Assembly (NCBI RefSeq): GCF_003293745.1
Contig: NZ_PTLZ01000001.1
Coordinates: forward strand, 434,001-498,000
DNA length: 64,000 nt
Source of the DNA: Herminiimonas fonticola
GTDB taxonomy: Bacteria > Pseudomonadota > Gammaproteobacteria > Burkholderiales > Burkholderiaceae_D
Direction: 5' to 3'
Shown here: positions 1 through 64,000 of the stretch, piece after piece
Numbering within the stretch: position 1 is the stretch's first letter
Layout of the letters: every line of letters begins with the position of its first letter
Notes under the pieces: generated by a model
Database searches by the model: none
Seen by the model: only the letters and a program-made list of their open reading frames with translations
What the model was told of the DNA's origin: nothing
Position numbers and translations under genes: made by a program

Positions 1-1849
1 TCGTCTGGTCGACGTGACCCAAGATCTGGTTGTGATCGAAGATGATTGCGGCACCTCGAACGGCGCATCGATGAAAGCGCTGGTCGAAGGCGGTGAAGTG
101 ATCGAAGCATTGCGTGACCGTATCCTCGGCCGCGTTGCAGCGAACGACATCGTGAATCCAGAAACACAAGCTACCTTGTATGCAGCCGGCACCTTGCTGG
201 ATGAAGACATGGTGGAAGAAATCGAACGTATCGGCGTCGATGAAGTAAAAGTACGTACACCATTGACTTGCGATACGCGCTTCGGCCTGTGTGCAATGTG
301 CTACGGCCGTGACCTCGGTCGTGGTTCCATGGTCAGCGCCGGTGAAGCAGTCGGTGTGGTTGCAGCGCAATCGATTGGTGAGCCTGGTACTCAGTTGACC
401 ATGCGTACCTTCCACATTGGTGGTGCAGCGTCGCGTGCGGCAGTTGCTTCGTCGGTGGAAGCCAAATCGAATGGTACGGTTCGCTTCACAGCGACTATGC
501 GTTACGTCACCAACGGCAAAGGCGGTCAGATCGTCATTTCCCGTTCCGGTGAAGTACTGATTACCGATGACCTCGGCCGTGAGCGTGAACGTCATAAAGT
601 ACCGTACGGCGCAACCCTGATCGTCAAGGATGGCTTGGTGATCAAGGCTGGCACTGCATTGGCGACATGGGATCCGTTGACTCGTCCTATCATTACCGAA
701 TACACCGGCGTGGTGAAATTCGAGAACGTAGAAGAAGGTTCGACCGTTGCACGTCAGATCGATGAAGTGACCGGTCTGTCGACCTTGGTTGTTATCGATG
801 CGAAACGTCGTGGTTCGGTTACCAAAACTGTTCGTCCACAGGTCAAACTGTTGAACGAACAAGGTGAAGAAGTCAAAATCGCCGGTACCGAACACGCAGT
901 GACGATCGGCTTCCAGGTCGGCGCACTGATCACTGTTAAAGACGGTCAGCAAGTTACCGTCGGCGAAGTGCTGGCACGTATTCCGACCGAATCGCAAAAA
1001 ACACGTGACATCACCGGTGGTCTGCCGCGTGTTGCCGAGTTGTTCGAAGCGCGTTCGCCGAAAGATGCCGGCATGCTGGCAGAAGTCACAGGTACGGTTG
1101 CATTCGGTAAAGAAACCAAAGGTAAGCAACGTCTGGAAATCACGGACATGGACGGCGAGAAGCACGAGTTCCTGATTACCAAGGACAAGCAAGTGCTGGT
1201 ACATGACGGCCAAGTCGTGAACAAGGGCGAGATGATTGTTGACGGCCCAGCCGATCCACAAGACATCCTGCGTTTGCTGGGTATCGAAGCGCTGGCACGT
1301 TACATTGTCGACGAAGTGCAAGACGTGTACCGTTTGCAAGGCGTGAAGATCAACGACAAGCACATTGAAGTTATCGTGCGTCAGATGTTGCGCCGTGTTG
1401 CCGTGGTTAATCCAGGCGATGCCAACTACATCGTCGGCGAACAAGTTGAACGTTCGGAATTGCTGGACGAAAACGATCGCGTCGTTGCTCAAGGCAAGAT
1501 CCCTGCAACCTACGAAAACGTGTTGCTCGGTATTACCAAGGCATCGTTGTCGACCGACTCCTTCATCTCGGCTGCATCGTTCCAGGAAACTACACGTGTC
1601 CTGACCGAAGCTGCGATCATGGGCAAACGCGACGGTCTGCGTGGCCTGAAAGAGAACGTCATCGTTGGTCGTCTGATTCCTGCCGGTACCGGTTTGGCAT
1701 TCCACCGCGCCCGTAAAGAGAAAGATTCGTGGGAAGCGGAAGAGCGCGCAGCATTGCTGCAATCCGAAAAAGCTGCTCGCGCAGCCGAAGCGGAAGCGCA
1801 GTTTGCTGATATCGGTAGCACGCCTGACAGCGATACCGACGCTTCGTAA
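1..1849 (+). CDS. rpoC: RNA polymerase beta' subunit, C-terminal half (5' truncated)
   Basis: Catalytic beta' subunit of RNA polymerase; the reading frame is already open at base 2, so the N-terminal half lies outside the window. Visible are the second zinc-binding cysteine set (one Cys in EDDCGT, three in [11 protein letters not shown]) and the trigger-loop/bridge region [16 protein letters not shown]. The usual C-terminal segment ends in an Ala/Glu-rich tail. By comparison with the E. coli protein the window starts near residue 800 of about 1400. An apparent GTG start at 14 is only an internal codon. The gene is followed by a rho-independent terminator, which separates rpoBC from the str operon. 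Identification is essentially certain. Confidence 0.98.
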
Positions 1850-1877
1850 TCCAAGCTGGTTCTAGTTCTAGCATCTA

Positions 1878-1913
1878 ACGGCATCAGGAGAAATCTTGGT
1901 GCCGTTTTTCTTT
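1878..1913 (+). terminator. Rho-independent terminator after rpoC
   Basis: ACGGCATCA (1878-1886) pairs with TGGTGCCGT (1897-1905) through nine base pairs including one G-U, with a 10-nt loop, and runs straight into TTTTCTTT. It lies 29 nt behind the rpoC stop codon and probably ends the rpoBC transcript. Confidence 0.85.
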
Positions 1914-2297
1914 GTGTAAAGCATGTTTGCCACTACAAAAATATCTTACTGATATGATTTAATGTCAAGAAGGAAAGTATTTTTATAGTAGTTGCCGCGC
2001 AGAAGATGGTGTCGATCGAATTTTCCGCCATTTCGCAACGAAATTGCAGCATGGTCCTTCATACATTTGTTGACTGTGAAAGTATAGAGGACTATACTCG
2101 CGAGTTCTCGATTTTAAGCTCTGCTGGGCTTAAGCGCTCTTTGGTCTTGCTTTTCCGCAATCCTCCTGCGCGTTTTTCCATCCCTGCTCTAATCGAGGCG
2201 CGCGTCGAATATCAATTCTTCCGCAATGATTCTTTAGTCCCCGGACAACCGTTTTCGGGTTCGTATTATTAATGTTGTATTAGCTGGATATAGAGCG
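1914..2297 (+). other. rpoC-rpsL intergenic region and str leader
   Basis: Non-coding stretch of 384 nt. It holds a strong sigma70 promoter at 2070-2098 and then about 190 nt of leader. A short hairpin, TTAAGC (2114-2119) with GCTTAA (2128-2133), lies just after the likely transcription start. The rest of the leader is pyrimidine-rich. An open frame of 88 codons (2006-2272) begins upstream of the promoter and shows no recognisable protein, so it is treated as chance. Confidence 0.6.
2070..2098 (+). promoter_or_regulatory. sigma70 promoter of the str operon
   Basis: TTGACT (2070-2075), a spacer of exactly 17 nt and TATACT (2093-2098) match the sigma70 consensus at 5 of 6 positions in each box. 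Transcription would start near 2105 and give a leader of about 190 nt before rpsL. A perfect inverted repeat, AGTATAG / CTATACT, overlaps the -10 box (see findings). Confidence 0.8.
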
Positions 2298-2681
2298 ATG
2301 CCAACCATCAATCAACTGATTCGCCAGCCGCGTGTTTCTGCACGCGTCAAGAGCAAATCGCCGGCGCTGGAAAACAGCCCGCAAAAACGCGGCGTATGTA
2401 CCCGCGTCTACACCACGACTCCAAAGAAGCCGAACTCGGCTTTGCGTAAAGTCGCCAAAGTGCGTTTGACCAACGGTTTCGAAGTAATTTCGTACATCGG
2501 CGGTGAAGGCCATAACCTGCAAGAACATAGTGTCGTGCTGTTGCGCGGCGGTCGTGTAAAAGATTTGCCGGGTGTGCGTTATCACATGGTTCGCGGTGCT
2601 TTGGATACTCAGGGCGTTAAAGACCGTAAGCAAGCGCGTTCGAAGTACGGTACCAAGCGTGCAAAAGCTGGCAAGAAGTAA
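2298..2681 (+). CDS. rpsL: 30S ribosomal protein S12
   Basis: Ribosomal protein S12 (127 aa) of the decoding centre. The sequence has the family signature [16 protein letters not shown] with Lys43 and the loop [10 protein letters not shown] around Lys88. These are the streptomycin-sensitive wild-type residues at the classical resistance sites. First gene of the str operon. The C-terminus is a few residues longer than in E. coli and ends in Lys/Arg-rich KRAKAGKK. The start [10 protein letters not shown] is the universal S12 start. Confidence 0.98.
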
Positions 2682-2689
2682 TTAAGTAT

Positions 2690-2708
2690 TTTTGCGGTCT
2701 CCGCAAAA
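2690..2708 (+). repeat. Perfect hairpin in the rpsL-rpsG gap
   Basis: TTTTGCGG (2690-2697), three unpaired bases TCT, then CCGCAAAA (2701-2708). It begins 9 nt behind the rpsL stop codon. It has no long T-run, so it is more likely an RNA processing, pausing or stability element than a terminator. Confidence 0.5.
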
Positions 2709-2815
2709 TTGTGTCGGTCCCTAATGGGCCGAGTAAGTGGATGGTTATGATGACTGTCCGCGAGTGTGCGACAAACCTGTTGTTGCGCCTCAACTGAAGA
2801 TTGAAAGGAATCGAA

Positions 2816-3286
2816 ATGCCACGTCGTCGTGAAGTTCCCAAGCGGGACATACTGCCAGATCCAAAATTCGGTAATGTTGATGTTGCCAAATTCGTTAACG
2901 TGTTGATGTTGTCCGGTAAAAAATCGGTCGCAGAAAACATCATCTACGGTGCGTTTGAGCATATCCAGACCAAATCAGGTAAAGATCCGCTGGAAGTATT
3001 TACAGCTGCAATCTTGAACTGCAAGCCACTGGTTGAAGTAAAGTCCCGTCGCGTTGGTGGTGCAAACTACCAGGTGCCTGTTGAAGTTCGTCCTGTCCGT
3101 CGTATGGCTTTGTCCATGCGTTGGTTGCGCGAAGCTGCTAACAAGCGCAGCGAAAAATCGATGCCACAACGTCTCGCGGGTGAATTGCTCGAAGCTGCGG
3201 AAAGCCGCGGCGGTGCAATGAAAAAACGCGATGAAGTTCACCGCATGGCAGAAGCGAACAAGGCGTTCTCGCACTTCCGCTTCTAA
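2816..3286 (+). CDS. rpsG: 30S ribosomal protein S7
   Basis: Ribosomal protein S7 (156 aa), primary binder of the 16S rRNA 3' domain at the mRNA exit. The start [11 protein letters not shown] at 2816 is chosen over an in-frame TTG at 2801 because the AAAGGAA ribosome site at 2804-2810 sits right in front of it and the resulting length is the standard 156 residues. The conserved core [12 protein letters not shown] is present. Second gene of str, 134 nt after rpsL. In E. coli S7 represses its own operon by binding the S12-S7 spacer; whether that occurs here is not known. Confidence 0.97.
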
Positions 3287-3300
3287 TAGATTGGTGTTCT

Positions 3301-3318
3301 CGCCTGCCTGTGCAGGCG
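3301..3318 (+). repeat. GC-rich hairpin between rpsG and fusA
   Basis: CGCCTGC (3301-3307), tetraloop CTGT, GCAGGCG (3312-3318): a perfect seven-pair stem 14 nt after rpsG. No T-run follows, so it is not a canonical terminator. Confidence 0.55.
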
Positions 3319-3410
3319 TTGTGCGCTACATGTGTAATTTGTTCGAGGCCGGGCACATTTTGGAAAAAATGGCGCTCGGTTTTGTTCATTAAAAAGAATT
3401 AGGACTAATT

Positions 3411-5519
3411 ATGGCCCGCAAGACCCCCATTGAGCGTTACCGCAATATCGGTATTTCGGCTCACATTGATGCTGGTAAAACCACGACGACTGAGCGCGTT
3501 CTGTTCTACACAGGCGTGAATCACAAGATTGGTGAAGTTCATGATGGCGCGGCCACCATGGACTGGATGGAGCAGGAACAAGAGCGCGGCATCACGATTA
3601 CGTCTGCTGCGACGACCTGCTTCTGGAAAGGCATGGCGAACAATTTCCCTGCGCATCACATCAACATCATTGATACACCAGGTCACGTTGACTTCACAAT
3701 TGAAGTTGAGCGTTCGATGCGCGTACTCGATGGTGCTTGCATGGTTTACTGTGCAGTCGGTGGCGTGCAGCCACAGTCGGAAACAGTATGGCGTCAAGCT
3801 AACAAGTACAAGGTTCCACGTTTGGCATTCGTCAACAAGATGGATCGTACCGGCGCGAACTTCTTCAAAGTTTACGATCAAATGCGTGCGCGTTTGAAGG
3901 CTAATCCTGTGCCTATGCAAGTGCCTATCGGTGCTGAAGATAGCTTCGCTGGCGTGATCGATCTGGTCAAGATGAAAGCAATCATCTGGGACGACGCTTC
4001 GCAAGGTATGAAATTTGAATACGGCGAAATTCCTGAAAACCTGTTGGCTGACGCGAAAAAATGGCGTGAAAACATGGTGGAAGCCGCTGCTGAAGCGTCG
4101 GAAGAATTGATGAACAAGTACCTCGAAGAAGGTGACTTGAGCGAAGCTGAAATCAAGGCTGCGATTCGTCAACGTACTATCGCCAGTGAAATCGTTCCAA
4201 TGATGTGCGGCACCGCTTTCAAAAACAAAGGCGTGCAAGCCATGCTGGACGGCGTGATCGAGTACTTGCCATCGCCAGTGGATATTCCGCCTGTGCCAGG
4301 CTTGAACGAAGATGACGAGCCTGTCGTGCGTCAAGCAGAAGACACCGAAAAATTCTCGGCGTTGGCATTCAAGATCGCAACCGATCCGTTTGTTGGTCAA
4401 TTGTGCTTTATCCGTTGCTACTCGGGCACCTTGAACTCGGGCGATACCGTTTACAACTCTGTTAAAGAGAAGAAAGAACGTATTGGTCGTATCGTTCAGA
4501 TGCACGCAAACCAACGCGAAGAAATCAAGGAAATGTTGGCAGGCGATATCGCTGCGGTCGTTGGTCTGAAAGACACCACCACTGGCGACACCCTGTGCGA
4601 TGACAAGGCGATCGTTGTGCTCGAACGCATGGTCTTCCCTGAGCCTGTGATTTCGCAAGCTGTTGAGCCAAAAACCAAAGCTGACCAGGAAAAAATGGGT
4701 CTGGCATTGAATCGTCTGGCTGCAGAAGATCCATCGTTCCGCGTGCGTACCGATGAAGAATCGGGTCAAACGATTATTGCTGGTATGGGCGAGTTGCATC
4801 TGGACATTATCGTTGATCGTATGAAGCGCGAATTCGGCGTTGAAGCGACTGTCGGTAAGCCGCAAGTTGCGTACCGCGAAACCATCCGCAAAGTTTGCGA
4901 AGAAATCGAAGGTAAATTCGTCAAGCAATCCGGTGGTCGTGGTCAGTACGGTCACGTGGTTCTGAAGATCGAGCCGCAAGAGCCGGGCAAAGGTTTCGAA
5001 TTTATCGACGCAATCAAAGGCGGTACGGTTCCTCGCGAATACATCCCTGCAGTTGAAAAAGGTGTGCGCGAAACACTGACTTCCGGCGTTCTCGCTGGTT
5101 ACCCAGTGGTTGACGTTAAAGTCACCTTGTTCTTCGGTTCGTACCATGACGTCGATTCGAACGAGAACGCGTTCCGTATGGCTGCATCGATGGCGTTCAA
5201 AGACGGTTGCCGTAAAGCGAGTCCAGTCATTCTGGAGCCTATGATGGCGGTCGAAGTTGAAACACCTGAAGACTACGCTGGTACCGTGATGGGCGATTTG
5301 TCCTCACGTCGCGGCATGGTGCAAGGTATGGATGAAATCGCGGGCGGCGGCGGCAAGATCATTAAAGCCGAAGTTCCTTTGTCCGAAATGTTTGGTTACT
5401 CGACATCGTTGCGCTCCGCAACACAAGGTCGCGCAACCTACTCGATGGAATTCAAGCACTACTCTGAAGCACCTAAAAATGTGATCGATGCAATCGTCAC
5501 ATCGAAGGCGCCTAAGTAA
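3411..5519 (+). CDS. fusA: Elongation factor G
   Basis: Translational GTPase EF-G (702 aa), which drives tRNA-mRNA translocation and, with RRF, ribosome recycling. Nucleotide-binding motifs seen in order are AHIDAGKT (residues 17-24), [16 protein letters not shown], and [10 protein letters not shown]. The C-terminal half has the domain III-V segments, including RGQYGHVV and [11 protein letters not shown]. The length is normal for the bacterial housekeeping form. A ribosome site (AGGA) precedes the ATG at the usual distance. Third gene of str. Other Burkholderiales can carry a second fusA elsewhere; this copy is the str-operon one. Confidence 0.98.
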
Positions 5520-5652
5520 TCTATTCGTTGGAAGGCCAAGCGAGTTGAGTATCTTTACGAAGCTCCTTGGCTGGTAGCAAATAACTGTTAAGGGATGCTC
5601 CAAACGGGGTGTCTTAATTTAGATAAATCGTTCTTTTTGAAGGAAGAATAAA

Positions 5653-6843
5653 ATGGCAAAAGGCAAATTCGAGCGGACCAAGCCGCACGTCAACGTCGGC
5701 ACGATTGGTCACGTCGATCACGGCAAGACCACACTGACCGCAGCGATTGCGACAGTATTGTCGAAAAAATTTGGTGGCGAAGCAAAAGCGTACGATCAAA
5801 TTGATGCAGCACCAGAAGAAAAAGCACGCGGCATCACCATCAACACCGCACACGTAGAATACGAAACAGCAGCGCGCCACTACGCGCACGTTGACTGCCC
5901 AGGCCATGCTGATTATGTCAAAAACATGATCACCGGCGCAGCGCAAATGGACGGCGCGATCCTGGTTTGTTCCGCAGCTGACGGCCCAATGCCGCAAACA
6001 CGTGAACACATCCTGTTGGCGCGCCAAGTTGGTGTTCCATACATCATCGTGTTCCTGAACAAATGCGACATGGTTGACGATGCAGAATTGCTCGAACTCG
6101 TTGAAATGGAAGTGCGTGAGCTTCTGTCGAAATACGAATTCCCAGGCGACGACCTGCCTATCATCAAAGGTTCGGCTAAATTGGCGCTCGAAGGCGACCA
6201 AGGTCCATTGGGCGAAGCAGCAATCATGGCTCTGGCCGATGCACTCGACAGCTACATCCCAACACCAGAACGCGCAGTAGACGGCGCCTTCCTGTTGCCA
6301 GTAGAAGACGTATTCTCGATCTCCGGTCGCGGTACAGTTGTTACCGGTCGTATCGAACGCGGTATCGTCAAAGTTGGTGAAGCTCTGGAAATCGTCGGCA
6401 TCCGCGATACCCAAGTCACCACCTGCACAGGCGTTGAAATGTTCCGTAAATTGCTCGACCAAGGTCAAGCAGGCGACAACGTCGGCGTACTGTTGCGCGG
6501 CACCAAGCGTGAAGACGTAGAACGTGGTCAAGTTCTGGCAAAACCAGGCTCGATCAAACCGCACAAACATTTCACAGGCGAAATCTACGTTCTGTCGAAA
6601 GATGAAGGCGGCCGTCATACACCATTCTTCAACAACTACCGTCCACAGTTCTACTTCCGTACCACGGACGTAACTGGTTCGATCGAGTTGCCGAAAGACA
6701 AAGAAATGGTTATGCCAGGCGACAACGTCTCGATCACCGTGATGTTGATCAACCCGATCGCGATGGAAGAAGGTCTGCGCTTCGCGATTCGCGAAGGTGG
6801 TCGTACTGTCGGTGCCGGTGTTGTTGCTAAAATTATTGAGTAA
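5653..6843 (+). CDS. tuf: Elongation factor Tu
   Basis: EF-Tu (396 aa), the GTPase that carries aminoacyl-tRNA to the ribosome. Motifs are GHVDHGKT (19-26), [12 protein letters not shown] and NKCDMVDD; the C-terminal barrel domain ends in [14 protein letters not shown]. Start ATG has the good site GAAGGAAG upstream. Last gene of the str operon proper. Betaproteobacteria usually have a second, nearly identical tuf upstream of secE-nusG-rplKAJL-rpoBC; that region is outside this window, so an A or B suffix is not assigned. Confidence 0.98.
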
Positions 6844-6887
6844 TCAGTAAGCAATAAAAACGATTTGGCTTAACGCCATTTACTATC

Positions 6888-6920
6888 GCCGCGAGTGTTC
6901 ACTCACTCGCGGCTCGCTCT
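6888..6920 (+). terminator. Strong hairpin between tuf and rpsJ (attenuator or terminator)
   Basis: GCCGCGAGTG (6888-6897) and CACTCGCGGC (6904-6913) form a perfect ten-pair stem with a six-base loop, followed by TCGCTCTTTT. The rpsJ ribosome site starts only four bases after that T-run. It may end most str transcripts, or fold the rpsJ leader; the sequence alone cannot decide. Confidence 0.6.
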
Positions 6921-6934
6921 TTTAAGGAATGAAC

Positions 6935-7267
6935 ATGTCTACAGCACCGAAATCAGCTCCAAACCAAAAGATCCGCATTCGTCTGAAAGCATTCGATTAT
7001 CGTTTGATCGATCAATCGGCACTCGAAATCGTTGAAACGGCAAAACGTACTGGCGCAGTTGTAAAAGGCCCAGTTCCATTGCCTACACGTATTCAGCGTT
7101 TTGACGTTTTGCGCTCGCCGCACGTCAACAAAACATCGCGCGATCAGTTCGAAATCCGTACCCATGTTCGTTTGATGGACATCGTTGACCCTACAGATAA
7201 AACAGTTGATGCATTGATGAAACTGGATTTGCCTGCTGGCGTTGATGTAGAAATCAAACTGCAATAA
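6935..7267 (+). CDS. rpsJ: 30S ribosomal protein S10
   Basis: Ribosomal protein S10, also NusE, the transcription antitermination partner of NusB. The conserved start of the fold, [18 protein letters not shown], is preceded by an extra MSTAPKSAP tail, giving 110 aa instead of the usual 103-104. Two ATGs are available. The one at 6929 abuts the AAGGA site without a spacer, while 6935 has a six-base spacer and is preferred. It stands alone between a strong upstream hairpin and a weak terminator plus a new promoter before rplC. Confidence 0.95.
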
Positions 7268-7291
7268 TTTGTTTTTGATAATGCGGGGCAG

Positions 7292-7308
7292 AAATGCTTC
7301 GCATTTTT
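7292..7308 (+). terminator. Weak terminator-like hairpin after rpsJ
   Basis: AAATGC (7292-7297), loop TTC, GCATTT (7301-7306), ending in five Ts. A slightly larger alternative, AATGCG (7280-7285) with CGCATT (7300-7305), overlaps it. It would reduce read-through from rpsJ into rplC. Confidence 0.45.
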
Positions 7309-7342
7309 AACTGTGGGCTGCAACAATTCACGCATTTAGATG

Positions 7343-7371
7343 TTGTGGAAGTGCTTTTCACCAGTTATAAT
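7343..7371 (+). promoter_or_regulatory. Promoter in front of rplC
   Basis: TTGTGG (7343-7348), 17-nt spacer, perfect TATAAT (7366-7371), then a GC-rich discriminator CTCGGGC, as expected for a stringently controlled ribosomal promoter. The leader to rplC is about 95 nt and begins with the hairpin AGGATTCC (7386-7393) / GGAATCCT (7399-7406). Confidence 0.65.
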
Positions 7372-7475
7372 CTCGGGCTTCGCTGAGGATTCCCATTTGG
7401 AATCCTTGTCGCATTCGTAGTTTAAGTTGTTTTATATATCAGCCCCGCCCAATCGTAGGTGGGAATGGAGAAAAA

Positions 7476-8150
7476 ATGAACCAAAACCAAGATAAAGGCC
7501 AAGGCCTGCTTGGTCGCAAGGTTGGTATGATGCGTATCTTCACGGATGACGGGGATTCAATTCCTGTTACCGTGGTGGACGTTTCAAACAATCGTGTGAC
7601 GCAAATCAAAACGCCTGACGTCGATGGTTATTCGGCTGTCCAGGTTGCTTTCGGTAGTCGCCGTGCTTCCCGTGTGAATAAAGCTTCTGCTGGTCATCAC
7701 GCCAAAGCAGGTGTTGAAGCCGGTACCGTCCTCAAAGAATTTCGTGTTGCTGCTACTGCTGCTTCCGAGCTGAAAGTCGGCGATGTTATCGCCGCCAGTC
7801 TGTTCGAAGTCGGTCAAAAAGTAGACGTGCAAGGCGTAACTATCGGTAAGGGTTACGCTGGTGTTATCAAGCGTTACCACTTCGCTTCCGGTCGCCAAAC
7901 GCACGGTAACTCACGTTCGCATAATGTCCCAGGCTCCATCGGTATGGCGCAAGATCCAGGTCGCGTTTTCCCTGGTAAGCGCATGACTGGTCACTTGGGT
8001 GACGTGAATCGCACAATTCAAAACCTTGAGATCGCTCGTATTGATGCTGATCGCCAGTTGTTGCTGGTTAAGGGTGCGATTCCTGGTGCGAAAAATGGTC
8101 AGGTGATTGTCTCGCCGGCTGTTAAAACCAAAGCAAAGAAGGGGGCTTAA
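7476..8150 (+). CDS. rplC: 50S ribosomal protein L3
   Basis: L3 (224 aa), an early-assembling 23S rRNA binder near the peptidyl-transferase centre. The sequence [24 protein letters not shown] and the loop [22 protein letters not shown] identify it. The N-terminus MNQNQDKGQ is longer than in E. coli. ATG 7476 is preceded by TGGAGAAAAA. It heads a run of tightly packed genes reaching rpsQ, most separated by 0-10 nt. Confidence 0.97.
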
Positions 8151-8153
8151 TTC

Positions 8154-8774
8154 ATGGAACTCAAGCTCCTGAATGACCAAGGTCAATCGTCTTCGAACGT
8201 TGCTGCGCCGGATACTATTTTCGGTCGCGACTACAACGAAGCGCTGATTCACCAAGTCGTCGTTGCCTATCAAGCCAACGCACGCAGTGGTAATCGCAAA
8301 CAAAAAGATCGTGAAGAAGTTCATCACACCACCAAAAAACCTTGGCGTCAAAAAGGTACGGGCCGCGCTCGTGCTGGTATGTCGTCATCGCCTTTGTGGC
8401 GCGGCGGCGGTCGGATTTTCCCGAACTCGCCTGATGAAAACTTCTCGCACAAAGTTAACAAAAAGATGTATCGCGCAGGCCTCTGCTCGATCCTCTCGCA
8501 GTTGGCTCGTGAAGGTCGTCTCTCCGTAATCGAAAGCCTGTCAGTTGATGCGCCAAAGACCAAGCTCTTGTCGCAAAAATTGAAAGGTATGGGTCTGGAT
8601 TCCGTGCTCGTCATCACTGACAGCCTGGATGAAAACCTGTTGTTGGCATCGCGCAATTTGCCTAACGTGCTGATTTGCGAGCCACGTCATGCTGATCCAG
8701 TTTCGCTGGTTTTCTACAAGAAAATCCTGATCACGAAATTGGCATTGGCCAAGATTGAGGAGATGCTGGCATGA
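8154..8774 (+). CDS. rplD: 50S ribosomal protein L4
   Basis: L4 (206 aa). The signature [26 protein letters not shown] forms the extended loop that lines the nascent-peptide exit tunnel, the region where macrolide-resistance changes occur. It starts three bases after rplC and overlaps rplW by four bases (ATGA). In gamma-proteobacteria L4 represses the S10 operon through a leader RNA; here the structured leader before rplC is the possible target, which is inference. Confidence 0.97.
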
Positions 8775-9088
8775 GCGCGATTCTGAAACATAGTGAAGAA
8801 CGCTTGATGAAAGTGTTGTTGGCGCCAGTTATTTCCGAGAAAGCAACTTTCGTTGCTGAAAAAAACGAACAAGTCGTTTTCCTCGTGATGCCGGACGCTA
8901 CCAAGCTTGAAATCAAAGCTGCGGTTGAGTTGCTGTTCAAGGTTCAAGTTGAATCTGTTCAAGTTGCCAATCGTCAAGGTAAGCAAAAACGTTCAGGTCG
9001 CTTCAATGGTCGTCGCAATCACACACGCCGTGCGTTTGTATGCCTGAAGCCTGGTCAAGAAATCAACTTCACCGAGGAGGCTAAATAA
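8771..9088 (+). CDS. rplW: 50S ribosomal protein L23
   Basis: L23 (105 aa), at the tunnel exit where signal recognition particle and trigger factor dock. Sequence landmarks are [26 protein letters not shown] and [13 protein letters not shown]. The ATG overlaps the rplD stop (ATGA) and the stop overlaps the rplB start (TAATG), so translation of the three is likely coupled. Confidence 0.96.
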
Positions 9089-9915
9089 TGGCACTCGTTA
9101 AAGTCAAGCCGACCTCGCCTGGTCGTCGCGGTATGGTCAAGGTCGTCAATGCCGACCTGTACAAAGGCCGTCCATTCGCAGGCCTGATCGAAAAGAAATC
9201 GAAAACTGCTGGCCGTAACAACAACGGTCACATCACTACTCGTCATATCGGTGGTGGTCACAAGCAGCATTATCGCGTTATCGACTTCAAACGCACTAAA
9301 GATGCTATCCCTGCAAAAGTGGAACGTATTGAATACGATCCAAACCGCACGGCAAACATCGCGTTGGTGTTGTATGCGGATGGTGAGCGTCAATACATCA
9401 TTGCAACCAAAGGCATGGCCGTTGGCGATCAAGTGATGAATGGCTCGGAAGCGCCGATCAAATCGGGTAACTGCTTGCCTATCCGTAATATCCCAGTCGG
9501 TACCATCATGCATTGCGTTGAAATGTTGCCAGGCAAAGGTGCTCAAATTGCACGTACAGCCGGCGCTGGCGTTGTGTTGATGGCACGCGAAGGTACTTAC
9601 GCTCAAGTTCGTTTGCGCTCTGGCGAAGTTCGTCGTATCCACGTTGAATGCCGTGCAACCGTAGGTGAAGTCGGCAATGCCGAACACAGCTTGCGTAAAA
9701 TCGGTAAAGCAGGTGCGATGCGCTGGCGTGGTGTTCGTCCTACCGTTCGCGGTGTGGTCATGAACCCGGTCGATCACCCACACGGTGGTGGTGAAGGCAA
9801 AACGGCAGCAGGTCGTCATCCAGTGTCGCCATGGGGTCAGCAGACTAAAGGTAAGAAGACGCGTCGCAACAAGCGCACGACTTCTATGATCGTCTCGCGC
9901 CGCGGTAAGAAATAA
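9088..9915 (+). CDS. rplB: 50S ribosomal protein L2
   Basis: L2 (275 aa), a core 23S rRNA binder needed for subunit association and peptidyl transfer. The C-terminal [17 protein letters not shown] carries the conserved histidine near the catalytic centre. The first base of its ATG is the last base of the rplW stop. Length and sequence are standard. Confidence 0.98.
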
Positions 9916-9924
9916 GGATAAGAC

Positions 9925-10200
9925 ATGACACGTTCATTAAAAAAAGGGCCGTTTTGCGACGCCCATCTGGTGAAAAAAGTCGAAGCCGCGCAAGCGAACA
10001 AAGACAAAAAACCAATCAAAACCTGGTCCCGTCGTTCGACAGTCATGCCTGACTTTATCGGCTTGACGATCGCGGTACATAACGGCAAGCAACACGTGCC
10101 GGTTTATGTGTCCGAAAACATGGTTGGTCACAAGCTTGGCGAATTCGCGCTGACCCGTACGTTCAAGGGCCACGCTGCTGACAAGAAGGCTAAGAAATAA
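9925..10200 (+). CDS. rpsS: 30S ribosomal protein S19
   Basis: S19 (91 aa) of the 30S head. It starts [15 protein letters not shown] and contains [23 protein letters not shown], diagnostic for the family. Preceded by AAGGATAAGAC. Its stop overlaps the rplV start by one base. Confidence 0.97.
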
Positions 10201-10529
10201 TGGAAACTAAAGCTATCCTCAAAGGCGTGCGCCTGTCGGATCAGAAGGGTCGTCTCGTTGCGGATCAAATTCGCGGCAAAAAAGTCGACGCGGCTCTGCA
10301 TCTGCTGCAATTCAGCCCTAAAAAAGGTGCTGCGATCATTAAACGTGTTCTGGAATCCGCAATCGCGAATGCCGAACACAATGACGGCGCAGATATCGAC
10401 GAATTGTTCGTGAAAACGATCTATGTCGAAAAGGGCCCGATCCTGAAGCGCTTCACAGCACGCGCTAAAGGCCGGGGTGATCGTATCTCTAAACAATCCT
10501 GTCACATATACGTGACTGTCGGCAACTAA
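10200..10529 (+). CDS. rplV: 50S ribosomal protein L22
   Basis: L22 (109 aa), whose beta hairpin reaches into the exit tunnel. The sequence [29 protein letters not shown] and the loop [19 protein letters not shown] are typical. TAATG overlap with rpsS upstream; rpsC follows after nine bases containing AAGGAG. Confidence 0.97.
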
Positions 10530-10538
10530 GGAGTCACG

Positions 10539-11390
10539 ATGGGACAGAAGATACATCCAACCGGTTTCCGTCTTTCGGTTACCCGCAACTGGGCATCGCG
10601 TTGGTACGCTGGCAATAGCAATTTTGCCACCATGCTGAACGAAGATCTCAAAGTTCGCGCATACCTGAAAACCAAACTGAAGAATGCTTCGGTTGGTCGC
10701 GTCATTATTGAGCGTCCAGCAAAAAATGCTCGCATCACTATTTACAGCTCACGTCCTGGTGTCGTGATCGGTAAAAAAGGCGAAGACATCGAAGTATTGA
10801 AATCCGCGCTGACAAAAATGATGGGCGTGCCGGTTCATGTGAATATCGAAGAAATTCGTAAGCCAGAAACCGATGCACAATTGATCGCTGATTCGATTGC
10901 ACAGCAATTGGAAAAACGCATCATGTTCCGTCGTGCAATGAAGCGTGCGATGCAAAACGCGATGCGCCTCGGTGCACAAGGTATCAAGATCATGTCGTCC
11001 GGTCGTTTGAACGGTATCGAGATCGCACGTAAAGAATGGTATCGCGAAGGTCGCGTACCACTTCACACATTGCGCGCAGAGATTGACTACGGTTTCGGCG
11101 AAGCTGAAACAACGTACGGCATCATCGGTATCAAAGTCTGGGTCTACAAAGGTGATCGTTTGCCTAGCGGCGAACCACCAGTCGACCTGACAAAAGAAGA
11201 TGACACCAAACGTCGTGGCCCACGCCGCGATGATGGCAAACCAAGCAGCCGTCCACGTACAGCACGCCCAGAAGGCGCACCAAGTGCAGCAGCTGCACCA
11301 GGCGCCGCACCGGCTGCTAAACGTGTTCGTGCTAAAAAGCCGGATGCCGCTGTTGACGGTGCTGTTTCGGCTGAGAAAGCAGGAGAATAA
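10539..11390 (+). CDS. rpsC: 30S ribosomal protein S3 with long C-terminal tail
   Basis: S3 (283 aa), part of the mRNA entry site. It starts [18 protein letters not shown] and has a KH RNA-binding domain with [11 protein letters not shown]. The S3 C-terminal domain contains [22 protein letters not shown], which I quote only as a landmark. Residues after about 225 form an extra Ala/Pro/Arg/Lys-rich tail. The protein is therefore about 50 residues longer than E. coli S3 (233 aa), a tail seen in milder form in other Burkholderiales. Confidence 0.97.
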
Positions 11391-11392
11391 TC

Positions 11393-11812
11393 ATGCTGCA
11401 ACCAGCACGCAGAAAATATCGTAAAGAGCAAAAAGGCCGTAATACCGGTATTTCCCACTCGCGCGGCACAGCCGTATCGTTTGGTGAATTCGGTCTGAAA
11501 GCAATTGGTCGCGGTCGTATCACAGCGCGTCAAATTGAAGCGGCGCGTCGTGCAATGACGCGTCACATCAAACGTGGTGGCCGTATCTGGATTCGTATTT
11601 TCCCAGACAAGCCAATTTCGAACAAACCTGCTGAAGTCCGTATGGGTAACGGTAAAGGTAATCCGGAATACTACGTGGCTGAAATTCAGCCAGGCAAAAT
11701 GTTGTACGAGATGGATGGTGTGGACGAGGCTCTGGCACGCGAAGCGTTCCGGTTGGCTGCAGCTAAGCTGCCGCTGTTGACCAAGTTCGTCGTTCGTCAA
11801 GTCGGCCAATGA
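11393..11812 (+). CDS. rplP: 50S ribosomal protein L16
   Basis: L16 (139 aa), placed between the A-site tRNA and 5S rRNA. The start [17 protein letters not shown] and the stretch [16 protein letters not shown], containing the arginine-hydroxylation region known from E. coli, identify it. Two bases separate it from rpsC. Confidence 0.97.
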
Positions 11813-11823
11813 TAGGGGCGAAC

Positions 11824-12015
11824 ATGAAAGCATCTGAACTTCAAGGCAAAGACCAAGCGGCTTTGACCAAAGAATTGAACGATCTGCTGAAAGCGCAGTT
11901 CGGTCTGCGTATGCAGATTGCAACACAACAGCTGAACAATACGTCGCAGCTGAAAAAAGTACGTCGCGACATAGCACGTGTGAAAACGGTATTGAATCAG
12001 AAGGACGCCAAATAA
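11824..12015 (+). CDS. rpmC: 50S ribosomal protein L29
   Basis: L29 (63 aa), an all-helical protein at the tunnel exit. Start [14 protein letters not shown] at 11824 follows AGGGGCGAAC. An in-frame ATG at 11809 would add five residues and overlap rplP without a better ribosome site, so it is not used. Stop overlaps the rpsQ start (TAATG). Confidence 0.95.
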
Positions 12016-12287
12016 TGAACGATCAAGTAAAACAAGCGCTGAAGCGTACGTTGATTGGCAAAGTCGTATCTGACAAGATGGACAAGACCGTAACCGTGCT
12101 GATCGAGCGTCACGTCAAGCATCCGCTGTACGGCAAAATCATTATGCGTTCGAACAAGTATCACGCGCACAATGAAGGTAACCAGGCAAAAGCTGGCGAT
12201 ACGGTCGAGATTCAAGAAGGTCGTCCTATCTCCAAGACTAAAGCTTGGACCGTGACACGCGTTGTACAAGCTGCACAAATAGTTTAA
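12015..12287 (+). CDS. rpsQ: 30S ribosomal protein S17
   Basis: S17 (90 aa), an early 16S rRNA binder. The motif [27 protein letters not shown] is the family signature. It overlaps rpmC by one base and is the last gene before a terminator-like hairpin, so it closes the S10 block. Confidence 0.97.
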
Positions 12288-12300
12288 TTAGTTGTTGCGG

Positions 12301-12339
12301 GCCCGCTATTTCGGTGTAATAATGGCGGGCTTCGTTCTT
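12301..12339 (+). terminator. Terminator-like hairpin after rpsQ
   Basis: GCCCGCTATT (12301-12310) pairs with AATGGCGGGC (12321-12330) in ten pairs with one G-U; TTCGTTCTT follows. It separates the S10 block from rplN and the rest of the spc block. Confidence 0.65.
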
Positions 12340-12447
12340 GCAATCTCTTGATTGCAAGGGCTGCAGTAAAAGTTTTAGTGCAGAAGTTGCATTAATTGAA
12401 GTTTTGAAAATCGTCCACCTCATCAGACTGCTTTCGGCAGGCTGCCG
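12337..12447 (+). repeat. Tandem inverted repeats in the rplN leader
   Basis: Three further dyads follow the rpsQ hairpin. CTTGCAAT (12337-12344) pairs with ATTGCAAG (12351-12358). CTGCAGTAAAA (12361-12371) pairs with TTTTAGTGCAG (12373-12383) with one G-G mismatch. CGGCAG (12435-12440) pairs with CTGCCG (12442-12447). No clear sigma70 boxes are seen between them. Confidence 0.5.
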
Positions 12448-12511
12448 GGACCAAGACTGACTGCAAATGCACATTGTGTGCGCGAGCAGGTTAAGTTGGG
12501 AAAGAAAACAT

Positions 12512-12880
12512 ATGATTCAAACAGAAAGCCGGCTCGAAGTAGCCGACAACACGGGTGCTCGCGAAGTGATGTGCATCAAGGTGCTCGGCGGTTCAAAGCG
12601 CCGTTACGCAAGTATTGGCGATGTGATTAAAGTCACTGTCAAAGTTGCTGCGCCACGTGGTCGCGTGAAAAAAGGCGAAATTTATAACGCAGTTGTTGTG
12701 CGTACTGCCAAAGGTGTTCGTCGTCAAGATGGCTCCCTGGTCAAGTTCGACGGCAATGCAGCAGTTTTGCTGAACGCAAAACTCGAACCAATTGGTACGC
12801 GTATTTTTGGACCGGTTACACGTGAATTGCGCACTGAGCGCTTCATGAAAATCGTTTCTCTCGCGCCTGAAGTTCTGTAA
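12512..12880 (+). CDS. rplN: 50S ribosomal protein L14
   Basis: L14 (122 aa) of the subunit interface. [21 protein letters not shown] is the universal N-terminus. The ATG at 12512 is chosen because it gives the standard length and follows GGGAAAG; an upstream ATG at 12467 would add 15 foreign residues. First gene of the spc block, after a 224-nt gap full of inverted repeats. Confidence 0.97.
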
Positions 12881-12889
12881 GGAGTCGTG

Positions 12890-13204
12890 ATGGATAAGAT
12901 TCGTAAAAGCGACGAAGTCATTGTGCTGACTGGCAAAGACAAAGGCAAACGTGGCGTGGTTCAAAGTCGCGTTGATGCTAACTATGTCGTTGTTGAGGGT
13001 GTGAATGTTGCTAAAAAAGCGACCAAGCCTAATCCAATGACTGGTGCAACTGGTGGCATCGTTGATAAGTTGATGCCAATTCATGTGTCGAATGTTGCGT
13101 TGTTCAATGCAGCGACAGGCAAAGCAGATCGCGCTGGCTTTAAAGATGTGGACGGTAAAAAAGTCCGCGTTTATAAGTCAAGCGGCGAAGCAGTGAAGGT
13201 TTAA
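12890..13204 (+). CDS. rplX: 50S ribosomal protein L24
   Basis: L24 (104 aa), an assembly initiator of the large subunit. The KOW motif is visible in [20 protein letters not shown] 12890 lies five bases after GGAG; a GTG at 12887 is too close to it. The gene follows rplN after nine bases. Confidence 0.96.
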
Positions 13205-13210
13205 GAGATC

Positions 13211-13750
13211 ATGGCCCGTCTCCAAGAGTTTTATAAAGATAAAGTCGTTGGCGATTTAACCGCGAAGTTCGCGTACAAATCGGTAATGGAAGTTCCGCGC
13301 ATCCTGAAGATCACCCTGAACATGGGTTTGTCGGAAGCGATTGCGGACAAAAAGATCATCGAGCACGCAGTTGGCGATTTGACCAAGATTGCAGGTCAAA
13401 AACCGGTTGTGACCAAAGCGCGTAAAGCGATTGCGGGTTTCAAAATCCGTGAGGGTTATCCAATCGGTTGTATGGTGACTTTGCGCGGCGCTCAGATGTA
13501 TGAATTCCTTGATCGTTTCATCACAGTTGCGTTGCCACGTGTGCGCGATTTCCGTGGTATTTCGGGCAAGGCATTCGATGGTCGTGGCAATTACAACATC
13601 GGTGTGAAAGAGCAAATCATTTTCCCCGAAATTGAGTACGACAAGATTGACGTGTTGCGCGGTATGAATATCAGCATCACGACAACTGCAAAGACCGACG
13701 AAGAAGCAAAAGCGCTTCTCGCCGCATTTAAATTTCCGTTCAGAAACTGA
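13211..13750 (+). CDS. rplE: 50S ribosomal protein L5
   Basis: L5 (179 aa), which binds 5S rRNA and contacts P-site tRNA. Landmarks are [26 protein letters not shown] and [22 protein letters not shown] (quoted as separate conserved blocks). Normal length, six bases after rplX. Confidence 0.97.
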
Positions 13751-13757
13751 GGTTGCC

Positions 13758-14063
13758 ATGGCAAAACTGGCACTGATTAACCGTGAACAAAAGCGTGCAG
13801 ACCTGGTGAAGAAATACGCCGGCAAACGCGCTGAGTTGAAGGCAATCATTGATGACCAATCGAAGTCGGAAGAAGAGCGCTACGAAGCGCGCCTGAAATT
13901 GCAGGCGTTGCCACGTAACTCGGCTCCTACTCGTCAACGTAACCGTTGCGCTTTGACTGGTCGCCCGCGTGGCACTTTCCGTAAGTTCGGTTTGGGCCGT
14001 ATTAAACTCCGTGAATGCGCCATGCGTGGCGAAATTCCGGGTATGACTAAAGCCAGCTGGTAA
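13758..14063 (+). CDS. rpsN: 30S ribosomal protein S14, zinc-independent form
   Basis: S14 (101 aa). The long form without a CxxC...CxxC zinc ribbon; the core reads [20 protein letters not shown] and then [19 protein letters not shown]. Located between rplE and rpsH as in most proteobacteria. Start follows TGAGGTTGCC. Confidence 0.97.
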
Positions 14064-14077
14064 TAGGAGAATAAGCA

Positions 14078-14473
14078 ATGAGTATGAGCGATCCTATCGC
14101 CGATATGCTGACCCGTATCCGCAATGCGCAAGTCGTGAACAAAACTTCAGTGGCTATGCCATCGTCGAAAGTCAAGATTGCCATCGCCAACGTCCTGCGC
14201 GACGAGGGTTACATTGAAGATTACGCCGTGACAGAAGCTGCTGGTAAAGCAGAGCTGAAAATCGGTTTGAAATATTACGCCGGTCGTCCAGTTATCGAGC
14301 GTTTGGAGCGTGTGTCCCGTCCAGGGTTGCGCGTCTACAAAGGCAAAGATGACATTCCAAACGTTATGAACGGTTTGGGTGTGGCGATTGTGTCGACGCC
14401 AAAAGGTGTCATGACTGACCGCAAAGCGCGCGCAACCGGTGTCGGTGGCGAAGTTATTTGCTACGTCGCCTAA
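14078..14473 (+). CDS. rpsH: 30S ribosomal protein S8
   Basis: S8 (131 aa), central-domain 16S rRNA binder and, in E. coli, the translational repressor of the spc operon. [18 protein letters not shown] and the C-terminal [22 protein letters not shown] are diagnostic. AGGAG lies ahead of the first ATG. Confidence 0.97.
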
Positions 14474-14483
14474 GGAGCACAAG

Positions 14484-15017
14484 ATGTCTCGTGTAGGTAA
14501 AATGCCAGTTGCACTGCCTAGTGGCGCGGAAGCGACCATCACAGCAGCGCAAATCACAGTTAAAGGTCCATTGGGCTCTTTGACCCAGTCGTTGAACGGC
14601 TTGGTGCAAATCGAAAACAACAGCGGTACTTTGAGTTTCAAAGCCGCTAACGACAGCCGCGAAGCAAATGCGATGTCCGGTACGATTCGCGCTCTCGTCA
14701 ACAACATGGTCAATGGTGTTACCAAGGGCTTTGAAAAAAAATTGACGTTGGTTGGCGTTGGTTACCGTGCCGCTGCGCAAGGTGACAAGCTGAACCTTTC
14801 GTTGGGTTTCTCGCATCCTGTAGTACACCAAATGCCAGCAGGCGTGAAAGTGGAAACACCGACGCAAACCGAGATCCTGATCAAAGGCATCAACCGCCAG
14901 CAAGTTGGTCAAGTGGCTGCTGAAGTCCGCGCATACCGCAGTCCTGAGCCTTACAAAGGCAAGGGCGTTCGTTATTCGGACGAAGTGGTTGTGATTAAAG
15001 AAACCAAGAAGAAGTAA
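14484..15017 (+). CDS. rplF: 50S ribosomal protein L6
   Basis: L6 (177 aa), close to the factor-binding site. [12 protein letters not shown] starts behind AAGGAGCACAAG; the extended frame beginning at 14439 lies inside rpsH and is not used. The C-terminal region has [19 protein letters not shown]. Confidence 0.97.
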
Positions 15018-15026
15018 GGGTTGACG

Positions 15027-15389
15027 ATGGATAAGAAACAATCACGTCTGCGCCGCGGACGCCAAACTCGGGCCAAGATCGCCGAGTTGAAGGTGGTTCG
15101 CCTGGCAGTGCATCGCACCAACTTGCACATCTACGCAAGCATCATCGGACCGGACGCCCAAGTTTTGGCTTCTGCTTCGACCGCTGAAGCTGAAGTGCGT
15201 AAAGAGTTGGCTGGTCAATCAGGTGCGGGTGGCAACGTTGCCGCAGCTGCACTGGTTGGTAAGCGCGTTGCAGAAAAAGCACTGAAAGCAGGAATCGCCG
15301 AAGTTGCGTTCGATCGCTCCGGTTTCCGTTACCACGGCCGCGTTAAAGCAGTTGCTGAAGCTGCACGTGAAGCTGGTCTGAAGTTCTAA
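15027..15389 (+). CDS. rplR: 50S ribosomal protein L18
   Basis: L18 (120 aa), a 5S rRNA-binding protein. [18 protein letters not shown] and the C-terminal [20 protein letters not shown] are typical. The ATG at 15027 is preferred over TTG 15021 because the AAGGG site suits it and the length is standard. Confidence 0.96.
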
Positions 15390-15401
15390 GGAAAAATCGT
15401 C

Positions 15402-15920
15402 ATGGCAAAAATGCAATCAAAAATGCAAAGCGACAAACCGGACGACGGCATGCGCGAAAAAATGATCGCGGTCAACCGTGTGACCAAAGTGGTCAAGGGT
15501 GGTCGTATCATGGGTTTCGCAGCACTTGCAGTCGTTGGTGATGGCGATGGCCGCATCGGTATGGGTAAAGGCAAGTCGAAAGAAGTGCCAGTAGCCGTAC
15601 AAAAAGCAATGGAAGAAGCGCGCCGCAAAATGATCAAAGTCACGTTGAAAAACGGTACTTTGCAACATACGGTTACCGGCAAGCACGGCGCGTCGTCAGT
15701 TTTGATGCTGCCAGCTAAAGAAGGTACTGGTGTGATTGCTGGCGGTCCAATGCGCGCAATTTTTGAAGTAATGGGCGTAACGAACGTCGTGGCGAAATCC
15801 ACTGGTTCGACCAACCCTTACAACATGGTTCGTGCAACATTGGAAGGCTTGGCAAAAATGAATACCCCTTCGGAAATTGCAGCGAAACGCGGCAAGTCTG
15901 TCGAAGAAATTCTGGGCTAA
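15402..15920 (+). CDS. rpsE: 30S ribosomal protein S5
   Basis: S5 (172 aa), of the mRNA entry and the accuracy centre; changes in its N-terminal loop give spectinomycin resistance. The double-stranded RNA-binding fold is seen in [16 protein letters not shown] and the loop [20 protein letters not shown]. Wild-type-looking loop. Normal length. Confidence 0.97.
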
Positions 15921-15930
15921 GGTGAGCACA

Positions 15931-16110
15931 ATGGCAAAGACAGTTAAAGTTACATTGGTCAAAGGTTTGATCGGTACACGTGAAACACATCGTGCTACCG
16001 TTCGCGGCCTCGGCTTGCGTGGTATCAATTCGGTATCCGAATTGGAAGACACGCCGGCAGTGCGCGGCATGATTAACAAAGTATCGTACCTCGTGAAAGT
16101 AGTGTCGTAA
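15931..16110 (+). CDS. rpmD: 50S ribosomal protein L30
   Basis: L30 (59 aa). [20 protein letters not shown], then a helix-rich [14 protein letters not shown] ending. ATG 15931 follows AAGGTGAGCACA; the longer frame from 15877 is inside rpsE. Standard neighbour of rpsE and rplO. Confidence 0.95.
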
Positions 16111-16136
16111 GCTTCGGCTTGCACACGGAGAACATC

Positions 16137-16568
16137 ATGGAATTGAATACTATTCAACCAGCAGACGGCGCCAAGCATTACAAGCGTCGCGTCGGTCGCG
16201 GTATCGGCTCCGGTCTGGGCAAGACAGCCGGCCGTGGTCACAAAGGTCAAAAATCCCGTTCAGGCGGTTTCCATAAAGTCGGTTTCGAAGGCGGTCAAAT
16301 GCCTTTGCAACGTCGTTTGCCTAAGCGTGGTTTCAAATCGCTGGCAACACCGTACAAAGCAGAAGTTCGCTTGTCCGATCTGGAAGCATTGCCAGTAACG
16401 GAAATCGATATCCTGGCATTGAAACAAGCTGGTGTTATCGGTGAACTGGCACGCGTTGTGCGCGTTATCTTGTCCGGTGAGCTCACTAAAAAAGTGACAC
16501 TCAAAGGCCTGATCGCGACCAAAGGCGCAAAAGCAGCGATCGAAGCCGCTGGCGGTTCGGTTGCTTAA
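16137..16568 (+). CDS. rplO: 50S ribosomal protein L15
   Basis: L15 (143 aa), a late-assembling protein spanning domains of 23S rRNA. The Gly/Arg/Lys-rich N-terminal arm ([20 protein letters not shown]) is characteristic. ATG 16137 is preceded by GGAG; ATG 16119 lies before that site and is rejected. Confidence 0.97.
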
Positions 16569-16593
16569 GTTTAGTCTGATAACGGAGTAAATA

Positions 16594-17925
16594 GTGGCAA
16601 CTACTCCTCAGCTTGCTAAAGGCGCTTCCAGTGGTTTTCCCTGGAATCGCCTGTGGTTTCTGCTCGGTGCGTTGGTAGTATTCCGCATCGGCGCGCACAT
16701 TCCTGTTCCGGGTATTAACCCAGACGAATTGGCGCAGTTGTTCAAGCAAAATCAAGGCGGCATCCTGGGCATGTTCAACATGTTCTCCGGTGGCGCATTG
16801 TCCCGCTTTACAGTTTTTGCACTCGGCATCATGCCTTACATTTCTGCATCGATCATCATGCAGTTAATGTCGGTAGTGTCACCGCAACTGGAAGCGTTGA
16901 AAAAAGAAGGCGAATCCGGCCGGCGGAAAATTACGCAGTACACGCGCTACGGCACGTTGTTGCTGGCGACTTTCCAAGGTTTGGGTATTGCTGTTGCGCT
17001 GGAATCGCAAGCAAATCTGGTCGTTGATCCAGGTATGGCGTTCCGTCTGACAACAGTAATTACGCTGGTTACTGGCACGATGTTTTTGATGTGGTTGGGC
17101 GAGCAAATTACCGAACGCGGTTTGGGTAACGGTATCTCGATCATCATTTTTGCAGGTATTGCGGCAGGTTTGCCAACAGCAGTGGCCGGTTTGTTTGAAT
17201 TGGTTCGTACCGGTTCGATGAATGCATTGTCGGCGATTCTGATCTGTCTGGTAGTTGCAGCAGTTACCTATCTGGTTGTGTTCATTGAACGCGGTCAGCG
17301 CAAGATTCTGGTGAATTACGCCAAGCGTCAAGTTGGTAACAAGATTTACGGTGGTCAAAGCAGTCATTTGCCACTGAAGCTGAATATGGCTGGTGTGATT
17401 CCTCCAATTTTCGCTTCGTCGATCATTCTGTTTCCGGCGACGATTACGAGTTGGTTCACATCAGGCGAAACGACCAGTCCTTTTGTTCGTTTCCTGAAAG
17501 ATTTGGCTGCATCGATGGCGCCGGGTGAACCGATACATGCGCTGTTGTATGCTGCTGCGATTGTTTTCTTCTGCTTCTTCTATACCGCTCTGGTATTCAA
17601 CAGCAAAGAGACAGCCGATAATTTGAAGAAGAGTGGTGCGTTTGTTCCAGGTATTCGTCCTGGCGATCAAACCGCTCGTTACATTGACAAGATTTTGACT
17701 CGGTTGACGTTGGCTGGCGCGGTCTACATTACGCTGGTTTGTTTGTTGCCTGAGTTCCTGATTGCTCGTTGGAAGGTACCGTTCTACTTCGGTGGTACAT
17801 CGCTTCTGATTATTGTTGTGGTAACGATGGATTTCATGGCGCAAGTGCAAAACTACGTGATGTCACAGCAGTATGAATCGTTGCTCCGCAAAGCGAACTT
17901 CAAGGGCGGGATTCCGACGCGTTAA
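16594..17925 (+). CDS. secY: Protein translocase subunit SecY
   Basis: Channel subunit of the Sec translocon (443 aa, ten predicted membrane segments), inner membrane. It starts with GTG behind GGAG (16583-16588). Landmarks are the plug and pore region [26 protein letters not shown] (given as a block position, residues about 70-95), [21 protein letters not shown] and the cytoplasmic loop ending at [11 protein letters not shown]. Between rplO and infA, as in the classical spc order. Confidence 0.97.
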
Positions 17926-17945
17926 GCGCGAGGAAAACGAAACGA

Positions 17946-18164
17946 ATGGCAAAAGACGACGTAATCCAAATGCAGGGGGAGATTCTAGAAAATCTCCCAA
18001 ACGCGACATTTAGAGTCAAGTTGGAAAATGGGCACATAGTGCTTGGTCATATTTCAGGAAAAATGCGTATGAACTATATCCGCATTCTGCCTGGTGACAA
18101 GGTGACGGTAGAGTTGACACCTTATGATCTGAGTAGGGCACGTATTGTGTTCCGTACTAAGTAA
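17946..18164 (+). CDS. infA: Translation initiation factor IF-1
   Basis: IF-1 (72 aa), single OB-fold protein that blocks the A site during initiation. The sequence [20 protein letters not shown] and [17 protein letters not shown] are diagnostic. Its position between secY and rpmJ is common in betaproteobacteria and Gram-positives but not in E. coli. Burkholderiales often have a second infA elsewhere, which cannot be judged here. Confidence 0.97.
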
Positions 18165-18200
18165 CTTTAAAACGAATCAACTGTAAGAAAGAGGGCAAAA

Positions 18201-18314
18201 ATGAAAGTGCTCGCATCAGTTAAGCGGATCTGCCGCAACTGTAAGATCATCAAGCGCAAGGGCGTCGTTCGAGTAATTTGCATCGAACCGCGTCATAAGC
18301 AGCGCCAAGGTTAA
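18201..18314 (+). CDS. rpmJ: 50S ribosomal protein L36, zinc-ribbon form
   Basis: L36, 37 aa. Translation from ATG 18201 reads [20 protein letters not shown] and continues to EPRHKQRQG. Cys11, Cys14, Cys27 and His32 make the zinc ribbon of the zinc-dependent paralogue. AGAGGGCAAAA precedes the start. Canonical position between infA and rpsM. Confidence 0.96.
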
Positions 18315-18343
18315 TTTAACGTTATTGATTTGAGGAATAACGA

Positions 18344-18709
18344 ATGGCACGTATCGCAGGGGTAAACGTACCCAATCATCAACATACCGTAATCGGCCTC
18401 ACAGCTATCTATGGTATTGGCCGCCCACGTGCGCAAAAAATTTGCGACACAACCGGTGTTCTGACCACTAAAAAGGTCAAAGATCTGGACGATAACGAGC
18501 TGGAAAAGCTGCGCGATGAGATAGCAAAATTCATCGTTGAAGGCGATCTGCGTCGTGAAATCTCGATGAACATCAAGCGCCTGATGGACTTGGGTTGCTA
18601 TCGTGGTATGCGTCACCGCAAAGGCTTGCCTTGCCGTGGTCAACGTACACGTACAAATGCTCGTACTCGCAAGGGTCCGCGTAAAGCAGCGCAATCGCTG
18701 AAAAAATAA
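18344..18709 (+). CDS. rpsM: 30S ribosomal protein S13
   Basis: S13 (121 aa) of the 30S head, contacting P-site tRNA and the intersubunit bridge. [20 protein letters not shown] and the C-terminal [19 protein letters not shown] identify it. The site TTGAGGAATAACG precedes it. First gene of the alpha block. Confidence 0.97.
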
Positions 18710-18752
18710 TCCAAGCGCAGTTTGACTAGTCGTCGGATTCAAGGAAAGAATT

Positions 18753-19157
18753 ATGGCAAAAGCACCTAATAACGCCGCATCAGCACGTGTGCGTAAGAAA
18801 GTTAAAAAGAACGTTGCTGAAGGCATCGCGCACATCCACGCGTCTTTCAACAACACCATCATCACGATCACCGATCGTCAAGGCAATGCGCTGTCATGGG
18901 CAACGTCTGGCGGTGCCGGCTTTAAAGGTTCGCGTAAATCGACCCCGTTTGCAGCGCAGGTTGCAGCAGAAGCCGCTGGTAAAGTCGCGATCGAATGTGG
19001 TATCAAGAACCTTGAAGTGCGTATCAAAGGCCCAGGCCCAGGTCGCGAATCTTCGGTTCGTGCATTGAACAATCTCGGTATCAAAATTACCCAGATTCAA
19101 GATGTCACACCAGTGCCACATAACGGTTGCCGCCCACCAAAGCGTCGTCGTATCTAA
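18753..19157 (+). CDS. rpsK: 30S ribosomal protein S11
   Basis: S11 (134 aa) of the 30S platform. Contains [17 protein letters not shown] and the C-terminal [17 protein letters not shown], which is nearly invariant. AAGGAAAG precedes the ATG. Followed by a strong terminator-like hairpin before rpsD. Confidence 0.97.
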
Positions 19158-19194
19158 GCATTCGTTCTAACGGACGTTGTTGTGCCGTTATCTG

Positions 19195-19223
19195 CCCGCC
19201 AATGACCTTGGCGGGTTTTGTTC
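19195..19223 (+). terminator. Rho-independent terminator after rpsK
   Basis: CCCGCCAA (19195-19202), five-base loop TGACC, TTGGCGGG (19208-19215), then TTTTGTTCTT. Perfect eight-pair stem. It splits the alpha block: rpsD-rpoA must be read from leak-through or from their own promoter in the following 100 nt, where no clear sigma70 boxes were found. Confidence 0.8.
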
Positions 19224-19327
19224 TTAGTAAGCCCACCGTCTGATTGCAGATTGGTCAGACTAGCGCTCAATGAATTGGTTTTCGTAAGAAGATTCATTCG
19301 GGGCGTCACTATCTAAAGGAAATTCTC

Positions 19328-19951
19328 GTGGCACGTTATATTGGACCTAAAGCAAAACTCTCCCGTCGTGAAGGTACCGACCTTTTCCTGAAAAGCGCAC
19401 GTCGTTCGCTGGACTCGAAATGCAAACTTGATTCGAAACCTGGTCAACATGGTCGCACTTCCGGTGCTCGTACCTCTGACTACGGCAATCAATTGCGTGA
19501 GAAGCAAAAAGTAAAACGTATGTACGGCATCCTGGAACGCCAATTCCGCCGTTATTTCGCTGAAGCTGATCGTCGTAAAGGCAACACCGGCGAAACATTG
19601 TTGAAATTGCTGGAAGCGCGTCTCGACAACGTCGTGTATCGCATGGGCTTTGGTTCGACACGTGCTGAAGGCCGTCAATTGGTCTCGCACAAAGCGTTCA
19701 CCGTCAACGGTATCGTTGTCAACATCGCTTCGTACCAAGTCAAACCAGGCGATATCGTTGCTGTTCGTGAAAAATCGAAAAAGCAAGTGCGTATCGTTGA
19801 AGCCTTGTCGCTGGCTGAGCAAATCGGCATGCCTTCATGGGTAGCGGTTGACTCGAAGAAAATGGAAGGTACTTTCAAGTCCCTTCCAGACCGTAGCGAA
19901 ATCGCTGCAGACGTCAACGAATCGTTGATCGTCGAATTGTATTCACGTTAA
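19328..19951 (+). CDS. rpsD: 30S ribosomal protein S4
   Basis: S4 (207 aa), primary assembly protein of the 30S body, involved in accuracy and, in E. coli, repressor of the alpha operon. It starts with GTG behind [28 protein letters not shown] and the S4 RNA-binding domain [21 protein letters not shown] are clear. A terminator follows 13 nt after the stop. Confidence 0.97.
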
Positions 19952-19964
19952 TTCTGAATTCCCG

Positions 19965-19988
19965 GCCCACCATCTGGTGGGCTTTTTT
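19965..19988 (+). terminator. Rho-independent terminator after rpsD
   Basis: GCCCACC (19965-19971), loop ATCT, GGTGGGC (19976-19982), then six Ts. A textbook terminator in the middle of what is normally a single rpsD-rpoA-rplQ transcript. Confidence 0.85.
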
Positions 19989-20045
19989 CGTCATGCCATC
20001 AGCCTTATCGGTGTAATGAGCCGAGGGTATTGAAAAGGACATTTC

Positions 20046-21023
20046 ATGCAAAACAGTTTGTTGAAGCCACGTATTATTGAAGTCGAAGTACTCGGTGCAG
20101 GTCACGCTAAAGTCGTGATGGAACCGTTTGAGCGCGGCTACGGCCACACCTTGGGTAACGCACTGCGTCGCGTCCTGTTGTCTTCTATGGTTGGCTACGC
20201 GCCGACAGAAGTTACTATCGCCGGTGTTGTTCATGAATACTCGTCACTCGACGGCGTGCAGGAAGACGTCGTGGATATGTTGTTGAACTTGAAGGGCGTT
20301 GTGTTCAAGCTGCACAACCGCGACGACGTCACACTGATCCTGAAAAAAGAAGGCGAAGGCGCTGTTCTCGCATCCGATATCGAATTGCCACACGATGTAG
20401 AACTCGTTAATCCGGATCACGTGATTGCTCACTTGACCGCCGGCGGCAAACTCGACATGCAGATCAAAGTCGAAAAAGGCCGCGGCTATGTGCCAGGTAA
20501 CGTTCGTCGCTTGTCGGAAGACACTAATAAAACCATCGGTCGCATCATTCTTGACGCATCGTTTTCGCCAGTTCGCCGCGTTTCGTACGCTGTGGAATCG
20601 GCTCGCGTTGAACAACGTACCGATCTGGATAAACTGGTTATCAACATCGAAACCAACGGCGTGATCACGCCTGAAGAAGCGATCCGTCAATCGGCGCGCG
20701 TTCTGGTGGATCAGTTGAATGTATTCGCTGCGCTGGAAGGCACAGAAGCTCCTGCAGATGCACCTTCGCGTGCACCAGCAGTTGATCCTATCCTGTTGCG
20801 TCCAGTTGATGATCTGGAACTCACAGTTCGTTCGGCTAACTGCCTCAAAGCAGAAAACATTTACTACATTGGTGATTTGATCCAACGTAGCGAAAACGAA
20901 CTGCTCAAAACGCCTAACCTCGGCCGTAAATCCCTGAATGAAATCAAGGAAGTACTGGCATCCCGCGGTTTGACTTTGGGCATGAAACTCGAAAACTGGC
21001 CGCCAGCTGGTTTGGAGAAGTAA
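20046..21023 (+). CDS. rpoA: RNA polymerase alpha subunit
   Basis: Alpha subunit (325 aa). The N-terminal domain dimerises and nucleates the core enzyme ([20 protein letters not shown]). The C-terminal domain binds UP elements and activators ([20 protein letters not shown], then [17 protein letters not shown]). AAAAGGACATTTC precedes the ATG. It sits between two intergenic hairpins. Confidence 0.98.
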
Positions 21024-21031
21024 TTTTTGTC

Positions 21032-21053
21032 GGGACAGAGGCAACTCTGTCCC
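21032..21053 (+). repeat. Perfect hairpin between rpoA and rplQ
   Basis: GGGACAGAG (21032-21040), GCAA tetraloop, CTCTGTCCC (21045-21053). Nine perfect pairs closed by a GNRA loop, without a T-run on either strand. More likely an RNA processing or stability element than a terminator. Confidence 0.6.
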
Positions 21054-21170
21054 AATGAATTTGTAGTAGAATCCGTCGTCGTAAAAATTATAGATACCGG
21101 TCCGCGCCATTGCTAGCTGCAATGCCGATAGAAGAACTGGATTTAAACTCAAAAACTGAAAGGAATTACC

Positions 21171-21566
21171 ATGCGTCACCGTCACGGCCTTCGTAAGTTA
21201 AACCGTACTTCTTCCCATCGTCTCGCAATGTTGCGCAACATGACTGTTTCGCTGCTGCGTCACGAAGCAATCAAAACCACATTGCCAAAAGCTAAAGAGC
21301 TGCGTCGTGTGATCGAACCGATCCTGACCCTCGGCAAAACCGACAGCCTGGCTAACAAACGCCTCGCATTCAACCGTCTGCGCGATCGCGAAATGGTTGT
21401 CAAACTGTTCGCTGAACTCGGCCCACGTTACGCAAACCGCAATGGCGGCTACCTGCGCATCCTGAAAATGGGTTTCCGCGCTGGTGACAACGCACCTATG
21501 GCATTCATCGAACTGGTTGATCGTCCAGAAATCACCGAAGCTGTAGAAGATAACACTGGCGATTAA
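21171..21566 (+). CDS. rplQ: 50S ribosomal protein L17
   Basis: L17 (131 aa), at the tunnel exit. [17 protein letters not shown] and [19 protein letters not shown] identify it. AAAGGAATTACC precedes the start. Last gene of the ribosomal cluster; a strong terminator follows. Confidence 0.97.
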
Positions 21567-21607
21567 GCCAACTAGCAAGTAATCGCAAACGCGATTGCAA
21601 GTACAAC

Positions 21608-21637
21608 AAAAGCCAGGCATTGCCTGGCTTTTGCTTT
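21608..21637 (+). terminator. Rho-independent terminator after rplQ
   Basis: AAAAGCCAGGC (21608-21618), loop ATT, GCCTGGCTTTT (21622-21632), then GCTTTTG. It closes the ribosomal cluster. A smaller hairpin, AATCGC/GCGATT, lies just upstream. Confidence 0.85.
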
Positions 21638-21764
21638 TGTGGCTGGCACTTCGATCTACCACTGTTTGTGGCAAGATAGAGGGCCTTGCTGTCGAAATGT
21701 GTATGCTCTCGCTGCTACTTCGAACTTCTCAATTACATCGACACTTAGCCGTGTTGCTTTCGCC

Positions 21765-22106
21765 ATGTCGCTTGCATCTCAAGCCCTGTTGGTTTTAACC
21801 AACGCACCAAATGAAGAAGCCGCAGAACAATTGGGGCGCTTGATAGTCGAACGACGGCTGGCGGCATGCGTCAACATTCTGCCTGCAATGAGGTCGATTT
21901 ATCGCTGGGAAGGCCAGCTTGAAGAAGCGAATGAAGTGGCGATGCAAATCAAAACGACCGCTGCGCACTACACCGAGTTGGAAGCTGTAATCAAGGCGGC
22001 GCACCCGTATGCGGTGCCTGAAATTATTGCCATCCCGATTGTGGATGGCTTGCCGGCATACCTCGATTGGATCACACAGGAAACGAGTAAGGAACGGAAT
22101 GCTTAA
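21765..22106 (+). CDS. cutA: Divalent-cation tolerance protein CutA
   Basis: CutA1 family protein (113 aa from ATG 21765), a small soluble trimer linked in E. coli to copper and other divalent-cation tolerance; its exact reaction is unknown. The fold signature is seen in ALLVLTNAPNEEAAEQLGRL, RRLAACVNILPAM, YRWEG and YAVPEIIAIPI. I choose MSLASQ as start because it gives the usual length; no good ribosome site is visible and the frame stays open upstream to 21639. Next to dsbD, an arrangement shared with E. coli (cutA-dsbD). Its end overlaps a possible dsbD start. Confidence 0.9.
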   Translation: MSLASQALLVLTNAPNEEAAEQLGRLIVERRLAACVNILPAMRSIYRWEGQLEEANEVAMQIKTTAAHYTELEAVIKAAHPYAVPEIIAIPIVDGLPAYLDWITQETSKERNA

Positions 22107-22182
22107 GAATTTCTTGTCGATATTGTGTGCATCGCATCGTTTTTACTGCAGCAAGCAGGAAAGCAATCTCCTTCAAGCTGGC

Positions 22183-23940
22183 ATGTTCTTTAAACGCGTT
22201 ATCGTTTTGCTGCTCTTGCTATGCGCATTGCCTTTCACAGTGCATGCGAATGAAGATTTTCTGGCGCCCGAAGTCGCATTCAAATTCTCGGCTCACATGG
22301 CCGATGCACAAACGATAGCCGTGACGTATGCGATCGCAGACGGGTATTACATGTACCGCGAGCGATTTGCCTTCAAGGCGAATAATGCGAGCCTGGGCGA
22401 ACCACAGATCCCGGCAGGAAAAATCAAGTTCGATGAAACATTTCAAAAGAATGTGGAAACGTATCGCAACAGCGTGACGATACGTATCCCGGTTCAAGCC
22501 AACGGACGCTTTACGCTGACGGCCACCAGCCAGGGTTGTTCGGACAAGGGCTTGTGCTATTCCCCTACGGATGCACACGCAACGCTGTCCGCCACAGGCA
22601 ATGCATCTGGTAATGGGCAGAGTGTGGAAGCCTCTTCTTTGAGTGAGACCCCAGGCGCGAATGTAGTTCTGGATTCAGACATGGGACGCATTGAACGTTC
22701 GCTGCAAAGCGGTAAGTTGCTGGCGATTATGCCGCTCTTTCTCCTGTTGGGCCTTGGCCTGGCATTTACGCCTTGCGTGCTGCCTATGGTGCCGATTCTA
22801 TCGAGCATCATTGTTGGTGAAGGTGCGCAAGTAAAGCGTAGTCGAGGTTTGCTGCTGGCGACTGTGTATTCACTCGGCATGGCACTGGTATATACCTGCC
22901 TCGGTATTGCGGCCGGCTTGGTGGGTGAGGGCTTGTCGGCGGCCTTGCAGAATCCCTGGGTGCTGAGCGCATTTGCTATTTTGATGGTGGGCCTCGCACT
23001 ATCGATGTTTGATGTTTATCACTTGCAAATGCATGCATCCGTGCAAAGCAGATTAACGCAGGCATCGTCGCAACAGACAGCGGGAAAACTATTTGGCGTC
23101 TTTGTCATGGGTGCCATCTCAGCCTTGATCGTCGGCCCATGCGTTGCCGCACCGTTGGCTGGTGCACTGGTTTATATCAGCCAAACGCGTGACGTCGTAG
23201 TCGGCGGTAGCGCGCTGTTCGCGATGGCAACTGGCATGAGTGTGCCTTTGTTGCTGGTTGGTGTGTCCGCAGGCGCTTTGCTGCCGCGCGCCGGAGCGTG
23301 GATGACTGGGGTCAAACGTTTCTTCGGTGTATTGATGCTGGGACTCGCGATCTGGATGATCTCGCCGATTATTCCGGACTCAGTGCAAATGATTGCATGG
23401 GCCGCGCTCGGCATTGCTTACGGCGCTTACTTGCTATGGGCTGCAAAAGGTGGCTGGGTCTCGAAAGCAATAGGATTGGTTTTCGCAGCGCTTGGATTGA
23501 TTCAATTGGTGGGTGTTACAACAGGCGGGCGCGATGCACTATCGCCGCTAGCGCATTTGCGTAAAGACGGCATTCAACATGCGTCCTTCAATCGTGTCAA
23601 AACGGTGGCTGATCTGGATGCCGCGATTGCAAAAGCGCATGGTAAAAACGTGATGCTGGATTTCTATGCCGACTGGTGCGTCTCCTGCATAGAAATGGAA
23701 AAGCTGACCTTCACCGACCCACGCGTGCAGGCACAGTTCGCCGATATGGTTTTGCTGCAAGTCGATGTCACTGCAAACGATGCACACGATAAAGAACTGT
23801 TGCGCCGCTTTAACTTATTCGGACCGCCTGGCATTATATTCTTCGATAAAAATGGCCAGGAAATTCGTGGCGGGCGTGTCATCGGGTTTCAAAAAGCCGA
23901 TAAATTTACCCAATCCTTGGCGCTCATCAAGCAATTCTAA
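22183..23940 (+). CDS. dsbD: Thiol:disulfide interchange protein DsbD
   Basis: Inner-membrane electron carrier that passes electrons from cytoplasmic thioredoxin to periplasmic DsbC, CcmG-like and other proteins. Start 22183 (585 aa) gives a clean signal peptide, MFFKRVIVLLLLLCALPFTV. The alternative ATG 22099 has a better ribosome site (AAGGA) and overlaps the cutA stop, but would put 28 polar residues in front of that signal. Domains: N-terminal immunoglobulin-like domain with Cys119 and Cys125 (GCSDKGLC), eight-helix membrane domain with FTPCVLPMVP and IVGPCVAAPL, C-terminal thioredoxin domain with DWCVSC (Cys499, Cys502). All three redox pairs are intact. It probably supports the cytochrome c assembly genes further downstream. 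Confidence 0.93.
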   Translation: MFFKRVIVLLLLLCALPFTVHANEDFLAPEVAFKFSAHMADAQTIAVTYAIADGYYMYRERFAFKANNASLGEPQIPAGKIKFDETFQKNVETYRNSVTIRIPVQANGRFTLTATSQGCSDKGLCYSPTDAHATLSATGNASGNGQSVEASSLSETPGANVVLDSDMGRIERSLQSGKLLAIMPLFLLLGLGLAFTPCVLPMVPILSSIIVGEGAQVKRSRGLLLATVYSLGMALVYTCLGIAAGLVGEGLSAALQNPWVLSAFAILMVGLALSMFDVYHLQMHASVQSRLTQASSQQTAGKLFGVFVMGAISALIVGPCVAAPLAGALVYISQTRDVVVGGSALFAMATGMSVPLLLVGVSAGALLPRAGAWMTGVKRFFGVLMLGLAIWMISPIIPDSVQMIAWAALGIAYGAYLLWAAKGGWVSKAIGLVFAALGLIQLVGVTTGGRDALSPLAHLRKDGIQHASFNRVKTVADLDAAIAKAHGKNVMLDFYADWCVSCIEMEKLTFTDPRVQAQFADMVLLQVDVTANDAHDKELLRRFNLFGPPGIIFFDKNGQEIRGGRVIGFQKADKFTQSLALIKQF

Positions 23941-23956
23941 ATATTGCGTGCATTGC

Positions 23957-23970
23957 GCTATGATCATAGC
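23957..23970. repeat. 14-bp perfect palindrome between dsbD and the peroxiredoxin gene
   Basis: GCTATGATCATAGC is self-complementary over all 14 bases, 17 nt after the dsbD stop and 32 nt upstream of the -35 box of the next promoter. It could be a regulator site or a small transcription pause; no T-run follows. Confidence 0.4.
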
Positions 23971-24001
23971 TTCTCGTTATTTGTATAGTTGATATCTGTC
24001 G

Positions 24002-24030
24002 TTGGGAAACCGGTTTGGCACAGCTATAGT
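24002..24030 (+). promoter_or_regulatory. sigma70 promoter of the 1-Cys peroxiredoxin gene
   Basis: TTGGGA (24002-24007), 17-nt spacer, TATAGT (24025-24030). Start of transcription near 24037 would give a leader of about 30 nt with AAAGGAG directly before the gene. Confidence 0.6.
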
Positions 24031-24065
24031 CAAACTTTCATGATTGCAATTACAAAGGAGAAAAC

Positions 24066-24704
24066 ATGACTTTACGTTTGGGTGACATTGCCCCTGATTT
24101 CGAGCAGGATAGCTCGATCGGAAAAATCAAATTTCATGAATGGGCAGGTGATTCATGGATCGTTTTGTTTTCGCATCCCGCAGATTTCACGCCGGTATGC
24201 ACGACTGAACTCGGTTTAACAGCAAAACTTAAATCGGACTTCGATAAGCGCAACGTCAAAGCAATTGCGCTATCCGTCGACCCGGCTGACAAGCATTTGC
24301 AGTGGATTGCGGACATCGAAGCCACCCAGAAAACCGTGGTTGGCTTTCCTATCGTCGCCGATGCCGATAGAACGGTCGCAACGCTGTACGACATGATTCA
24401 TCCGAATCAATCGGCAACAGCAACGGTGCGCTCTGTATTCATCATTGATCCGCAAAAGAAAGTACGTTTGACGCTGACTTATCCTATGAGCGTAGGACGT
24501 AACTTCGATGAGATCTTGCGCGTCATCGATGCATTGCAGTTGACTGATAGTCATACCGTTGCCACGCCAGGTAACTGGAAAGATGGCGATGATGTGATCA
24601 TTCCATTGACGATTCAGGATGAAGACGTTATCAAGCAGAAGTTTCCAAAGGGCTATAAAGCCGAACGGCCATATCTGCGGCTGACGCCGCAACCGAATAA
24701 ATAA
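24066..24704 (+). CDS. 1-Cys peroxiredoxin (Prx6 type)
   Basis: Thiol peroxidase (212 aa) reducing hydrogen peroxide and organic hydroperoxides in the cytoplasm. The catalytic motif FTPVCTTELG places the peroxidatic Cys at residue 45, and no other cysteine exists in the protein. It therefore works by the 1-Cys mechanism and needs an external thiol. The long C-terminal dimerisation arm (after about residue 150) is typical of Prx6. AAAGGAG precedes the start. It has its own promoter and a bidirectional terminator, so it is monocistronic. Confidence 0.93.
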   Translation: MTLRLGDIAPDFEQDSSIGKIKFHEWAGDSWIVLFSHPADFTPVCTTELGLTAKLKSDFDKRNVKAIALSVDPADKHLQWIADIEATQKTVVGFPIVADADRTVATLYDMIHPNQSATATVRSVFIIDPQKKVRLTLTYPMSVGRNFDEILRVIDALQLTDSHTVATPGNWKDGDDVIIPLTIQDEDVIKQKFPKGYKAERPYLRLTPQPNK

Positions 24705-24734
24705 GTTTGTTAGGCAGGTTGCAGTGCTTTAAAT

Positions 24735-24764
24735 AAAAAAGCGTCCATTCAAGGACGCTTTTTT
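24735..24764. terminator. Bidirectional terminator between convergent genes
   Basis: AAAAAAGCGTCC (24735-24746), loop ATTCAA, GGACGCTTTTTT (24753-24764). The A-run on one side and the T-run on the other allow it to stop the peroxiredoxin transcript from the left and the CorA-like transcript from the right. Confidence 0.9.
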
Positions 24765-24794
24765 ATTGTTTGTGATGGCTCATTATTCTGTTGC

Positions 24795-25910
24795 TCAATA
24801 TCGCGCTCGTTCATTGTCCGAGCTTCTGTCGTCCAGATATTTTCTGCGACGGAAGAAGATCAGCAGGCCAATGACGATTGCCGCCATCAAGCCCATCGCA
24901 ATCCAGAATCCTGAATGATCTGCCAGCAAAGGCATATCGACAAAGTTCATGCCGAAGATGCCCGTGATGACCGTCAGCGGCATGAAGAGTGCGGTGATCA
25001 CTGTCAAGGTACGCATGATTTCGCTGGTGCGATGCGCCATGGCAGAGAAGTGAATCTGTACGGCGGATTCTATCGATGCTTCCAATCTGCGCGCATGATT
25101 CAGTACTCGTGTGATGTGTTCCATTACATCATGCACGCGCACCAACAACAAATCCTGCGCGCGATTATTAATACCTTGATTGTTGTCGACAAGATAATCG
25201 CGCAACTCTTGCAAGGCATCATGCTGCTCTTCGCATAGGTGATCGAGTTTGCGCAACTCGATACGCGCATCCAGCAATGCAGTCCAGTCCTGAAATGCGC
25301 GACGTGGATTGAGAAGTGCGCGCTGCCAGCGATCAATCTGTCCCGTTAATGGCTGACGTAAATCGAGATATTGGTCAATCATTGTATTGAGCAGGCGTAG
25401 TGCCAATTCTGCAGGGGAAGTGGGCGGTCTGTTATGTTGAGTATTGCCTTCAGGTCTGTATTTGTATTCCAATAAACGTAAGCGGGTTGCTTCTATCGTG
25501 CGGCTGTTGGCGGCATGCACGGTGACGAGTGCGCGGCCCATCAATAAAAATGTCACCGGCTGTGTGATTAGCTTGCTGAGAGCTGGTGGGATCTTCCGTC
25601 TTTCATGTTCGTCCAGATCGTTTTCCGCAGGAGGCAGATCGGAGGTAAAGGACAGCTTGCGAAATACAACCATTGCGTAGTCTTGCGTGGAATCAAAGTA
25701 GGAAGGATGCTTTTGATTGATTGCATCTTGCAAATGCAGGTCGTAGATACGGGTGTTCGTTGCATGCTCAATGGCGTTGCGCCAGAGCTCAGGATTGTCG
25801 GCGACTTCATCGTGGGTAGCATCTATCCACAGGAAACCGTCTTCAGGTACCGTATAAGGCATGTCGGCAACAAGAGTAACCTGGCGTTCGCCGATTTGAT
25901 AAATATTCAT
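24795..25910 (-). CDS. CorA/ZntB-family divalent cation transporter
   Basis: Inner-membrane magnesium or zinc channel-type transporter (371 aa). A large cytoplasmic N-terminal domain with a long helix (residues about 170-290) is followed by two C-terminal membrane segments. The pore motif GMN is present in GIFGMNFVDMP just after the first membrane helix. ATG 25910 is preferred; an in-frame TTG at 25928 would add six residues, and neither has a strong ribosome site. ZntB and CorA cannot be told apart with certainty from the sequence alone. Downstream of hemB on the same strand, but separated from it by a long inverted repeat. Confidence 0.85.
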   Translation of the reverse strand: MNIYQIGERQVTLVADMPYTVPEDGFLWIDATHDEVADNPELWRNAIEHATNTRIYDLHLQDAINQKHPSYFDSTQDYAMVVFRKLSFTSDLPPAENDLDEHERRKIPPALSKLITQPVTFLLMGRALVTVHAANSRTIEATRLRLLEYKYRPEGNTQHNRPPTSPAELALRLLNTMIDQYLDLRQPLTGQIDRWQRALLNPRRAFQDWTALLDARIELRKLDHLCEEQHDALQELRDYLVDNNQGINNRAQDLLLVRVHDVMEHITRVLNHARRLEASIESAVQIHFSAMAHRTSEIMRTLTVITALFMPLTVITGIFGMNFVDMPLLADHSGFWIAMGLMAAIVIGLLIFFRRRKYLDDRSSDNERARY

Positions 25911-25980
25911 AGGCAGAATGGTTTTCAAAAATGGCTGTGGTGCGGACTAACGCTGAACCATGAAAATCAAACAGTTAAGT

Positions 25981-26029
25981 AATCCGGCAACATAGTGACG
26001 CTAAAGTCGTGCGTATCAGTTGCCGGATT
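25981..26029 (-). repeat. 11-bp inverted repeat between hemB and the CorA-like gene
   Basis: AATCCGGCAAC (25981-25991) and GTTGCCGGATT (26019-26029) are perfect complements separated by 27 nt. On the minus strand it begins about 15 nt after the hemB stop and is followed by ACTTAACTGTTTG, a poor T-run. It may be a weak hemB terminator or a stability element. Confidence 0.5.
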
Positions 26030-26043
26030 TCGACTGCGATAGA

Positions 26044-27084
<1,041 letters not shown>

Positions 27085-27105
27085 TTAAAAAAGCGCTAAA
27101 AATAA

Positions 27106-27247
27106 ATGAAACTTTTTGATCGCGCGCTCGTCCTAGTAGCAGATGCTTTGCATCTCCCGCTTCTCCTCCCTGAGCGGGGCCAGGTCGTACTATGCGATAT
27201 GGCGTTATTGCCCTGGAGATACTCCCCTTTCTCCAGGGTTTTTTTTT
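27106..27247 (+). ncRNA. Candidate small RNA with C-rich loops and its own terminator
   Basis: Plus-strand element in the engB-hemB gap, opposite to both genes. It has three hairpins. AGATGC/GCATCT lies at 27141-27155. CCCGCT (27156-27161) pairs with AGCGGG (27173-27178), exposing the loop TCTCCTCCCTG. CCCTGGAGA (27211-27219) pairs with TCTCCAGGG (27230-27238), with loop TACTCCCCTT, followed by nine Ts. The last is a perfect terminator that no plus-strand protein gene uses. Both larger loops are complementary to Shine-Dalgarno sequences. The 5' end is a guess and no convincing promoter was found. Not recognised as any known RNA family. Confidence 0.5.
27211..27247 (+). terminator. Strong plus-strand terminator without an upstream plus-strand gene
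   Basis: Nine-pair stem CCCTGGAGA / TCTCCAGGG with a nine-base T-run (27239-27247). The T-run overlaps the engB stop codon on the other strand. On the minus strand the hairpin lacks a T-run, so it is directional. Confidence 0.85.
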
Positions 27248-27965
27248 ATTCTTTTGGCTCTACATCGTTCGGGATTTCACCCGAAGTTTCGTCCGTGTCG
27301 TCATCATTCAAGCCGAGCAATTCCAGAATCTTTGCGTCGGCTTCTTCTATGCCGCTGCGTTTAAGCGCCGAAAACAATTGCGCGGTAAATGGAAACGGTT
27401 GGCCGTCTGCATCTACATAGCTTGCCAGAATCGTACGCGCAGTGCGCAGCGCATTCGTCGATTCATTTCTGTTTAATTTATCCGATTTCGTCAGTATGCA
27501 ATGGATAGGTTTGCCAGTCGGCGCAAACCATTCCAGCATTTGAATATCAAGATCGGTAAAAGGCCGGCGCGAGTCAATAATCAATATCAGAGCCGCGAGT
27601 TGTTCGCGACGTTGTACGTAATCGCCCAATAGCTCTTGCCAGTGCAGCTTGGCCGAACCGGAGACTTGAGCATAGCCGTAACCCGGCAAATCGACCAGCA
27701 AGCCGCGGATTTCATCTACGTTGGTTGCATCTTTTCGATGTTGGCCAACTTGCGCGCCGCCGATCGAAAAATAATTGATATGCTGCGTACGCCCCGGTGT
27801 TTTGGATGCAAAAGCCAGTTTTTTCTGGTTGGACAGGATGTTGATTGCAGTCGATTTGCCGGCGTTGGAGCGGCCGGCAAAGGCGATTTCAGGGACTTGC
27901 GTATTTGGCAAATCACGGAGATGATTCACCGTGGTGAAGAAGCGGGCTTGCCAAAGTAGGGACAT
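27246..27965 (-). CDS. engB: Ribosome biogenesis GTP-binding protein EngB/YsxC
   Basis: GTPase (239 aa) needed for 50S subunit assembly and cell division. G1 motif GRSNAGKS is at residues 31-38; the switch segment [13 protein letters not shown]3 VDLPGYGYA and G4 TKSDKLNR are all present. The acidic tail after about residue 215 ([10 protein letters not shown]) is an extra. Leader gene of the engB-hemB pair and divergent from the cytochrome c4 gene. Confidence 0.95.
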
Positions 27966-28124
27966 AGGATGTGTACAAAATGCATAAGGTGTGGCAAAAA
28001 TGCCGGAAAGCTATTGTACAATAAGGGGTTGCGCTTGTTGCACTGCGGTAGGGAAAGCGTCTCGGTTGTAACAAAAAACGTCGCCAATAAGGCAGATTTT
28101 AATACTAAGTCTCAGGGTGTCTGA

Positions 28125-28781
28125 ATGAATCGTGTTTGTTTACCAATCGTAAAATCCTTATGCATCGCATTGCTGGCAATTGTTTCTGTTGCCCACGCCT
28201 CCGAAGAAAAAAAAGTTGTCAAAGCCGACGCTGCCAAAGGCGAAGCGCTTTATAACACGGGCGATGCAACGCGCAACATCACGGCTTGTATCGCTTGTCA
28301 CGGCGCTGCCGGGAATTCTTCCATTGCGGAGAACCCAAAGCTGGCCGGTCAACACGGCGCATACATTCATAAGCAACTGGTCAGCTTTAAAAGTGGCGAA
28401 CGCAAGAACGCCATTATGGCGCCCATCGCCAAAGGCATGACTGAAGAAGACATTCAAAACCTGATCGCCTATCTGGCGAAGGCCAAGCCGACTCCCGGTG
28501 CAGCTAAAAACAAAGATACAGTTGAACTTGGCAAGAAAATCTTCCGCGGCGGTATCGCCGAGAAGAATGTTCCTGCCTGCGCTGCTTGCCACAGTGCGAA
28601 TGGTGCCGGTATGCCAGCACAGTTCCCGCGTTTGGCTGGTCAGCATCAGGCTTATACAACGGCACAGTTGATGAGTTTCCGTGCGGATACGCGCAAGAAT
28701 GAGCAGATGAGCAAGATCGTCAAGCGGATGTCGGATGAAGAAATTCAAGCCGTTTCAGATTACGTCGCTGGCTTGAAGTAA
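28125..28781 (+). CDS. Cytochrome c4, diheme
   Basis: Periplasmic diheme electron carrier to terminal oxidases (218 aa). A signal peptide ends near VAHAS (about residue 26). Heme sites are CIACH (55-59) and CAACH (152-156), and each half has a methionine in an MAPIAKGM or MSKIVKRM context suited as axial ligand. The two halves are clear internal duplicates (KLAGQHGAYIHKQL and RLAGQHQAYTTAQL). It lies directly upstream of the genes that attach heme to c-type cytochromes. Confidence 0.95.
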   Translation: MNRVCLPIVKSLCIALLAIVSVAHASEEKKVVKADAAKGEALYNTGDATRNITACIACHGAAGNSSIAENPKLAGQHGAYIHKQLVSFKSGERKNAIMAPIAKGMTEEDIQNLIAYLAKAKPTPGAAKNKDTVELGKKIFRGGIAEKNVPACAACHSANGAGMPAQFPRLAGQHQAYTTAQLMSFRADTRKNEQMSKIVKRMSDEEIQAVSDYVAGLK

Positions 28782-28809
28782 TAAATAAATTGCCAGTGAA
28801 TGAATAAAG

Positions 28810-28839
28810 AGGGGTGGCCAAGGCTGCCCCTTTTTCTTT
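28810..28839 (+). terminator. Terminator after the cytochrome c4 gene
   Basis: AGGGGTGGCC and GGCTGCCCCT (28810-28830) form a nine- to ten-pair stem with two G-U pairs and a very small loop, followed by TTTTTCTTT. Confidence 0.7.
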
Positions 28840-28926
28840 GCAAGGGCGATCGATGTTGTGCAAGCAACTCCAGAGAGTGTTTCCGCATATTCAGCGCATG
28901 TCTGGATGTGGTTTTAGGGTGATGGA

Positions 28927-31035
28927 ATGACGAGCGAGACAGAAACAAATACCGGCGGTTGGGAATTGAAAACCAGTCGTCGCTGGTTGGCAGATGCGGT
29001 TGAATTGCTGTCTTCTATGCGCTTTGCGATCAGCTTGCTGACGCTGATCTCAATTGCATCGATCATCGGAACTGTGCTCAAGCAAAATGAACCGATGACG
29101 AATTACGTCAATCAGTTCGGCCCATTCTGGTTCGCAGTGTTCGCCAAACTCAATCTGTACGGACTCTATTCGACGTGGTGGTTTTTGCTGATCATGACCT
29201 TCCTGGTGATCTCGACATCGCTCTGCCTGATTCGCAACGCCCCCAAGATGTTGAAGGATATGCGCAGCTGGCGTGAAAATGTGCGCGAGCAATCGCTACG
29301 CAATTTTCATCACAAAGCGGAATGGCAAGCCAAGCTTACACGTGCTGAATTAACGACTCAAACTCTGGCGCGGATTGCCGCCCACGGTTACAAAGCCAAA
29401 GTCGTTGAAAAAGAAAATGCAACGCTGATCGCAGCCAAGCAGGGCGCCGCGAACAAGTGGGGTTATATCTTCGCGCATAGTTCCATCATTATTATCTGCC
29501 TCGGCGGCATGCTTGATTCTGAGTTGCCGATACGCATACAGAAACTCATCTTCGACAAAACATCGTTTGCCGGCAATGGCGTGATTGCGCAAATTCCCGC
29601 GCAGCATAGACTCGGATTGGGCAATCCTACCTTTCGTGGCAATACACTGATTCCGGAAGGCAGCAGCAGCAGTACCGCCATCATTCCTCAGCAGGATGGT
29701 GTGTTGATTCAGGATCTGCCATTCACGATCCAGTTGAAAAAATTCGTCATCGATTTCTACTCGACCGGTATGCCCAAGTTGTTTGCCAGCGATGTGGTCG
29801 TGACTGATCATGAAAATGGCAAGGTATTTGCAGCGACCATCAAGGTTAACGAGCCACTGATCTATCGCGGCGTTGCGGTGTATCAGTCCAGTTTTGAAGA
29901 TGGTGGCAGCAAGTTGAAGCTGGCTGGCTATCCTATGCAAGGTGCCGCGCATGCCGCATTCGCCATGCAAGGTGAAGTCGGCAATACATCGCCGCTGGAT
30001 GCAAGCAAAGGGGGCGATTACACGGTTGAATGGTCGGGCTTTCGCGCTTTTAACATCGAGAATATGGCGCAGAACGGACAGGATGTACGTGCCGTCAATC
30101 CGAACCAGAGTTTCATGTCTTCCGGTCTTGATAAACATCTCGGTTCTGCCGCCAAGAATGCGAACAACAAGGATTTGAAAAACGTTGGTCCTAGCGTGCA
30201 ATACAAGTTGCGCGACAAGAACGGGCAGGCGCGCGAATATAACAACTATATGCAGCCGGTGCTGGTGGACGATGCCTATGTTTTCCTCGCTGGCGTACGT
30301 GATTCTCCATCCGAACCATTCCGCTTCCTGCGCATTCCGGCGGATGACAACGATACTGTGGAAGAGTGGATGCGTTTGCGTGCCGCGATTCTGAATCCGG
30401 ATTTGCGGGCACTGGCCGCGCAACGTTATGCCAAGCGCGCATTGCCGGCTACGCGTGCGGATGCTTCTGCATTACGTACGCAATTGCAGGCGTCATCGTT
30501 AAAAGGCTTGACGATTTTTGGTGGCGATACACAAGAAGCTGGCTACATTGCTGTCTCAAAATTTCTCGAAAAAATTCCACCGCAAGATCAGGAAAAAGCC
30601 GCTGATATTTTCATGAAAATCCTGAATGGCAGTTTGTGGGATCTGTGGCAGGTTGCGCGTGAAAAAGATGGCTTGAAAGCAATCGAGCCTGACGACAAGC
30701 ACGGACGGTTTTTGCAATTGGCGACGAATGCTTTTTCAGATGCATTCTTTTACGGCGCACCAGTTTATTTGCAGTTGCAGGGCTTCGATGAAGTGAAGGC
30801 TTCGGTGCTGCAGGTAACGCGTTCGCCAGGAAAGAACATTGTTTATTTTGGTTGCCTGTTGCTCGTTCTCGGCGTGTTTTCGATGTTTTATATACGCGAA
30901 CGCCGTCTCTGGATATGGATCAAATCAGAAGGCGATGGTAGTTCGCATGCGTTGATGGCCGTTAGCTCGCAGCGCAAGACTCTGGATTTCGAGAAAGAAT
31001 TTGCAGTATTGAAGCAGCAATTATTACAGTCCTGA
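28927..31035 (+). CDS. ccsB: Cytochrome c biogenesis protein CcsB/ResB (system II)
   Basis: Large membrane subunit of the system II heme-to-apocytochrome ligation machine (702 aa). Three N-terminal membrane segments (FAISLLTLISIASIIG, WWFLLIMTFLVIS, and one near residue 180) are followed by a big periplasmic domain (about 200-620) and a last membrane helix (VYFGCLLLVLGVFSMFYI). The ResB signature SIASIIGTVLKQNEP is present. It pairs with CcsA downstream. System II is usual in betaproteobacteria, in place of the CcmA-H system of E. coli. Confidence 0.93.
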   Translation: MTSETETNTGGWELKTSRRWLADAVELLSSMRFAISLLTLISIASIIGTVLKQNEPMTNYVNQFGPFWFAVFAKLNLYGLYSTWWFLLIMTFLVISTSLCLIRNAPKMLKDMRSWRENVREQSLRNFHHKAEWQAKLTRAELTTQTLARIAAHGYKAKVVEKENATLIAAKQGAANKWGYIFAHSSIIIICLGGMLDSELPIRIQKLIFDKTSFAGNGVIAQIPAQHRLGLGNPTFRGNTLIPEGSSSSTAIIPQQDGVLIQDLPFTIQLKKFVIDFYSTGMPKLFASDVVVTDHENGKVFAATIKVNEPLIYRGVAVYQSSFEDGGSKLKLAGYPMQGAAHAAFAMQGEVGNTSPLDASKGGDYTVEWSGFRAFNIENMAQNGQDVRAVNPNQSFMSSGLDKHLGSAAKNANNKDLKNVGPSVQYKLRDKNGQAREYNNYMQPVLVDDAYVFLAGVRDSPSEPFRFLRIPADDNDTVEEWMRLRAAILNPDLRALAAQRYAKRALPATRADASALRTQLQASSLKGLTIFGGDTQEAGYIAVSKFLEKIPPQDQEKAADIFMKILNGSLWDLWQVAREKDGLKAIEPDDKHGRFLQLATNAFSDAFFYGAPVYLQLQGFDEVKASVLQVTRSPGKNIVYFGCLLLVLGVFSMFYIRERRLWIWIKSEGDGSSHALMAVSSQRKTLDFEKEFAVLKQQLLQS

Positions 31036-31177
31036 CCAGAGCAGCACTAACAGGCGGACTCGACTATACTGAGCCGCGTTTCTCGCCCTGAGCTAGTAGA
31101 AAGAAATGAAGGCTGTATTTGCACGGTCGTCGCAAGACAATCTTGCAAGTCGGCTGCAGTCATTACGGAGAATAGTC

Positions 31178-32329
31178 ATGGATGTAGTACAAGATCAGAT
31201 TTACGCGCAGCCACCGGGTTTCTTTAAGCGCCTGTCAGTGATTGACTGGTTGTATGGCGTGGCATTGCTGGCAGCGTCCCTGTTTGCGCTGAATCGTTTC
31301 GGCCATCACATGGATATTTACGAAGAAGTGATCTTGGTCTTGGCAGCGCCTACGTTTGCGTGGCTGGGCTGGCACTGGAAATCCGTGCGCTGGCTGCTGG
31401 CTGTGCTGGCTGTGCTGGCTTTATCTGCAATCTCCATGTACGACGGCTCATTGGCGATGAGCGAACAAAAATTCTTCCTGAAATATCTGCTGTCCAGCCA
31501 ATCGGCAATCCTGTGGATGAGCACTCTGTTCCTTTTGTCGACGCTGTTCTATTGGGGCGGTTTGATTGCGCGCTCAGAGACCGGTGGTTCTATTGGCAGC
31601 AAGCTATGCTGGGCTGCCGTCATCATGGGCTTTACCGGCATGCTGGTGCGCTGGTACGAGTCTTATCTGATCGGTGCCGACGTTGGTCATATTCCAGTTT
31701 CGAATCTGTATGAAGTGTTCATCCTGTTTTGCATGATTACCGCCTTGTTTTATCTTTACTACGAGCAGGTTTATGCGACGCGCCAATTGGGGCCGTTTGT
31801 ATTGTTGGTGATTAGTGCTGCGGTTGGATTCCTGCTTTGGTATACGGTGAGTCGCGATGCATCGGAAATCCAGCCATTGGTACCAGCCTTGCAAAGCTGG
31901 TGGATGAAAATTCATGTGCCGGCCAACTTCATCGGCTATGGCACGTTTTCATTAGCTGCGATGGTGGCGGTTGCCTATCTGTTGAAGTCGCACGGCATGC
32001 TGGCCGATCGTCTACCTGCGCTGGAGGTGCTGGATGACGTGATGTACAAAGCGATTGCAGTTGGCTTTGCATTCTTCACGATCGCCACGATTCTGGGCGC
32101 GCTGTGGGCGGCTGAAGCATGGGGCGGGTACTGGTCGTGGGACCCGAAAGAAACCTGGGCACTGATCGTCTGGCTCAACTACGCATCGTGGTTGCACATG
32201 CGCTTGATGAAGGGTTTGCGCGGCAAGATTGCAGCGTGGTGGGCGGTTGTTGGTTTGCTGGTAACGACCTTTGCTTTCCTCGGCGTTAATATGTTTTTGT
32301 CAGGTTTGCATTCTTACGGCGAGCTATAA
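31178..32329 (+). CDS. ccsA: Cytochrome c biogenesis protein CcsA/ResC (system II)
   Basis: Heme-handling partner of CcsB (383 aa, about eight membrane segments). The tryptophan-rich heme-binding WWD region is visible in WGGYWSWDPKETWALIVWL, flanked by histidines such as those in VPANFIGYG-preceding KIHVP and in ASWLHMR. ATG 31178 follows CGGAGAATAGTC, a better site than that of the in-frame ATG 31106, and the resulting length fits the family. Same operon as ccsB, 142 nt downstream. Confidence 0.93.
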   Translation: MDVVQDQIYAQPPGFFKRLSVIDWLYGVALLAASLFALNRFGHHMDIYEEVILVLAAPTFAWLGWHWKSVRWLLAVLAVLALSAISMYDGSLAMSEQKFFLKYLLSSQSAILWMSTLFLLSTLFYWGGLIARSETGGSIGSKLCWAAVIMGFTGMLVRWYESYLIGADVGHIPVSNLYEVFILFCMITALFYLYYEQVYATRQLGPFVLLVISAAVGFLLWYTVSRDASEIQPLVPALQSWWMKIHVPANFIGYGTFSLAAMVAVAYLLKSHGMLADRLPALEVLDDVMYKAIAVGFAFFTIATILGALWAAEAWGGYWSWDPKETWALIVWLNYASWLHMRLMKGLRGKIAAWWAVVGLLVTTFAFLGVNMFLSGLHSYGEL

Positions 32330-32388
32330 ACAGGGCGTAGGCATGACAGCTTAAGAGCTGACAATGTGAAATTTTTGCATTTCGCTTT

Positions 32389-32410
32389 CTGTAATGAAAC
32401 TCCTGTAATG
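32389..32410 (+). promoter_or_regulatory. Direct repeat, probable operator upstream of msrP
   Basis: CTGTAATG at 32389-32396 recurs at 32403-32410 with a six-base spacer, 48 nt before msrP. Two 8-bp direct repeats on nearly the same DNA face resemble sites of OmpR/PhoB-type response regulators. No clear -10/-35 pair was recognised beside it. Confidence 0.45.
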
Positions 32411-32457
32411 TTGGCAGGTCTGAATAGACTAATGGTCATCATCACTACGGAGTCGCC

Positions 32458-33441
32458 ATGTTAATCAAGCGCAATCCGAATGGAATCGACATTCCATTCG
32501 CATCGGAAATTACGCCACGCGCAGTATTTGAATCGCGTCGTGCGTTCATACAAAAAATAGCTGCCGGTTCTATTGCCGGTGGCGCACTTCTGGAAATGGC
32601 GACGCGTGAGGCATTTGCCGCGACGTCTGCCACCGCACAAAAACTCGCGGCACATCCCAATTCATCCTATGTCGTGCTCGACAAAGCAACGTCGTATAAA
32701 GACGCCACGACTTACAATAATTTTTACGAATTCGGCACCGATAAGGCGAGTCCGGCGCGCTATGCGTCGGCAATGAAAACGCGGCCATGGACTTTGTCTA
32801 TCGAAGGTGAAGTCAAAAAGCCGATGACGCTGGATATCGATAGCTTGCTGAAACTTGCGCCTTTGGAAGAACGCATTTATCGCCTGCGCTGTGTCGAAGG
32901 TTGGTCTATGGTGATTCCGTGGACTGGCTATTCGCTGGCCGAATTGATCAAGAAAGTCGAGCCGACTTCCAATGCAAAATATGTGGAATTTGTCACCGTT
33001 GAAGATAAAGAGTCCATGAATGGTTTGCGCAGACCTGTGCTGGATTGGCCGTATGTAGAAGGCTTGCGCATAGACGAAGCGAATCACCCGCTGACACTGT
33101 TAACGCTGGGTATGTATGGCGAAGTATTACCTAATCAGAATGGCGCTCCTGTGCGTATCGTCGTGCCGTGGAAATATGGTTTTAAATCTGCCAAGTCGAT
33201 CGTCAAGATACGTTTCGTCAAGGATCAGCCGCGTACGGCCTGGAATATTTCAGCGCCGCGTGAGTACGGGTTTTATTCCAACGTCAATCCTGAAGTCGAT
33301 CATCCACGCTGGTCGCAAGCGACTGAGCGTCGCATAGGCGAAGATGGTTTTTTTGCGAAGAAGCGCCCGACGCTGATGTTCAATGGTTATAGCCAGGTTG
33401 CATCCTTGTACACGGGCATGGATCTGAAGAAGTTTTTTTGA
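32458..33441 (+). CDS. msrP: Protein-methionine-sulfoxide reductase, catalytic subunit MsrP (YedY)
   Basis: Periplasmic molybdenum enzyme that repairs methionine sulfoxide in envelope proteins (327 aa). Tat signal with the twin arginines in [14 protein letters not shown] (Arg27-Arg28). The molybdopterin-ligating cysteine is Cys145 in [10 protein letters not shown]. Further conserved blocks are [13 protein letters not shown] and [19 protein letters not shown] (cited as landmarks). CTACGGAGTCGCC precedes the ATG. Operon with msrQ 68 nt downstream; a direct repeat lies in the promoter region. Confidence 0.95.
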
Positions 33442-33509
33442 TCTCTGGCAATCGACGTTTTGTATCGCATCGTCGGCCCCGTTGGCGGCCGATTTGTCAT
33501 GGGTAAATA

Positions 33510-34154
33510 ATGACGGCGTTTAATCCTTCATCAAAGCAACTGACGCTTATTAAGAGTTTGCTCTTTGTGATTGCCTTGCTGCCATTCGGCAGGTTGGTCT
33601 TGTTTACTTTTACCGATCAGTTGGGCGCGAATCCGATTGAGTTCATCACGCGCAACACAGGTGACTGGACGCTGTATTTCCTGTGCATCACGCTTACCGT
33701 TACGCCGCTACGGCGCTTGAGTAAATGGAATTGGTTGATCAAGTTGCGTCGCATGATAGGCTTGTTTGCATTCTTTTACGCTGCTCTGCATTTCACGACC
33801 TTCCTTTGGTTTGATCATTTTTTCGATGTGAGCGAGATGCTGAAAGACGTCATCAAGCGTCCATTTATCACGGTTGGGTTTGCGGCTTTTGTATTGCTGA
33901 TTCCGCTTGCCATCACCAGCACGAATGGCATGGTGAAGCGCTTGGGCGGCAAGCGCTGGCAATGGTTGCATAGGCTGATTTATGTCATCGCATCGCTGGG
34001 AATATTGCATTACTGGTGGATGAAAGCGGGCAAGCACGATTTCGAGCAGCCGATTATTTTCGGGGCTATCGTTGCGGCTTTGCTGTTGGTGAGAATATTC
34101 TGGGCCTGGCAAAAACGCTCAAAAGCAAATGGGCTTGAGGGTACTGCGGTGTAA
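33510..34154 (+). CDS. msrQ: Heme-binding membrane subunit MsrQ (YedZ)
   Basis: Inner-membrane b-type cytochrome that feeds electrons from the respiratory chain to MsrP (214 aa, six membrane segments). The ferric-reductase-like core has conserved histidines in YAALHFTTFLWFDH, WLHRLIYVIA and LGILHYWW. Next to msrP, as in other proteobacteria. A terminator follows that also sits just behind lysA on the other strand. Confidence 0.93.
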   Translation: MTAFNPSSKQLTLIKSLLFVIALLPFGRLVLFTFTDQLGANPIEFITRNTGDWTLYFLCITLTVTPLRRLSKWNWLIKLRRMIGLFAFFYAALHFTTFLWFDHFFDVSEMLKDVIKRPFITVGFAAFVLLIPLAITSTNGMVKRLGGKRWQWLHRLIYVIASLGILHYWWMKAGKHDFEQPIIFGAIVAALLLVRIFWAWQKRSKANGLEGTAV

Positions 34155-34159
34155 TGATT

Positions 34160-34196
34160 GAGCCGGATATGCGTTGCGCACTCCGGCTCTTGTCTT
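34160..34196 (+). terminator. Terminator after msrQ
   Basis: GAGCCGG (34160-34166) and CCGGCTC (34183-34189) pair, with a small inner hairpin TGCG/CGCA in the loop, followed by TTGTCTT. Lies between the convergent genes msrQ and lysA. Confidence 0.65.
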
Positions 34197-35478
34197 ATGG
34201 AAGCAATGATTCCAGCGCAAACAGATCGGCGGGCGATTCGCGTTTGCGGATCAAATGAACGGTCGCGCCATCGACCATGATTTCGGCAGCTCGGCCGCGT
34301 GTGTTGTAGTTGGATGACATCGTCATGCCGTATGCGCCAGCTGACATGATAGCCAGCAGATCGCCTTCCTGAATAGCCAACTCACGCGAACGTGCCAGCC
34401 AGTCGCCGGATTCGCATACCGGACCAACTACATCGTAAGTCTGAGCTTCAGTTGCGCGTTGCAAGACAGTTTCTACGCCATGCCAGGCTTCATACATCGC
34501 AGGACGCATCAAATCATTCATTGCTGCATCGACAATCGCAAAATTTTTGGTTTCGCCATGCTTGATGTATTGCACCGCGGTCAGCAGCACGCCGGCATTG
34601 CCAACGATGGAGCGGCCAGGTTCAAACAATACTTTGATCGGTGTGCCTTGATAACTTTTCGCGCGCCATGCATCAATTTTTGTAAACACGCGTGACAAAT
34701 AATCGCCGACTGCCACCGGTTGGTCGTTGTCGTAATTGATGCCTATGCCGCCGCCTATGTCCATATGATGGATGGCGATACCTTCGCTTGCCAAGGTATC
34801 GATCAACTCGATCAATTTATCAACGGCTTCCAGTAAAGGTGCATCGTCCAGCAATTGCGAACCGATATGGCAATCGATGCCAACCACGCTAATGTTGGGC
34901 AGCGATGCCGCAACGCGATAGGTCGTCAACGCATCTTCATATGCAACGCCGAATTTATTGTCTTTCAATCCGGTTGAAATATACGGATGGGTTTTTGCAT
35001 CGACATTCGGATTGACGCGTAGTGAGACCGAAGCGCGTTTGCCCATTTCACCAGCAACTTCATTCAGCCTATGCAACTCAGGAATCGATTCGACGTTAAA
35101 GCACAGAATGTCATGCGACAAGGCGAGTCGCATCTCTTCACGCGATTTTCCGACGCCGGAAAAAATCACTTTGCGTGGCGAGCCACCCGCCGCCAATACT
35201 CGCAGCAATTCGCCGCCGGAAACGATATCAAAGCCGGAGCCGAGTTTGCCGAGCAGATTCAAGACTGCCAGATTCGAGTTGGATTTGACTGAGTAGCAAA
35301 CCAATGCGGTCTCGTCATTGCGACCATGCTTTTTGCAGGCATCGGCATAGGAAGAAAAATTCTCGACCAATGCGGCTTTTGAATAGATGTAGGTCGGCGT
35401 ACCGAATTGCTGGGCGATTTGCGTCAACGGAACGTTTTCCGCGCACAGCACGCCGTCTTGATAAGAAAAATGCGACAT
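34195..35478 (-). CDS. lysA: Diaminopimelate decarboxylase
   Basis: PLP enzyme that converts meso-diaminopimelate to lysine, the last step of lysine synthesis (427 aa). The PLP lysine is Lys65 in CYSVKSNSNLAVL. Other fold III landmarks are HIGSQL, FEPGRSIVGNAG and the substrate cysteine in GPVCESGDWLA. Minus strand, downstream of lptM with seven bases between them. The lysA-lptM-cyaY neighbourhood is widespread in proteobacteria. Confidence 0.97.
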   Translation of the reverse strand: MSHFSYQDGVLCAENVPLTQIAQQFGTPTYIYSKAALVENFSSYADACKKHGRNDETALVCYSVKSNSNLAVLNLLGKLGSGFDIVSGGELLRVLAAGGSPRKVIFSGVGKSREEMRLALSHDILCFNVESIPELHRLNEVAGEMGKRASVSLRVNPNVDAKTHPYISTGLKDNKFGVAYEDALTTYRVAASLPNISVVGIDCHIGSQLLDDAPLLEAVDKLIELIDTLASEGIAIHHMDIGGGIGINYDNDQPVAVGDYLSRVFTKIDAWRAKSYQGTPIKVLFEPGRSIVGNAGVLLTAVQYIKHGETKNFAIVDAAMNDLMRPAMYEAWHGVETVLQRATEAQTYDVVGPVCESGDWLARSRELAIQEGDLLAIMSAGAYGMTMSSNYNTRGRAAEIMVDGATVHLIRKRESPADLFALESLLP

Positions 35479-35485
35479 GGTGAAT

Positions 35486-35719
35486 TTACTTGGAATCGGA
35501 AGAGCTGGCCGGAGGCGTATTAACCGGGAGTGAGACGGAAGTCGAGCTGCCTGTCGTTTGTATCGTCGTTGTTTGGTAGCCTTTTTCGCCTTGCGGCATG
35601 TATAAAGGGCCTTTTTGCCCGCAACCGGCGAGCAGGCTGACGCACAAGGCGCCAGCCAGAATATTTAAGAAAGCGCTGATGCGCGGCAAACAAGGAAGGG
35701 ACTTCACGATTAGAATCAC
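35486..35719 (-). CDS. lptM: LptM-like (YifL) lipoprotein, LPS translocon maturation
   Basis: Small outer-membrane lipoprotein (77 aa). Signal peptide with lipobox LLAGC, Cys33, followed by the family signature GCGQKGPLYMP; the rest is a disordered Ser/Thr/Pro-rich tail. In E. coli LptM assists disulfide maturation of the LPS translocon LptD/LptE. The start is uncertain: GTG 35719 or GTG 35707, neither with a good ribosome site. Divergent from cyaY and just ahead of lysA, the same neighbourhood as E. coli cyaY-yifL-dapF. Confidence 0.88.
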   Translation of the reverse strand: MILIVKSLPCLPRISAFLNILAGALCVSLLAGCGQKGPLYMPQGEKGYQTTTIQTTGSSTSVSLPVNTPPASSSDSK

Positions 35720-35747
35720 TGTTTAACGAAACGTGGTGGAGTGTAGC

Positions 35748-36089
35748 ATGACCGAATCAGAATTCCTGCAGCGGGCCGAGGCAACTTTGAGCCAGATCGA
35801 AGCCACTTTGGAGGAGCTGGCCAATACCAGTGATCTCGATGTGGAATGTACGCGTAGCGGCAATGTGCTGGAAATCGAATTTGTGGATAATGGCACAAAA
35901 ATCATCGTCAATAGCCAAGCTCCGATGAAGGAACTGTGGGTGGCGGCGAAATCCGGCGGTTTTCATTTCAAGGCGCAAGGTTCGAAATGGATCAATCATC
36001 GTGATGGCGACGCGGAATTGTTTGCTGCCTTGTCGCAAATGGTGAGTCAGCAGGGCGGCATAGACGTCACATTGCACGATGTAAATTAA
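35748..36089 (+). CDS. cyaY: Iron donor protein CyaY (bacterial frataxin)
   Basis: Frataxin homologue (113 aa) that binds iron and modulates iron-sulfur cluster assembly on IscS. The acidic first helix (ESEFLQRAEATLSQIEATLEE) is followed by the beta sheet with NSQAPMKELWVAAKSGGFHF and a WINHRDGDAELF segment typical of the family. Start ATG 35748 follows GGTGGAG; the GTG at 35733 overlaps that site. Divergent from lptM and closed by a terminator. Confidence 0.93.
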   Translation: MTESEFLQRAEATLSQIEATLEELANTSDLDVECTRSGNVLEIEFVDNGTKIIVNSQAPMKELWVAAKSGGFHFKAQGSKWINHRDGDAELFAALSQMVSQQGGIDVTLHDVN

Positions 36090-36118
36090 GCGAGTTGATT
36101 TGGGGCGCGCTCAAATAG

Positions 36119-36154
36119 AAAAAGCGGAAAAGTCTTGCGACTTTCCCGCTTTTT
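36119..36154. terminator. Bidirectional terminator between cyaY and mrcA
   Basis: AAAAAGCGGAAAAGTC (36119-36134) pairs with GACTTTCCCGCTTTTT (36139-36154) around a TTGC loop, with a single A-C mismatch. The A- and T-runs serve both converging transcripts. Confidence 0.9.
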
Positions 36155-36178
36155 CAAACTGCTTCTGCTTTGCAGTAA

Positions 36179-38530
36179 CTAGAACAGTTCGTTCTTGACC
36201 TCATCCTTGGTTGGCTCGTTTGCGCGTGCAGGCGCATCACTCAGGCCTAAGTTGCGCACGCCCGCGCTTGGCGGATTCTCTGCGTAGAAATACTCGCCAT
36301 TGACCGTGATAATCCCTTCAGGCACGGTGCGCTCTGCCATAGGTACATTCTTCAGCGCTTTTTGCATGTAATTAATCCAGATCGGTAGTGCCAGCCCGCC
36401 ACCGGTTTCGCGATTTCCCAAATTTTTCGGCTGGTCAAAACCTATCCACGCGATACCGACGATTTCTGGCTGATAGCCGGCAAACCACGCATCGAATGAA
36501 TCATTGGTAGTGCCGGTTTTTCCTGCCAGATCGGTGCGCTTCAAGGCCATGGCTTTGACGGCAGTACCGGACGTCACAACATCTTTCAACATGCTGTCCA
36601 TCAAAAATGCATTGCGCGCATCGATGACCCGATTGGCTTCGTCGCCAGCCTTGTCAGGTTTAGCTTCCGACAGCGTTTTACCGCTGGCGTCGGCAATTTT
36701 AGAAATCAGGTAAGGGCTTACTTTATAGCCGCCATTGGCGAATACTGCGTAAGCGCCGGCCATTTGCAAAGGCGTCACCGCGCCCGCGCCCAGAGCCAAT
36801 GTCAGATAAGGCGGGTTTTTATCCGCATCAAAGCCGAAGCGGGTGATGTATTCCTGTCCGTATTTGGCGCCGATTTTGTGCAAGATTCGAATTGAAATCA
36901 TGTTTTTCGATTTCATCAAGCCTCTGCGCATACTCATCGGCCCATCGTATTTGTTATCGTAATTCTTCGGCTCCCACGGTTGTCCGCCAGTTTGCCCGGC
37001 GTCGAAACTGATGGGCGCATCGTTGATAATGGTGGACGGCGACAAACCTTTTTCCAGCGATGCGGAATAAATGAATGGTTTAAAGGACGATCCCGGCTGG
37101 CGCCATGCCTGCGTGACGTGGTTGAACTTGTTGCGGTTGAAATCGAAGCCACCGACCATCGCGCGGATTGCGCCGTCATCGGTGTTTGCGGCGACGAATG
37201 CCGATTGCACTTCCGGCATTTGAATCACGCTCCAGGTTTTGCCTTCCTGCATGACACGGATCACCGCGCCACGTTTGACGCGTTTATTTGGCGGTGCTTT
37301 GGCACTGAGCAAATTGGCGGCAAAGGTCAGTCCTGCACCTTCAATCTTGATTTCTTCGCCCGACACTAACACTGCGGTGATTAATTGCGGTGTGGCGTCC
37401 AGTACAACTGCGGCGACCAGATCGTCGCTATCAGGATGGTTCGCCAATTCAACTTCAATCGCGTCTTCGGCTTCTTCCTTGTTGTCTGGGATCTCGATGT
37501 AGTTTTCCGGGCCGCGATAGCCGTGACGTTTTTCATAGTCCATGACGCCGCGGCGCACGGCCAGATAGGCGGCATCCTGATCCGCTTTGGTAATCGTGGT
37601 GAAAACGTTCAAGCCGCGGGTGTAGGTTTCTTCCTTGAATTGCTCATACACTAATTGACGCGTCATTTCGGCTACGTATTCAGCATGTACGCCGAATTCG
37701 CTGCTATTTGTCTTGATCTTGAGCTCTTCAGCCTTGGCGCGCGTATATTCCGGTTCGGTGATGTAGCCGAGCTGGTACATGCGCTGCAGAATATATTGTT
37801 GGCGTGCTTTCGCGCGTTTTGGATTGACGACAGGGTTGTAGGCCGAAGGTGCTTTTGGCAAGCCGGCGAGCATTGCTGCTTCGGCGATGCTGATGTCCTG
37901 CAATTTTTTGCCGTAATAAATCTGTGCCGCAGACGAAAAGCCGTAGGCGCGCTGACCCAGATAAATCTGGTTCATATAGACCTCGAGAATCTGATCTTTC
38001 GACAGGTTCTTTTCAATTTTCCATGCCAGCAGCACTTCGTAGATTTTACGTTTGAGCGTCTGTTCACTGGATAAAAAGAAATTTCGTGCGACTTGTTGCG
38101 TAATGGTGGACGCGCCTTGGCGGGCACCGCCGCTCAAGTTGTGCACGGTTGCGCGCACGATGCCGACGTAGTCGACACCGCCATGCTCAAAGAAACGATC
38201 ATCCTCAATCGCCAGCACGGCTTTTTTCATAATGTCGGGAATTTCCTTGATATGGACCAAATTGCGGCGTTCTTCGCCGAATTCGCCAATCAAGACGTTA
38301 TCCGCTGAAAAGATACGAAGCGGGATTTTAGGTCGGTAATCGGTCAGCGAATCCAAGGCAGGCAAGTTTGGATACGCCATCGCCAATGCAAAAAAGAGTA
38401 TTAGCGCACCGATTACACCCAAGCCGGATATCAGGCCGACAAAGCCGAGGACTAGCCTTAAAACAGTTCGGGAGGTTTTTTTCGGTGATTTGGAAGAAGT
38501 ACTGCCGGACGATGATTGTTTGGAAGCCAT
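36179..38530 (-). CDS. mrcA: Penicillin-binding protein 1A (bifunctional peptidoglycan synthase)
   Basis: Class A penicillin-binding protein (783 aa). A Ser/Lys-rich cytoplasmic tail and one membrane anchor (residues about 22-50) are followed by the GT51 glycosyltransferase with catalytic Glu109 in AIEDDRFFEH and GASTITQQVARN. The OB-like insert lies at about 330-440. The transpeptidase has SSFK (Ser481, Lys484), SKN (541-543) and KTGTTND (Lys671). All catalytic residues are present. Divergent from the pilMNOPQ operon; in many proteobacteria mrcA is the neighbour of pilM in this same arrangement. Confidence 0.97.
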   Translation of the reverse strand: MASKQSSSGSTSSKSPKKTSRTVLRLVLGFVGLISGLGVIGALILFFALAMAYPNLPALDSLTDYRPKIPLRIFSADNVLIGEFGEERRNLVHIKEIPDIMKKAVLAIEDDRFFEHGGVDYVGIVRATVHNLSGGARQGASTITQQVARNFFLSSEQTLKRKIYEVLLAWKIEKNLSKDQILEVYMNQIYLGQRAYGFSSAAQIYYGKKLQDISIAEAAMLAGLPKAPSAYNPVVNPKRAKARQQYILQRMYQLGYITEPEYTRAKAEELKIKTNSSEFGVHAEYVAEMTRQLVYEQFKEETYTRGLNVFTTITKADQDAAYLAVRRGVMDYEKRHGYRGPENYIEIPDNKEEAEDAIEVELANHPDSDDLVAAVVLDATPQLITAVLVSGEEIKIEGAGLTFAANLLSAKAPPNKRVKRGAVIRVMQEGKTWSVIQMPEVQSAFVAANTDDGAIRAMVGGFDFNRNKFNHVTQAWRQPGSSFKPFIYSASLEKGLSPSTIINDAPISFDAGQTGGQPWEPKNYDNKYDGPMSMRRGLMKSKNMISIRILHKIGAKYGQEYITRFGFDADKNPPYLTLALGAGAVTPLQMAGAYAVFANGGYKVSPYLISKIADASGKTLSEAKPDKAGDEANRVIDARNAFLMDSMLKDVVTSGTAVKAMALKRTDLAGKTGTTNDSFDAWFAGYQPEIVGIAWIGFDQPKNLGNRETGGGLALPIWINYMQKALKNVPMAERTVPEGIITVNGEYFYAENPPSAGVRNLGLSDAPARANEPTKDEVKNELF

Positions 38531-38863
38531 GCAGAGAGAAAGTGAGGGGTAGATATCCGCGTCATTATAGCTGTCTGCCGCAAGCGGGCGCGATTGTGAC
38601 TAAGAATCGGCCGGAATTGCAACATCCCATACCTCGCGTGGATTTTTGGCAACGGATTTGCAAATTACTTTATGGAAATTGCTTTACAGTTTTGGAGGCT
38701 TGTTGCTACGATTTAATGTAACGTTTTATCAATGTGTCCTAAATGCACGTTTTTAAACACTTTTTTATTGAAGCCCTTATATCTTTTAATTGAAGTTAGG
38801 GTTTCGACAAGCTAAACGGCATCGCGTTCAATATACACATAACGTTTTTGGGGAGAACTGCCC
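38531..38863. other. mrcA-pilM divergent intergenic region
   Basis: Non-coding stretch of 333 nt, AT-rich in its right half. It contains one reasonable plus-strand promoter (38683-38712) and a second weaker pair, TTGAAG (38790-38795) with TAAACG (38813-38818). No stable hairpins or coding potential were noticed. Confidence 0.5.
38683..38712 (+). promoter_or_regulatory. Possible sigma70 promoter of pilMNOPQ
   Basis: TTTACA (38683-38688), 18-nt spacer, TACGAT (38707-38712). This would leave a leader of about 145 nt before pilM. Box quality is moderate and no activator site is known. Confidence 0.4.
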
Positions 38864-39943
38864 TTGGCTTTAGATTTTGGCTCCTTATTCGGCAAAAAGA
38901 ATCCGCCGCTGGTTGGCTTGGACATTAGTAGTTCCGGGGTGAAACTCGTTGAATTGTCTGAAATCGGCAAAGGCGAATTGCGCCTCGAATGCTTTGCTTC
39001 CGAGCCACTTGCGCGTGGTGCAGTCGTCGATGGCAACATCGAAAACATCGATCAAGTCTCGGACGCTATACATCGTGTATGGAAAAAGAGCGGTACCCGC
39101 GCCAAATTGGCCGCAATGGGCATGCCGCCGGCTTCCGTTATCACCAAGAAAATCATTCTTCCTAGCGGCTTGTCCGACGAAAGCCTGGAGCTGCAGGTGG
39201 AAACCGAGGCCAGCCAATACATTCCGTTTGCACTGGATGAGGTGCGTCTTGATTTCGATGTCATCGGTCAGGTTGAGAATTCGCCGGAAGATGTCGAAGT
39301 CATGCTGGCAGCGACTCGCAAGGAAAAAGTAGAAGATCGAGTTGCAGTGGCTGAGGCCGCAGGCATTACGCCTACTGTTATGGATATCGAATCCTATGCT
39401 GCGCGTGCCGCCATATCTCGACTCACTCAACAACTGCCAAACGCTGGCAAAGGCCAGATTCTTGGTTTGTTTCAAATCGGTGCGCAAGTCACGCACGTTT
39501 CGATTTTGCTGGATGGTCAGTTGGTTTATGAGAGAGAGCAACCATTTGGCGGCCATCAATTGACGCAGGAGATTGTGCGTACTTATGGCTTGTCCTACGA
39601 AGAAGCGGAAGCCAAAAAGAAGGCGGGCGATTTGCCGGATGGCTATCAAACTGAAATTCTCGATCCATTTCTGGAAAACGCTGCGCTTGAAGTTACTCGT
39701 GCCATTCAATTCTTCTTCACCTCCACGCCTTACACACGCATAGATCAACTTTTTCTCGCGGGCGGATGCGCAATCATTCCCGGTATGGTGGACATGGTCG
39801 CCAATCGCACGAAGCTATCGACCTCTGTCGTGAGTCCTTTTAAAGGAATGCAACTAGGCCCGAATGTGCGCGAAAAACAATTGCGGATAGAGGCGCCAGC
39901 TTATTTGGTTGCCTGCGGACTGGCAATGCGGAGGTTTGACTGA
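38864..39943 (+). CDS. pilM: Type IV pilus assembly protein PilM
   Basis: Actin/FtsA-like cytoplasmic ATP-binding protein (359 aa) of the pilus alignment complex; it binds the N-terminus of PilN. It starts with TTG behind GGGGAGA at a seven-base spacing. The nucleotide-binding phosphate loops are visible in VGLDISSSGVKLVEL and LFLAGGCAIIPGM. First gene of pilMNOPQ; its TGA overlaps the pilN ATG. Confidence 0.95.
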   Translation: MALDFGSLFGKKNPPLVGLDISSSGVKLVELSEIGKGELRLECFASEPLARGAVVDGNIENIDQVSDAIHRVWKKSGTRAKLAAMGMPPASVITKKIILPSGLSDESLELQVETEASQYIPFALDEVRLDFDVIGQVENSPEDVEVMLAATRKEKVEDRVAVAEAAGITPTVMDIESYAARAAISRLTQQLPNAGKGQILGLFQIGAQVTHVSILLDGQLVYEREQPFGGHQLTQEIVRTYGLSYEEAEAKKKAGDLPDGYQTEILDPFLENAALEVTRAIQFFFTSTPYTRIDQLFLAGGCAIIPGMVDMVANRTKLSTSVVSPFKGMQLGPNVREKQLRIEAPAYLVACGLAMRRFD

Positions 39944-40566
39944 TGATCAAGATTAATCTTCTTCCTCATCGGGAAGAAAAGCGCAAGCAGCGTAAAAAAG
40001 AATTCGTTGCGATGCTGCTATTGAGTGCGATTGTTGGCGCACTGATTGTGATTGCCGTAGGTGGTTTTTTTGCGAGCAAGCTTTCCGAGCAGGAGCAACG
40101 TAATAATTTCATCAAAAGTGAAAATGCTCGCTTGGACGAAGAGATCAAGGAAGTTGCAAGTCTGAAGCAGGAAATCGAGGCGCTCAAGGCCCGTCAGCAA
40201 GCGGTCGAGGATTTGCAAAGCGATCGCAATCAGCCAATTTATCTGATGGATGAATTGGCGCAACAGGTTCCGGAAGGCGTTTATCTCAAATCCTTTAAAC
40301 AAGATGGTCAGCGCGTTTTGTTGAATGGTTATGCGCAATCGAATGAGCGCGTTTCCGAATTGCTGCGCAATCTGGGAAATCATTCTCCATGGTTGGAGCG
40401 GCCGGATTTGATTGAAATTCGGTCAGTCGGTATCGGGCAGGGAAAAGATGCGAAGAAAGTTTTCGAATTTAATATCAACGCCGGTATCAAGCGGCCGCGT
40501 GACAATGATCAGCCTGTAGTAAGCGCAAAGGTGCTGGCCCCGGCTGCAGCTCCGTTGAAACCTTGA
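39943..40566 (+). CDS. pilN: Type IV pilus assembly protein PilN
   Basis: Inner-membrane alignment protein (207 aa). The conserved N-terminus MIKINLLPHREEKR, which docks into PilM, is followed by one membrane helix (about 23-45) and a coiled coil (50-90). A ferredoxin-like periplasmic domain comes last. The Pro/Ala-rich tail after about 185 is an extension. Translation is coupled to pilM (ATG overlaps TGA). Confidence 0.94.
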   Translation: MIKINLLPHREEKRKQRKKEFVAMLLLSAIVGALIVIAVGGFFASKLSEQEQRNNFIKSENARLDEEIKEVASLKQEIEALKARQQAVEDLQSDRNQPIYLMDELAQQVPEGVYLKSFKQDGQRVLLNGYAQSNERVSELLRNLGNHSPWLERPDLIEIRSVGIGQGKDAKKVFEFNINAGIKRPRDNDQPVVSAKVLAPAAAPLKP

Positions 40567-40582
40567 TTGTGAGACAGGCACC

Positions 40583-41242
40583 ATGGCAGATTTGAAAAAT
40601 ATTGGAGAGTCGATCAGTGCGCAGTTTCGCGATCTGAATGGCTTGCATCCCGGTCAGTGGCCCATCGTTCCACGTATGTTGTGTGGTGTCGGGGTATTGC
40701 TGGCCGTGTTGGTAGTGGGATGGTACGCATATTGGAGTACCCAGCTTGAGGAGTTGGATCGAACTGCGGCAGAAGAGTTGACGCTGAAAGATGCCTACAA
40801 AATAAAAGTACAACAGGCAATTAATCTGGACGGTTTGCGCAAGCAAAAAGTGCAGGTCAGTGAATATGTCGCGACGCTGGAAAAGCAATTGCCAAGCAAG
40901 GCAGAAATGGACGCTTTGTTATCGGATATCAACCAGGCAGGATTGGGACGCGGTTTGCAATTTGAATTGTTCAAACCGGGTCAAGTGGTGGTAAAAGATT
41001 ATTACGCTGAATTGCCTATCGATATAAAAGTAACTGGTCATTACCATGATGTTGCTGCATTTGCGAGTGACATTGCAAATTTGCCTCGTATCGTGACCCT
41101 TAATCGGATGAATTTGGTTGTGGCAAAAGATAATTCATTGACATTGGATGCTGTGGCCAAAACTTTTCGCTATCTGGATGATGGCGAAGTTGCGGCGCAA
41201 CGCAGTGCTGCGGCAGGGGCGAAAAAAGGTGGCAAAAAATGA
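40583..41242 (+). CDS. pilO: Type IV pilus assembly protein PilO
   Basis: Partner of PilN in the inner-membrane alignment complex (219 aa). One membrane helix near residues 30-50 (PRMLCGVGVLLAVLVVGWYA), coiled coil at 55-110, then the PilO periplasmic fold with FELFKPGQVVVKDYYAELPI and GHYHDVAAFASDIANLPRIV as landmarks. Its stop overlaps the pilP start (ATGA). Confidence 0.95.
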   Translation: MADLKNIGESISAQFRDLNGLHPGQWPIVPRMLCGVGVLLAVLVVGWYAYWSTQLEELDRTAAEELTLKDAYKIKVQQAINLDGLRKQKVQVSEYVATLEKQLPSKAEMDALLSDINQAGLGRGLQFELFKPGQVVVKDYYAELPIDIKVTGHYHDVAAFASDIANLPRIVTLNRMNLVVAKDNSLTLDAVAKTFRYLDDGEVAAQRSAAAGAKKGGKK

Positions 41243-41778
41243 AGCGCTATCAATGGATTCGTCTTGGCGTGTCAGGCTTGTTTTTAGTCGGCCTATTCGG
41301 TTGCGGGGATGGCGGCATACATGATGTTAGCCAATGGATGAAAGAAGTCCGGCAGCAAACCAGAGTGTCAATCAAACCCTTGTCCGAGCCGAAGAAATTT
41401 ACTCCGTTTTCATACGACGCCAAAGGAAGAGAAGATCCTTATAGCCCTAACAAGCTGGCAGTTGCCTTGGCGAAGTCAAAAAAAGATGGGGGTTCTATTC
41501 GCCCGGATCTGGAGCGTCGCCGAGAAGCGCTTGAAAGCTACCCACTGGATAATTTGCGCATGGTTGGCACATTGGCGAAGCCAGGTTTGACCTTTGCGTT
41601 GCTGCAAGCTGATAAATCGGTATTTCAAGTCAAGGTGGGAAATTACATCGGACAGAACCTTGGGATGATCGTAAAGATTACTGACACCGAAGTAGAGTTG
41701 AAAGAAATCGTTCAAGACGCGTCCGGCGAATGGGTCGAGCGTGAGGCCAAGTTGGAATTGCAGGAGACGCAAAAATGA
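41239..41778 (+). CDS. pilP: Type IV pilus lipoprotein PilP
   Basis: Inner-membrane lipoprotein linking PilNO to the secretin PilQ (179 aa). Signal peptide with lipobox LFGC (Cys22). A disordered proline-containing linker is followed by the HR-domain beta sandwich (LDNLRMVGTLAKPGLTFALL and VGNYIGQNLGMIVKI). It overlaps pilO (ATGA) and pilQ (ATGATG). Confidence 0.95.
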   Translation: MKRYQWIRLGVSGLFLVGLFGCGDGGIHDVSQWMKEVRQQTRVSIKPLSEPKKFTPFSYDAKGREDPYSPNKLAVALAKSKKDGGSIRPDLERRREALESYPLDNLRMVGTLAKPGLTFALLQADKSVFQVKVGNYIGQNLGMIVKITDTEVELKEIVQDASGEWVEREAKLELQETQK

Positions 41779-43877
41779 TGGCGCACCAAAAACAACTCAA
41801 AGACTCGCAGGGAATCATGCAAACATTTAAGCGTACATGTGCGTTCATCTATCTTGTGGCGATATGCGGTGCCGTAGCGGCGCAGGAGAACGCAATTGAA
41901 TCGATTACCGCAAATCAGCAGGGGTCCAATGTAGTGGTGCGGGTGGCGATGAAAAATCCGCTCACCAAACCTCCAATCGGATTTTCCATCACTAATCCAG
42001 CGCGTATCGCACTGGATTTCGCCGGCACGGCCAATGCAACCGGCAAGGGCATGCAAGATATCGGTTTGGGCGATGTGCGTAACGTCAATGTCGTACAAGC
42101 AGGCGAGCGCTCTCGTTTGGTTTTCAATTTGACGCGTGCATTGAATTACGCGACTACAGTTGATGGCAAGAATGTGATTGTTACCATTGACGGCACAGGC
42201 GGTTTGGCAACGGCAGTCAATGCATCCGGACTACCGGTAGCGTCTTCGCAAGTGAGTGTGGTTTCGAGCCGTCAAGCCTTGCGTGATATTGATTTCCGTC
42301 GTGGGAATAATGGCGAAGGCCGAATTGTCGTCGATTTGCCAAATAATCAAGTTGCGCTTGATGTTCGTCAACAGGGCAAGAAAATCGAAGTCGATTTTAT
42401 GAAAACTACAGTGCCGGACGTATTGCGCCGTCGTCTGGATGTCGCTGACTTTGGCACCCCGGTCAATATCATCACGACGCAGCAGCAAGGCGAAAACGTG
42501 CGCATGACCATCGAGCCGAAAGGTTTGTGGGAGCACAGCGCTTATCAAAGCGATTCGCAACTGGTAATTGAAGTCAAGCCGCTGAAAGAAGAGCCGAACA
42601 AACTCGGACAGGGTGTGCGCGATTATCGTGGTGAAAAACTATCCTTGAATTTCCAGAATGTCGAAGTGCGCGCAGTGCTGCAAGTTATTGCCGACTTCAC
42701 GGGTTTGAACATCATTACCAGTGATACGGTCGGTGGCAATCTGACTTTGCGTTTGAAGGATGTGCCTTGGGATCAGGCACTGGATATCGTGATGCAGGCC
42801 AAAGGCCTGGATATGCGAAAAAACGGTTCGGTGTTGTGGATAGCTCCGCGTGATGAGCTGTTGACGAAAGAGAAATTGGAGCTTGAGCAGCGCGCGCAAA
42901 TTGCCGAGCTTGAGCCGGTCAGAACAGAAACTTTCCAACTCAACTATCAAAAAGCAGAATCTTTCAAGCAGGTCTTCGGCATTGATGGCGGTAACCGTAG
43001 CATCTTGACCAAGCGTGGAAGTGCTGTTGTTGATCCGCGTACAAATCAACTGTTCATCACCGATATCCCATCCAAATTGGAAGAGATTCGTGCGCTGGTG
43101 CAGAAAACCGATATTGCCAGTCGTCAAGTGATGATCGAGGCAAGAATTGTTGAGGCAACTGACACATTCAGTAGTAGTTTGGGTGCCAAGCTATCCTTTG
43201 GTGTGAGGCAACAGGGGAACTATGAACTTGGCGGCAATCAGCTTACTCCCGGCGGGAGCGCCGCTTTGCCGAGCCTAGGTGGCAGTGCAGTCAATTTGCC
43301 GGCTAGTTCTACAGGGGGCAGTGCCGGCTCGGTTGCGTTGACCTTATTTAATGCTGCTGCCACCCGATTTATTGGCCTGGAATTGTCTGCGCTGGAAGCT
43401 GATGGCAAGGGAAAAATCATTTCCAGTCCGCGTGTCATTACTGCAGATCAGTTGAAGGCATTGATTGAGCAGGGTACGGAACTACCTTATCAACAGGCAA
43501 CCAGCAGTGGCGCGACCAGTATTTCATTCAGAAAAGCCAATCTGAAGCTGGAAGTTACTCCGCAGATTACGCCAGATGGCAACGTCATTCTGGACGTCGA
43601 TGTCAATAAAGATAGTGTTGGCATCGAGACACCGGCAGGCTTTGCGATTGATACCAAGCACGTAAAAACACAAGTCCTAATTGACAATGGTGGCACAGTT
43701 GTAATTGGCGGTATCTTCCAACAGACTGAACGTACTTCTATTTCAAAAGTGCCTTTCTTTGGCGACATTCCGCTTTTCGGTAATTTGTTTAAGAACACCG
43801 GTCGGACCAACGACAAAACCGAATTGTTGATTTTCCTGACACCTAAAATTCTGACTGACAAAGTATCAATCAGGTAG
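41775..43877 (+). CDS. pilQ: Type IV pilus secretin PilQ
   Basis: Outer-membrane channel for the pilus (700 aa). It has two AMIN peptidoglycan-binding domains (about 40-290), an N0/STN domain (YRGEKLSLNFQNVEVRAVL), an N1 domain and the C-terminal secretin domain with VEARIVEATD and the closing GGIFQQTERTSISKVPFFGD (cited separately). ATG 41775 has AGGAG eight bases upstream and overlaps the pilP stop. ATG 41817 would give a shorter signal peptide, MQTFKRTCAFIYLVAICG, and is a real alternative. Last gene of the pilus operon before the aroKB fusion. Confidence 0.96.
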   Translation: MMAHQKQLKDSQGIMQTFKRTCAFIYLVAICGAVAAQENAIESITANQQGSNVVVRVAMKNPLTKPPIGFSITNPARIALDFAGTANATGKGMQDIGLGDVRNVNVVQAGERSRLVFNLTRALNYATTVDGKNVIVTIDGTGGLATAVNASGLPVASSQVSVVSSRQALRDIDFRRGNNGEGRIVVDLPNNQVALDVRQQGKKIEVDFMKTTVPDVLRRRLDVADFGTPVNIITTQQQGENVRMTIEPKGLWEHSAYQSDSQLVIEVKPLKEEPNKLGQGVRDYRGEKLSLNFQNVEVRAVLQVIADFTGLNIITSDTVGGNLTLRLKDVPWDQALDIVMQAKGLDMRKNGSVLWIAPRDELLTKEKLELEQRAQIAELEPVRTETFQLNYQKAESFKQVFGIDGGNRSILTKRGSAVVDPRTNQLFITDIPSKLEEIRALVQKTDIASRQVMIEARIVEATDTFSSSLGAKLSFGVRQQGNYELGGNQLTPGGSAALPSLGGSAVNLPASSTGGSAGSVALTLFNAAATRFIGLELSALEADGKGKIISSPRVITADQLKALIEQGTELPYQQATSSGATSISFRKANLKLEVTPQITPDGNVILDVDVNKDSVGIETPAGFAIDTKHVKTQVLIDNGGTVVIGGIFQQTERTSISKVPFFGDIPLFGNLFKNTGRTNDKTELLIFLTPKILTDKVSIR

Positions 43878-43939
43878 GATGCTGGTTGTGGCGGCGGCCC
43901 TCTCGGTCGCCGCATTTGGCGAGAAAGAGTTAGTGTAAC

Positions 43940-45607
43940 GTGGGTGGAAATATATTTTTGGTCGGCTTGATGGGGGCCGGAAAAACGACAGTTGGTCGTG
44001 CGCTGGCAAAACGGCTGAACAAGCAGTTTATTGATTCCGATCATGAAATTGAAGCGCGTACTGGCGCTTCGATTCCCTTGATCTTTGAAATCGAAGGCGA
44101 AGCGAGTTTTCGCCAGCGTGAAGCGGAAGTTATTCGTGACTTGACGGCGCAACAGGATATCGTCCTGGCCACTGGTGGCGGTGCGGTACTCAACCCAGAA
44201 AGTCGGGCTTATCTCAAGTCGCGCGGCACAGTGATTTATCTGCGTGCCAGCGTCAACAGCATCTTGCAGCGTACCAGTCACGACAAAAACCGTCCCCTGT
44301 TGCAAACCGCAGATCCGCGCAAAACCATAGAAGATTTATCGCGTACGCGCGAACCGTTCTACAATGAAGTCGCCCACATCGTCATTGACACTGGACGGCC
44401 TAACGTACAATTCCTGATGCAATCGATTCTGGCGCAGTTGGGGCCGGAACATGCGCAAGTAAATGCGCCTACGTCGCAGCAACAGGATTCTTTATCAAAA
44501 CATATTACGATGGCACAGCTTTCTTCTTTTCATACCCTGCACGTTGATTTAGGTGCACGTAGTTATCCCATCAGCATAGGACAGGAGTTGCTGAGCGATC
44601 CTGCGGTCGTTGCTGCACATATCCCTGGTCCTCGCGTCGCAATTGTGACAAATACGGTAGTTGCTCCGCTCTATCTTGATCGCCTAAGTAAAACGCTGGA
44701 AGCTGCGGGCAAGCGGGTAACGCACATTATTTTGCCGGACGGTGAAGAAGAAAAAAATTGGACCAACCTGATGAAGGTTTTCGACGTGTTGCTTACTGAG
44801 AAATGCGATCGAAAAACCACCTTGATCGCTCTGGGCGGCGGCGTGATCGGCGATATGACAGGTTTTGCCGCTGCAGCCTACATGCGTGGCGTGCCGTTCG
44901 TCCAAGTGCCTACTACGCTGCTGTCACAAGTCGACTCATCTGTTGGTGGCAAGACCGGGATTAATCATCCGCTCGGCAAGAATATGATCGGTGCGTTTTA
45001 CCAGCCACAAGCGGTGATTGCCGACACTTCAACATTGAACACCTTGCCTGCGCGCGAGCTCTCCGCCGGCTTGTCTGAAGTGATCAAGCATGGTGCAATT
45101 ATCGATGCACCTTTCTTCGATTGGATAGAAGCGAACATTGCCAAGCTCGTGGCAAAAGATGCGGATGCATTGGCTTACGCCATCAAGCGCTCATGTGAAA
45201 TCAAGGCAGATGTTGTGCGCCAGGATGAGCGTGAAGGCGGTTTGCGTGCGATCCTGAATTTCGGTCACACCTTTGGCCACGCGATCGAAGCCGGTATGGG
45301 CTACGGTGTTTGGTTGCATGGCGAAGCAGTTGGTTGCGGCATGGTGATGGCCGCTGATTTATCCCAGCGCCTGGGTTTCATTGACGCGCAATCAAAAGAA
45401 CGCATAGTCGCAGTAGTGAAAGCCGCAGGTTTGCCGACAGTAGCGCCGGATCTCGGCGTGGCACGATGGTTAGAGTTGATGGAAGTCGACAAGAAAAATG
45501 AGGGCGGTGAAATCAAATTCATTTTGCTCAAACCCTTGGGCGCCTCGATCATCACTACGGTACCGCAAGATGTCTTGCTCCAAACCTTGAATGCATGCAT
45601 AGGCTGA
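43940..45607 (+). CDS. aroKB: Fused shikimate kinase / 3-dehydroquinate synthase (AroKB)
   Basis: One uninterrupted frame of 555 codons. Residues 1 to about 175 are shikimate kinase (Walker [33 protein letters not shown]). About 15 linker residues rich in Gln/Ser follow. Residues from about 191 are 3-dehydroquinate synthase ([46 protein letters not shown], and metal-binding histidines in [11 protein letters not shown]). The GTG start has only AAAGAG upstream. An internal ATG at 44510 could start AroB alone, but has no ribosome site. These are two steps of the chorismate pathway normally on separate genes in this position behind pilQ. Confidence 0.93.
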
Positions 45608-45646
45608 TTCCATTTGCGGTAAGTCTGGTTAAGGGGCTTTTCTAAT

Positions 45647-46795
45647 ATGAATATCGAAGCCCATCTGGCGCCGTATGCGGCGCACTCAGAACAATCTGCG
45701 GGGCGTCGTTATTCAGAGCCTGCAACCTCATCGCGTACCGAATTCCAGCGCGATCGTGATCGCATTATTCATTCCGCTGCATTTCGCCGGCTGGAATATA
45801 AAACCCAGGTATTTGTTAATCATGAAGGCGATTTATTTCGCACCCGTTTGACGCATAGTATTGAGGTTGCACAAATTGCGCGCTCGATTGCGCGCAATTT
45901 GCATTTGAACGAAGACTTGGTCGAGGCAATTTCACTGGCGCACGATCTGGGGCATACGCCATTTGGTCACGCCGGGCAAGACGCGTTGAATGCCTGCATG
46001 AATGACTATGGCGGATTTGAACATAATCTGCAAAGCTTGCGCGTGGTCGATGAACTGGAGCAGCGTTACGGTGCATTCGATGGCTTGAACCTGATGTTTG
46101 AAACACGCGAAGGCATACTCAAGCATTGCTCGTTAGCGAATGCAAAAAAGCTGGATGCAATCGGTTTGCGCTTCATCCAGAAAAAGCAGCCTACGCTGGA
46201 AGCGCAACTTGCCAATCTAGCCGATGAAATTGCGTACAACAATCATGATATTGACGATGGTTTGCGTTCGGGTTTGCTAACGAGCTTGCAACTTGATGAA
46301 ATTGATTTTTACGCGCGTCATCGCCATCAGGTTGAACTTGCATTTCCCGGCATAAATGGACGACGCGCGATTAACGAAACGATACGTCGCATGATCAATG
46401 CGCTGATTGTTGATGTGATCGAAACATCGCAACAGCGTATCCAATCTGCGCAAATAAAGACGATGGATGATGTGCGTAATGCGGCTCCGTTGATCGCATT
46501 CTCTGACGCAATGCGCGCAGAAGCCGTTTTGTTGAAGCGCTTCTTGCGAGAGAATCTTTACCAGCACTATCAAGTCAATCGCATGACCAGCAAGGCCCGC
46601 CGTATCGTGACGGAATTGTTCGATGCCTTCATGCGCGAACCGAATCTATTGCCGCCCGATTACCAACAGATCATTAGCGATACGCCGCAGGCAATTGCAA
46701 CGCAGGCTCGCAAGGTTGCAGATTACATTGCCGGCATGACGGATCGTTACGCGATACGCGAGCATAGGCGCTTGTTCATGATTGAAGAGATGTAA
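45647..46795 (+). CDS. dgt: dGTPase-like HD-domain triphosphohydrolase
   Basis: Member of the dGTP triphosphohydrolase family (382 aa), which hydrolyses dNTPs to nucleoside and triphosphate. HD-domain metal ligands are His70 ([10 protein letters not shown]), His99-Asp100 ([15 protein letters not shown]) and the later NNHDIDDGL. The short form of the family, lacking the E. coli insertions, so nucleotide specificity is unclear. Follows aroKB after 39 nt, an order common in betaproteobacteria. Confidence 0.92.
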
Positions 46796-46848
46796 GCGTC
46801 ACTTCCGATATCAAGAAATATCGCTTTCAAAAATGCTCAGTCAATGAT

Positions 46849-46866
46849 GTTCGGCGAAAGCCGAAC
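46849..46866. repeat. GNRA-loop hairpin between dgt and the hydrolase gene
   Basis: GTTCGGC (46849-46855), GAAA tetraloop, GCCGAAC (46860-46866); perfect seven-pair stem between convergent genes. No T-run on either side, so termination by it would be weak. Confidence 0.5.
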
Positions 46867-46914
46867 TCATGTCATGAAAGCGACAAAAAATCACCTCCGC
46901 GCAGGATCTATACC

Positions 46915-48036
46915 TTAAACCAGATCGCGCAATGGATGTGCGTAGTCAGGCCATGCAGAAGTAAAAAACGGCGCAATCATTTCCTGCGTTACTTCTGGCA
47001 AAGAAGGCGGTCGCCACTGCGGCGCATTATCCTTGTCGATAGCCAGCGCGCGTATCCCTTCTACGGTTTCGCCGTGTTCAAAACAACGTCTTACCATGGT
47101 GCGCTCCAGGCGCAGGCAATCTGCCAGCTCCATCTTCGCCGAACGACGGATTTGTTCTAGCGATACGCAAACCATCAGCGGCGAACGCTTCAATATGGTG
47201 TTTAGCGTTTTCTGCGCAAAAGGATCGTCATCCTGCGCCAAAGAGGACATGATTGCTGCCACGTTGTCATGTGCAAAATGATGATCGATCAGATGGCGTT
47301 GTTTGGCGAGCATGCTGTTTGCTGGATCGATTTGCGCTGCAAACGGTGCGGCAAACTCATCAACCGCTTGCTGATACTGATGGTCATCGACTGATTCAAG
47401 CAGAGTCATTAGCGCCGGCAATTCTGCGCGCGGCACAAATACATCGGCCAGATTTGCGTACAAGGTATCGTCGGTAGCAACGATTTCGCCCGTCAATCCA
47501 AGATAGGTGCCAAGTTCACCTGGCAGTCGAGATAGGAAATAACCGCCGCCGACATCAGGGAATAATCCGATATTCACCTCCGGCATCGCCATTCTGGTGC
47601 GCTCTGTGACAACGCGTATGCTCTGCGCCGAGCTACTCTGAGAGATGCCCATGCCGCCGCCCATCACAATGCCGTCCAGCAGGGCAATGTAAGGTTTTTG
47701 GTAATGATGAATCAAGTGATTGAGCGCGTATTCTTCGGTAAAAAAATCTTCCAAGAGTGCGCTGCCACCTTGCAATCCACCATGCGCAACCTCATGAAAA
47801 AAACGGATGTCGCCACCTGCGCAGAATGCCTTTGGGGTACTGGAGTTGATCAGCGCAGCGTGTACGTTTTCATCCGTCCGCCATGCCGATAGCGCTTGCG
47901 TCATCGTACGGATCATGCCCAGCGAAAGAGAATTCATGGCTTGGGGGCGATCTAGTGTCAGACAGCCTAAGCCATGGTTCAGGGTGATGCGGATATCTGC
48001 GGGCATATATGAAGTTTCTTGGGTGAAGTTAGGCAT
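46915..48036 (-). CDS. Enoyl-CoA hydratase/isomerase family protein, 3-hydroxyisobutyryl-CoA hydrolase type
   Basis: Crotonase-fold enzyme (374 aa from ATG 48036). The long C-terminal extension and the motif MPEVNIGLFPDVGGGYFLSRL (cited as a landmark) are typical of 3-hydroxyisobutyryl-CoA hydrolases of valine breakdown. They hold the conserved glutamate and the glycine-rich oxyanion region MGGGMGIS. The fold signature KAFCAGGDIRFF is also present. Substrate is inferred from family, not proven. TTG or ATG starts upstream (48075) and ATG 48006 are alternatives; no site is convincing. Convergent with dgt and divergent from the pilin cluster. Confidence 0.82.
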   Translation of the reverse strand: MPNFTQETSYMPADIRITLNHGLGCLTLDRPQAMNSLSLGMIRTMTQALSAWRTDENVHAALINSSTPKAFCAGGDIRFFHEVAHGGLQGGSALLEDFFTEEYALNHLIHHYQKPYIALLDGIVMGGGMGISQSSSAQSIRVVTERTRMAMPEVNIGLFPDVGGGYFLSRLPGELGTYLGLTGEIVATDDTLYANLADVFVPRAELPALMTLLESVDDHQYQQAVDEFAAPFAAQIDPANSMLAKQRHLIDHHFAHDNVAAIMSSLAQDDDPFAQKTLNTILKRSPLMVCVSLEQIRRSAKMELADCLRLERTMVRRCFEHGETVEGIRALAIDKDNAPQWRPPSLPEVTQEMIAPFFTSAWPDYAHPLRDLV

Positions 48037-48081
48037 TCTAGCGGCTTCTTTGCGACATGTAGTGATATGAAGCAAGCCGTT

Positions 48082-48097
48082 GGGAGCGGGAATTGCA
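48082..48097 (+). promoter_or_regulatory. Candidate sigma54 (RpoN) promoter of the pilin cluster
   Basis: GGGAGCGGGAATTGCA. The GG at 48083-48084 and the GC at 48095-48096 are separated by exactly ten bases, as sigma54 requires, and the -12 box TTGCA is perfect. The -24 box is less good (GGGAGCG against TGGCACG). Transcription would begin near 48108, 60 nt before the first pilin gene. rpoN lies at 56582-58051. Confidence 0.5.
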
Positions 48098-48167
48098 CCG
48101 TTTATCGGATGTGCCTAGTAATGCGGCTCGATTGGTTTAAATTAATATTACTTAAAGGGAACATGCC

Positions 48168-48650
48168 ATGAAACATATTTTTTCCTCTTCTTTCAATCAG
48201 CGCAAATCGGCCGGATTTACGCTGATTGAACTCATGATTACCGTTGCAATTATCGGGATACTTGCCGCAGTGGCTGTGCCTGCTTACAGCGACTATGTAA
48301 TACGTGGAAAAATTCCAGAGGCAACGAGCGCATTGGCCAGCATGCGTATTCGACTCGAACAGTTTTATCAGGACGCTCGGAATTATGGATCCGATGATGC
48401 CAATTGTGGAGTACCGAATCCTGCTTCAGATAATTTTACCTACACATGTAACTGGAGTGTGGGTGGCGGTGTGGGCGGGACGAATCAGTTTTACCTGATT
48501 ACTGCAACAGGGATTGCAGGGCGTGGCATGAATGGATTTGCCTACACGATCGATCAAGCTGGCAACCGTAGAACGACAGCGGTGCCGAATGCTGCCTGGG
48601 GAACTGCTCCCATCGCATGCTGGGTCGTCAAGAAAGGTGGCGGATGTTAA
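48168..48650 (+). CDS. pilE: Type IV pilin, PilE-like
   Basis: Prepilin (160 aa). A 16-residue leader ends in Gly, then [24 protein letters not shown] with Phe at +1 and Glu at +5, the PilD cleavage signature. The C-terminal region has cysteines (around 84, 94, 151 and the final residue), consistent with a disulfide-bonded D-loop. Glycine-rich middle section. It may be the major pilin, but its position at the head of fimT-pilVWX-pilY1 is more usual for the minor pilin PilE. AAAGGGAACATGCC precedes the start; a sigma54-like promoter lies upstream. Confidence 0.9.
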
Positions 48651-49252
48651 TTCTTCGCCATCAGCGCGGTTTCAGCCTGATTGAGCTGATGATAGGCATT
48701 GCCATAGTGGCGATCCTGCTGGCTGTCGGCATGCCTACATTTGGGTTGTGGATGCAAAATACGCAGGTTCGTACTGCGGCTGAATCGATTCAGAATGGCT
48801 TGCAGACTGCGCGTAACGAAGCGGTGCGACGCAATACCAATGTGCGCTTTAATCTGACCAGTGCCACTGGATTGGTGACGTGGAACGTCTGTGTCGTTGT
48901 GGGTGCTGCTTGTGGCGAAGTGATACAGCAACGTTCGGCTGCAGAGGGGGGCGCGAATGCGCGCGTTGGCATTAGTACTGATGTACCACCTACGCCTGTG
49001 CCAAATACGCAATATGCTACCGCGCTTGCAGCTGGCGCCGGCTTGTCTGGGGCTGGCGGTGCGGGCGTGACATTCAATGGCGTGGGCAGTATACCTGCCG
49101 CCAATATCGGGACGGACATTACGCGCATCGATATCATCAATGCCCTTGCAAATGATGCGCGCAGGCTGGTGATAGTTGTCGGTACCGGTGGACTGGTTCG
49201 TATGTGTGATCCGCTACACGCATTGGCAAGCAATCCACAGGGTTGTTCTTAA
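48644..49252 (+). CDS. fimT: Minor pseudopilin FimT/GspH-like
   Basis: Minor pilin (202 aa). Start ATG 48644 lies in AAAGGTGGCGGATG and overlaps the pilE stop; this gives a nine-residue leader, MLILRHQRG, then [20 protein letters not shown]. The region [21 protein letters not shown] is the GspH/FimT signature. Role: initiation and priming of the pilus in the inner membrane with PilVWX. Confidence 0.88.
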
Positions 49253-49253
49253 T

Positions 49254-49703
49254 ATGATTATGGAAACTTCTATACTCAAACAACGCGGGTCGGTCATGCT
49301 GGAAAGCCTGATCGCCATCCTGATTTTTTCGATGGGTATTCTTGCCTTGGTCGCATTGCTTGGGGCATCGGTCAAGGATACTACCAATGCAAAGTATCGG
49401 GCGGATGCTAGTTTGCTGGCCAATCAGGTCATCGGCGAAATGTGGACCGGCGACAAGACAAACGCGACCTTGGTTGCCAATTATGGGACAGCCAGTGGTG
49501 CACAGTTTGTTGCATGGAAGGGGCGAGTAATTCAAGCGCTACCAGGTATTATTGATGCCGTCGTAGCCCCGCCTGTGGCCGGACAAAATCTGCCGACTAT
49601 AGCGGTCGATGCAAACAATATGGTGACAGTGACCGTATTCTGGCAGGCTCCGGGGGAGTCGGGACGACACAATTACGTCGCGGTCACGCGGCTGCACGAG
49701 TAG
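49254..49703 (+). CDS. pilV: Type IV pilus minor pilin PilV
   Basis: Minor pilin (149 aa). Leader MIMETSILKQRG, cleavage before SVMLESLIAILIFSMGILAL with Glu at +5. The end VFWQAPGESGRHNYVAVTRLHE is typical for PilV in this class. ATG 49254 (or 49260) is used; the open frame from 49176 runs inside fimT. One base separates it from the fimT stop. Confidence 0.87.
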   Translation: MIMETSILKQRGSVMLESLIAILIFSMGILALVALLGASVKDTTNAKYRADASLLANQVIGEMWTGDKTNATLVANYGTASGAQFVAWKGRVIQALPGIIDAVVAPPVAGQNLPTIAVDANNMVTVTVFWQAPGESGRHNYVAVTRLHE

Positions 49704-49719
49704 CGCGGGGGAATTGGTG

Positions 49720-50844
49720 ATGCATTATTCTTTTTCAACGCGCCGCAACCAAGGTTTCAGTCTGGTGGAAATCATGGTTGGTGTCGCAATCGGTCTACTT
49801 GGTGTATTGATCATCATGCAGGTATCCGTCGTTTTCGAGGGGCAGAAACGAACGACCACCACGGGTGCGGACGCGCAGACTAATGGTGTGACTGCTCTCT
49901 ATACAGTCGAGCGTGATGTGCGTCGGGCAGGATATGGCATGAGCGTGCCAGGCGCATTAGGCTGCACCGTCAAACGATATTATGACTCGGCACCAATTGG
50001 TGATTTATCTTTAGCCCCTGTGGTGATCGCCAATGGTGCTGCTGGCGCACCAGATAGCATCCGTATACTTTCCAGTTCCAAGGCTGGCTGGAGTCTTCCG
50101 AGCCGAATAACTGTTGAGCATCCTCCTCAAGCTACCAATATTTTTCTCAATACCACCTTGGGCATGGAGGAGGGTGATTTACTGGTTGCATACGAACCAG
50201 GAAAAGATTGCACGCTAATGCAGGCTACTGGAATCCCCAATGGCAATGTACAGGTTCATCATCAAAATACCAGTGAATGGAATCCGCCGGGGGGCAGCAA
50301 TATTTTCCCTGCTAGTGGCTATGGTGTCGGTGCACTGGTACTTAATTTGGGAGCATTGATAGACCGGACTTATTCGCTGGCGAACGGTAATTTGATACTT
50401 GCTGATTTTTCAAGCGCGACCAATACAAGCACTATACGTGCGATCATTTCTGACATCGTCAACATGCAAGCGGAATATGGTTTTGATACCCGTGCATGGC
50501 CGCAAAACGACCCTAGAGTCGATACATGGAGTGCCACGATGATAGATGCAGATGCTAGTGGCACTGTGAATGATGCTGGCGACATCGCTAGGGTCATCGC
50601 GGTGCGCATGGCGGTGGTTGCACGCAGCCCCTTGATGGAAAAACCCAATGCCAGTGGCGTTTGCGATATTACGATAGACACTGCAGTAGCAGGTCGCACT
50701 GTAAATAAACCGACATGGGCAGGTGGTGATATCGATGTCAGCAAAAATCCCGATGGCTCGGCCAATGCAAACTGGAAGTGTTATCGCTATAAAACATTCG
50801 AGAACATCATTCCGTTGCGGAATTTGTTGTGGGGGCAGACATGA
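49720..50844 (+). CDS. pilW: Type IV pilus minor pilin PilW
   Basis: Minor pilin (374 aa). Leader MHYSFSTRRNQG, cleavage before FSLVEIMVGVAIGLLGVLI with Glu at +5; then TNGVTALYTVERDVRRAGYGM, a PilW signature. ATG 49720 is preferred because GGGGGAA lies seven bases ahead; TTG and GTG just upstream are in frame but too close. Its stop overlaps the pilX start (ATGA). Confidence 0.9.
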   Translation: MHYSFSTRRNQGFSLVEIMVGVAIGLLGVLIIMQVSVVFEGQKRTTTTGADAQTNGVTALYTVERDVRRAGYGMSVPGALGCTVKRYYDSAPIGDLSLAPVVIANGAAGAPDSIRILSSSKAGWSLPSRITVEHPPQATNIFLNTTLGMEEGDLLVAYEPGKDCTLMQATGIPNGNVQVHHQNTSEWNPPGGSNIFPASGYGVGALVLNLGALIDRTYSLANGNLILADFSSATNTSTIRAIISDIVNMQAEYGFDTRAWPQNDPRVDTWSATMIDADASGTVNDAGDIARVIAVRMAVVARSPLMEKPNASGVCDITIDTAVAGRTVNKPTWAGGDIDVSKNPDGSANANWKCYRYKTFENIIPLRNLLWGQT

Positions 50845-51530
50845 AATTAAATTCCCGCTTCAACGGCAATGTTGAACGTTGCGTTGTGCTGCCTGCCTAT
50901 TCGATGCGGAGAGTACACCGTCAGCAGGGCGTCGTGCTTTTCATCGCACTGATCGTATTGGTTGCGATGACGCTCGCAGGTATAGGGTTGGTGCGTTCGG
51001 TCGACACAGGCAATTTGGTCGCTGGTAACATGGCATTCAAGCAAGGCGCCACCCTGGCTGCAGATGCCGGGGCAGAGACTGCAATTAGCTGGTTGACGCC
51101 TTTGAATGGCTCCATCGCCTTATATACAAATAATGCGGCCGCAGGATATTACGCAACAAGTCAATCTACGCTTGATCCAACAAATAGGAATAGTACGGCA
51201 ACAACACCTGCGGTTGATTGGGAGGACAATAATTGCAGCGGCTTGACGTTTTCGGTCTGCGTTAAACCTGCTCCCGCAATATCGGTTGGAGACAATTCAG
51301 TTTCATACATCATTCACCGCCTATGCCTGGCTGAATCTGATCCGAACAGTGCAGGCAACACTTGCGTCACTTATCAATCCAGCAGCTCCACCAGTCCTAA
51401 ACGAGGCGAGATCAAGTATGGCGACGACAAACGGTTTGAGCCTTTGCCTGGTCCTTACTATCGCATAGTCTCTCGGGTAAAAGGACCGCGGAATACCGTG
51501 AGTTTTGTGGAAGCAATGATTCATTTTTAG
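50841..51530 (+). CDS. pilX: Type IV pilus minor pilin PilX
   Basis: Minor pilin (229 aa from ATG 50841). N-terminal membrane helix QQGVVLFIALIVLVAMTLAG and the PilX_N block VAGNMAFKQGATLAADAGAE. As is usual for PilX/GspK there is no Glu at +5. ATG 50841 has GGGGG in front and overlaps pilW, but gives a 30-residue leader. ATG 50904 would give the more normal MRRVHRQQG leader without a ribosome site. PilX caps the pilus tip complex together with PilY1. Confidence 0.87.
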   Translation: MKLNSRFNGNVERCVVLPAYSMRRVHRQQGVVLFIALIVLVAMTLAGIGLVRSVDTGNLVAGNMAFKQGATLAADAGAETAISWLTPLNGSIALYTNNAAAGYYATSQSTLDPTNRNSTATTPAVDWEDNNCSGLTFSVCVKPAPAISVGDNSVSYIIHRLCLAESDPNSAGNTCVTYQSSSSTSPKRGEIKYGDDKRFEPLPGPYYRIVSRVKGPRNTVSFVEAMIHF

Positions 51531-51537
51531 CGCATTA

Positions 51538-51557
51538 CTCTTGTCTCATGACGAGAG
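51538..51557 (+). repeat. Hairpin between pilX and pilY1
   Basis: CTCTTGTC (51538-51545), loop TCAT, GACGAGAG (51550-51557): eight pairs with one G-U, seven nt after the pilX stop and without a T-run. Could protect the upstream pilin message or moderate read-through into pilY1. Confidence 0.45.
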
Positions 51558-51599
51558 AATGACATGACAAGTACAAACCGATAGCAATATCCGGAGACC

Positions 51600-54500
51600 A
51601 TGATGAAATACCTATCCTATAGTGCGCGATTCCCGATGATATTGTTTGCATTGATGCTTGTCGGGTACGGTGCTCATGCTGCCGAAACCGATATCGCTAA
51701 TGCTCCTTTGGCTTCCTCTTCAGTTGACGTGGTCAAGCCAAATGTCATGTTCATTCTGGATGATTCGGGCAGCATGGCTTGGGATTATTCGCCTGATGCT
51801 GCTGGCAACTTCGATGATGATGAATACGGGTCAAGAAGCAATCACTGCAATGGGATGTATTACAACCCCGCCGTCACTTACACCCCGCCGGTCAACGCCG
51901 ATGGAACAAGCTTTGCTGATGCGAGTTTTACTGCTGCACTTCCAAATGGTTTAAACGCGGCCACTTCCGGTTCCGGAGGGGCAAACAATCCGGTCAATCT
52001 GAATAATAGTTATTACTTTACTTATTCGGGAGCTACTAAGGCCTTGGGTTTTACTTACAACTCAAGCGAAAATGTTGATACATCAACTACTTTTTACAAG
52101 GAATGCGATAGCGATGTTGGGTCGAATCCTGGTAACGGGAAATTTACCAAGGTGACGATCACAACCGCATCCGCTGCGGCGTTAAAAACCAATTTTGCCA
52201 ACTGGTACAGTTATTACCGTACTCGCATACTGGCAATGAAAACTGCGGCAGGCAGGGCATTCAAAGCCGTAGGCAGCAGCTATCGTGTCGGCTACTCGAC
52301 GATCAGTTATACCGGCACGGACTCTGGCAATGCCGAATTCTTGAAAATTGCAGATTTCGATGTTACCCAAAAAGCCAGTTTTTACACCAAACTGTATAAC
52401 GCGGTACCTTCGGGCGGGACGCCTTTGCGTGCGGCCTTATCGAAGGCTGGCCGGATCTATGCGGGGAAATTGCTGACCGGAACAGACGATCCGGTGCAGT
52501 ATTCTTGCCAGCAAAATTTTACTATCCTGTCGACCGATGGGTATTGGAACGGTGATGCCGGTTACCAGTTAGACGGCACGACGGATGTCGGTAACCAGGA
52601 TGCGACAGAACTCCGGCCTATGTATGACGGCACGGTCGTCACCAATGTTAGTTACACGACTGCTACAGTTACCTTTAGCGGCTCCAGCAATACTTTGGTA
52701 AGCGGGATTGTTGTTAATGGCACCCAAATCATGTCTGGCTCCATCAACGATAGTTCTAACAGCAACACGGTGGCTTCCAGAACGGCTGCTTTAATTAGTA
52801 AAAATGGTTATACGGCGACGGTGTCCGGGAACGTTGTGACCATTAAGGCGCCTACCGCTTTGGGGGCAATTACATATACGCCGGTAGTGACCAAAACGGG
52901 GGGCATGACCGCCACCGCGACTGCATTCAGCACTGCTCCCAGTGTCGTTACCAGTGGTGGCGTTTCTAATTCGCTGGCCGACGTCGCGGCCTATTATTAC
53001 AATACTGATTTGCGTACTACTGCCCTAGGAAACTGTACGGGGGCGCTGGGCGGCAGCGCGGATGTTTGCGAGAACAATGTGCTTGGGTCGGGGCTGGATA
53101 ACAAAGGCTCTCAGCACATGACAACCTTTACGCTCGGCCTGGGGTTAAATGGGCTGCTTCAGTATTCGGAAGATTATCTGGGCGGCGGATCTGCGGATTA
53201 TGAAGCGATCAAGAATGCCACCAAAGATTGGCCCGTTCCGGAAGCGGATAAGCCAACTGCTGTTGATGATCTTTGGCATGCTGCGGTCAACGGGCGTGGT
53301 AGTTATTTCAGCGCTCAGACGCCTGACACGCTCATTAAAGGTATCACCAAGGTACTGACGAGTGCCAAGGCGCGTGAGGGCTCCGGTGTTGCTGCAGCTA
53401 CCAGTAATCTTGAGCCGGTAGCTGGCGACAATTTCCTTTTCCTTGCTATGTATCGTACCGTGTTTTGGGATGGGGACCTCGAGGCGAAAACGATAGATCC
53501 AAGCACGGGGGCAATTGCAGATACGGCTAGCTGGTCAGCACAGACAAAGCTGGATACAAGAGTCACTGCAACTGCTGATACCCGCACTATCTATACGTAC
53601 AGCGGGTTAGTAGCGGATACGAACAAACTGAAGCCATTTACCTGGGCAAGGCTGACGGAAGATGAGCAGGCTTATTTCAACAGCATGTGTGCACCCACGG
53701 TGCGATTATCGCAATGCAGTGATTCGATAGGTGGCCCAAATCTGACGACGATTCAGAGGGGCCTGATTCCAGGTGAAAACCTTTTAAAATTTATTCGCGG
53801 CCAGAATGCTTATGAAGATCAGGCGGGCAATGCGAACCCTATCTACAGGGACCGTGAACACGTATTGGGTGACATGATAGGTTCGCAACCTGTATATGTG
53901 AAGGCGCCGCCTTTTGTTTATGTTGACGCTAATTATGACGCGTACAAAACGCATCAGAAAGATCGCTTGGGGATGGTCTATGTAGCGGCGAACGATGGCA
54001 TGTTGCATGCGTTCGATGCGACGATCGGTCAGGCCGACTCGGGTACCGAGAAATGGGCTTACATCCCACCTATGGTTTTACCTAATCTGTATAAATTGGC
54101 GGACAAGAATTATCCAGCGAATCATCAATACTATGTTGATGGTGCACCTACCGTCGGGGACATCTGCCCGAATGCAGGCCTGATTACTCCAACGACATGC
54201 ACAAAGAATGAATGGAAAACGATTTTGGTCGGTGGCCTTAATGCAGGTGGCAAAGGGTACTATGCGCTGGATATTACCGATCCGGGAAATCCGAAGGCAT
54301 TGTGGAATTTTACCGACGCCAATGATGTGGATCTTGGGTACAGCTACGGTAATCCTGTGATTACTAAACGCCTTGATGGTACCTGGGTGGTTGTCTTTAC
54401 ATCAGGCTACAATAACCATACAGGTAGCGGCGATGGAGAAGGTCACCTGTATGTCTTGAATGCCGATACCGGCGTGCTGCTTTCCAAGCTAGACACAAAT

Positions 54501-55355
54501 GTTGGCGACACAACTACGCCAAGTGGTTTGGCTAAAATCAATGCGTGGATAGACAGTCTCAGTGACAACACCGCCAAACGGTTTTATGGCGGCGATTTGC
54601 TGGGCAACGTATGGCGCTTCGATCCCGATGACCGGATAGCTCCGACCGGGAATAAGGTGACCTTGCTGGCCGAGTTGGGTAATGTGTCTCCTATCGGTAC
54701 GCAATCTGTCACGATCAAGCCAGAGTTGACTGAGGTTGCCAGTGCCGGGGTTAGCTATCCGGTGGTGAATGTTGCAACCGGGCGTTATCTGGGTATTTCC
54801 GATTTGACTAATACGAGCATACAGTCGATTTATTCGTTGAAAGACAATCTGACTGAAACCGGTTTGGGAAAAGTTCGTACTGCTGGCGTGCTGGTGCAAC
54901 AGACATTGACTACCAGTGCCGATGGCTCTACGCGGACTACATCAAGCAACGCTGTTGACTGGGCCAGCAAATCAGGTTGGTACATGGATCTTAATCCAGG
55001 TAATAAGTCACCTGGTGAGCGGGTCAATGTCGATATGCAGCAGCAATTGGGATTGTTGACGGTGGCGGGTAATGTTCCAAAGAATGATGCATGTACTCCT
55101 GGTGGATATGCATGGATATATTCACTTGATTTCAAAACAGGGCAATTTGTTGAAGGCGCAACGGGCAATGTTGCCGGACGTCGGCAGGCGGGCTTGGTCG
55201 CCGGTATGAAAACATTGAAATTGAATACCGGTAAAACCGTCACCTTGATTACGGATACAGGTGGCACCATTACTGTAATGGATGATCCATCGTCCAATCC
55301 CGGAAGTGGCAATGGCGCGCGACGCGTTTCGTGGCGCGAGTTGATTGCGGATTAA
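51600..55355 (+). CDS. pilY1: Type IV pilus tip adhesin PilY1
   Basis: Large secreted tip adhesin (1251 aa). Signal peptide ends near GYGAHAAE (about residue 28). The von Willebrand A-like domain carries the MIDAS motif DDSGSM (54-59), and the C-terminal beta propeller contains YVAANDGMLHAFDA, VGGLNAGGKGYYALDITDP and RFYGGDLLGNVWRFD. A Ser/Thr/Val-rich segment of about 105 residues (346-452) interrupts the A domain. CCGGAGACC precedes the first of two ATGs. Role from the family: attachment, surface sensing and control of pilus extension. Last pilus gene of the cluster. Confidence 0.92.
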   Translation: MMKYLSYSARFPMILFALMLVGYGAHAAETDIANAPLASSSVDVVKPNVMFILDDSGSMAWDYSPDAAGNFDDDEYGSRSNHCNGMYYNPAVTYTPPVNADGTSFADASFTAALPNGLNAATSGSGGANNPVNLNNSYYFTYSGATKALGFTYNSSENVDTSTTFYKECDSDVGSNPGNGKFTKVTITTASAAALKTNFANWYSYYRTRILAMKTAAGRAFKAVGSSYRVGYSTISYTGTDSGNAEFLKIADFDVTQKASFYTKLYNAVPSGGTPLRAALSKAGRIYAGKLLTGTDDPVQYSCQQNFTILSTDGYWNGDAGYQLDGTTDVGNQDATELRPMYDGTVVTNVSYTTATVTFSGSSNTLVSGIVVNGTQIMSGSINDSSNSNTVASRTAALISKNGYTATVSGNVVTIKAPTALGAITYTPVVTKTGGMTATATAFSTAPSVVTSGGVSNSLADVAAYYYNTDLRTTALGNCTGALGGSADVCENNVLGSGLDNKGSQHMTTFTLGLGLNGLLQYSEDYLGGGSADYEAIKNATKDWPVPEADKPTAVDDLWHAAVNGRGSYFSAQTPDTLIKGITKVLTSAKAREGSGVAAATSNLEPVAGDNFLFLAMYRTVFWDGDLEAKTIDPSTGAIADTASWSAQTKLDTRVTATADTRTIYTYSGLVADTNKLKPFTWARLTEDEQAYFNSMCAPTVRLSQCSDSIGGPNLTTIQRGLIPGENLLKFIRGQNAYEDQAGNANPIYRDREHVLGDMIGSQPVYVKAPPFVYVDANYDAYKTHQKDRLGMVYVAANDGMLHAFDATIGQADSGTEKWAYIPPMVLPNLYKLADKNYPANHQYYVDGAPTVGDICPNAGLITPTTCTKNEWKTILVGGLNAGGKGYYALDITDPGNPKALWNFTDANDVDLGYSYGNPVITKRLDGTWVVVFTSGYNNHTGSGDGEGHLYVLNADTGVLLSKLDTNVGDTTTPSGLAKINAWIDSLSDNTAKRFYGGDLLGNVWRFDPDDRIAPTGNKVTLLAELGNVSPIGTQSVTIKPELTEVASAGVSYPVVNVATGRYLGISDLTNTSIQSIYSLKDNLTETGLGKVRTAGVLVQQTLTTSADGSTRTTSSNAVDWASKSGWYMDLNPGNKSPGERVNVDMQQQLGLLTVAGNVPKNDACTPGGYAWIYSLDFKTGQFVEGATGNVAGRRQAGLVAGMKTLKLNTGKTVTLITDTGGTITVMDDPSSNPGSGNGARRVSWRELIAD

Positions 55356-55382
55356 GAGGGTGACATGCATGGCTGACCAGGT

Positions 55383-56033
55383 GTGCCCCCCTTTTTGCTG
55401 AGCGTGCGAACGGTATGCTGCCTACCGGCGAGTGTGCTGGCTTTCGGGTTATCCTTGGCTGTGCATGTCGGCTTGATTATTGCGATTTGTATTGGTGGTA
55501 TCGCACAGCCCGGACATGTAGGTTTGCCAGATCTTGAACCTGCCTCCCTGCAAGTGGTGATGGTCGAGTTGGGTAGAGACGGTGGAACTTTTTCAGGTAC
55601 GAATCATGTGCGCGAGACGGCTCGCAAGCTGGTGCATATGGCTGATCCCATGTTTGTGGATGCTGAGAAAATTCCTCGGGAAGCGGGGAGCGGTAGTTCA
55701 ATCCTTCCGGCCCTGCTTCCGACTCCACCATATTATTTTTCGGCAAAAGAATTGACGCAAAGACCGTTGGTGGCCCGTGATGTGCCGGCGGATCTGATGT
55801 TGGTAGTGCCGGACGTACCTGCGCAGGCAGCGACATTGCAGATTTTGATCAATGAATATGGCGAGATTGATCGAGTAATAGTGGAGGATTCCTTGTTGCC
55901 AGAGACCGCCCAGAAAACGGTTGTCGATGCGTTTGTAAAAACCAGATTCCACCCTGGGGAAATTAATGGCGTTCCGGTCAAGAGCCAACTGAGAATTGAA
56001 ATCATGCTGGAAGAGATTGACGGAGAAAAATAA
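55383..56033 (+). CDS. TonB-like protein of unknown role
   Basis: Protein of 216 aa with one N-terminal membrane helix (about 18-40) that contains the SxxxH pattern of TonB (SLAVH). The middle is periplasmic and not the usual Pro/Glu/Lys-rich rod. The C-terminal TonB-type fold is visible in ILINEYGEIDRVIVEDSLLPETAQKTV and RFHPGEINGVPVKSQLRIE (as blocks). GTG 55383 is the first usable start; there is no clear ribosome site, so the N-terminus is uncertain. It follows pilY1 by 27 nt, not exbBD, and ends at a terminator, so it may be co-transcribed with the pilus cluster. Confidence 0.7.
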   Translation: MPPFLLSVRTVCCLPASVLAFGLSLAVHVGLIIAICIGGIAQPGHVGLPDLEPASLQVVMVELGRDGGTFSGTNHVRETARKLVHMADPMFVDAEKIPREAGSGSSILPALLPTPPYYFSAKELTQRPLVARDVPADLMLVVPDVPAQAATLQILINEYGEIDRVIVEDSLLPETAQKTVVDAFVKTRFHPGEINGVPVKSQLRIEIMLEEIDGEK

Positions 56034-56073
56034 GAAGCGCTAATTTGAACTTCGTTATTCGTGAAAACAAAAA

Positions 56074-56101
56074 AGGGCGCAATCTGCGCCCTCCATTTTT
56101 A
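56074..56101 (+). terminator. Terminator after the TonB-like gene
   Basis: AGGGCGCA (56074-56081), loop ATC, TGCGCCCT (56085-56092), then CCATTTTT. It is also preceded by a run of As, so it can serve the convergent hpf transcript. Confidence 0.8.
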
Positions 56102-56132
56102 GCGACTAATTTTCTCAGTCTTATTTTTTACC

Positions 56133-56486
56133 TTAAGGCGTGACAGCGTCCGATTCATCCGGCAATCGTTTGATTGCCTCATGTTGATGATCTTGCTGTT
56201 TGGTTTTGTATTTGATAACTTGCCGATCGAGTTTGTCGATCAGAGCATCAATCGCCGCATATAAATTATCGGCAATGCTTTCCGCATGCAGATCCTTGCC
56301 TCTCACGCGCAAGTTTATTTCTGCTTTCTGGCGTTTTTCTTTTTCCGGGAGATTGTCTACAGTCAGAATGACTGCAATGTCGATAACGTGATCGAAGTGT
56401 CGTTTGATACGCTCCAGTTTTCCTTGTACATATTCGCGGATGGCTGGGGTTAATTCGAGGTGATGTCCACTGATTGTGAGATTCAT
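56133..56486 (-). CDS. hpf: Ribosome hibernation promoting factor (short HPF)
   Basis: Short-form HPF/RaiA-type protein (117 aa), which dimerises or inactivates 70S ribosomes in stationary phase. [20 protein letters not shown] and [15 protein letters not shown] are characteristic; the basic C-terminus [16 protein letters not shown] is as expected. Directly downstream of rpoN, the position known from most proteobacteria, so probably controlled with it. Confidence 0.95.
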
Positions 56487-56581
56487 ACAGTGCTCCTATG
56501 ATAATTCACTGGAGGTTCAAGCGCCTTGTTACCTGGCTACAAGAACACAGCAAGGTATAACAAAAACTACGAAGGACAGTT

Positions 56582-58051
56582 CTACAACGATTTGCGCAAA
56601 TTGACTGGTGGAATTTTCAAGGCTTCACGGTACTTTGCAACAGTACGTCGCGCTACAACCATACCTTGTTCCGCCAGCATTTCTGCAATCTTGCTATCAG
56701 AGAATGGAATTTTCGGGTCTTCAGCTCCTATCAGTTGCTTGATCAGTGCGCGTATCGCAGTTGACGATGCTTCACCACCTGTTTCCGTTGCAACATGGCT
56801 GCCGAAAAAATATTTCAATTCGAACATCCCATGCGGGGTAAGCATGTATTTCTGCGTCGTTACACGAGAAATAGTGCTCTCGTGCAGACCTAGTGTATCA
56901 GCTATTTCGCGCAACACAAGTGGGCGCATCGCGACCGCACCGTGTGAGAAAAAGTTGCGTTGTCGTTCTACAATCGCTTGCGATACGCGCAGGATAGTGT
57001 CGAAGCGTTGACGCATATTCTTGATCAGCCATTTGGCTTCCTGTAGCTGTGAGCCAAGTGATCCGTCGCCTTTGCTCTGCTTCAAAATATTTGCGTACAT
57101 GCTGTTGACGCGCAGTCGCGGCATGACGTCGTGATTTAGCATGACTTGCCAACCGCTGCGTGTGCGTTTGACAATCACGTCGGGGACCACATAGTCGGAT
57201 GCATCGCTGGCGAAAATGCTGCCTGGGTGCGGGTTGCATTGCTTGATGATGACTTGTGCTTCGCGCAAATCTTCGTCGTCGCAATCAAGGGCCTTGCGTA
57301 GTTTGTTGAAGTCGCGTTGCGCAAACAGGGTGAGATGATTTTCTACAATCGCGAGTGCCATGCGACGTGTGACCATCGCGACTTTCGGCATGCGCTTGAT
57401 TTGCAGAGCAAGACATTCAGAAGCATTGCGCGCACCTACGCCGGGCGGGTCGAAACTTTGCAGCAGGTTCAGTGCAATCTGCAATTCTTCCAGCTCGATT
57501 TCCAGTTCTTCCGGCAGGCGAGCATGAATTTCTTCCAGTTCTTCTTCCAGGTAGCCGTTGTCGTTCAGCGCATCGATGATTAGCTCGAGTAATGCGCGGT
57601 CGCGTCGTTCGCGTACGGTGACTCGCATCTGTTCCAGCAAGTGTTCGCGCAAGGTGGTTTCGTGTGCTTCCAGTTGAGGCCTGGCGTCATCATCTTCTGG
57701 CGCCTTCGAGGTGCGTGCTACATCGTCAAAGCTCCATTCGGCATCGCCGTTGGATGATTCCGGTGAGTCTGGCGTATCGAAGCTGGTTTCGCTTTCGGGT
57801 ACTTGCGCATTCGCTTCTACGCTGGCGCCTTCTGGGGTAGTTCCGGCGGAACCGATTGCACCATCGGCGAGCAAGCGAATCGCGTGATCGAGTGGATCGT
57901 CAGTACGTTCCAGCAGAGGATTGTCTGCCAAAATTTGTTCAAGTTCCTGATGCAATTCCAGCGTGGATAATTGCAGCAGACGGATCGATTGCTGCAATTG
58001 CGGCGTGAGTGCCAGATGTTGCGAAACGCGTAGCTGCAGGGATTGCTTCAT
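56582..58051 (-). CDS. rpoN: RNA polymerase sigma-54 factor
   Basis: Sigma54 (489 aa), needing an AAA+ activator for transcription. Region I is the Gln/Leu-rich N-terminus [15 protein letters not shown]. Region II is an acidic linker (about 60-130), and the core-binding domain follows. The C-terminal DNA-binding part ends with the RpoN box [10 protein letters not shown] (467-476). Follows lptB by 23 nt and precedes hpf. Likely reader of the candidate promoter at 48082. Confidence 0.97.
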
Positions 58052-58074
58052 AGAGAGTTATCTTGCTGCCGCCA

Positions 58075-58815
58075 TTACATGCGGAAGTGTTCGCCCAGGT
58101 AAACGCGGCGTACCGATTCGTTGGCGATAATCTCGTCCGGGCTGCCACTGGCCAAGACCGCTCCCTGATTGATGATGTAGGCGCGATCGCAGATGCCGAG
58201 AGTTTCACGGACATTGTGATCGGTGATGAGTACACCGATGCCGCGCTCTTTCAGGAAGCGCACGATGCGTTGAATTTCAATCACGGCAATCGGATCTACG
58301 CCGGCGAACGGTTCATCGAGCAAAACGAAACGTGGGTTGGTTGCGAGTGCACGTGCAATTTCAACACGACGACGTTCGCCACCTGACAAAGACATCGCCT
58401 GATTTTCACGCAGTTTTTCGATTTGCAGATCGGCCAGCAAAGTGTTGAGACGTTGCTCGATCTGCGGTTTGCTTAAAGACTTGCCATTGGCGCGCTGCAG
58501 TTCAAGCACGGCACGGATATTATCTTCCACGCTTAATTTGCGGAATACCGAAGCTTCTTGCGGCAGATAGGACAGACCGAGTTGCGCGCGTTTGTGTATC
58601 GGCTGACGTGAAATATTCACGCCATCCAGTTCGATACTGCCGGCGTCGGAAGGAACCAGGCCAACGATCATGTAAAACGAAGTGGTTTTGCCGGCGCCGT
58701 TCGGGCCCAGCAGACCAATCACTTCGCCACTTTCAACCTGCAATGCGACGTCGCGCACGACTTGACGCGAGCCATAGCTTTTTTGTAGTCCGCTGACAAT
58801 TAACTTGCTCGACAT
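58075..58815 (-). CDS. lptB: LPS export ABC transporter ATP-binding protein LptB
   Basis: ATPase of the LptB2FG extractor (246 aa). Walker [10 protein letters not shown] (37-45), ABC signature [16 protein letters not shown], Walker [15 protein letters not shown], switch His in [10 protein letters not shown]. Start ATG 58815 is one base after the lptA stop; the longer frame from 58953 lies inside lptA. LptB neighbours rpoN, as in E. coli. Confidence 0.97.
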
Positions 58816-58816
58816 C

Positions 58817-59371
58817 TTATGGGGCCTTTGTTGTTTCGCTACGCGGCTGGATGATGGCCTTGATGCGTCCCGCACCTGGCTTGCTGTCACCGCCGGCGGT
58901 GTTGTGCACGGTAAAGAATTCAGCGCGCGTATCGTAGGAAATGAACTCGCCATTCACTTCATCGGTCGGCTTGCCATTTTCCAGGCGGCGCATGCGTGCC
59001 TTGGAAAACAGTTTCATGACTTCATTCTTGTCGTCGTATTCAATACGTTCGGCCTGGCCGTCTATCCATTGATCAGGCCCGCCATCACGTTTTTGACGGA
59101 AGCTGGCGAGTGAGCCCGGCGCGGCATACATGACGACAAATTGATAACCGGCAGGATCTTGCGTGACGACCATCTTGTTCGACTTCATCAAAATCGAACC
59201 GCGCGTCAGCACGACATTACCGATGAAGGTGTTGATCTGCTTGACGTCGTCGTACTGCATTTGATCGGCTTCGACGTTAGTCGGTTTGGTCGCATCGGCT
59301 TTCTCTGCGTGAGCGAAGGAAAGCGCACCCAGACCAGCGAGAAGCAGCATTGCAGAGAGTAATCGTTTCAT
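58817..59371 (-). CDS. lptA: LPS transport periplasmic protein LptA
   Basis: Periplasmic bridge protein (184 aa). Signal peptide [19 protein letters not shown] with cleavage near HAEKA. The OstA-type beta-jellyroll is visible in [21 protein letters not shown] and the repeats of the same type after it. Connects LptC with LptD; between lptC and lptB. Confidence 0.95.
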
Positions 59372-59416
59372 GAAATTTTTCTAAAATAATCCATCGATTA
59401 AAAGTCGGATCACGAA

Positions 59417-60016
59417 TCAATTGGTGACGACAGGCGGCTGGTACTGACCTTTTACATTGCTCGATAAACGAAATTCACCGGTCGCATTATTGGCAAACAT
59501 GCCCGAGCCATTCAATGTCGATTTTCCTAGGATCAGCTCAACTGGTTTAGGTGTTTTCATCACGTCGTCGTCAGGCAATACCAGCAAATAAGATGTCTTG
59601 AGCTGGAAATGCTGTGACGTCGCTGATGCAGGTCTGTCTATATGCACGTTGTCGTACATGTGAATTTCGCTACTGTTATTGCTTATGGTGGCGCGCAGGG
59701 AACGACTTACCATAGGCGGTCGTTCAGCACTATAACTATGCATGACCGGATTCTGTATTTGATAGGAGTCGTCTTGCGGATAATGCTTCATCCCGGTCCC
59801 TGTCAGGTTATAGCGCGCCTCACCGGTTTTTGCCATGCGGACGAAATTGAATTTCTCCACATAAAAATCCGGTTCCGTGCGCACGCGATCCGGCATGGAC
59901 TCTTCGGTTTTTTTCTGCATCACTTCAACCAGCCAGAAACTGCCTAGTGCCAATGCGGCACTTATCACAATCAGCACGATCAGGCGTACGCCTGTTGCAG
60001 GTCGAATGGCTTTCAT
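59417..60016 (-). CDS. lptC: LPS export system protein LptC
   Basis: Inner-membrane-anchored LPS carrier (199 aa). One N-terminal membrane helix (about 12-32), then the LptC beta-jellyroll with YVEKFNFVRMAKTGEARYNLTG and PPMVSRSLRATISNNSSEIH. Start ATG 60016 overlaps the kdsC stop (ATGA); the longer frame from 60076 is inside kdsC. Gap of 45 nt to lptA. Confidence 0.93.
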   Translation of the reverse strand: MKAIRPATGVRLIVLIVISAALALGSFWLVEVMQKKTEESMPDRVRTEPDFYVEKFNFVRMAKTGEARYNLTGTGMKHYPQDDSYQIQNPVMHSYSAERPPMVSRSLRATISNNSSEIHMYDNVHIDRPASATSQHFQLKTSYLLVLPDDDVMKTPKPVELILGKSTLNGSGMFANNATGEFRLSSNVKGQYQPPVVTN

Positions 60017-60567
60017 GAAAGATACGGAGCGATGGCCGCCTCGTAGTTGCCTTGCGCGCGCAGGATGAAGTCGCACAATTCGCGTGCCGCACCACGACCG
60101 CCGCCAGCTTGCGTGACGTAATGCACGCGCGAGCGTACTTCAGGATGGGCGTTGGGTACGCTGGCGGCAAAGCCGACGCGCGACAGAATAGGCAGGTCGA
60201 TGACATCGTCGCCGATGAAGCCGCATGCGTCGGCAGCAACATTAGTTTGCGCCAGCAATTGTTCGAATGCGCTGCGCTTGTCATGTATGCCCTGGAATAC
60301 ATGATGAATGCCAAGATCGGTGGCGCGGCGCAGCACGATAGGCGACTGGCGCGCGCTGATGATTGCAGTAGCAACACCGGATTGCTGCAGCAATTTGATG
60401 CCGTGACCATCAAGGACGTTGAAGGTTTTGATCACTTCGCCATCAGCGCCGAAATGCAGACTGCCATCAGTCAGAATGCCATCGACGTCAAAAATCATCA
60501 GGCGTACATTTGCTGCGCGGGCCAATGCGGCTGATAGTGACGTGGCGGAATCAGCAGCTGAGTTCAT
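60013..60567 (-). CDS. kdsC: 3-deoxy-D-manno-octulosonate 8-phosphate phosphatase KdsC
   Basis: HAD-superfamily phosphatase (184 aa) that releases Kdo from Kdo-8-phosphate. Catalytic loop IFDVDGILTDG near residue 25; the loop FVQGIHDK-like segment HVFQGIHDKRSAFEQLL and GDDVIDLPIL are as in the family. It overlaps kdsD by one base and lptC by four, a very tight operon. Confidence 0.96.
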   Translation of the reverse strand: MNSAADSATSLSAALARAANVRLMIFDVDGILTDGSLHFGADGEVIKTFNVLDGHGIKLLQQSGVATAIISARQSPIVLRRATDLGIHHVFQGIHDKRSAFEQLLAQTNVAADACGFIGDDVIDLPILSRVGFAASVPNAHPEVRSRVHYVTQAGGGRGAARELCDFILRAQGNYEAAIAPYLS

Positions 60568-61595
60568 CAGATTACTTTCGCACGGGTCAGATCGTGGATG
60601 TGTAATGCGCCAACCAGTTTGCCATCGGCATTGTTCACCAACAATTGGTTGATGCGGAATTCTTCCATCATGTCGACCGCATCGACGGCGAGTTGATCCG
60701 GCTGCACGCTACGTGGATTGGCATGCATCACGTCGGCAATCGATAGTGTCGAAAAGTCTTGTTTGTTTTCAATCAGGCGGCGTAAGTCGCCATCGGTAAA
60801 TACGCCTATGGCCTTGCCGTCGGCGTCTACCACGGCAGTCATTGCCATGCCTTTCTTGCTGATTTCCAGCAATGCAGAATAGAGCGTGGCGTCGACAGCG
60901 ACAGTTGGAATCGCGTCGCCGGTGCGCATGACATCGCGCACGTGCGTCAGCAGGCGACGGCCGAGTGCGCCACCTGGATGTGAGCGTGCAAAATCTTCTT
61001 CACCAAAACCGCGTGCATCCAGCAATGCCATCGCGAGCGCATCGCCCAGGGCCAATGTCGCGGTGGTGCTGGCGGTCGGTGCCAGATTCAGCGGGCAGGC
61101 TTCCTGGTCGACCTTGACGTTCAGATGCACGTCGGCAAACTGCGCCAGACTGGACGCGTCGTTGCCGGTAATCGCAATCAGGGTTGCGCCCATGCGTTTG
61201 ATAATCGGCACGATGGCGAGTAATTCACCGGCTTCACCCGAATATGAAATTGCGATCAGCGCATCGCTGGCGGTAATCATGCCCAGATCGCCATGCGACG
61301 CTTCGGCAGCATGCACGAACAGCGCCGGCGTGCCGGTCGAGGCGAGGGTGGAGGCAATCTTGCGGGCGATATGGCCGGACTTGCCTATGCCGGATACGAC
61401 CACGCGACCGTTGCAATTTAATAATAGGGAAACTGCTTTGACGAATTGCGCGCCGGTTTCTTCGCTAATTCGTTTTTTTAATGCAAGAATCGCATCTGCT
61501 TCGATTTGCAGGGTTGCGCTGGCAAATTGCAGCGCGCGGGTTGTGCTATTCGCATCAAAAGTTGCGGGCACGGTTTTGGCATGGGGTACACTCAT
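60567..61595 (-). CDS. kdsD: D-arabinose 5-phosphate isomerase KdsD
   Basis: Supplies arabinose 5-phosphate for Kdo synthesis (342 aa from ATG 61595). SIS domain (about 50-200: VVVSGIGKSGHIARKIASTLAS, GDLGMI, SYSGEAGEL) and two CBS domains in the C-terminal third. First gene of the kdsD-kdsC-lptCAB-rpoN-hpf run and divergent from the antiporter. ATG 61619 is a possible alternative start; neither has a strong ribosome site. Confidence 0.94.
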   Translation of the reverse strand: MSVPHAKTVPATFDANSTTRALQFASATLQIEADAILALKKRISEETGAQFVKAVSLLLNCNGRVVVSGIGKSGHIARKIASTLASTGTPALFVHAAEASHGDLGMITASDALIAISYSGEAGELLAIVPIIKRMGATLIAITGNDASSLAQFADVHLNVKVDQEACPLNLAPTASTTATLALGDALAMALLDARGFGEEDFARSHPGGALGRRLLTHVRDVMRTGDAIPTVAVDATLYSALLEISKKGMAMTAVVDADGKAIGVFTDGDLRRLIENKQDFSTLSIADVMHANPRSVQPDQLAVDAVDMMEEFRINQLLVNNADGKLVGALHIHDLTRAKVI

Positions 61596-61720
61596 GCCCG
61601 AAAGTATAAACGAATTCATCTGGCAAGAAGGGCTGACTAAGCAAAAAACCTGCCAGACGAAACAAAAATATGTTTTGATTGTTCTTCGCGTATTTTCCGA
61701 ATAACCCCAGCCGGCTTCAG

Positions 61721-63712
61721 ATGATGTTTTCCCCATTAGAACTAACGCTTCTGTTGCTTGCTGCGGCGGTATTGGGCGTGGTCGCCTTCCGCATGATGCA
61801 TTTGCCGCCGATGCTGGGTTATCTGGTGGCCGGTATTCTGATCGGTCCGCATACCTTGGGTTGGGCCGAAGATAACGCGACGACCCATGCCTTGGGCGAA
61901 TTCGGTGTCGTGTTCCTGATGTTCTCCATCGGACTGGAATTTTCTCTCGCCAAGCTATCGGCTATGCGGCGCATCGTTTTTGGGTTGGGCATGGCGCAGG
62001 TGCTGCTGACGATCGTGTTGACCATGATATTCGGCTGGTTGGTGGCGCATATATCTACGCGTTTGAGTTCTATTAGTTGGCAAGCTGCATTCGCAATCGG
62101 TGGTGCGCTGGCGATGTCGTCGACGGCGATTGTTTCCAAAGTGCTGACCGAACGCCTGGAGCTGGAGAGCGAACATGGTCGTCGCATCATCGGCATTTTG
62201 CTGTTTCAGGATCTGGCGCTGGTGCCCTTGCTGATCCTGATTCCTGCGCTGGCCAATCCAAACGGCGATCTGGTCGCCACGCTTTCATGGGCGTCATTCA
62301 AAGCGGTAGTCGTGCTGTTTCTGCTTTTTTTCGTCGGACATAAGTTGATACGCAGTTGGTTCCGCATCGTCGTCAAGCGGCGTTCGCAAGAATTATTCAT
62401 GCTGAATTTGTTGCTGATTACCTTGGGCGCGGCGTGGATTACTGAAATGGCCGGTTTGTCGCTGGCGCTTGGCGCGTTCGTGGCCGGCATGCTGATCTCC
62501 GAGACTGAATACAAGCATCAGGTGGAAGAAGACATCAAATCCTTCCGCGATGTGCTGCTTGGTCTGTTCTTCATCTCGATAGGCATGTTACTGAATGTGC
62601 GCCTGGTGATCGAATACTGGTGGCTGGTCTTGCTCTTGCTGACCGGGCCGGTTTTGCTGAAATTTGGTTTGGTGGCGCTATTGGCAAAATGGTTTGGAGC
62701 GCCCGTCGGTGTGGCACTGCGGACCGGGCTGGCGCTGGCGCAAGCCGGTGAGTTCGGTTTCGTGCTCCTGCATCAGATCGGCAGCTTGAATTTGCTTGAA
62801 CCGCTGATCATTCAATTGATACTGGCGTCCATGGTCTTGTCCATGCTGGCCGCACCTGTGATTCTTGCCAAATCCGACGCCATCGTGATGAAGCTGTCGA
62901 CTAACGAATGGATGGTGCAATCGCTTGCATTGACGCAGATTGCGACGCGCACGATGTCCACGCAGCAGCATGTGATTATTGCCGGCTTCGGCCGCACCGG
63001 TCAGAGTCTGGCGAAGTTGCTGGATGAAGAAGGAATCCCTTATCAGGCGCTGGATCTGGATCCCGATCGTGTGCGCGATGCGCAGGCCGCCGGTGTGAAT
63101 GTCTCGTATGGTGATGCGGGGCGTCGCGAAAGCCTGGTCGCGGCCGGTATCAATCGTGCGGCAGCCGTAGTCATTACGTATGCCAGCACGCCGTCGGCAT
63201 TAAAGGTTTTGCATCATATGAAGGATCTGGCGCCTTCGCTGCCTGTCATTGTGCGCAGCTATGACGATTCCGATCTGGACAAATTGCGCGCCGCTGGTGC
63301 GTCCGAAGTCGTGCCGGAGGCGATCGAAGGCAGCCTGATGCTGGCGTCGCATGCCTTGCTGACTATGGGCGTACCTTTGCGGCGTGTCGTACACACGATT
63401 CAGATGGCGCGTGGCGAACGCTATGCGTCGCTGCGTGGTTTCTTTCATGGCGCCAGCGATGTGTCGGACATGGCGGAACATTTGCAAGTGCGTTTGCGCT
63501 CCGTACTGTTGACCGACAGCGCGAATGCCATCGGTAAAAAGCTGGGACAATTGGAGCTGGATGCGCTCGGCGTGGAAGTGACTGCGCTGCGCCGCAATGG
63601 TGTGCGCCTCGACTGGGAGCCGGAAACCATCCTGTTAGCTGGCGATATTCTGGTCTTGCGCGGTGCCGTCGAAGAACTCGCACGTGCGGAAGGCCGTCTA
63701 CTAAAAGCATAA
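61721..63712 (+). CDS. Kef-type monovalent cation:proton antiporter (CPA2 family)
   Basis: Membrane transporter (663 aa) exchanging potassium or sodium against protons. Twelve to thirteen membrane segments cover residues 1 to about 390 (LGYLVAGILIGPHTLG, SAFAIGG-type and SSTAIVSKVL). A RCK_N nucleotide-binding domain starts near 415 (VIIAGFGRTGQSLAKLL, DLDPDRV), and a TrkA_C domain at the end carries GDILVLRGAVEEL. ATG 61721 is used; frames to 61679 stay open but overlap the divergent region. Beside kdsD, an order also seen in other betaproteobacteria. Whether it acts as a KefB/C-type glutathione-gated system cannot be judged. Confidence 0.9.
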   Translation: MMFSPLELTLLLLAAAVLGVVAFRMMHLPPMLGYLVAGILIGPHTLGWAEDNATTHALGEFGVVFLMFSIGLEFSLAKLSAMRRIVFGLGMAQVLLTIVLTMIFGWLVAHISTRLSSISWQAAFAIGGALAMSSTAIVSKVLTERLELESEHGRRIIGILLFQDLALVPLLILIPALANPNGDLVATLSWASFKAVVVLFLLFFVGHKLIRSWFRIVVKRRSQELFMLNLLLITLGAAWITEMAGLSLALGAFVAGMLISETEYKHQVEEDIKSFRDVLLGLFFISIGMLLNVRLVIEYWWLVLLLLTGPVLLKFGLVALLAKWFGAPVGVALRTGLALAQAGEFGFVLLHQIGSLNLLEPLIIQLILASMVLSMLAAPVILAKSDAIVMKLSTNEWMVQSLALTQIATRTMSTQQHVIIAGFGRTGQSLAKLLDEEGIPYQALDLDPDRVRDAQAAGVNVSYGDAGRRESLVAAGINRAAAVVITYASTPSALKVLHHMKDLAPSLPVIVRSYDDSDLDKLRAAGASEVVPEAIEGSLMLASHALLTMGVPLRRVVHTIQMARGERYASLRGFFHGASDVSDMAEHLQVRLRSVLLTDSANAIGKKLGQLELDALGVEVTALRRNGVRLDWEPETILLAGDILVLRGAVEELARAEGRLLKA

Positions 63713-63728
63713 GCCTGGGTATTTGTGG

Positions 63729-63757
63729 TTGACGCTGGCTATGCGAAGACGGAAAAT
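63729..63757 (+). promoter_or_regulatory. Possible sigma70 promoter of the last gene
   Basis: TTGACG (63729-63734), 17-nt spacer, GAAAAT (63752-63757). Moderate match. It would leave a leader of about 115 nt before 63877. Confidence 0.35.
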
Positions 63758-63876
63758 TGCCCACCTGTGATGCACTCGTACTTATTATTGATGTGCTTTA
63801 GCTATGAGCGTCACTCGTGTTATTCGCGCCGCGATTTGCAGTTTCCTAAAATTTCTATTGTCCCCATGGTGGTGAT

Positions 63877-64000
63877 TTGAGCGTTTCCCCCGGCAGTCTT
63901 TCTCATCCTTCATTCGCAGCGCCAGATTCCGTGCGTGAAGATGAATCGAGTGCGCCGACCAACGCTGCGTTGCCGCTGTATGTCGATCTCGATGGCACGC
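63877..64000 (+). CDS. HAD-type protein, N-terminal fragment (possibly a HAD-UbiA prenyltransferase)
   Basis: Open frame from TTG 63877 to the window edge (41 codons), behind GGTGGTGA. A disordered Ser/Pro/Ala-rich start ends in PLYVDLDGT, the first motif of the HAD superfamily, where the first Asp is the nucleophile. In betaproteobacteria this start is seen in proteins combining a HAD domain with a UbiA-type prenyltransferase, but only the first 41 residues are visible here, so this is inference. Upstream ATGs or GTGs in frame are absent because of the stop at 63847. Confidence 0.5.
   Translation, partial: MSVSPGSLSHPSFAAPDSVREDESSAPTNAALPLYVDLDGT

Follow-up and report, generated by a model that had tools for sequence, protein, structure and literature searches.

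The gap between engB and hemB in the window (the whole 64-kb stretch of Herminiimonas fonticola DNA analysed here) holds a small RNA gene on the plus strand with minus-strand neighbours on both sides, which raises the question of what this RNA is, what drives its transcription and how it might act. An earlier note on this DNA had read the gap as encoding an undescribed plus-strand small RNA with two C-rich, anti-Shine–Dalgarno loops and an intrinsic terminator, and all the elements that it named are present in the window where it had placed them. As set out below, we consider it probable that this is an anti-hemB RNA that is expressed from a RpoE/sigma-E type promoter, folds into four hairpins and acts in trans through its C-rich loops, in the manner of ErsA and sX13. 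The features concerned are these:

26044..27057, minus strand: hemB, the divergent neighbour (from the list of open reading frames, where it starts at TTG 27072; ATG 27057 was chosen here)
27108..27114, plus strand: sigma-E type −35 element GAAACTT, 6/7 to GGAACTT
27131..27135, plus strand: sigma-E type −10 element TCCTA, separated from the −35 element by a 16-nt spacer
27141..27247, plus strand: predicted small RNA transcript of about 107 nt (from promoter position, terminator and RF02837 match)
27141..27155, plus strand: 5′ hairpin P1 (AGATG / CATCT), absent from the Rfam model (from covariation)
27156..27178, plus strand: hairpin P2, whose loop UCUCCUCCCUG is complementary to GGGAGGAG ribosome sites (stem and loop near-invariant in 57 loci)
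27179..27203, plus strand: middle hairpin P3, predicted in the fold of the window and present in the Rfam model; it lies outside the consensus structure of alignment A1
27210..27247, plus strand: terminator hairpin P4 with loop UACUCCCCUU and a nine-U tail (from fold and covariation)
27246..27965, minus strand: engB, the convergent neighbour (from the list of open reading frames)

Since hemB and engB both lie on the minus strand, the small RNA runs antisense to each of them, with a 3′ end that barely reaches the engB stop codon.

Results and discussion

The RNA is a member of the anti-hemB family

Rfam family RF02837, ‘anti-hemB’, matches positions 27153–27246 of the plus strand over the full model (1–81) with 61.4 bits, as compared with a cut-off of 49.5, and no other Rfam match in the 64-kb window reaches the gathering threshold. 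The small RNA belongs to this catalogued family, of which Weinberg et al. reportedly gave a first description in 2007, and the word ‘undescribed’ has to be withdrawn. The Burkholderia cenocepacia homologue, ncS04, is expressed and Hfq-bound; the available text of two reports (PMC5688073, PMC4603805) presents it as a 105-nt RNA with a confirmed 3′ end, detected by Northern blot, which co-purifies with Hfq and is flanked by two genes in the same relative orientation. The available parts of these reports and of a third (PMC3521395) name no function for anti-hemB or ncS04. The RNA of the window has in common with RF02837 and ncS04 its sequence and structure (above the cut-off), the position opposite hemB and antisense to it, a length of about 105 nt, C-rich loops and an intrinsic terminator; it differs in that the Rfam model is without the 5′ hairpin and the B. 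cenocepacia locus (L167) without the sigma-E type motif of the window. The likeness to alphaproteobacterial regulatory RNAs that had been proposed for the loops did not hold up, ar14 (RF02344) reaching just 24.1 bits against a cut-off of 58.8, and NsiR1 and LhrC, the other candidates tried as the family, lay far under their cut-offs. The overall reading of the earlier note is, on this evidence, partly supported.

One RF02837 match above the cut-off is present in the source genome. Such matches were found in 45 of 60 genomes of relatives (source genome counted), in 245 of 399 genomes sampled from the order and in 21 of the 369 genomes of the class sample, 18 of these 21 lying outside the order of the window by row count. 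Matches below the cut-off also occurred in 3 of 14 control genomes, and genomes with such matches only were therefore left out as carriers. At least 120 stretches of named genomes contain an exact 23-base core, with Burkholderia, Pandoraea, Thiobacillus and Methylovorus represented; the 120 loci with this core, 80 of which are titled, are referred to below as the named set.

Conserved structure places the RNA on the plus strand

Structure was assessed in an alignment, A1, of 57 loci made up of the locus of the window and the best-scoring RF02837 hits among relatives and the order, and so not a random sample. RNAalifold returned three helices for A1, and across the alignment 186 cells were changed on both sides of a pair, as compared with a mean of 55 in shuffles; the excess of further pair types was less striking (32 versus 28.7, with 17 of 500 shuffles attaining 32). 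When partners were displaced by one to three columns, pairing fell from 97.5% to 34.5%–54.6%, a control that favours the structure because this had been derived from A1 itself. Every one of the six alignment pairs of the 5′ hairpin P1 shows two-sided changes in some sequences, with 94.8% of its cells paired; in P4, such changes affect 8 of 9 pairs. The P2 stem, CCCGCT/AGCGGG (27156–27161/27173–27178), which encloses TCTCCTCCCTG (27162–27172), is nearly invariant, so that covariation is silent on it. Conservation of stems and loops had been set as a test by the earlier note, and the outcome is favourable: the C-rich hairpin hardly varies in the 57 loci, while the terminator stem covaries.

Folding of 27148–27249 gave z = −5.0, with none of 200 shuffles as good. 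As had been described, a terminator with a nine-T tail lies on the strand opposite to engB and hemB: its stem occupies 27210–27219/27230–27239, with the loop TACTCCCCTT at 27220–27229, and is followed by nine T (27239–27247). A simple terminator scan returned no site, the loop limit of the scan being 8 and the terminator loop here 10. G–U pairs, which distinguish the strands, were present in 41 cells when the plus strand was considered, as compared with 5 A–C cells, the equivalent of G–U on the minus strand; the nearly constant U–G pair of P2 (columns 45–55) is omitted from this count. The excess on the plus strand indicates that the folded molecule is the plus-strand RNA.

A sigma-E type promoter pattern precedes the RNA

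The promoter pattern is one of three things that this analysis adds to a catalogued RNA, the others being the 5′ hairpin and the occurrence of the RNA beside engB in other orders; neither the pattern nor the hairpin figured in the earlier note. Upstream of the RNA, the loci have in common a GGAACTT block and, after a spacer of 16 or 17 bases, a TCNNA block. Because these 57 loci are also where the pattern was first recognised, its counts in them depend in part on how it was chosen. When 6 or more of the 7 GGAACTT positions had to match, it was present in 51 of 57 loci; of 2067 further 75-base windows taken from these loci, 2 had it, and single-base shuffling left a mean of 0.12 of 57. Another version of it occurs in 43 of 57 loci and in 3 of 2067 control windows, the figure after dinucleotide shuffling being 0.31. 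At least one locus in 23 of 24 families carries it. The spacer is mostly unconserved, with columns mostly <0.6 bits and two exceptions of 0.8 and 1.0, when assessed in one sequence from each of 13 families, all with a 16-base spacer and all picked for having the pattern. In the window, the transcript start is placed 6–8 nt past the −10 element, near 27141–27143, which brings the length close to that of the 105-nt ncS04.

Promoters of the GGAACTT/TCNNA form are read by sigma-E of E. coli and AlgU of Pseudomonas. An RpoE gene is present in the source genome (324.8 bits), and among 60 relatives' genomes, source genome counted, 55 have an RpoE match above the cut-off; we infer from the promoter sequence that RpoE may be the sigma factor that reads it. 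Numbers are too few to decide co-occurrence: 43 of the 55 genomes with RpoE above cut-off have the RNA, and of the five without, three are without the RNA above its cut-off and two, both drafts, have it. The pattern offers a testable regulator for an RNA that scores above the RF02837 cut-off in 245 of the 399 genomes sampled from the order.

There are nine RpoE-like matches in the source genome, so that several ECF factors may exist, and this lends some weight to a different account of transcription, in which an RNA of the same family, likewise acting in trans, is transcribed by a housekeeping or other sigma factor and GGAACTT/TCNNA either serves another ECF factor or survives as a relic. The same account gains from rpoE itself, since its own promoter carried the motif in none of 30 loci at the threshold used (one of these, L230, being misplaced by a short flank), and autoregulation of rpoE through this motif was rejected on that count. 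It gains further from the many loci beyond the first 57 in which the motif is missing. In the named set it was found in 73 of 120 loci and, among the 80 titled ones, in 4/4 Pandoraea, 15/28 Burkholderia sensu lato (grouped by title) and 28/48 others. Seven Burkholderia loci (L112, L122, L165, L166, L167, L169 and L175), including that of B. cenocepacia NCTC13227 (L167), are without the motif and have TTGGTATATGATA upstream in its place; two loci titled Burkholderia sp. (L150 and L155) carry it. Against this account, the pattern fits the E. coli sigma-E/AlgU consensus and nearly every family has it in one locus or more (the 23 of 24 above), and the locus L089, which matches the model of the sigma22-dependent ErsA (see below), has TGAACTT...TCATA. 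We therefore regard control by a sigma factor of another kind as unlikely, and retain RpoE as the candidate regulator.

The distribution of the motif has a bearing on the published expression data. In the available text of PMC5688073, the level of ncS04 did not change significantly under seven conditions by qPCR, and short exposures, including 20 min in SDS, induced largely none of the small RNAs. As the B. cenocepacia strain examined is without the motif, these tests do not bear on motif-bearing species; to judge from the sequence upstream, the missing motif could explain the unchanged level, and the species used for the expression study may belong to a lineage that is without the stress promoter. 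The words RpoE and ErsA do not occur in PMC5688073, and the titles, openings of abstracts and passages covered, mostly of open-access papers, gave no link of anti-hemB to either.

In its strict form, GGAACTT-N15-17-TCNNA, the motif has 4 sites in the source genome, as compared with 37 for the pattern read backwards, as if it were avoided; 2 of the 4 lie inside open reading frames, and they are too few to define a regulon. One strict site (L256:1501–1529) is at the start of a frame that from its sequence resembles a D-Ala-D-Ala carboxypeptidase (dacA-like), and another (L257:1501–1528) precedes a frame that by the same judgement encodes a small membrane protein. In many Paraburkholderia loci, a sigma-E type motif overlaps TGGTATATCATA.

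In other orders the RNA often lies beside engB, in part just after polA

Among the 57 loci of A1, hemB is divergent in 54, engB is convergent in 52 and both arrangements coincide in 52; the two are combined in 105 of the 120 loci of the named set. For a view beyond the order, engB was searched in 114 genomes of the class, 105 of which gave a match, and the loci of the 30 best were taken; 29 of these are not that of the window, and one of the 29 (L070) comes from the same order. A model built from A1, termed R1, whose E-values are rough, found the RNA in 17 of the 29 (E 8e-16 to 2e-4) and gave no match in the other 12. Fifteen of the 17 are convergent with engB and two (L081 and L085) are on the engB strand; the polA C-terminus is just upstream in 9 of the 17. 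The Rfam anti-hemB model matched 13 of the 29 at E ≤0.0032, above its cut-off at L078 only. Of the 27 best-scoring RF02837 loci outside the order, 20 are convergent with engB or follow polA, 4 of the remaining 7 being short contig-end loci. At the same threshold as before, the promoter motif was found outside the order in 9 of the 17 engB-side loci matched by R1, and in 11 of the 27 RF02837 loci; among loci matching the sX13 model it was found in 3 of 15.

These arrangements bear on the proposal that the RNA is a cis-antisense regulator, which would control hemB by full pairing with a minus-strand engB–hemB readthrough mRNA or with the hemB leader. In its favour are the Rfam name, which suggests control of hemB, the antisense position of the RNA in a short gap, its divergence from hemB in 54 of 57 loci, and a consensus scan that gave no sigma-70 promoter on either strand. 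In other orders, however, the upstream gene is often polA on the same strand as the RNA, which is still kept; the loop sequence is conserved across orders, for which full antisense pairing has no need; and the G–U pairs favour a folded plus-strand RNA. We consider control of hemB in cis to be decidedly improbable. The competing possibility in the earlier note, a minus-strand hemB leader with a six-codon peptide and a GGGAGGAG ribosome site, is scarcely credible: the frame (MQSICY) does exist and recurs, slightly altered, in the 11 genus loci, the only ones among the 57 to have it, and GGGAGGAG, being the complement of the loop, hardly varies, but 30 of the 57 loci have no start codon within the distance scanned, the peptides of the other 16 from outside the genus are unrelated, the G–U pairs that accompany covariation are those of the plus strand, and promoter pattern and terminator are on the plus strand as well.

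Two loci of one genus, L090 (1087–1857) and L298 (1497–2448), each have four tandem copies of an RNA with C-rich loops between polA and engB; those of L090 match anti-hemB, ErsA or sX13 models, all under cut-off.

Intermediates suggest a probable link of anti-hemB with ErsA and sX13

The polA–engB position of the RNA in other orders is also that of known small RNAs. ErsA of Pseudomonas aeruginosa (RF01719) sits in the polA–engB gap (PMC8575079, available text), is sigma22-dependent and represses algC and oprD (PMC8395346, available text). The RNA of the window shares with it a C-rich terminator loop and a promoter of sigma-E/AlgU type, with GAAACTT-N16-TCCTA present in the window. The polA–engB locus is common to ErsA and to the RNA as found in other orders; in the window, the RNA is convergent with engB and has hemB rather than polA as its other neighbour. 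The ErsA model (cut-off 50 bits) has no match in the window genome; it matches 13 of the 369 genomes of the class sample, engB being convergent in 11 of the 13 loci, and the sole match above its cut-off (L089, after polA) is missed by R1.

sX13 of Xanthomonas (RF02232) adjoins polA, and its C-rich loops repress mRNAs with G-rich motifs independently of Hfq (PMC3771888, available text). Common to both RNAs are the polA locus, in the case of anti-hemB as found in other orders, and stem-loops with C-rich loops that in sX13 act, and in anti-hemB would act, on G-rich sites; the independence from Hfq is a difference. The sX13 model (cut-off 50 bits) likewise has no match in the window genome. It matches 15 of 369 class genomes, 3 of them above cut-off and all three after polA; R1 finds 10 of the 15 loci at E <0.01, L290 in addition at 0.02 and none of the remaining four, with the three above-cut-off loci found weakly (E 0.0003–0.02).

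Several loci fall between the families. L078 is above the cut-off for anti-hemB (58.4 bits) and below it for ErsA (30 bits), L073 and L090 match both the anti-hemB and the ErsA models, all under the cut-offs, and one of the four tandem copies in L090 reaches 48.3 bits for sX13, just under the cut-off of 50. Because the window genome has no ErsA or sX13 match and R1 misses both L089 and Spot 42, we have not filed the RNA as ErsA or sX13. The link to the two runs through intermediates that are mostly under cut-off, and a single origin appears likely from their sequences. Spot 42 of E. coli (RF00021) lies between polA and engB (yihA) in the same orientation; no C-rich anti-ribosome-site loops were seen in its sequence, and its kinship would be one of position only. 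A search of the window gap against Rfam did not list it at E ≤1, spf was not found by R1, and Spot 42 is CRP-controlled according to the title of a reference in PMC3771888, as available.

Taken together, we lean, by a modest degree, towards anti-hemB, ErsA and sX13 forming one ancient beta-/gammaproteobacterial family at the polA/engB locus that would ancestrally have been controlled by an envelope-stress sigma factor, with Spot 42 perhaps a re-wired enterobacterial successor and with an exchange of the promoter in B. cenocepacia. If so, the promoter swap in the lineage of B. cenocepacia would account for an ncS04 that shows no stress response. The link to ErsA and sX13 also bears on a question raised in the sX13 paper (PMC3771888, available text), namely whether other bacteria, too, have small RNAs acting in a like manner at their polA locus. 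In our view, the features that deserve to be followed are the promoter pattern of sigma-E type, the additional hairpin and the broader family at polA/engB.

Proposed action of the C-rich loops

With ErsA and sX13 as precedents, repression in trans by covering G-rich sites is likely. Under envelope stress, RpoE would transcribe the plus-strand RNA from the promoter at 27108–27135, starting near 27141; the RNA would fold into its four hairpins and end at the U-tail near 27247; and the two C-rich loops, which are complementary to GGGAGGAG-type ribosome sites, would pair with G-rich ribosome sites near the start codons of many mRNAs and so block translation, probably with the assistance of Hfq. 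The computations establish to which family the RNA belongs, its structure and strand, the promoter pattern that the loci share and its place next to engB, with polA as a neighbour in other orders. We infer that Hfq would bind the RNA in this species, that mRNAs with such sites would be its targets and that the direction of regulation would be negative.

Candidate targets were sought in two ways. When the four PF13609 porin genes of the source genome were compared with 50 open reading frames of the window, there was no clear signal: 4 of the 50 frames pair with loop 1 at least as well as porin L287, 3 of the 50 pair with loop 3 at least as well as porin L286, and the remaining porin pairings are unremarkable. 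Exact AGGGAGGAG followed by ATG at 2–11 bases occurs at 25 sites in 13 genomes of the genus, as compared with 2 for the reversed control; 13 of the 25 are the antisense strand of the RNA itself, so that few others (12) are left.

CU-rich anti-ribosome-site loops are also a feature of the betaproteobacterial toxic double-hairpin RNAs of RF02278 (ncS27; S17 is related), which differ in occupying separate loci. Two of these RNAs (70 and 72 bits) stand in tandem elsewhere in the source genome, at L002:1497–1769 (C1, near 133451), and a second, weak RF02837 match in that genome (27.7 bits) coincides with one of the pair. A Guanidine-II riboswitch lies at 1183–1229 of the same locus, on the strand opposite to the RF02278 RNAs.
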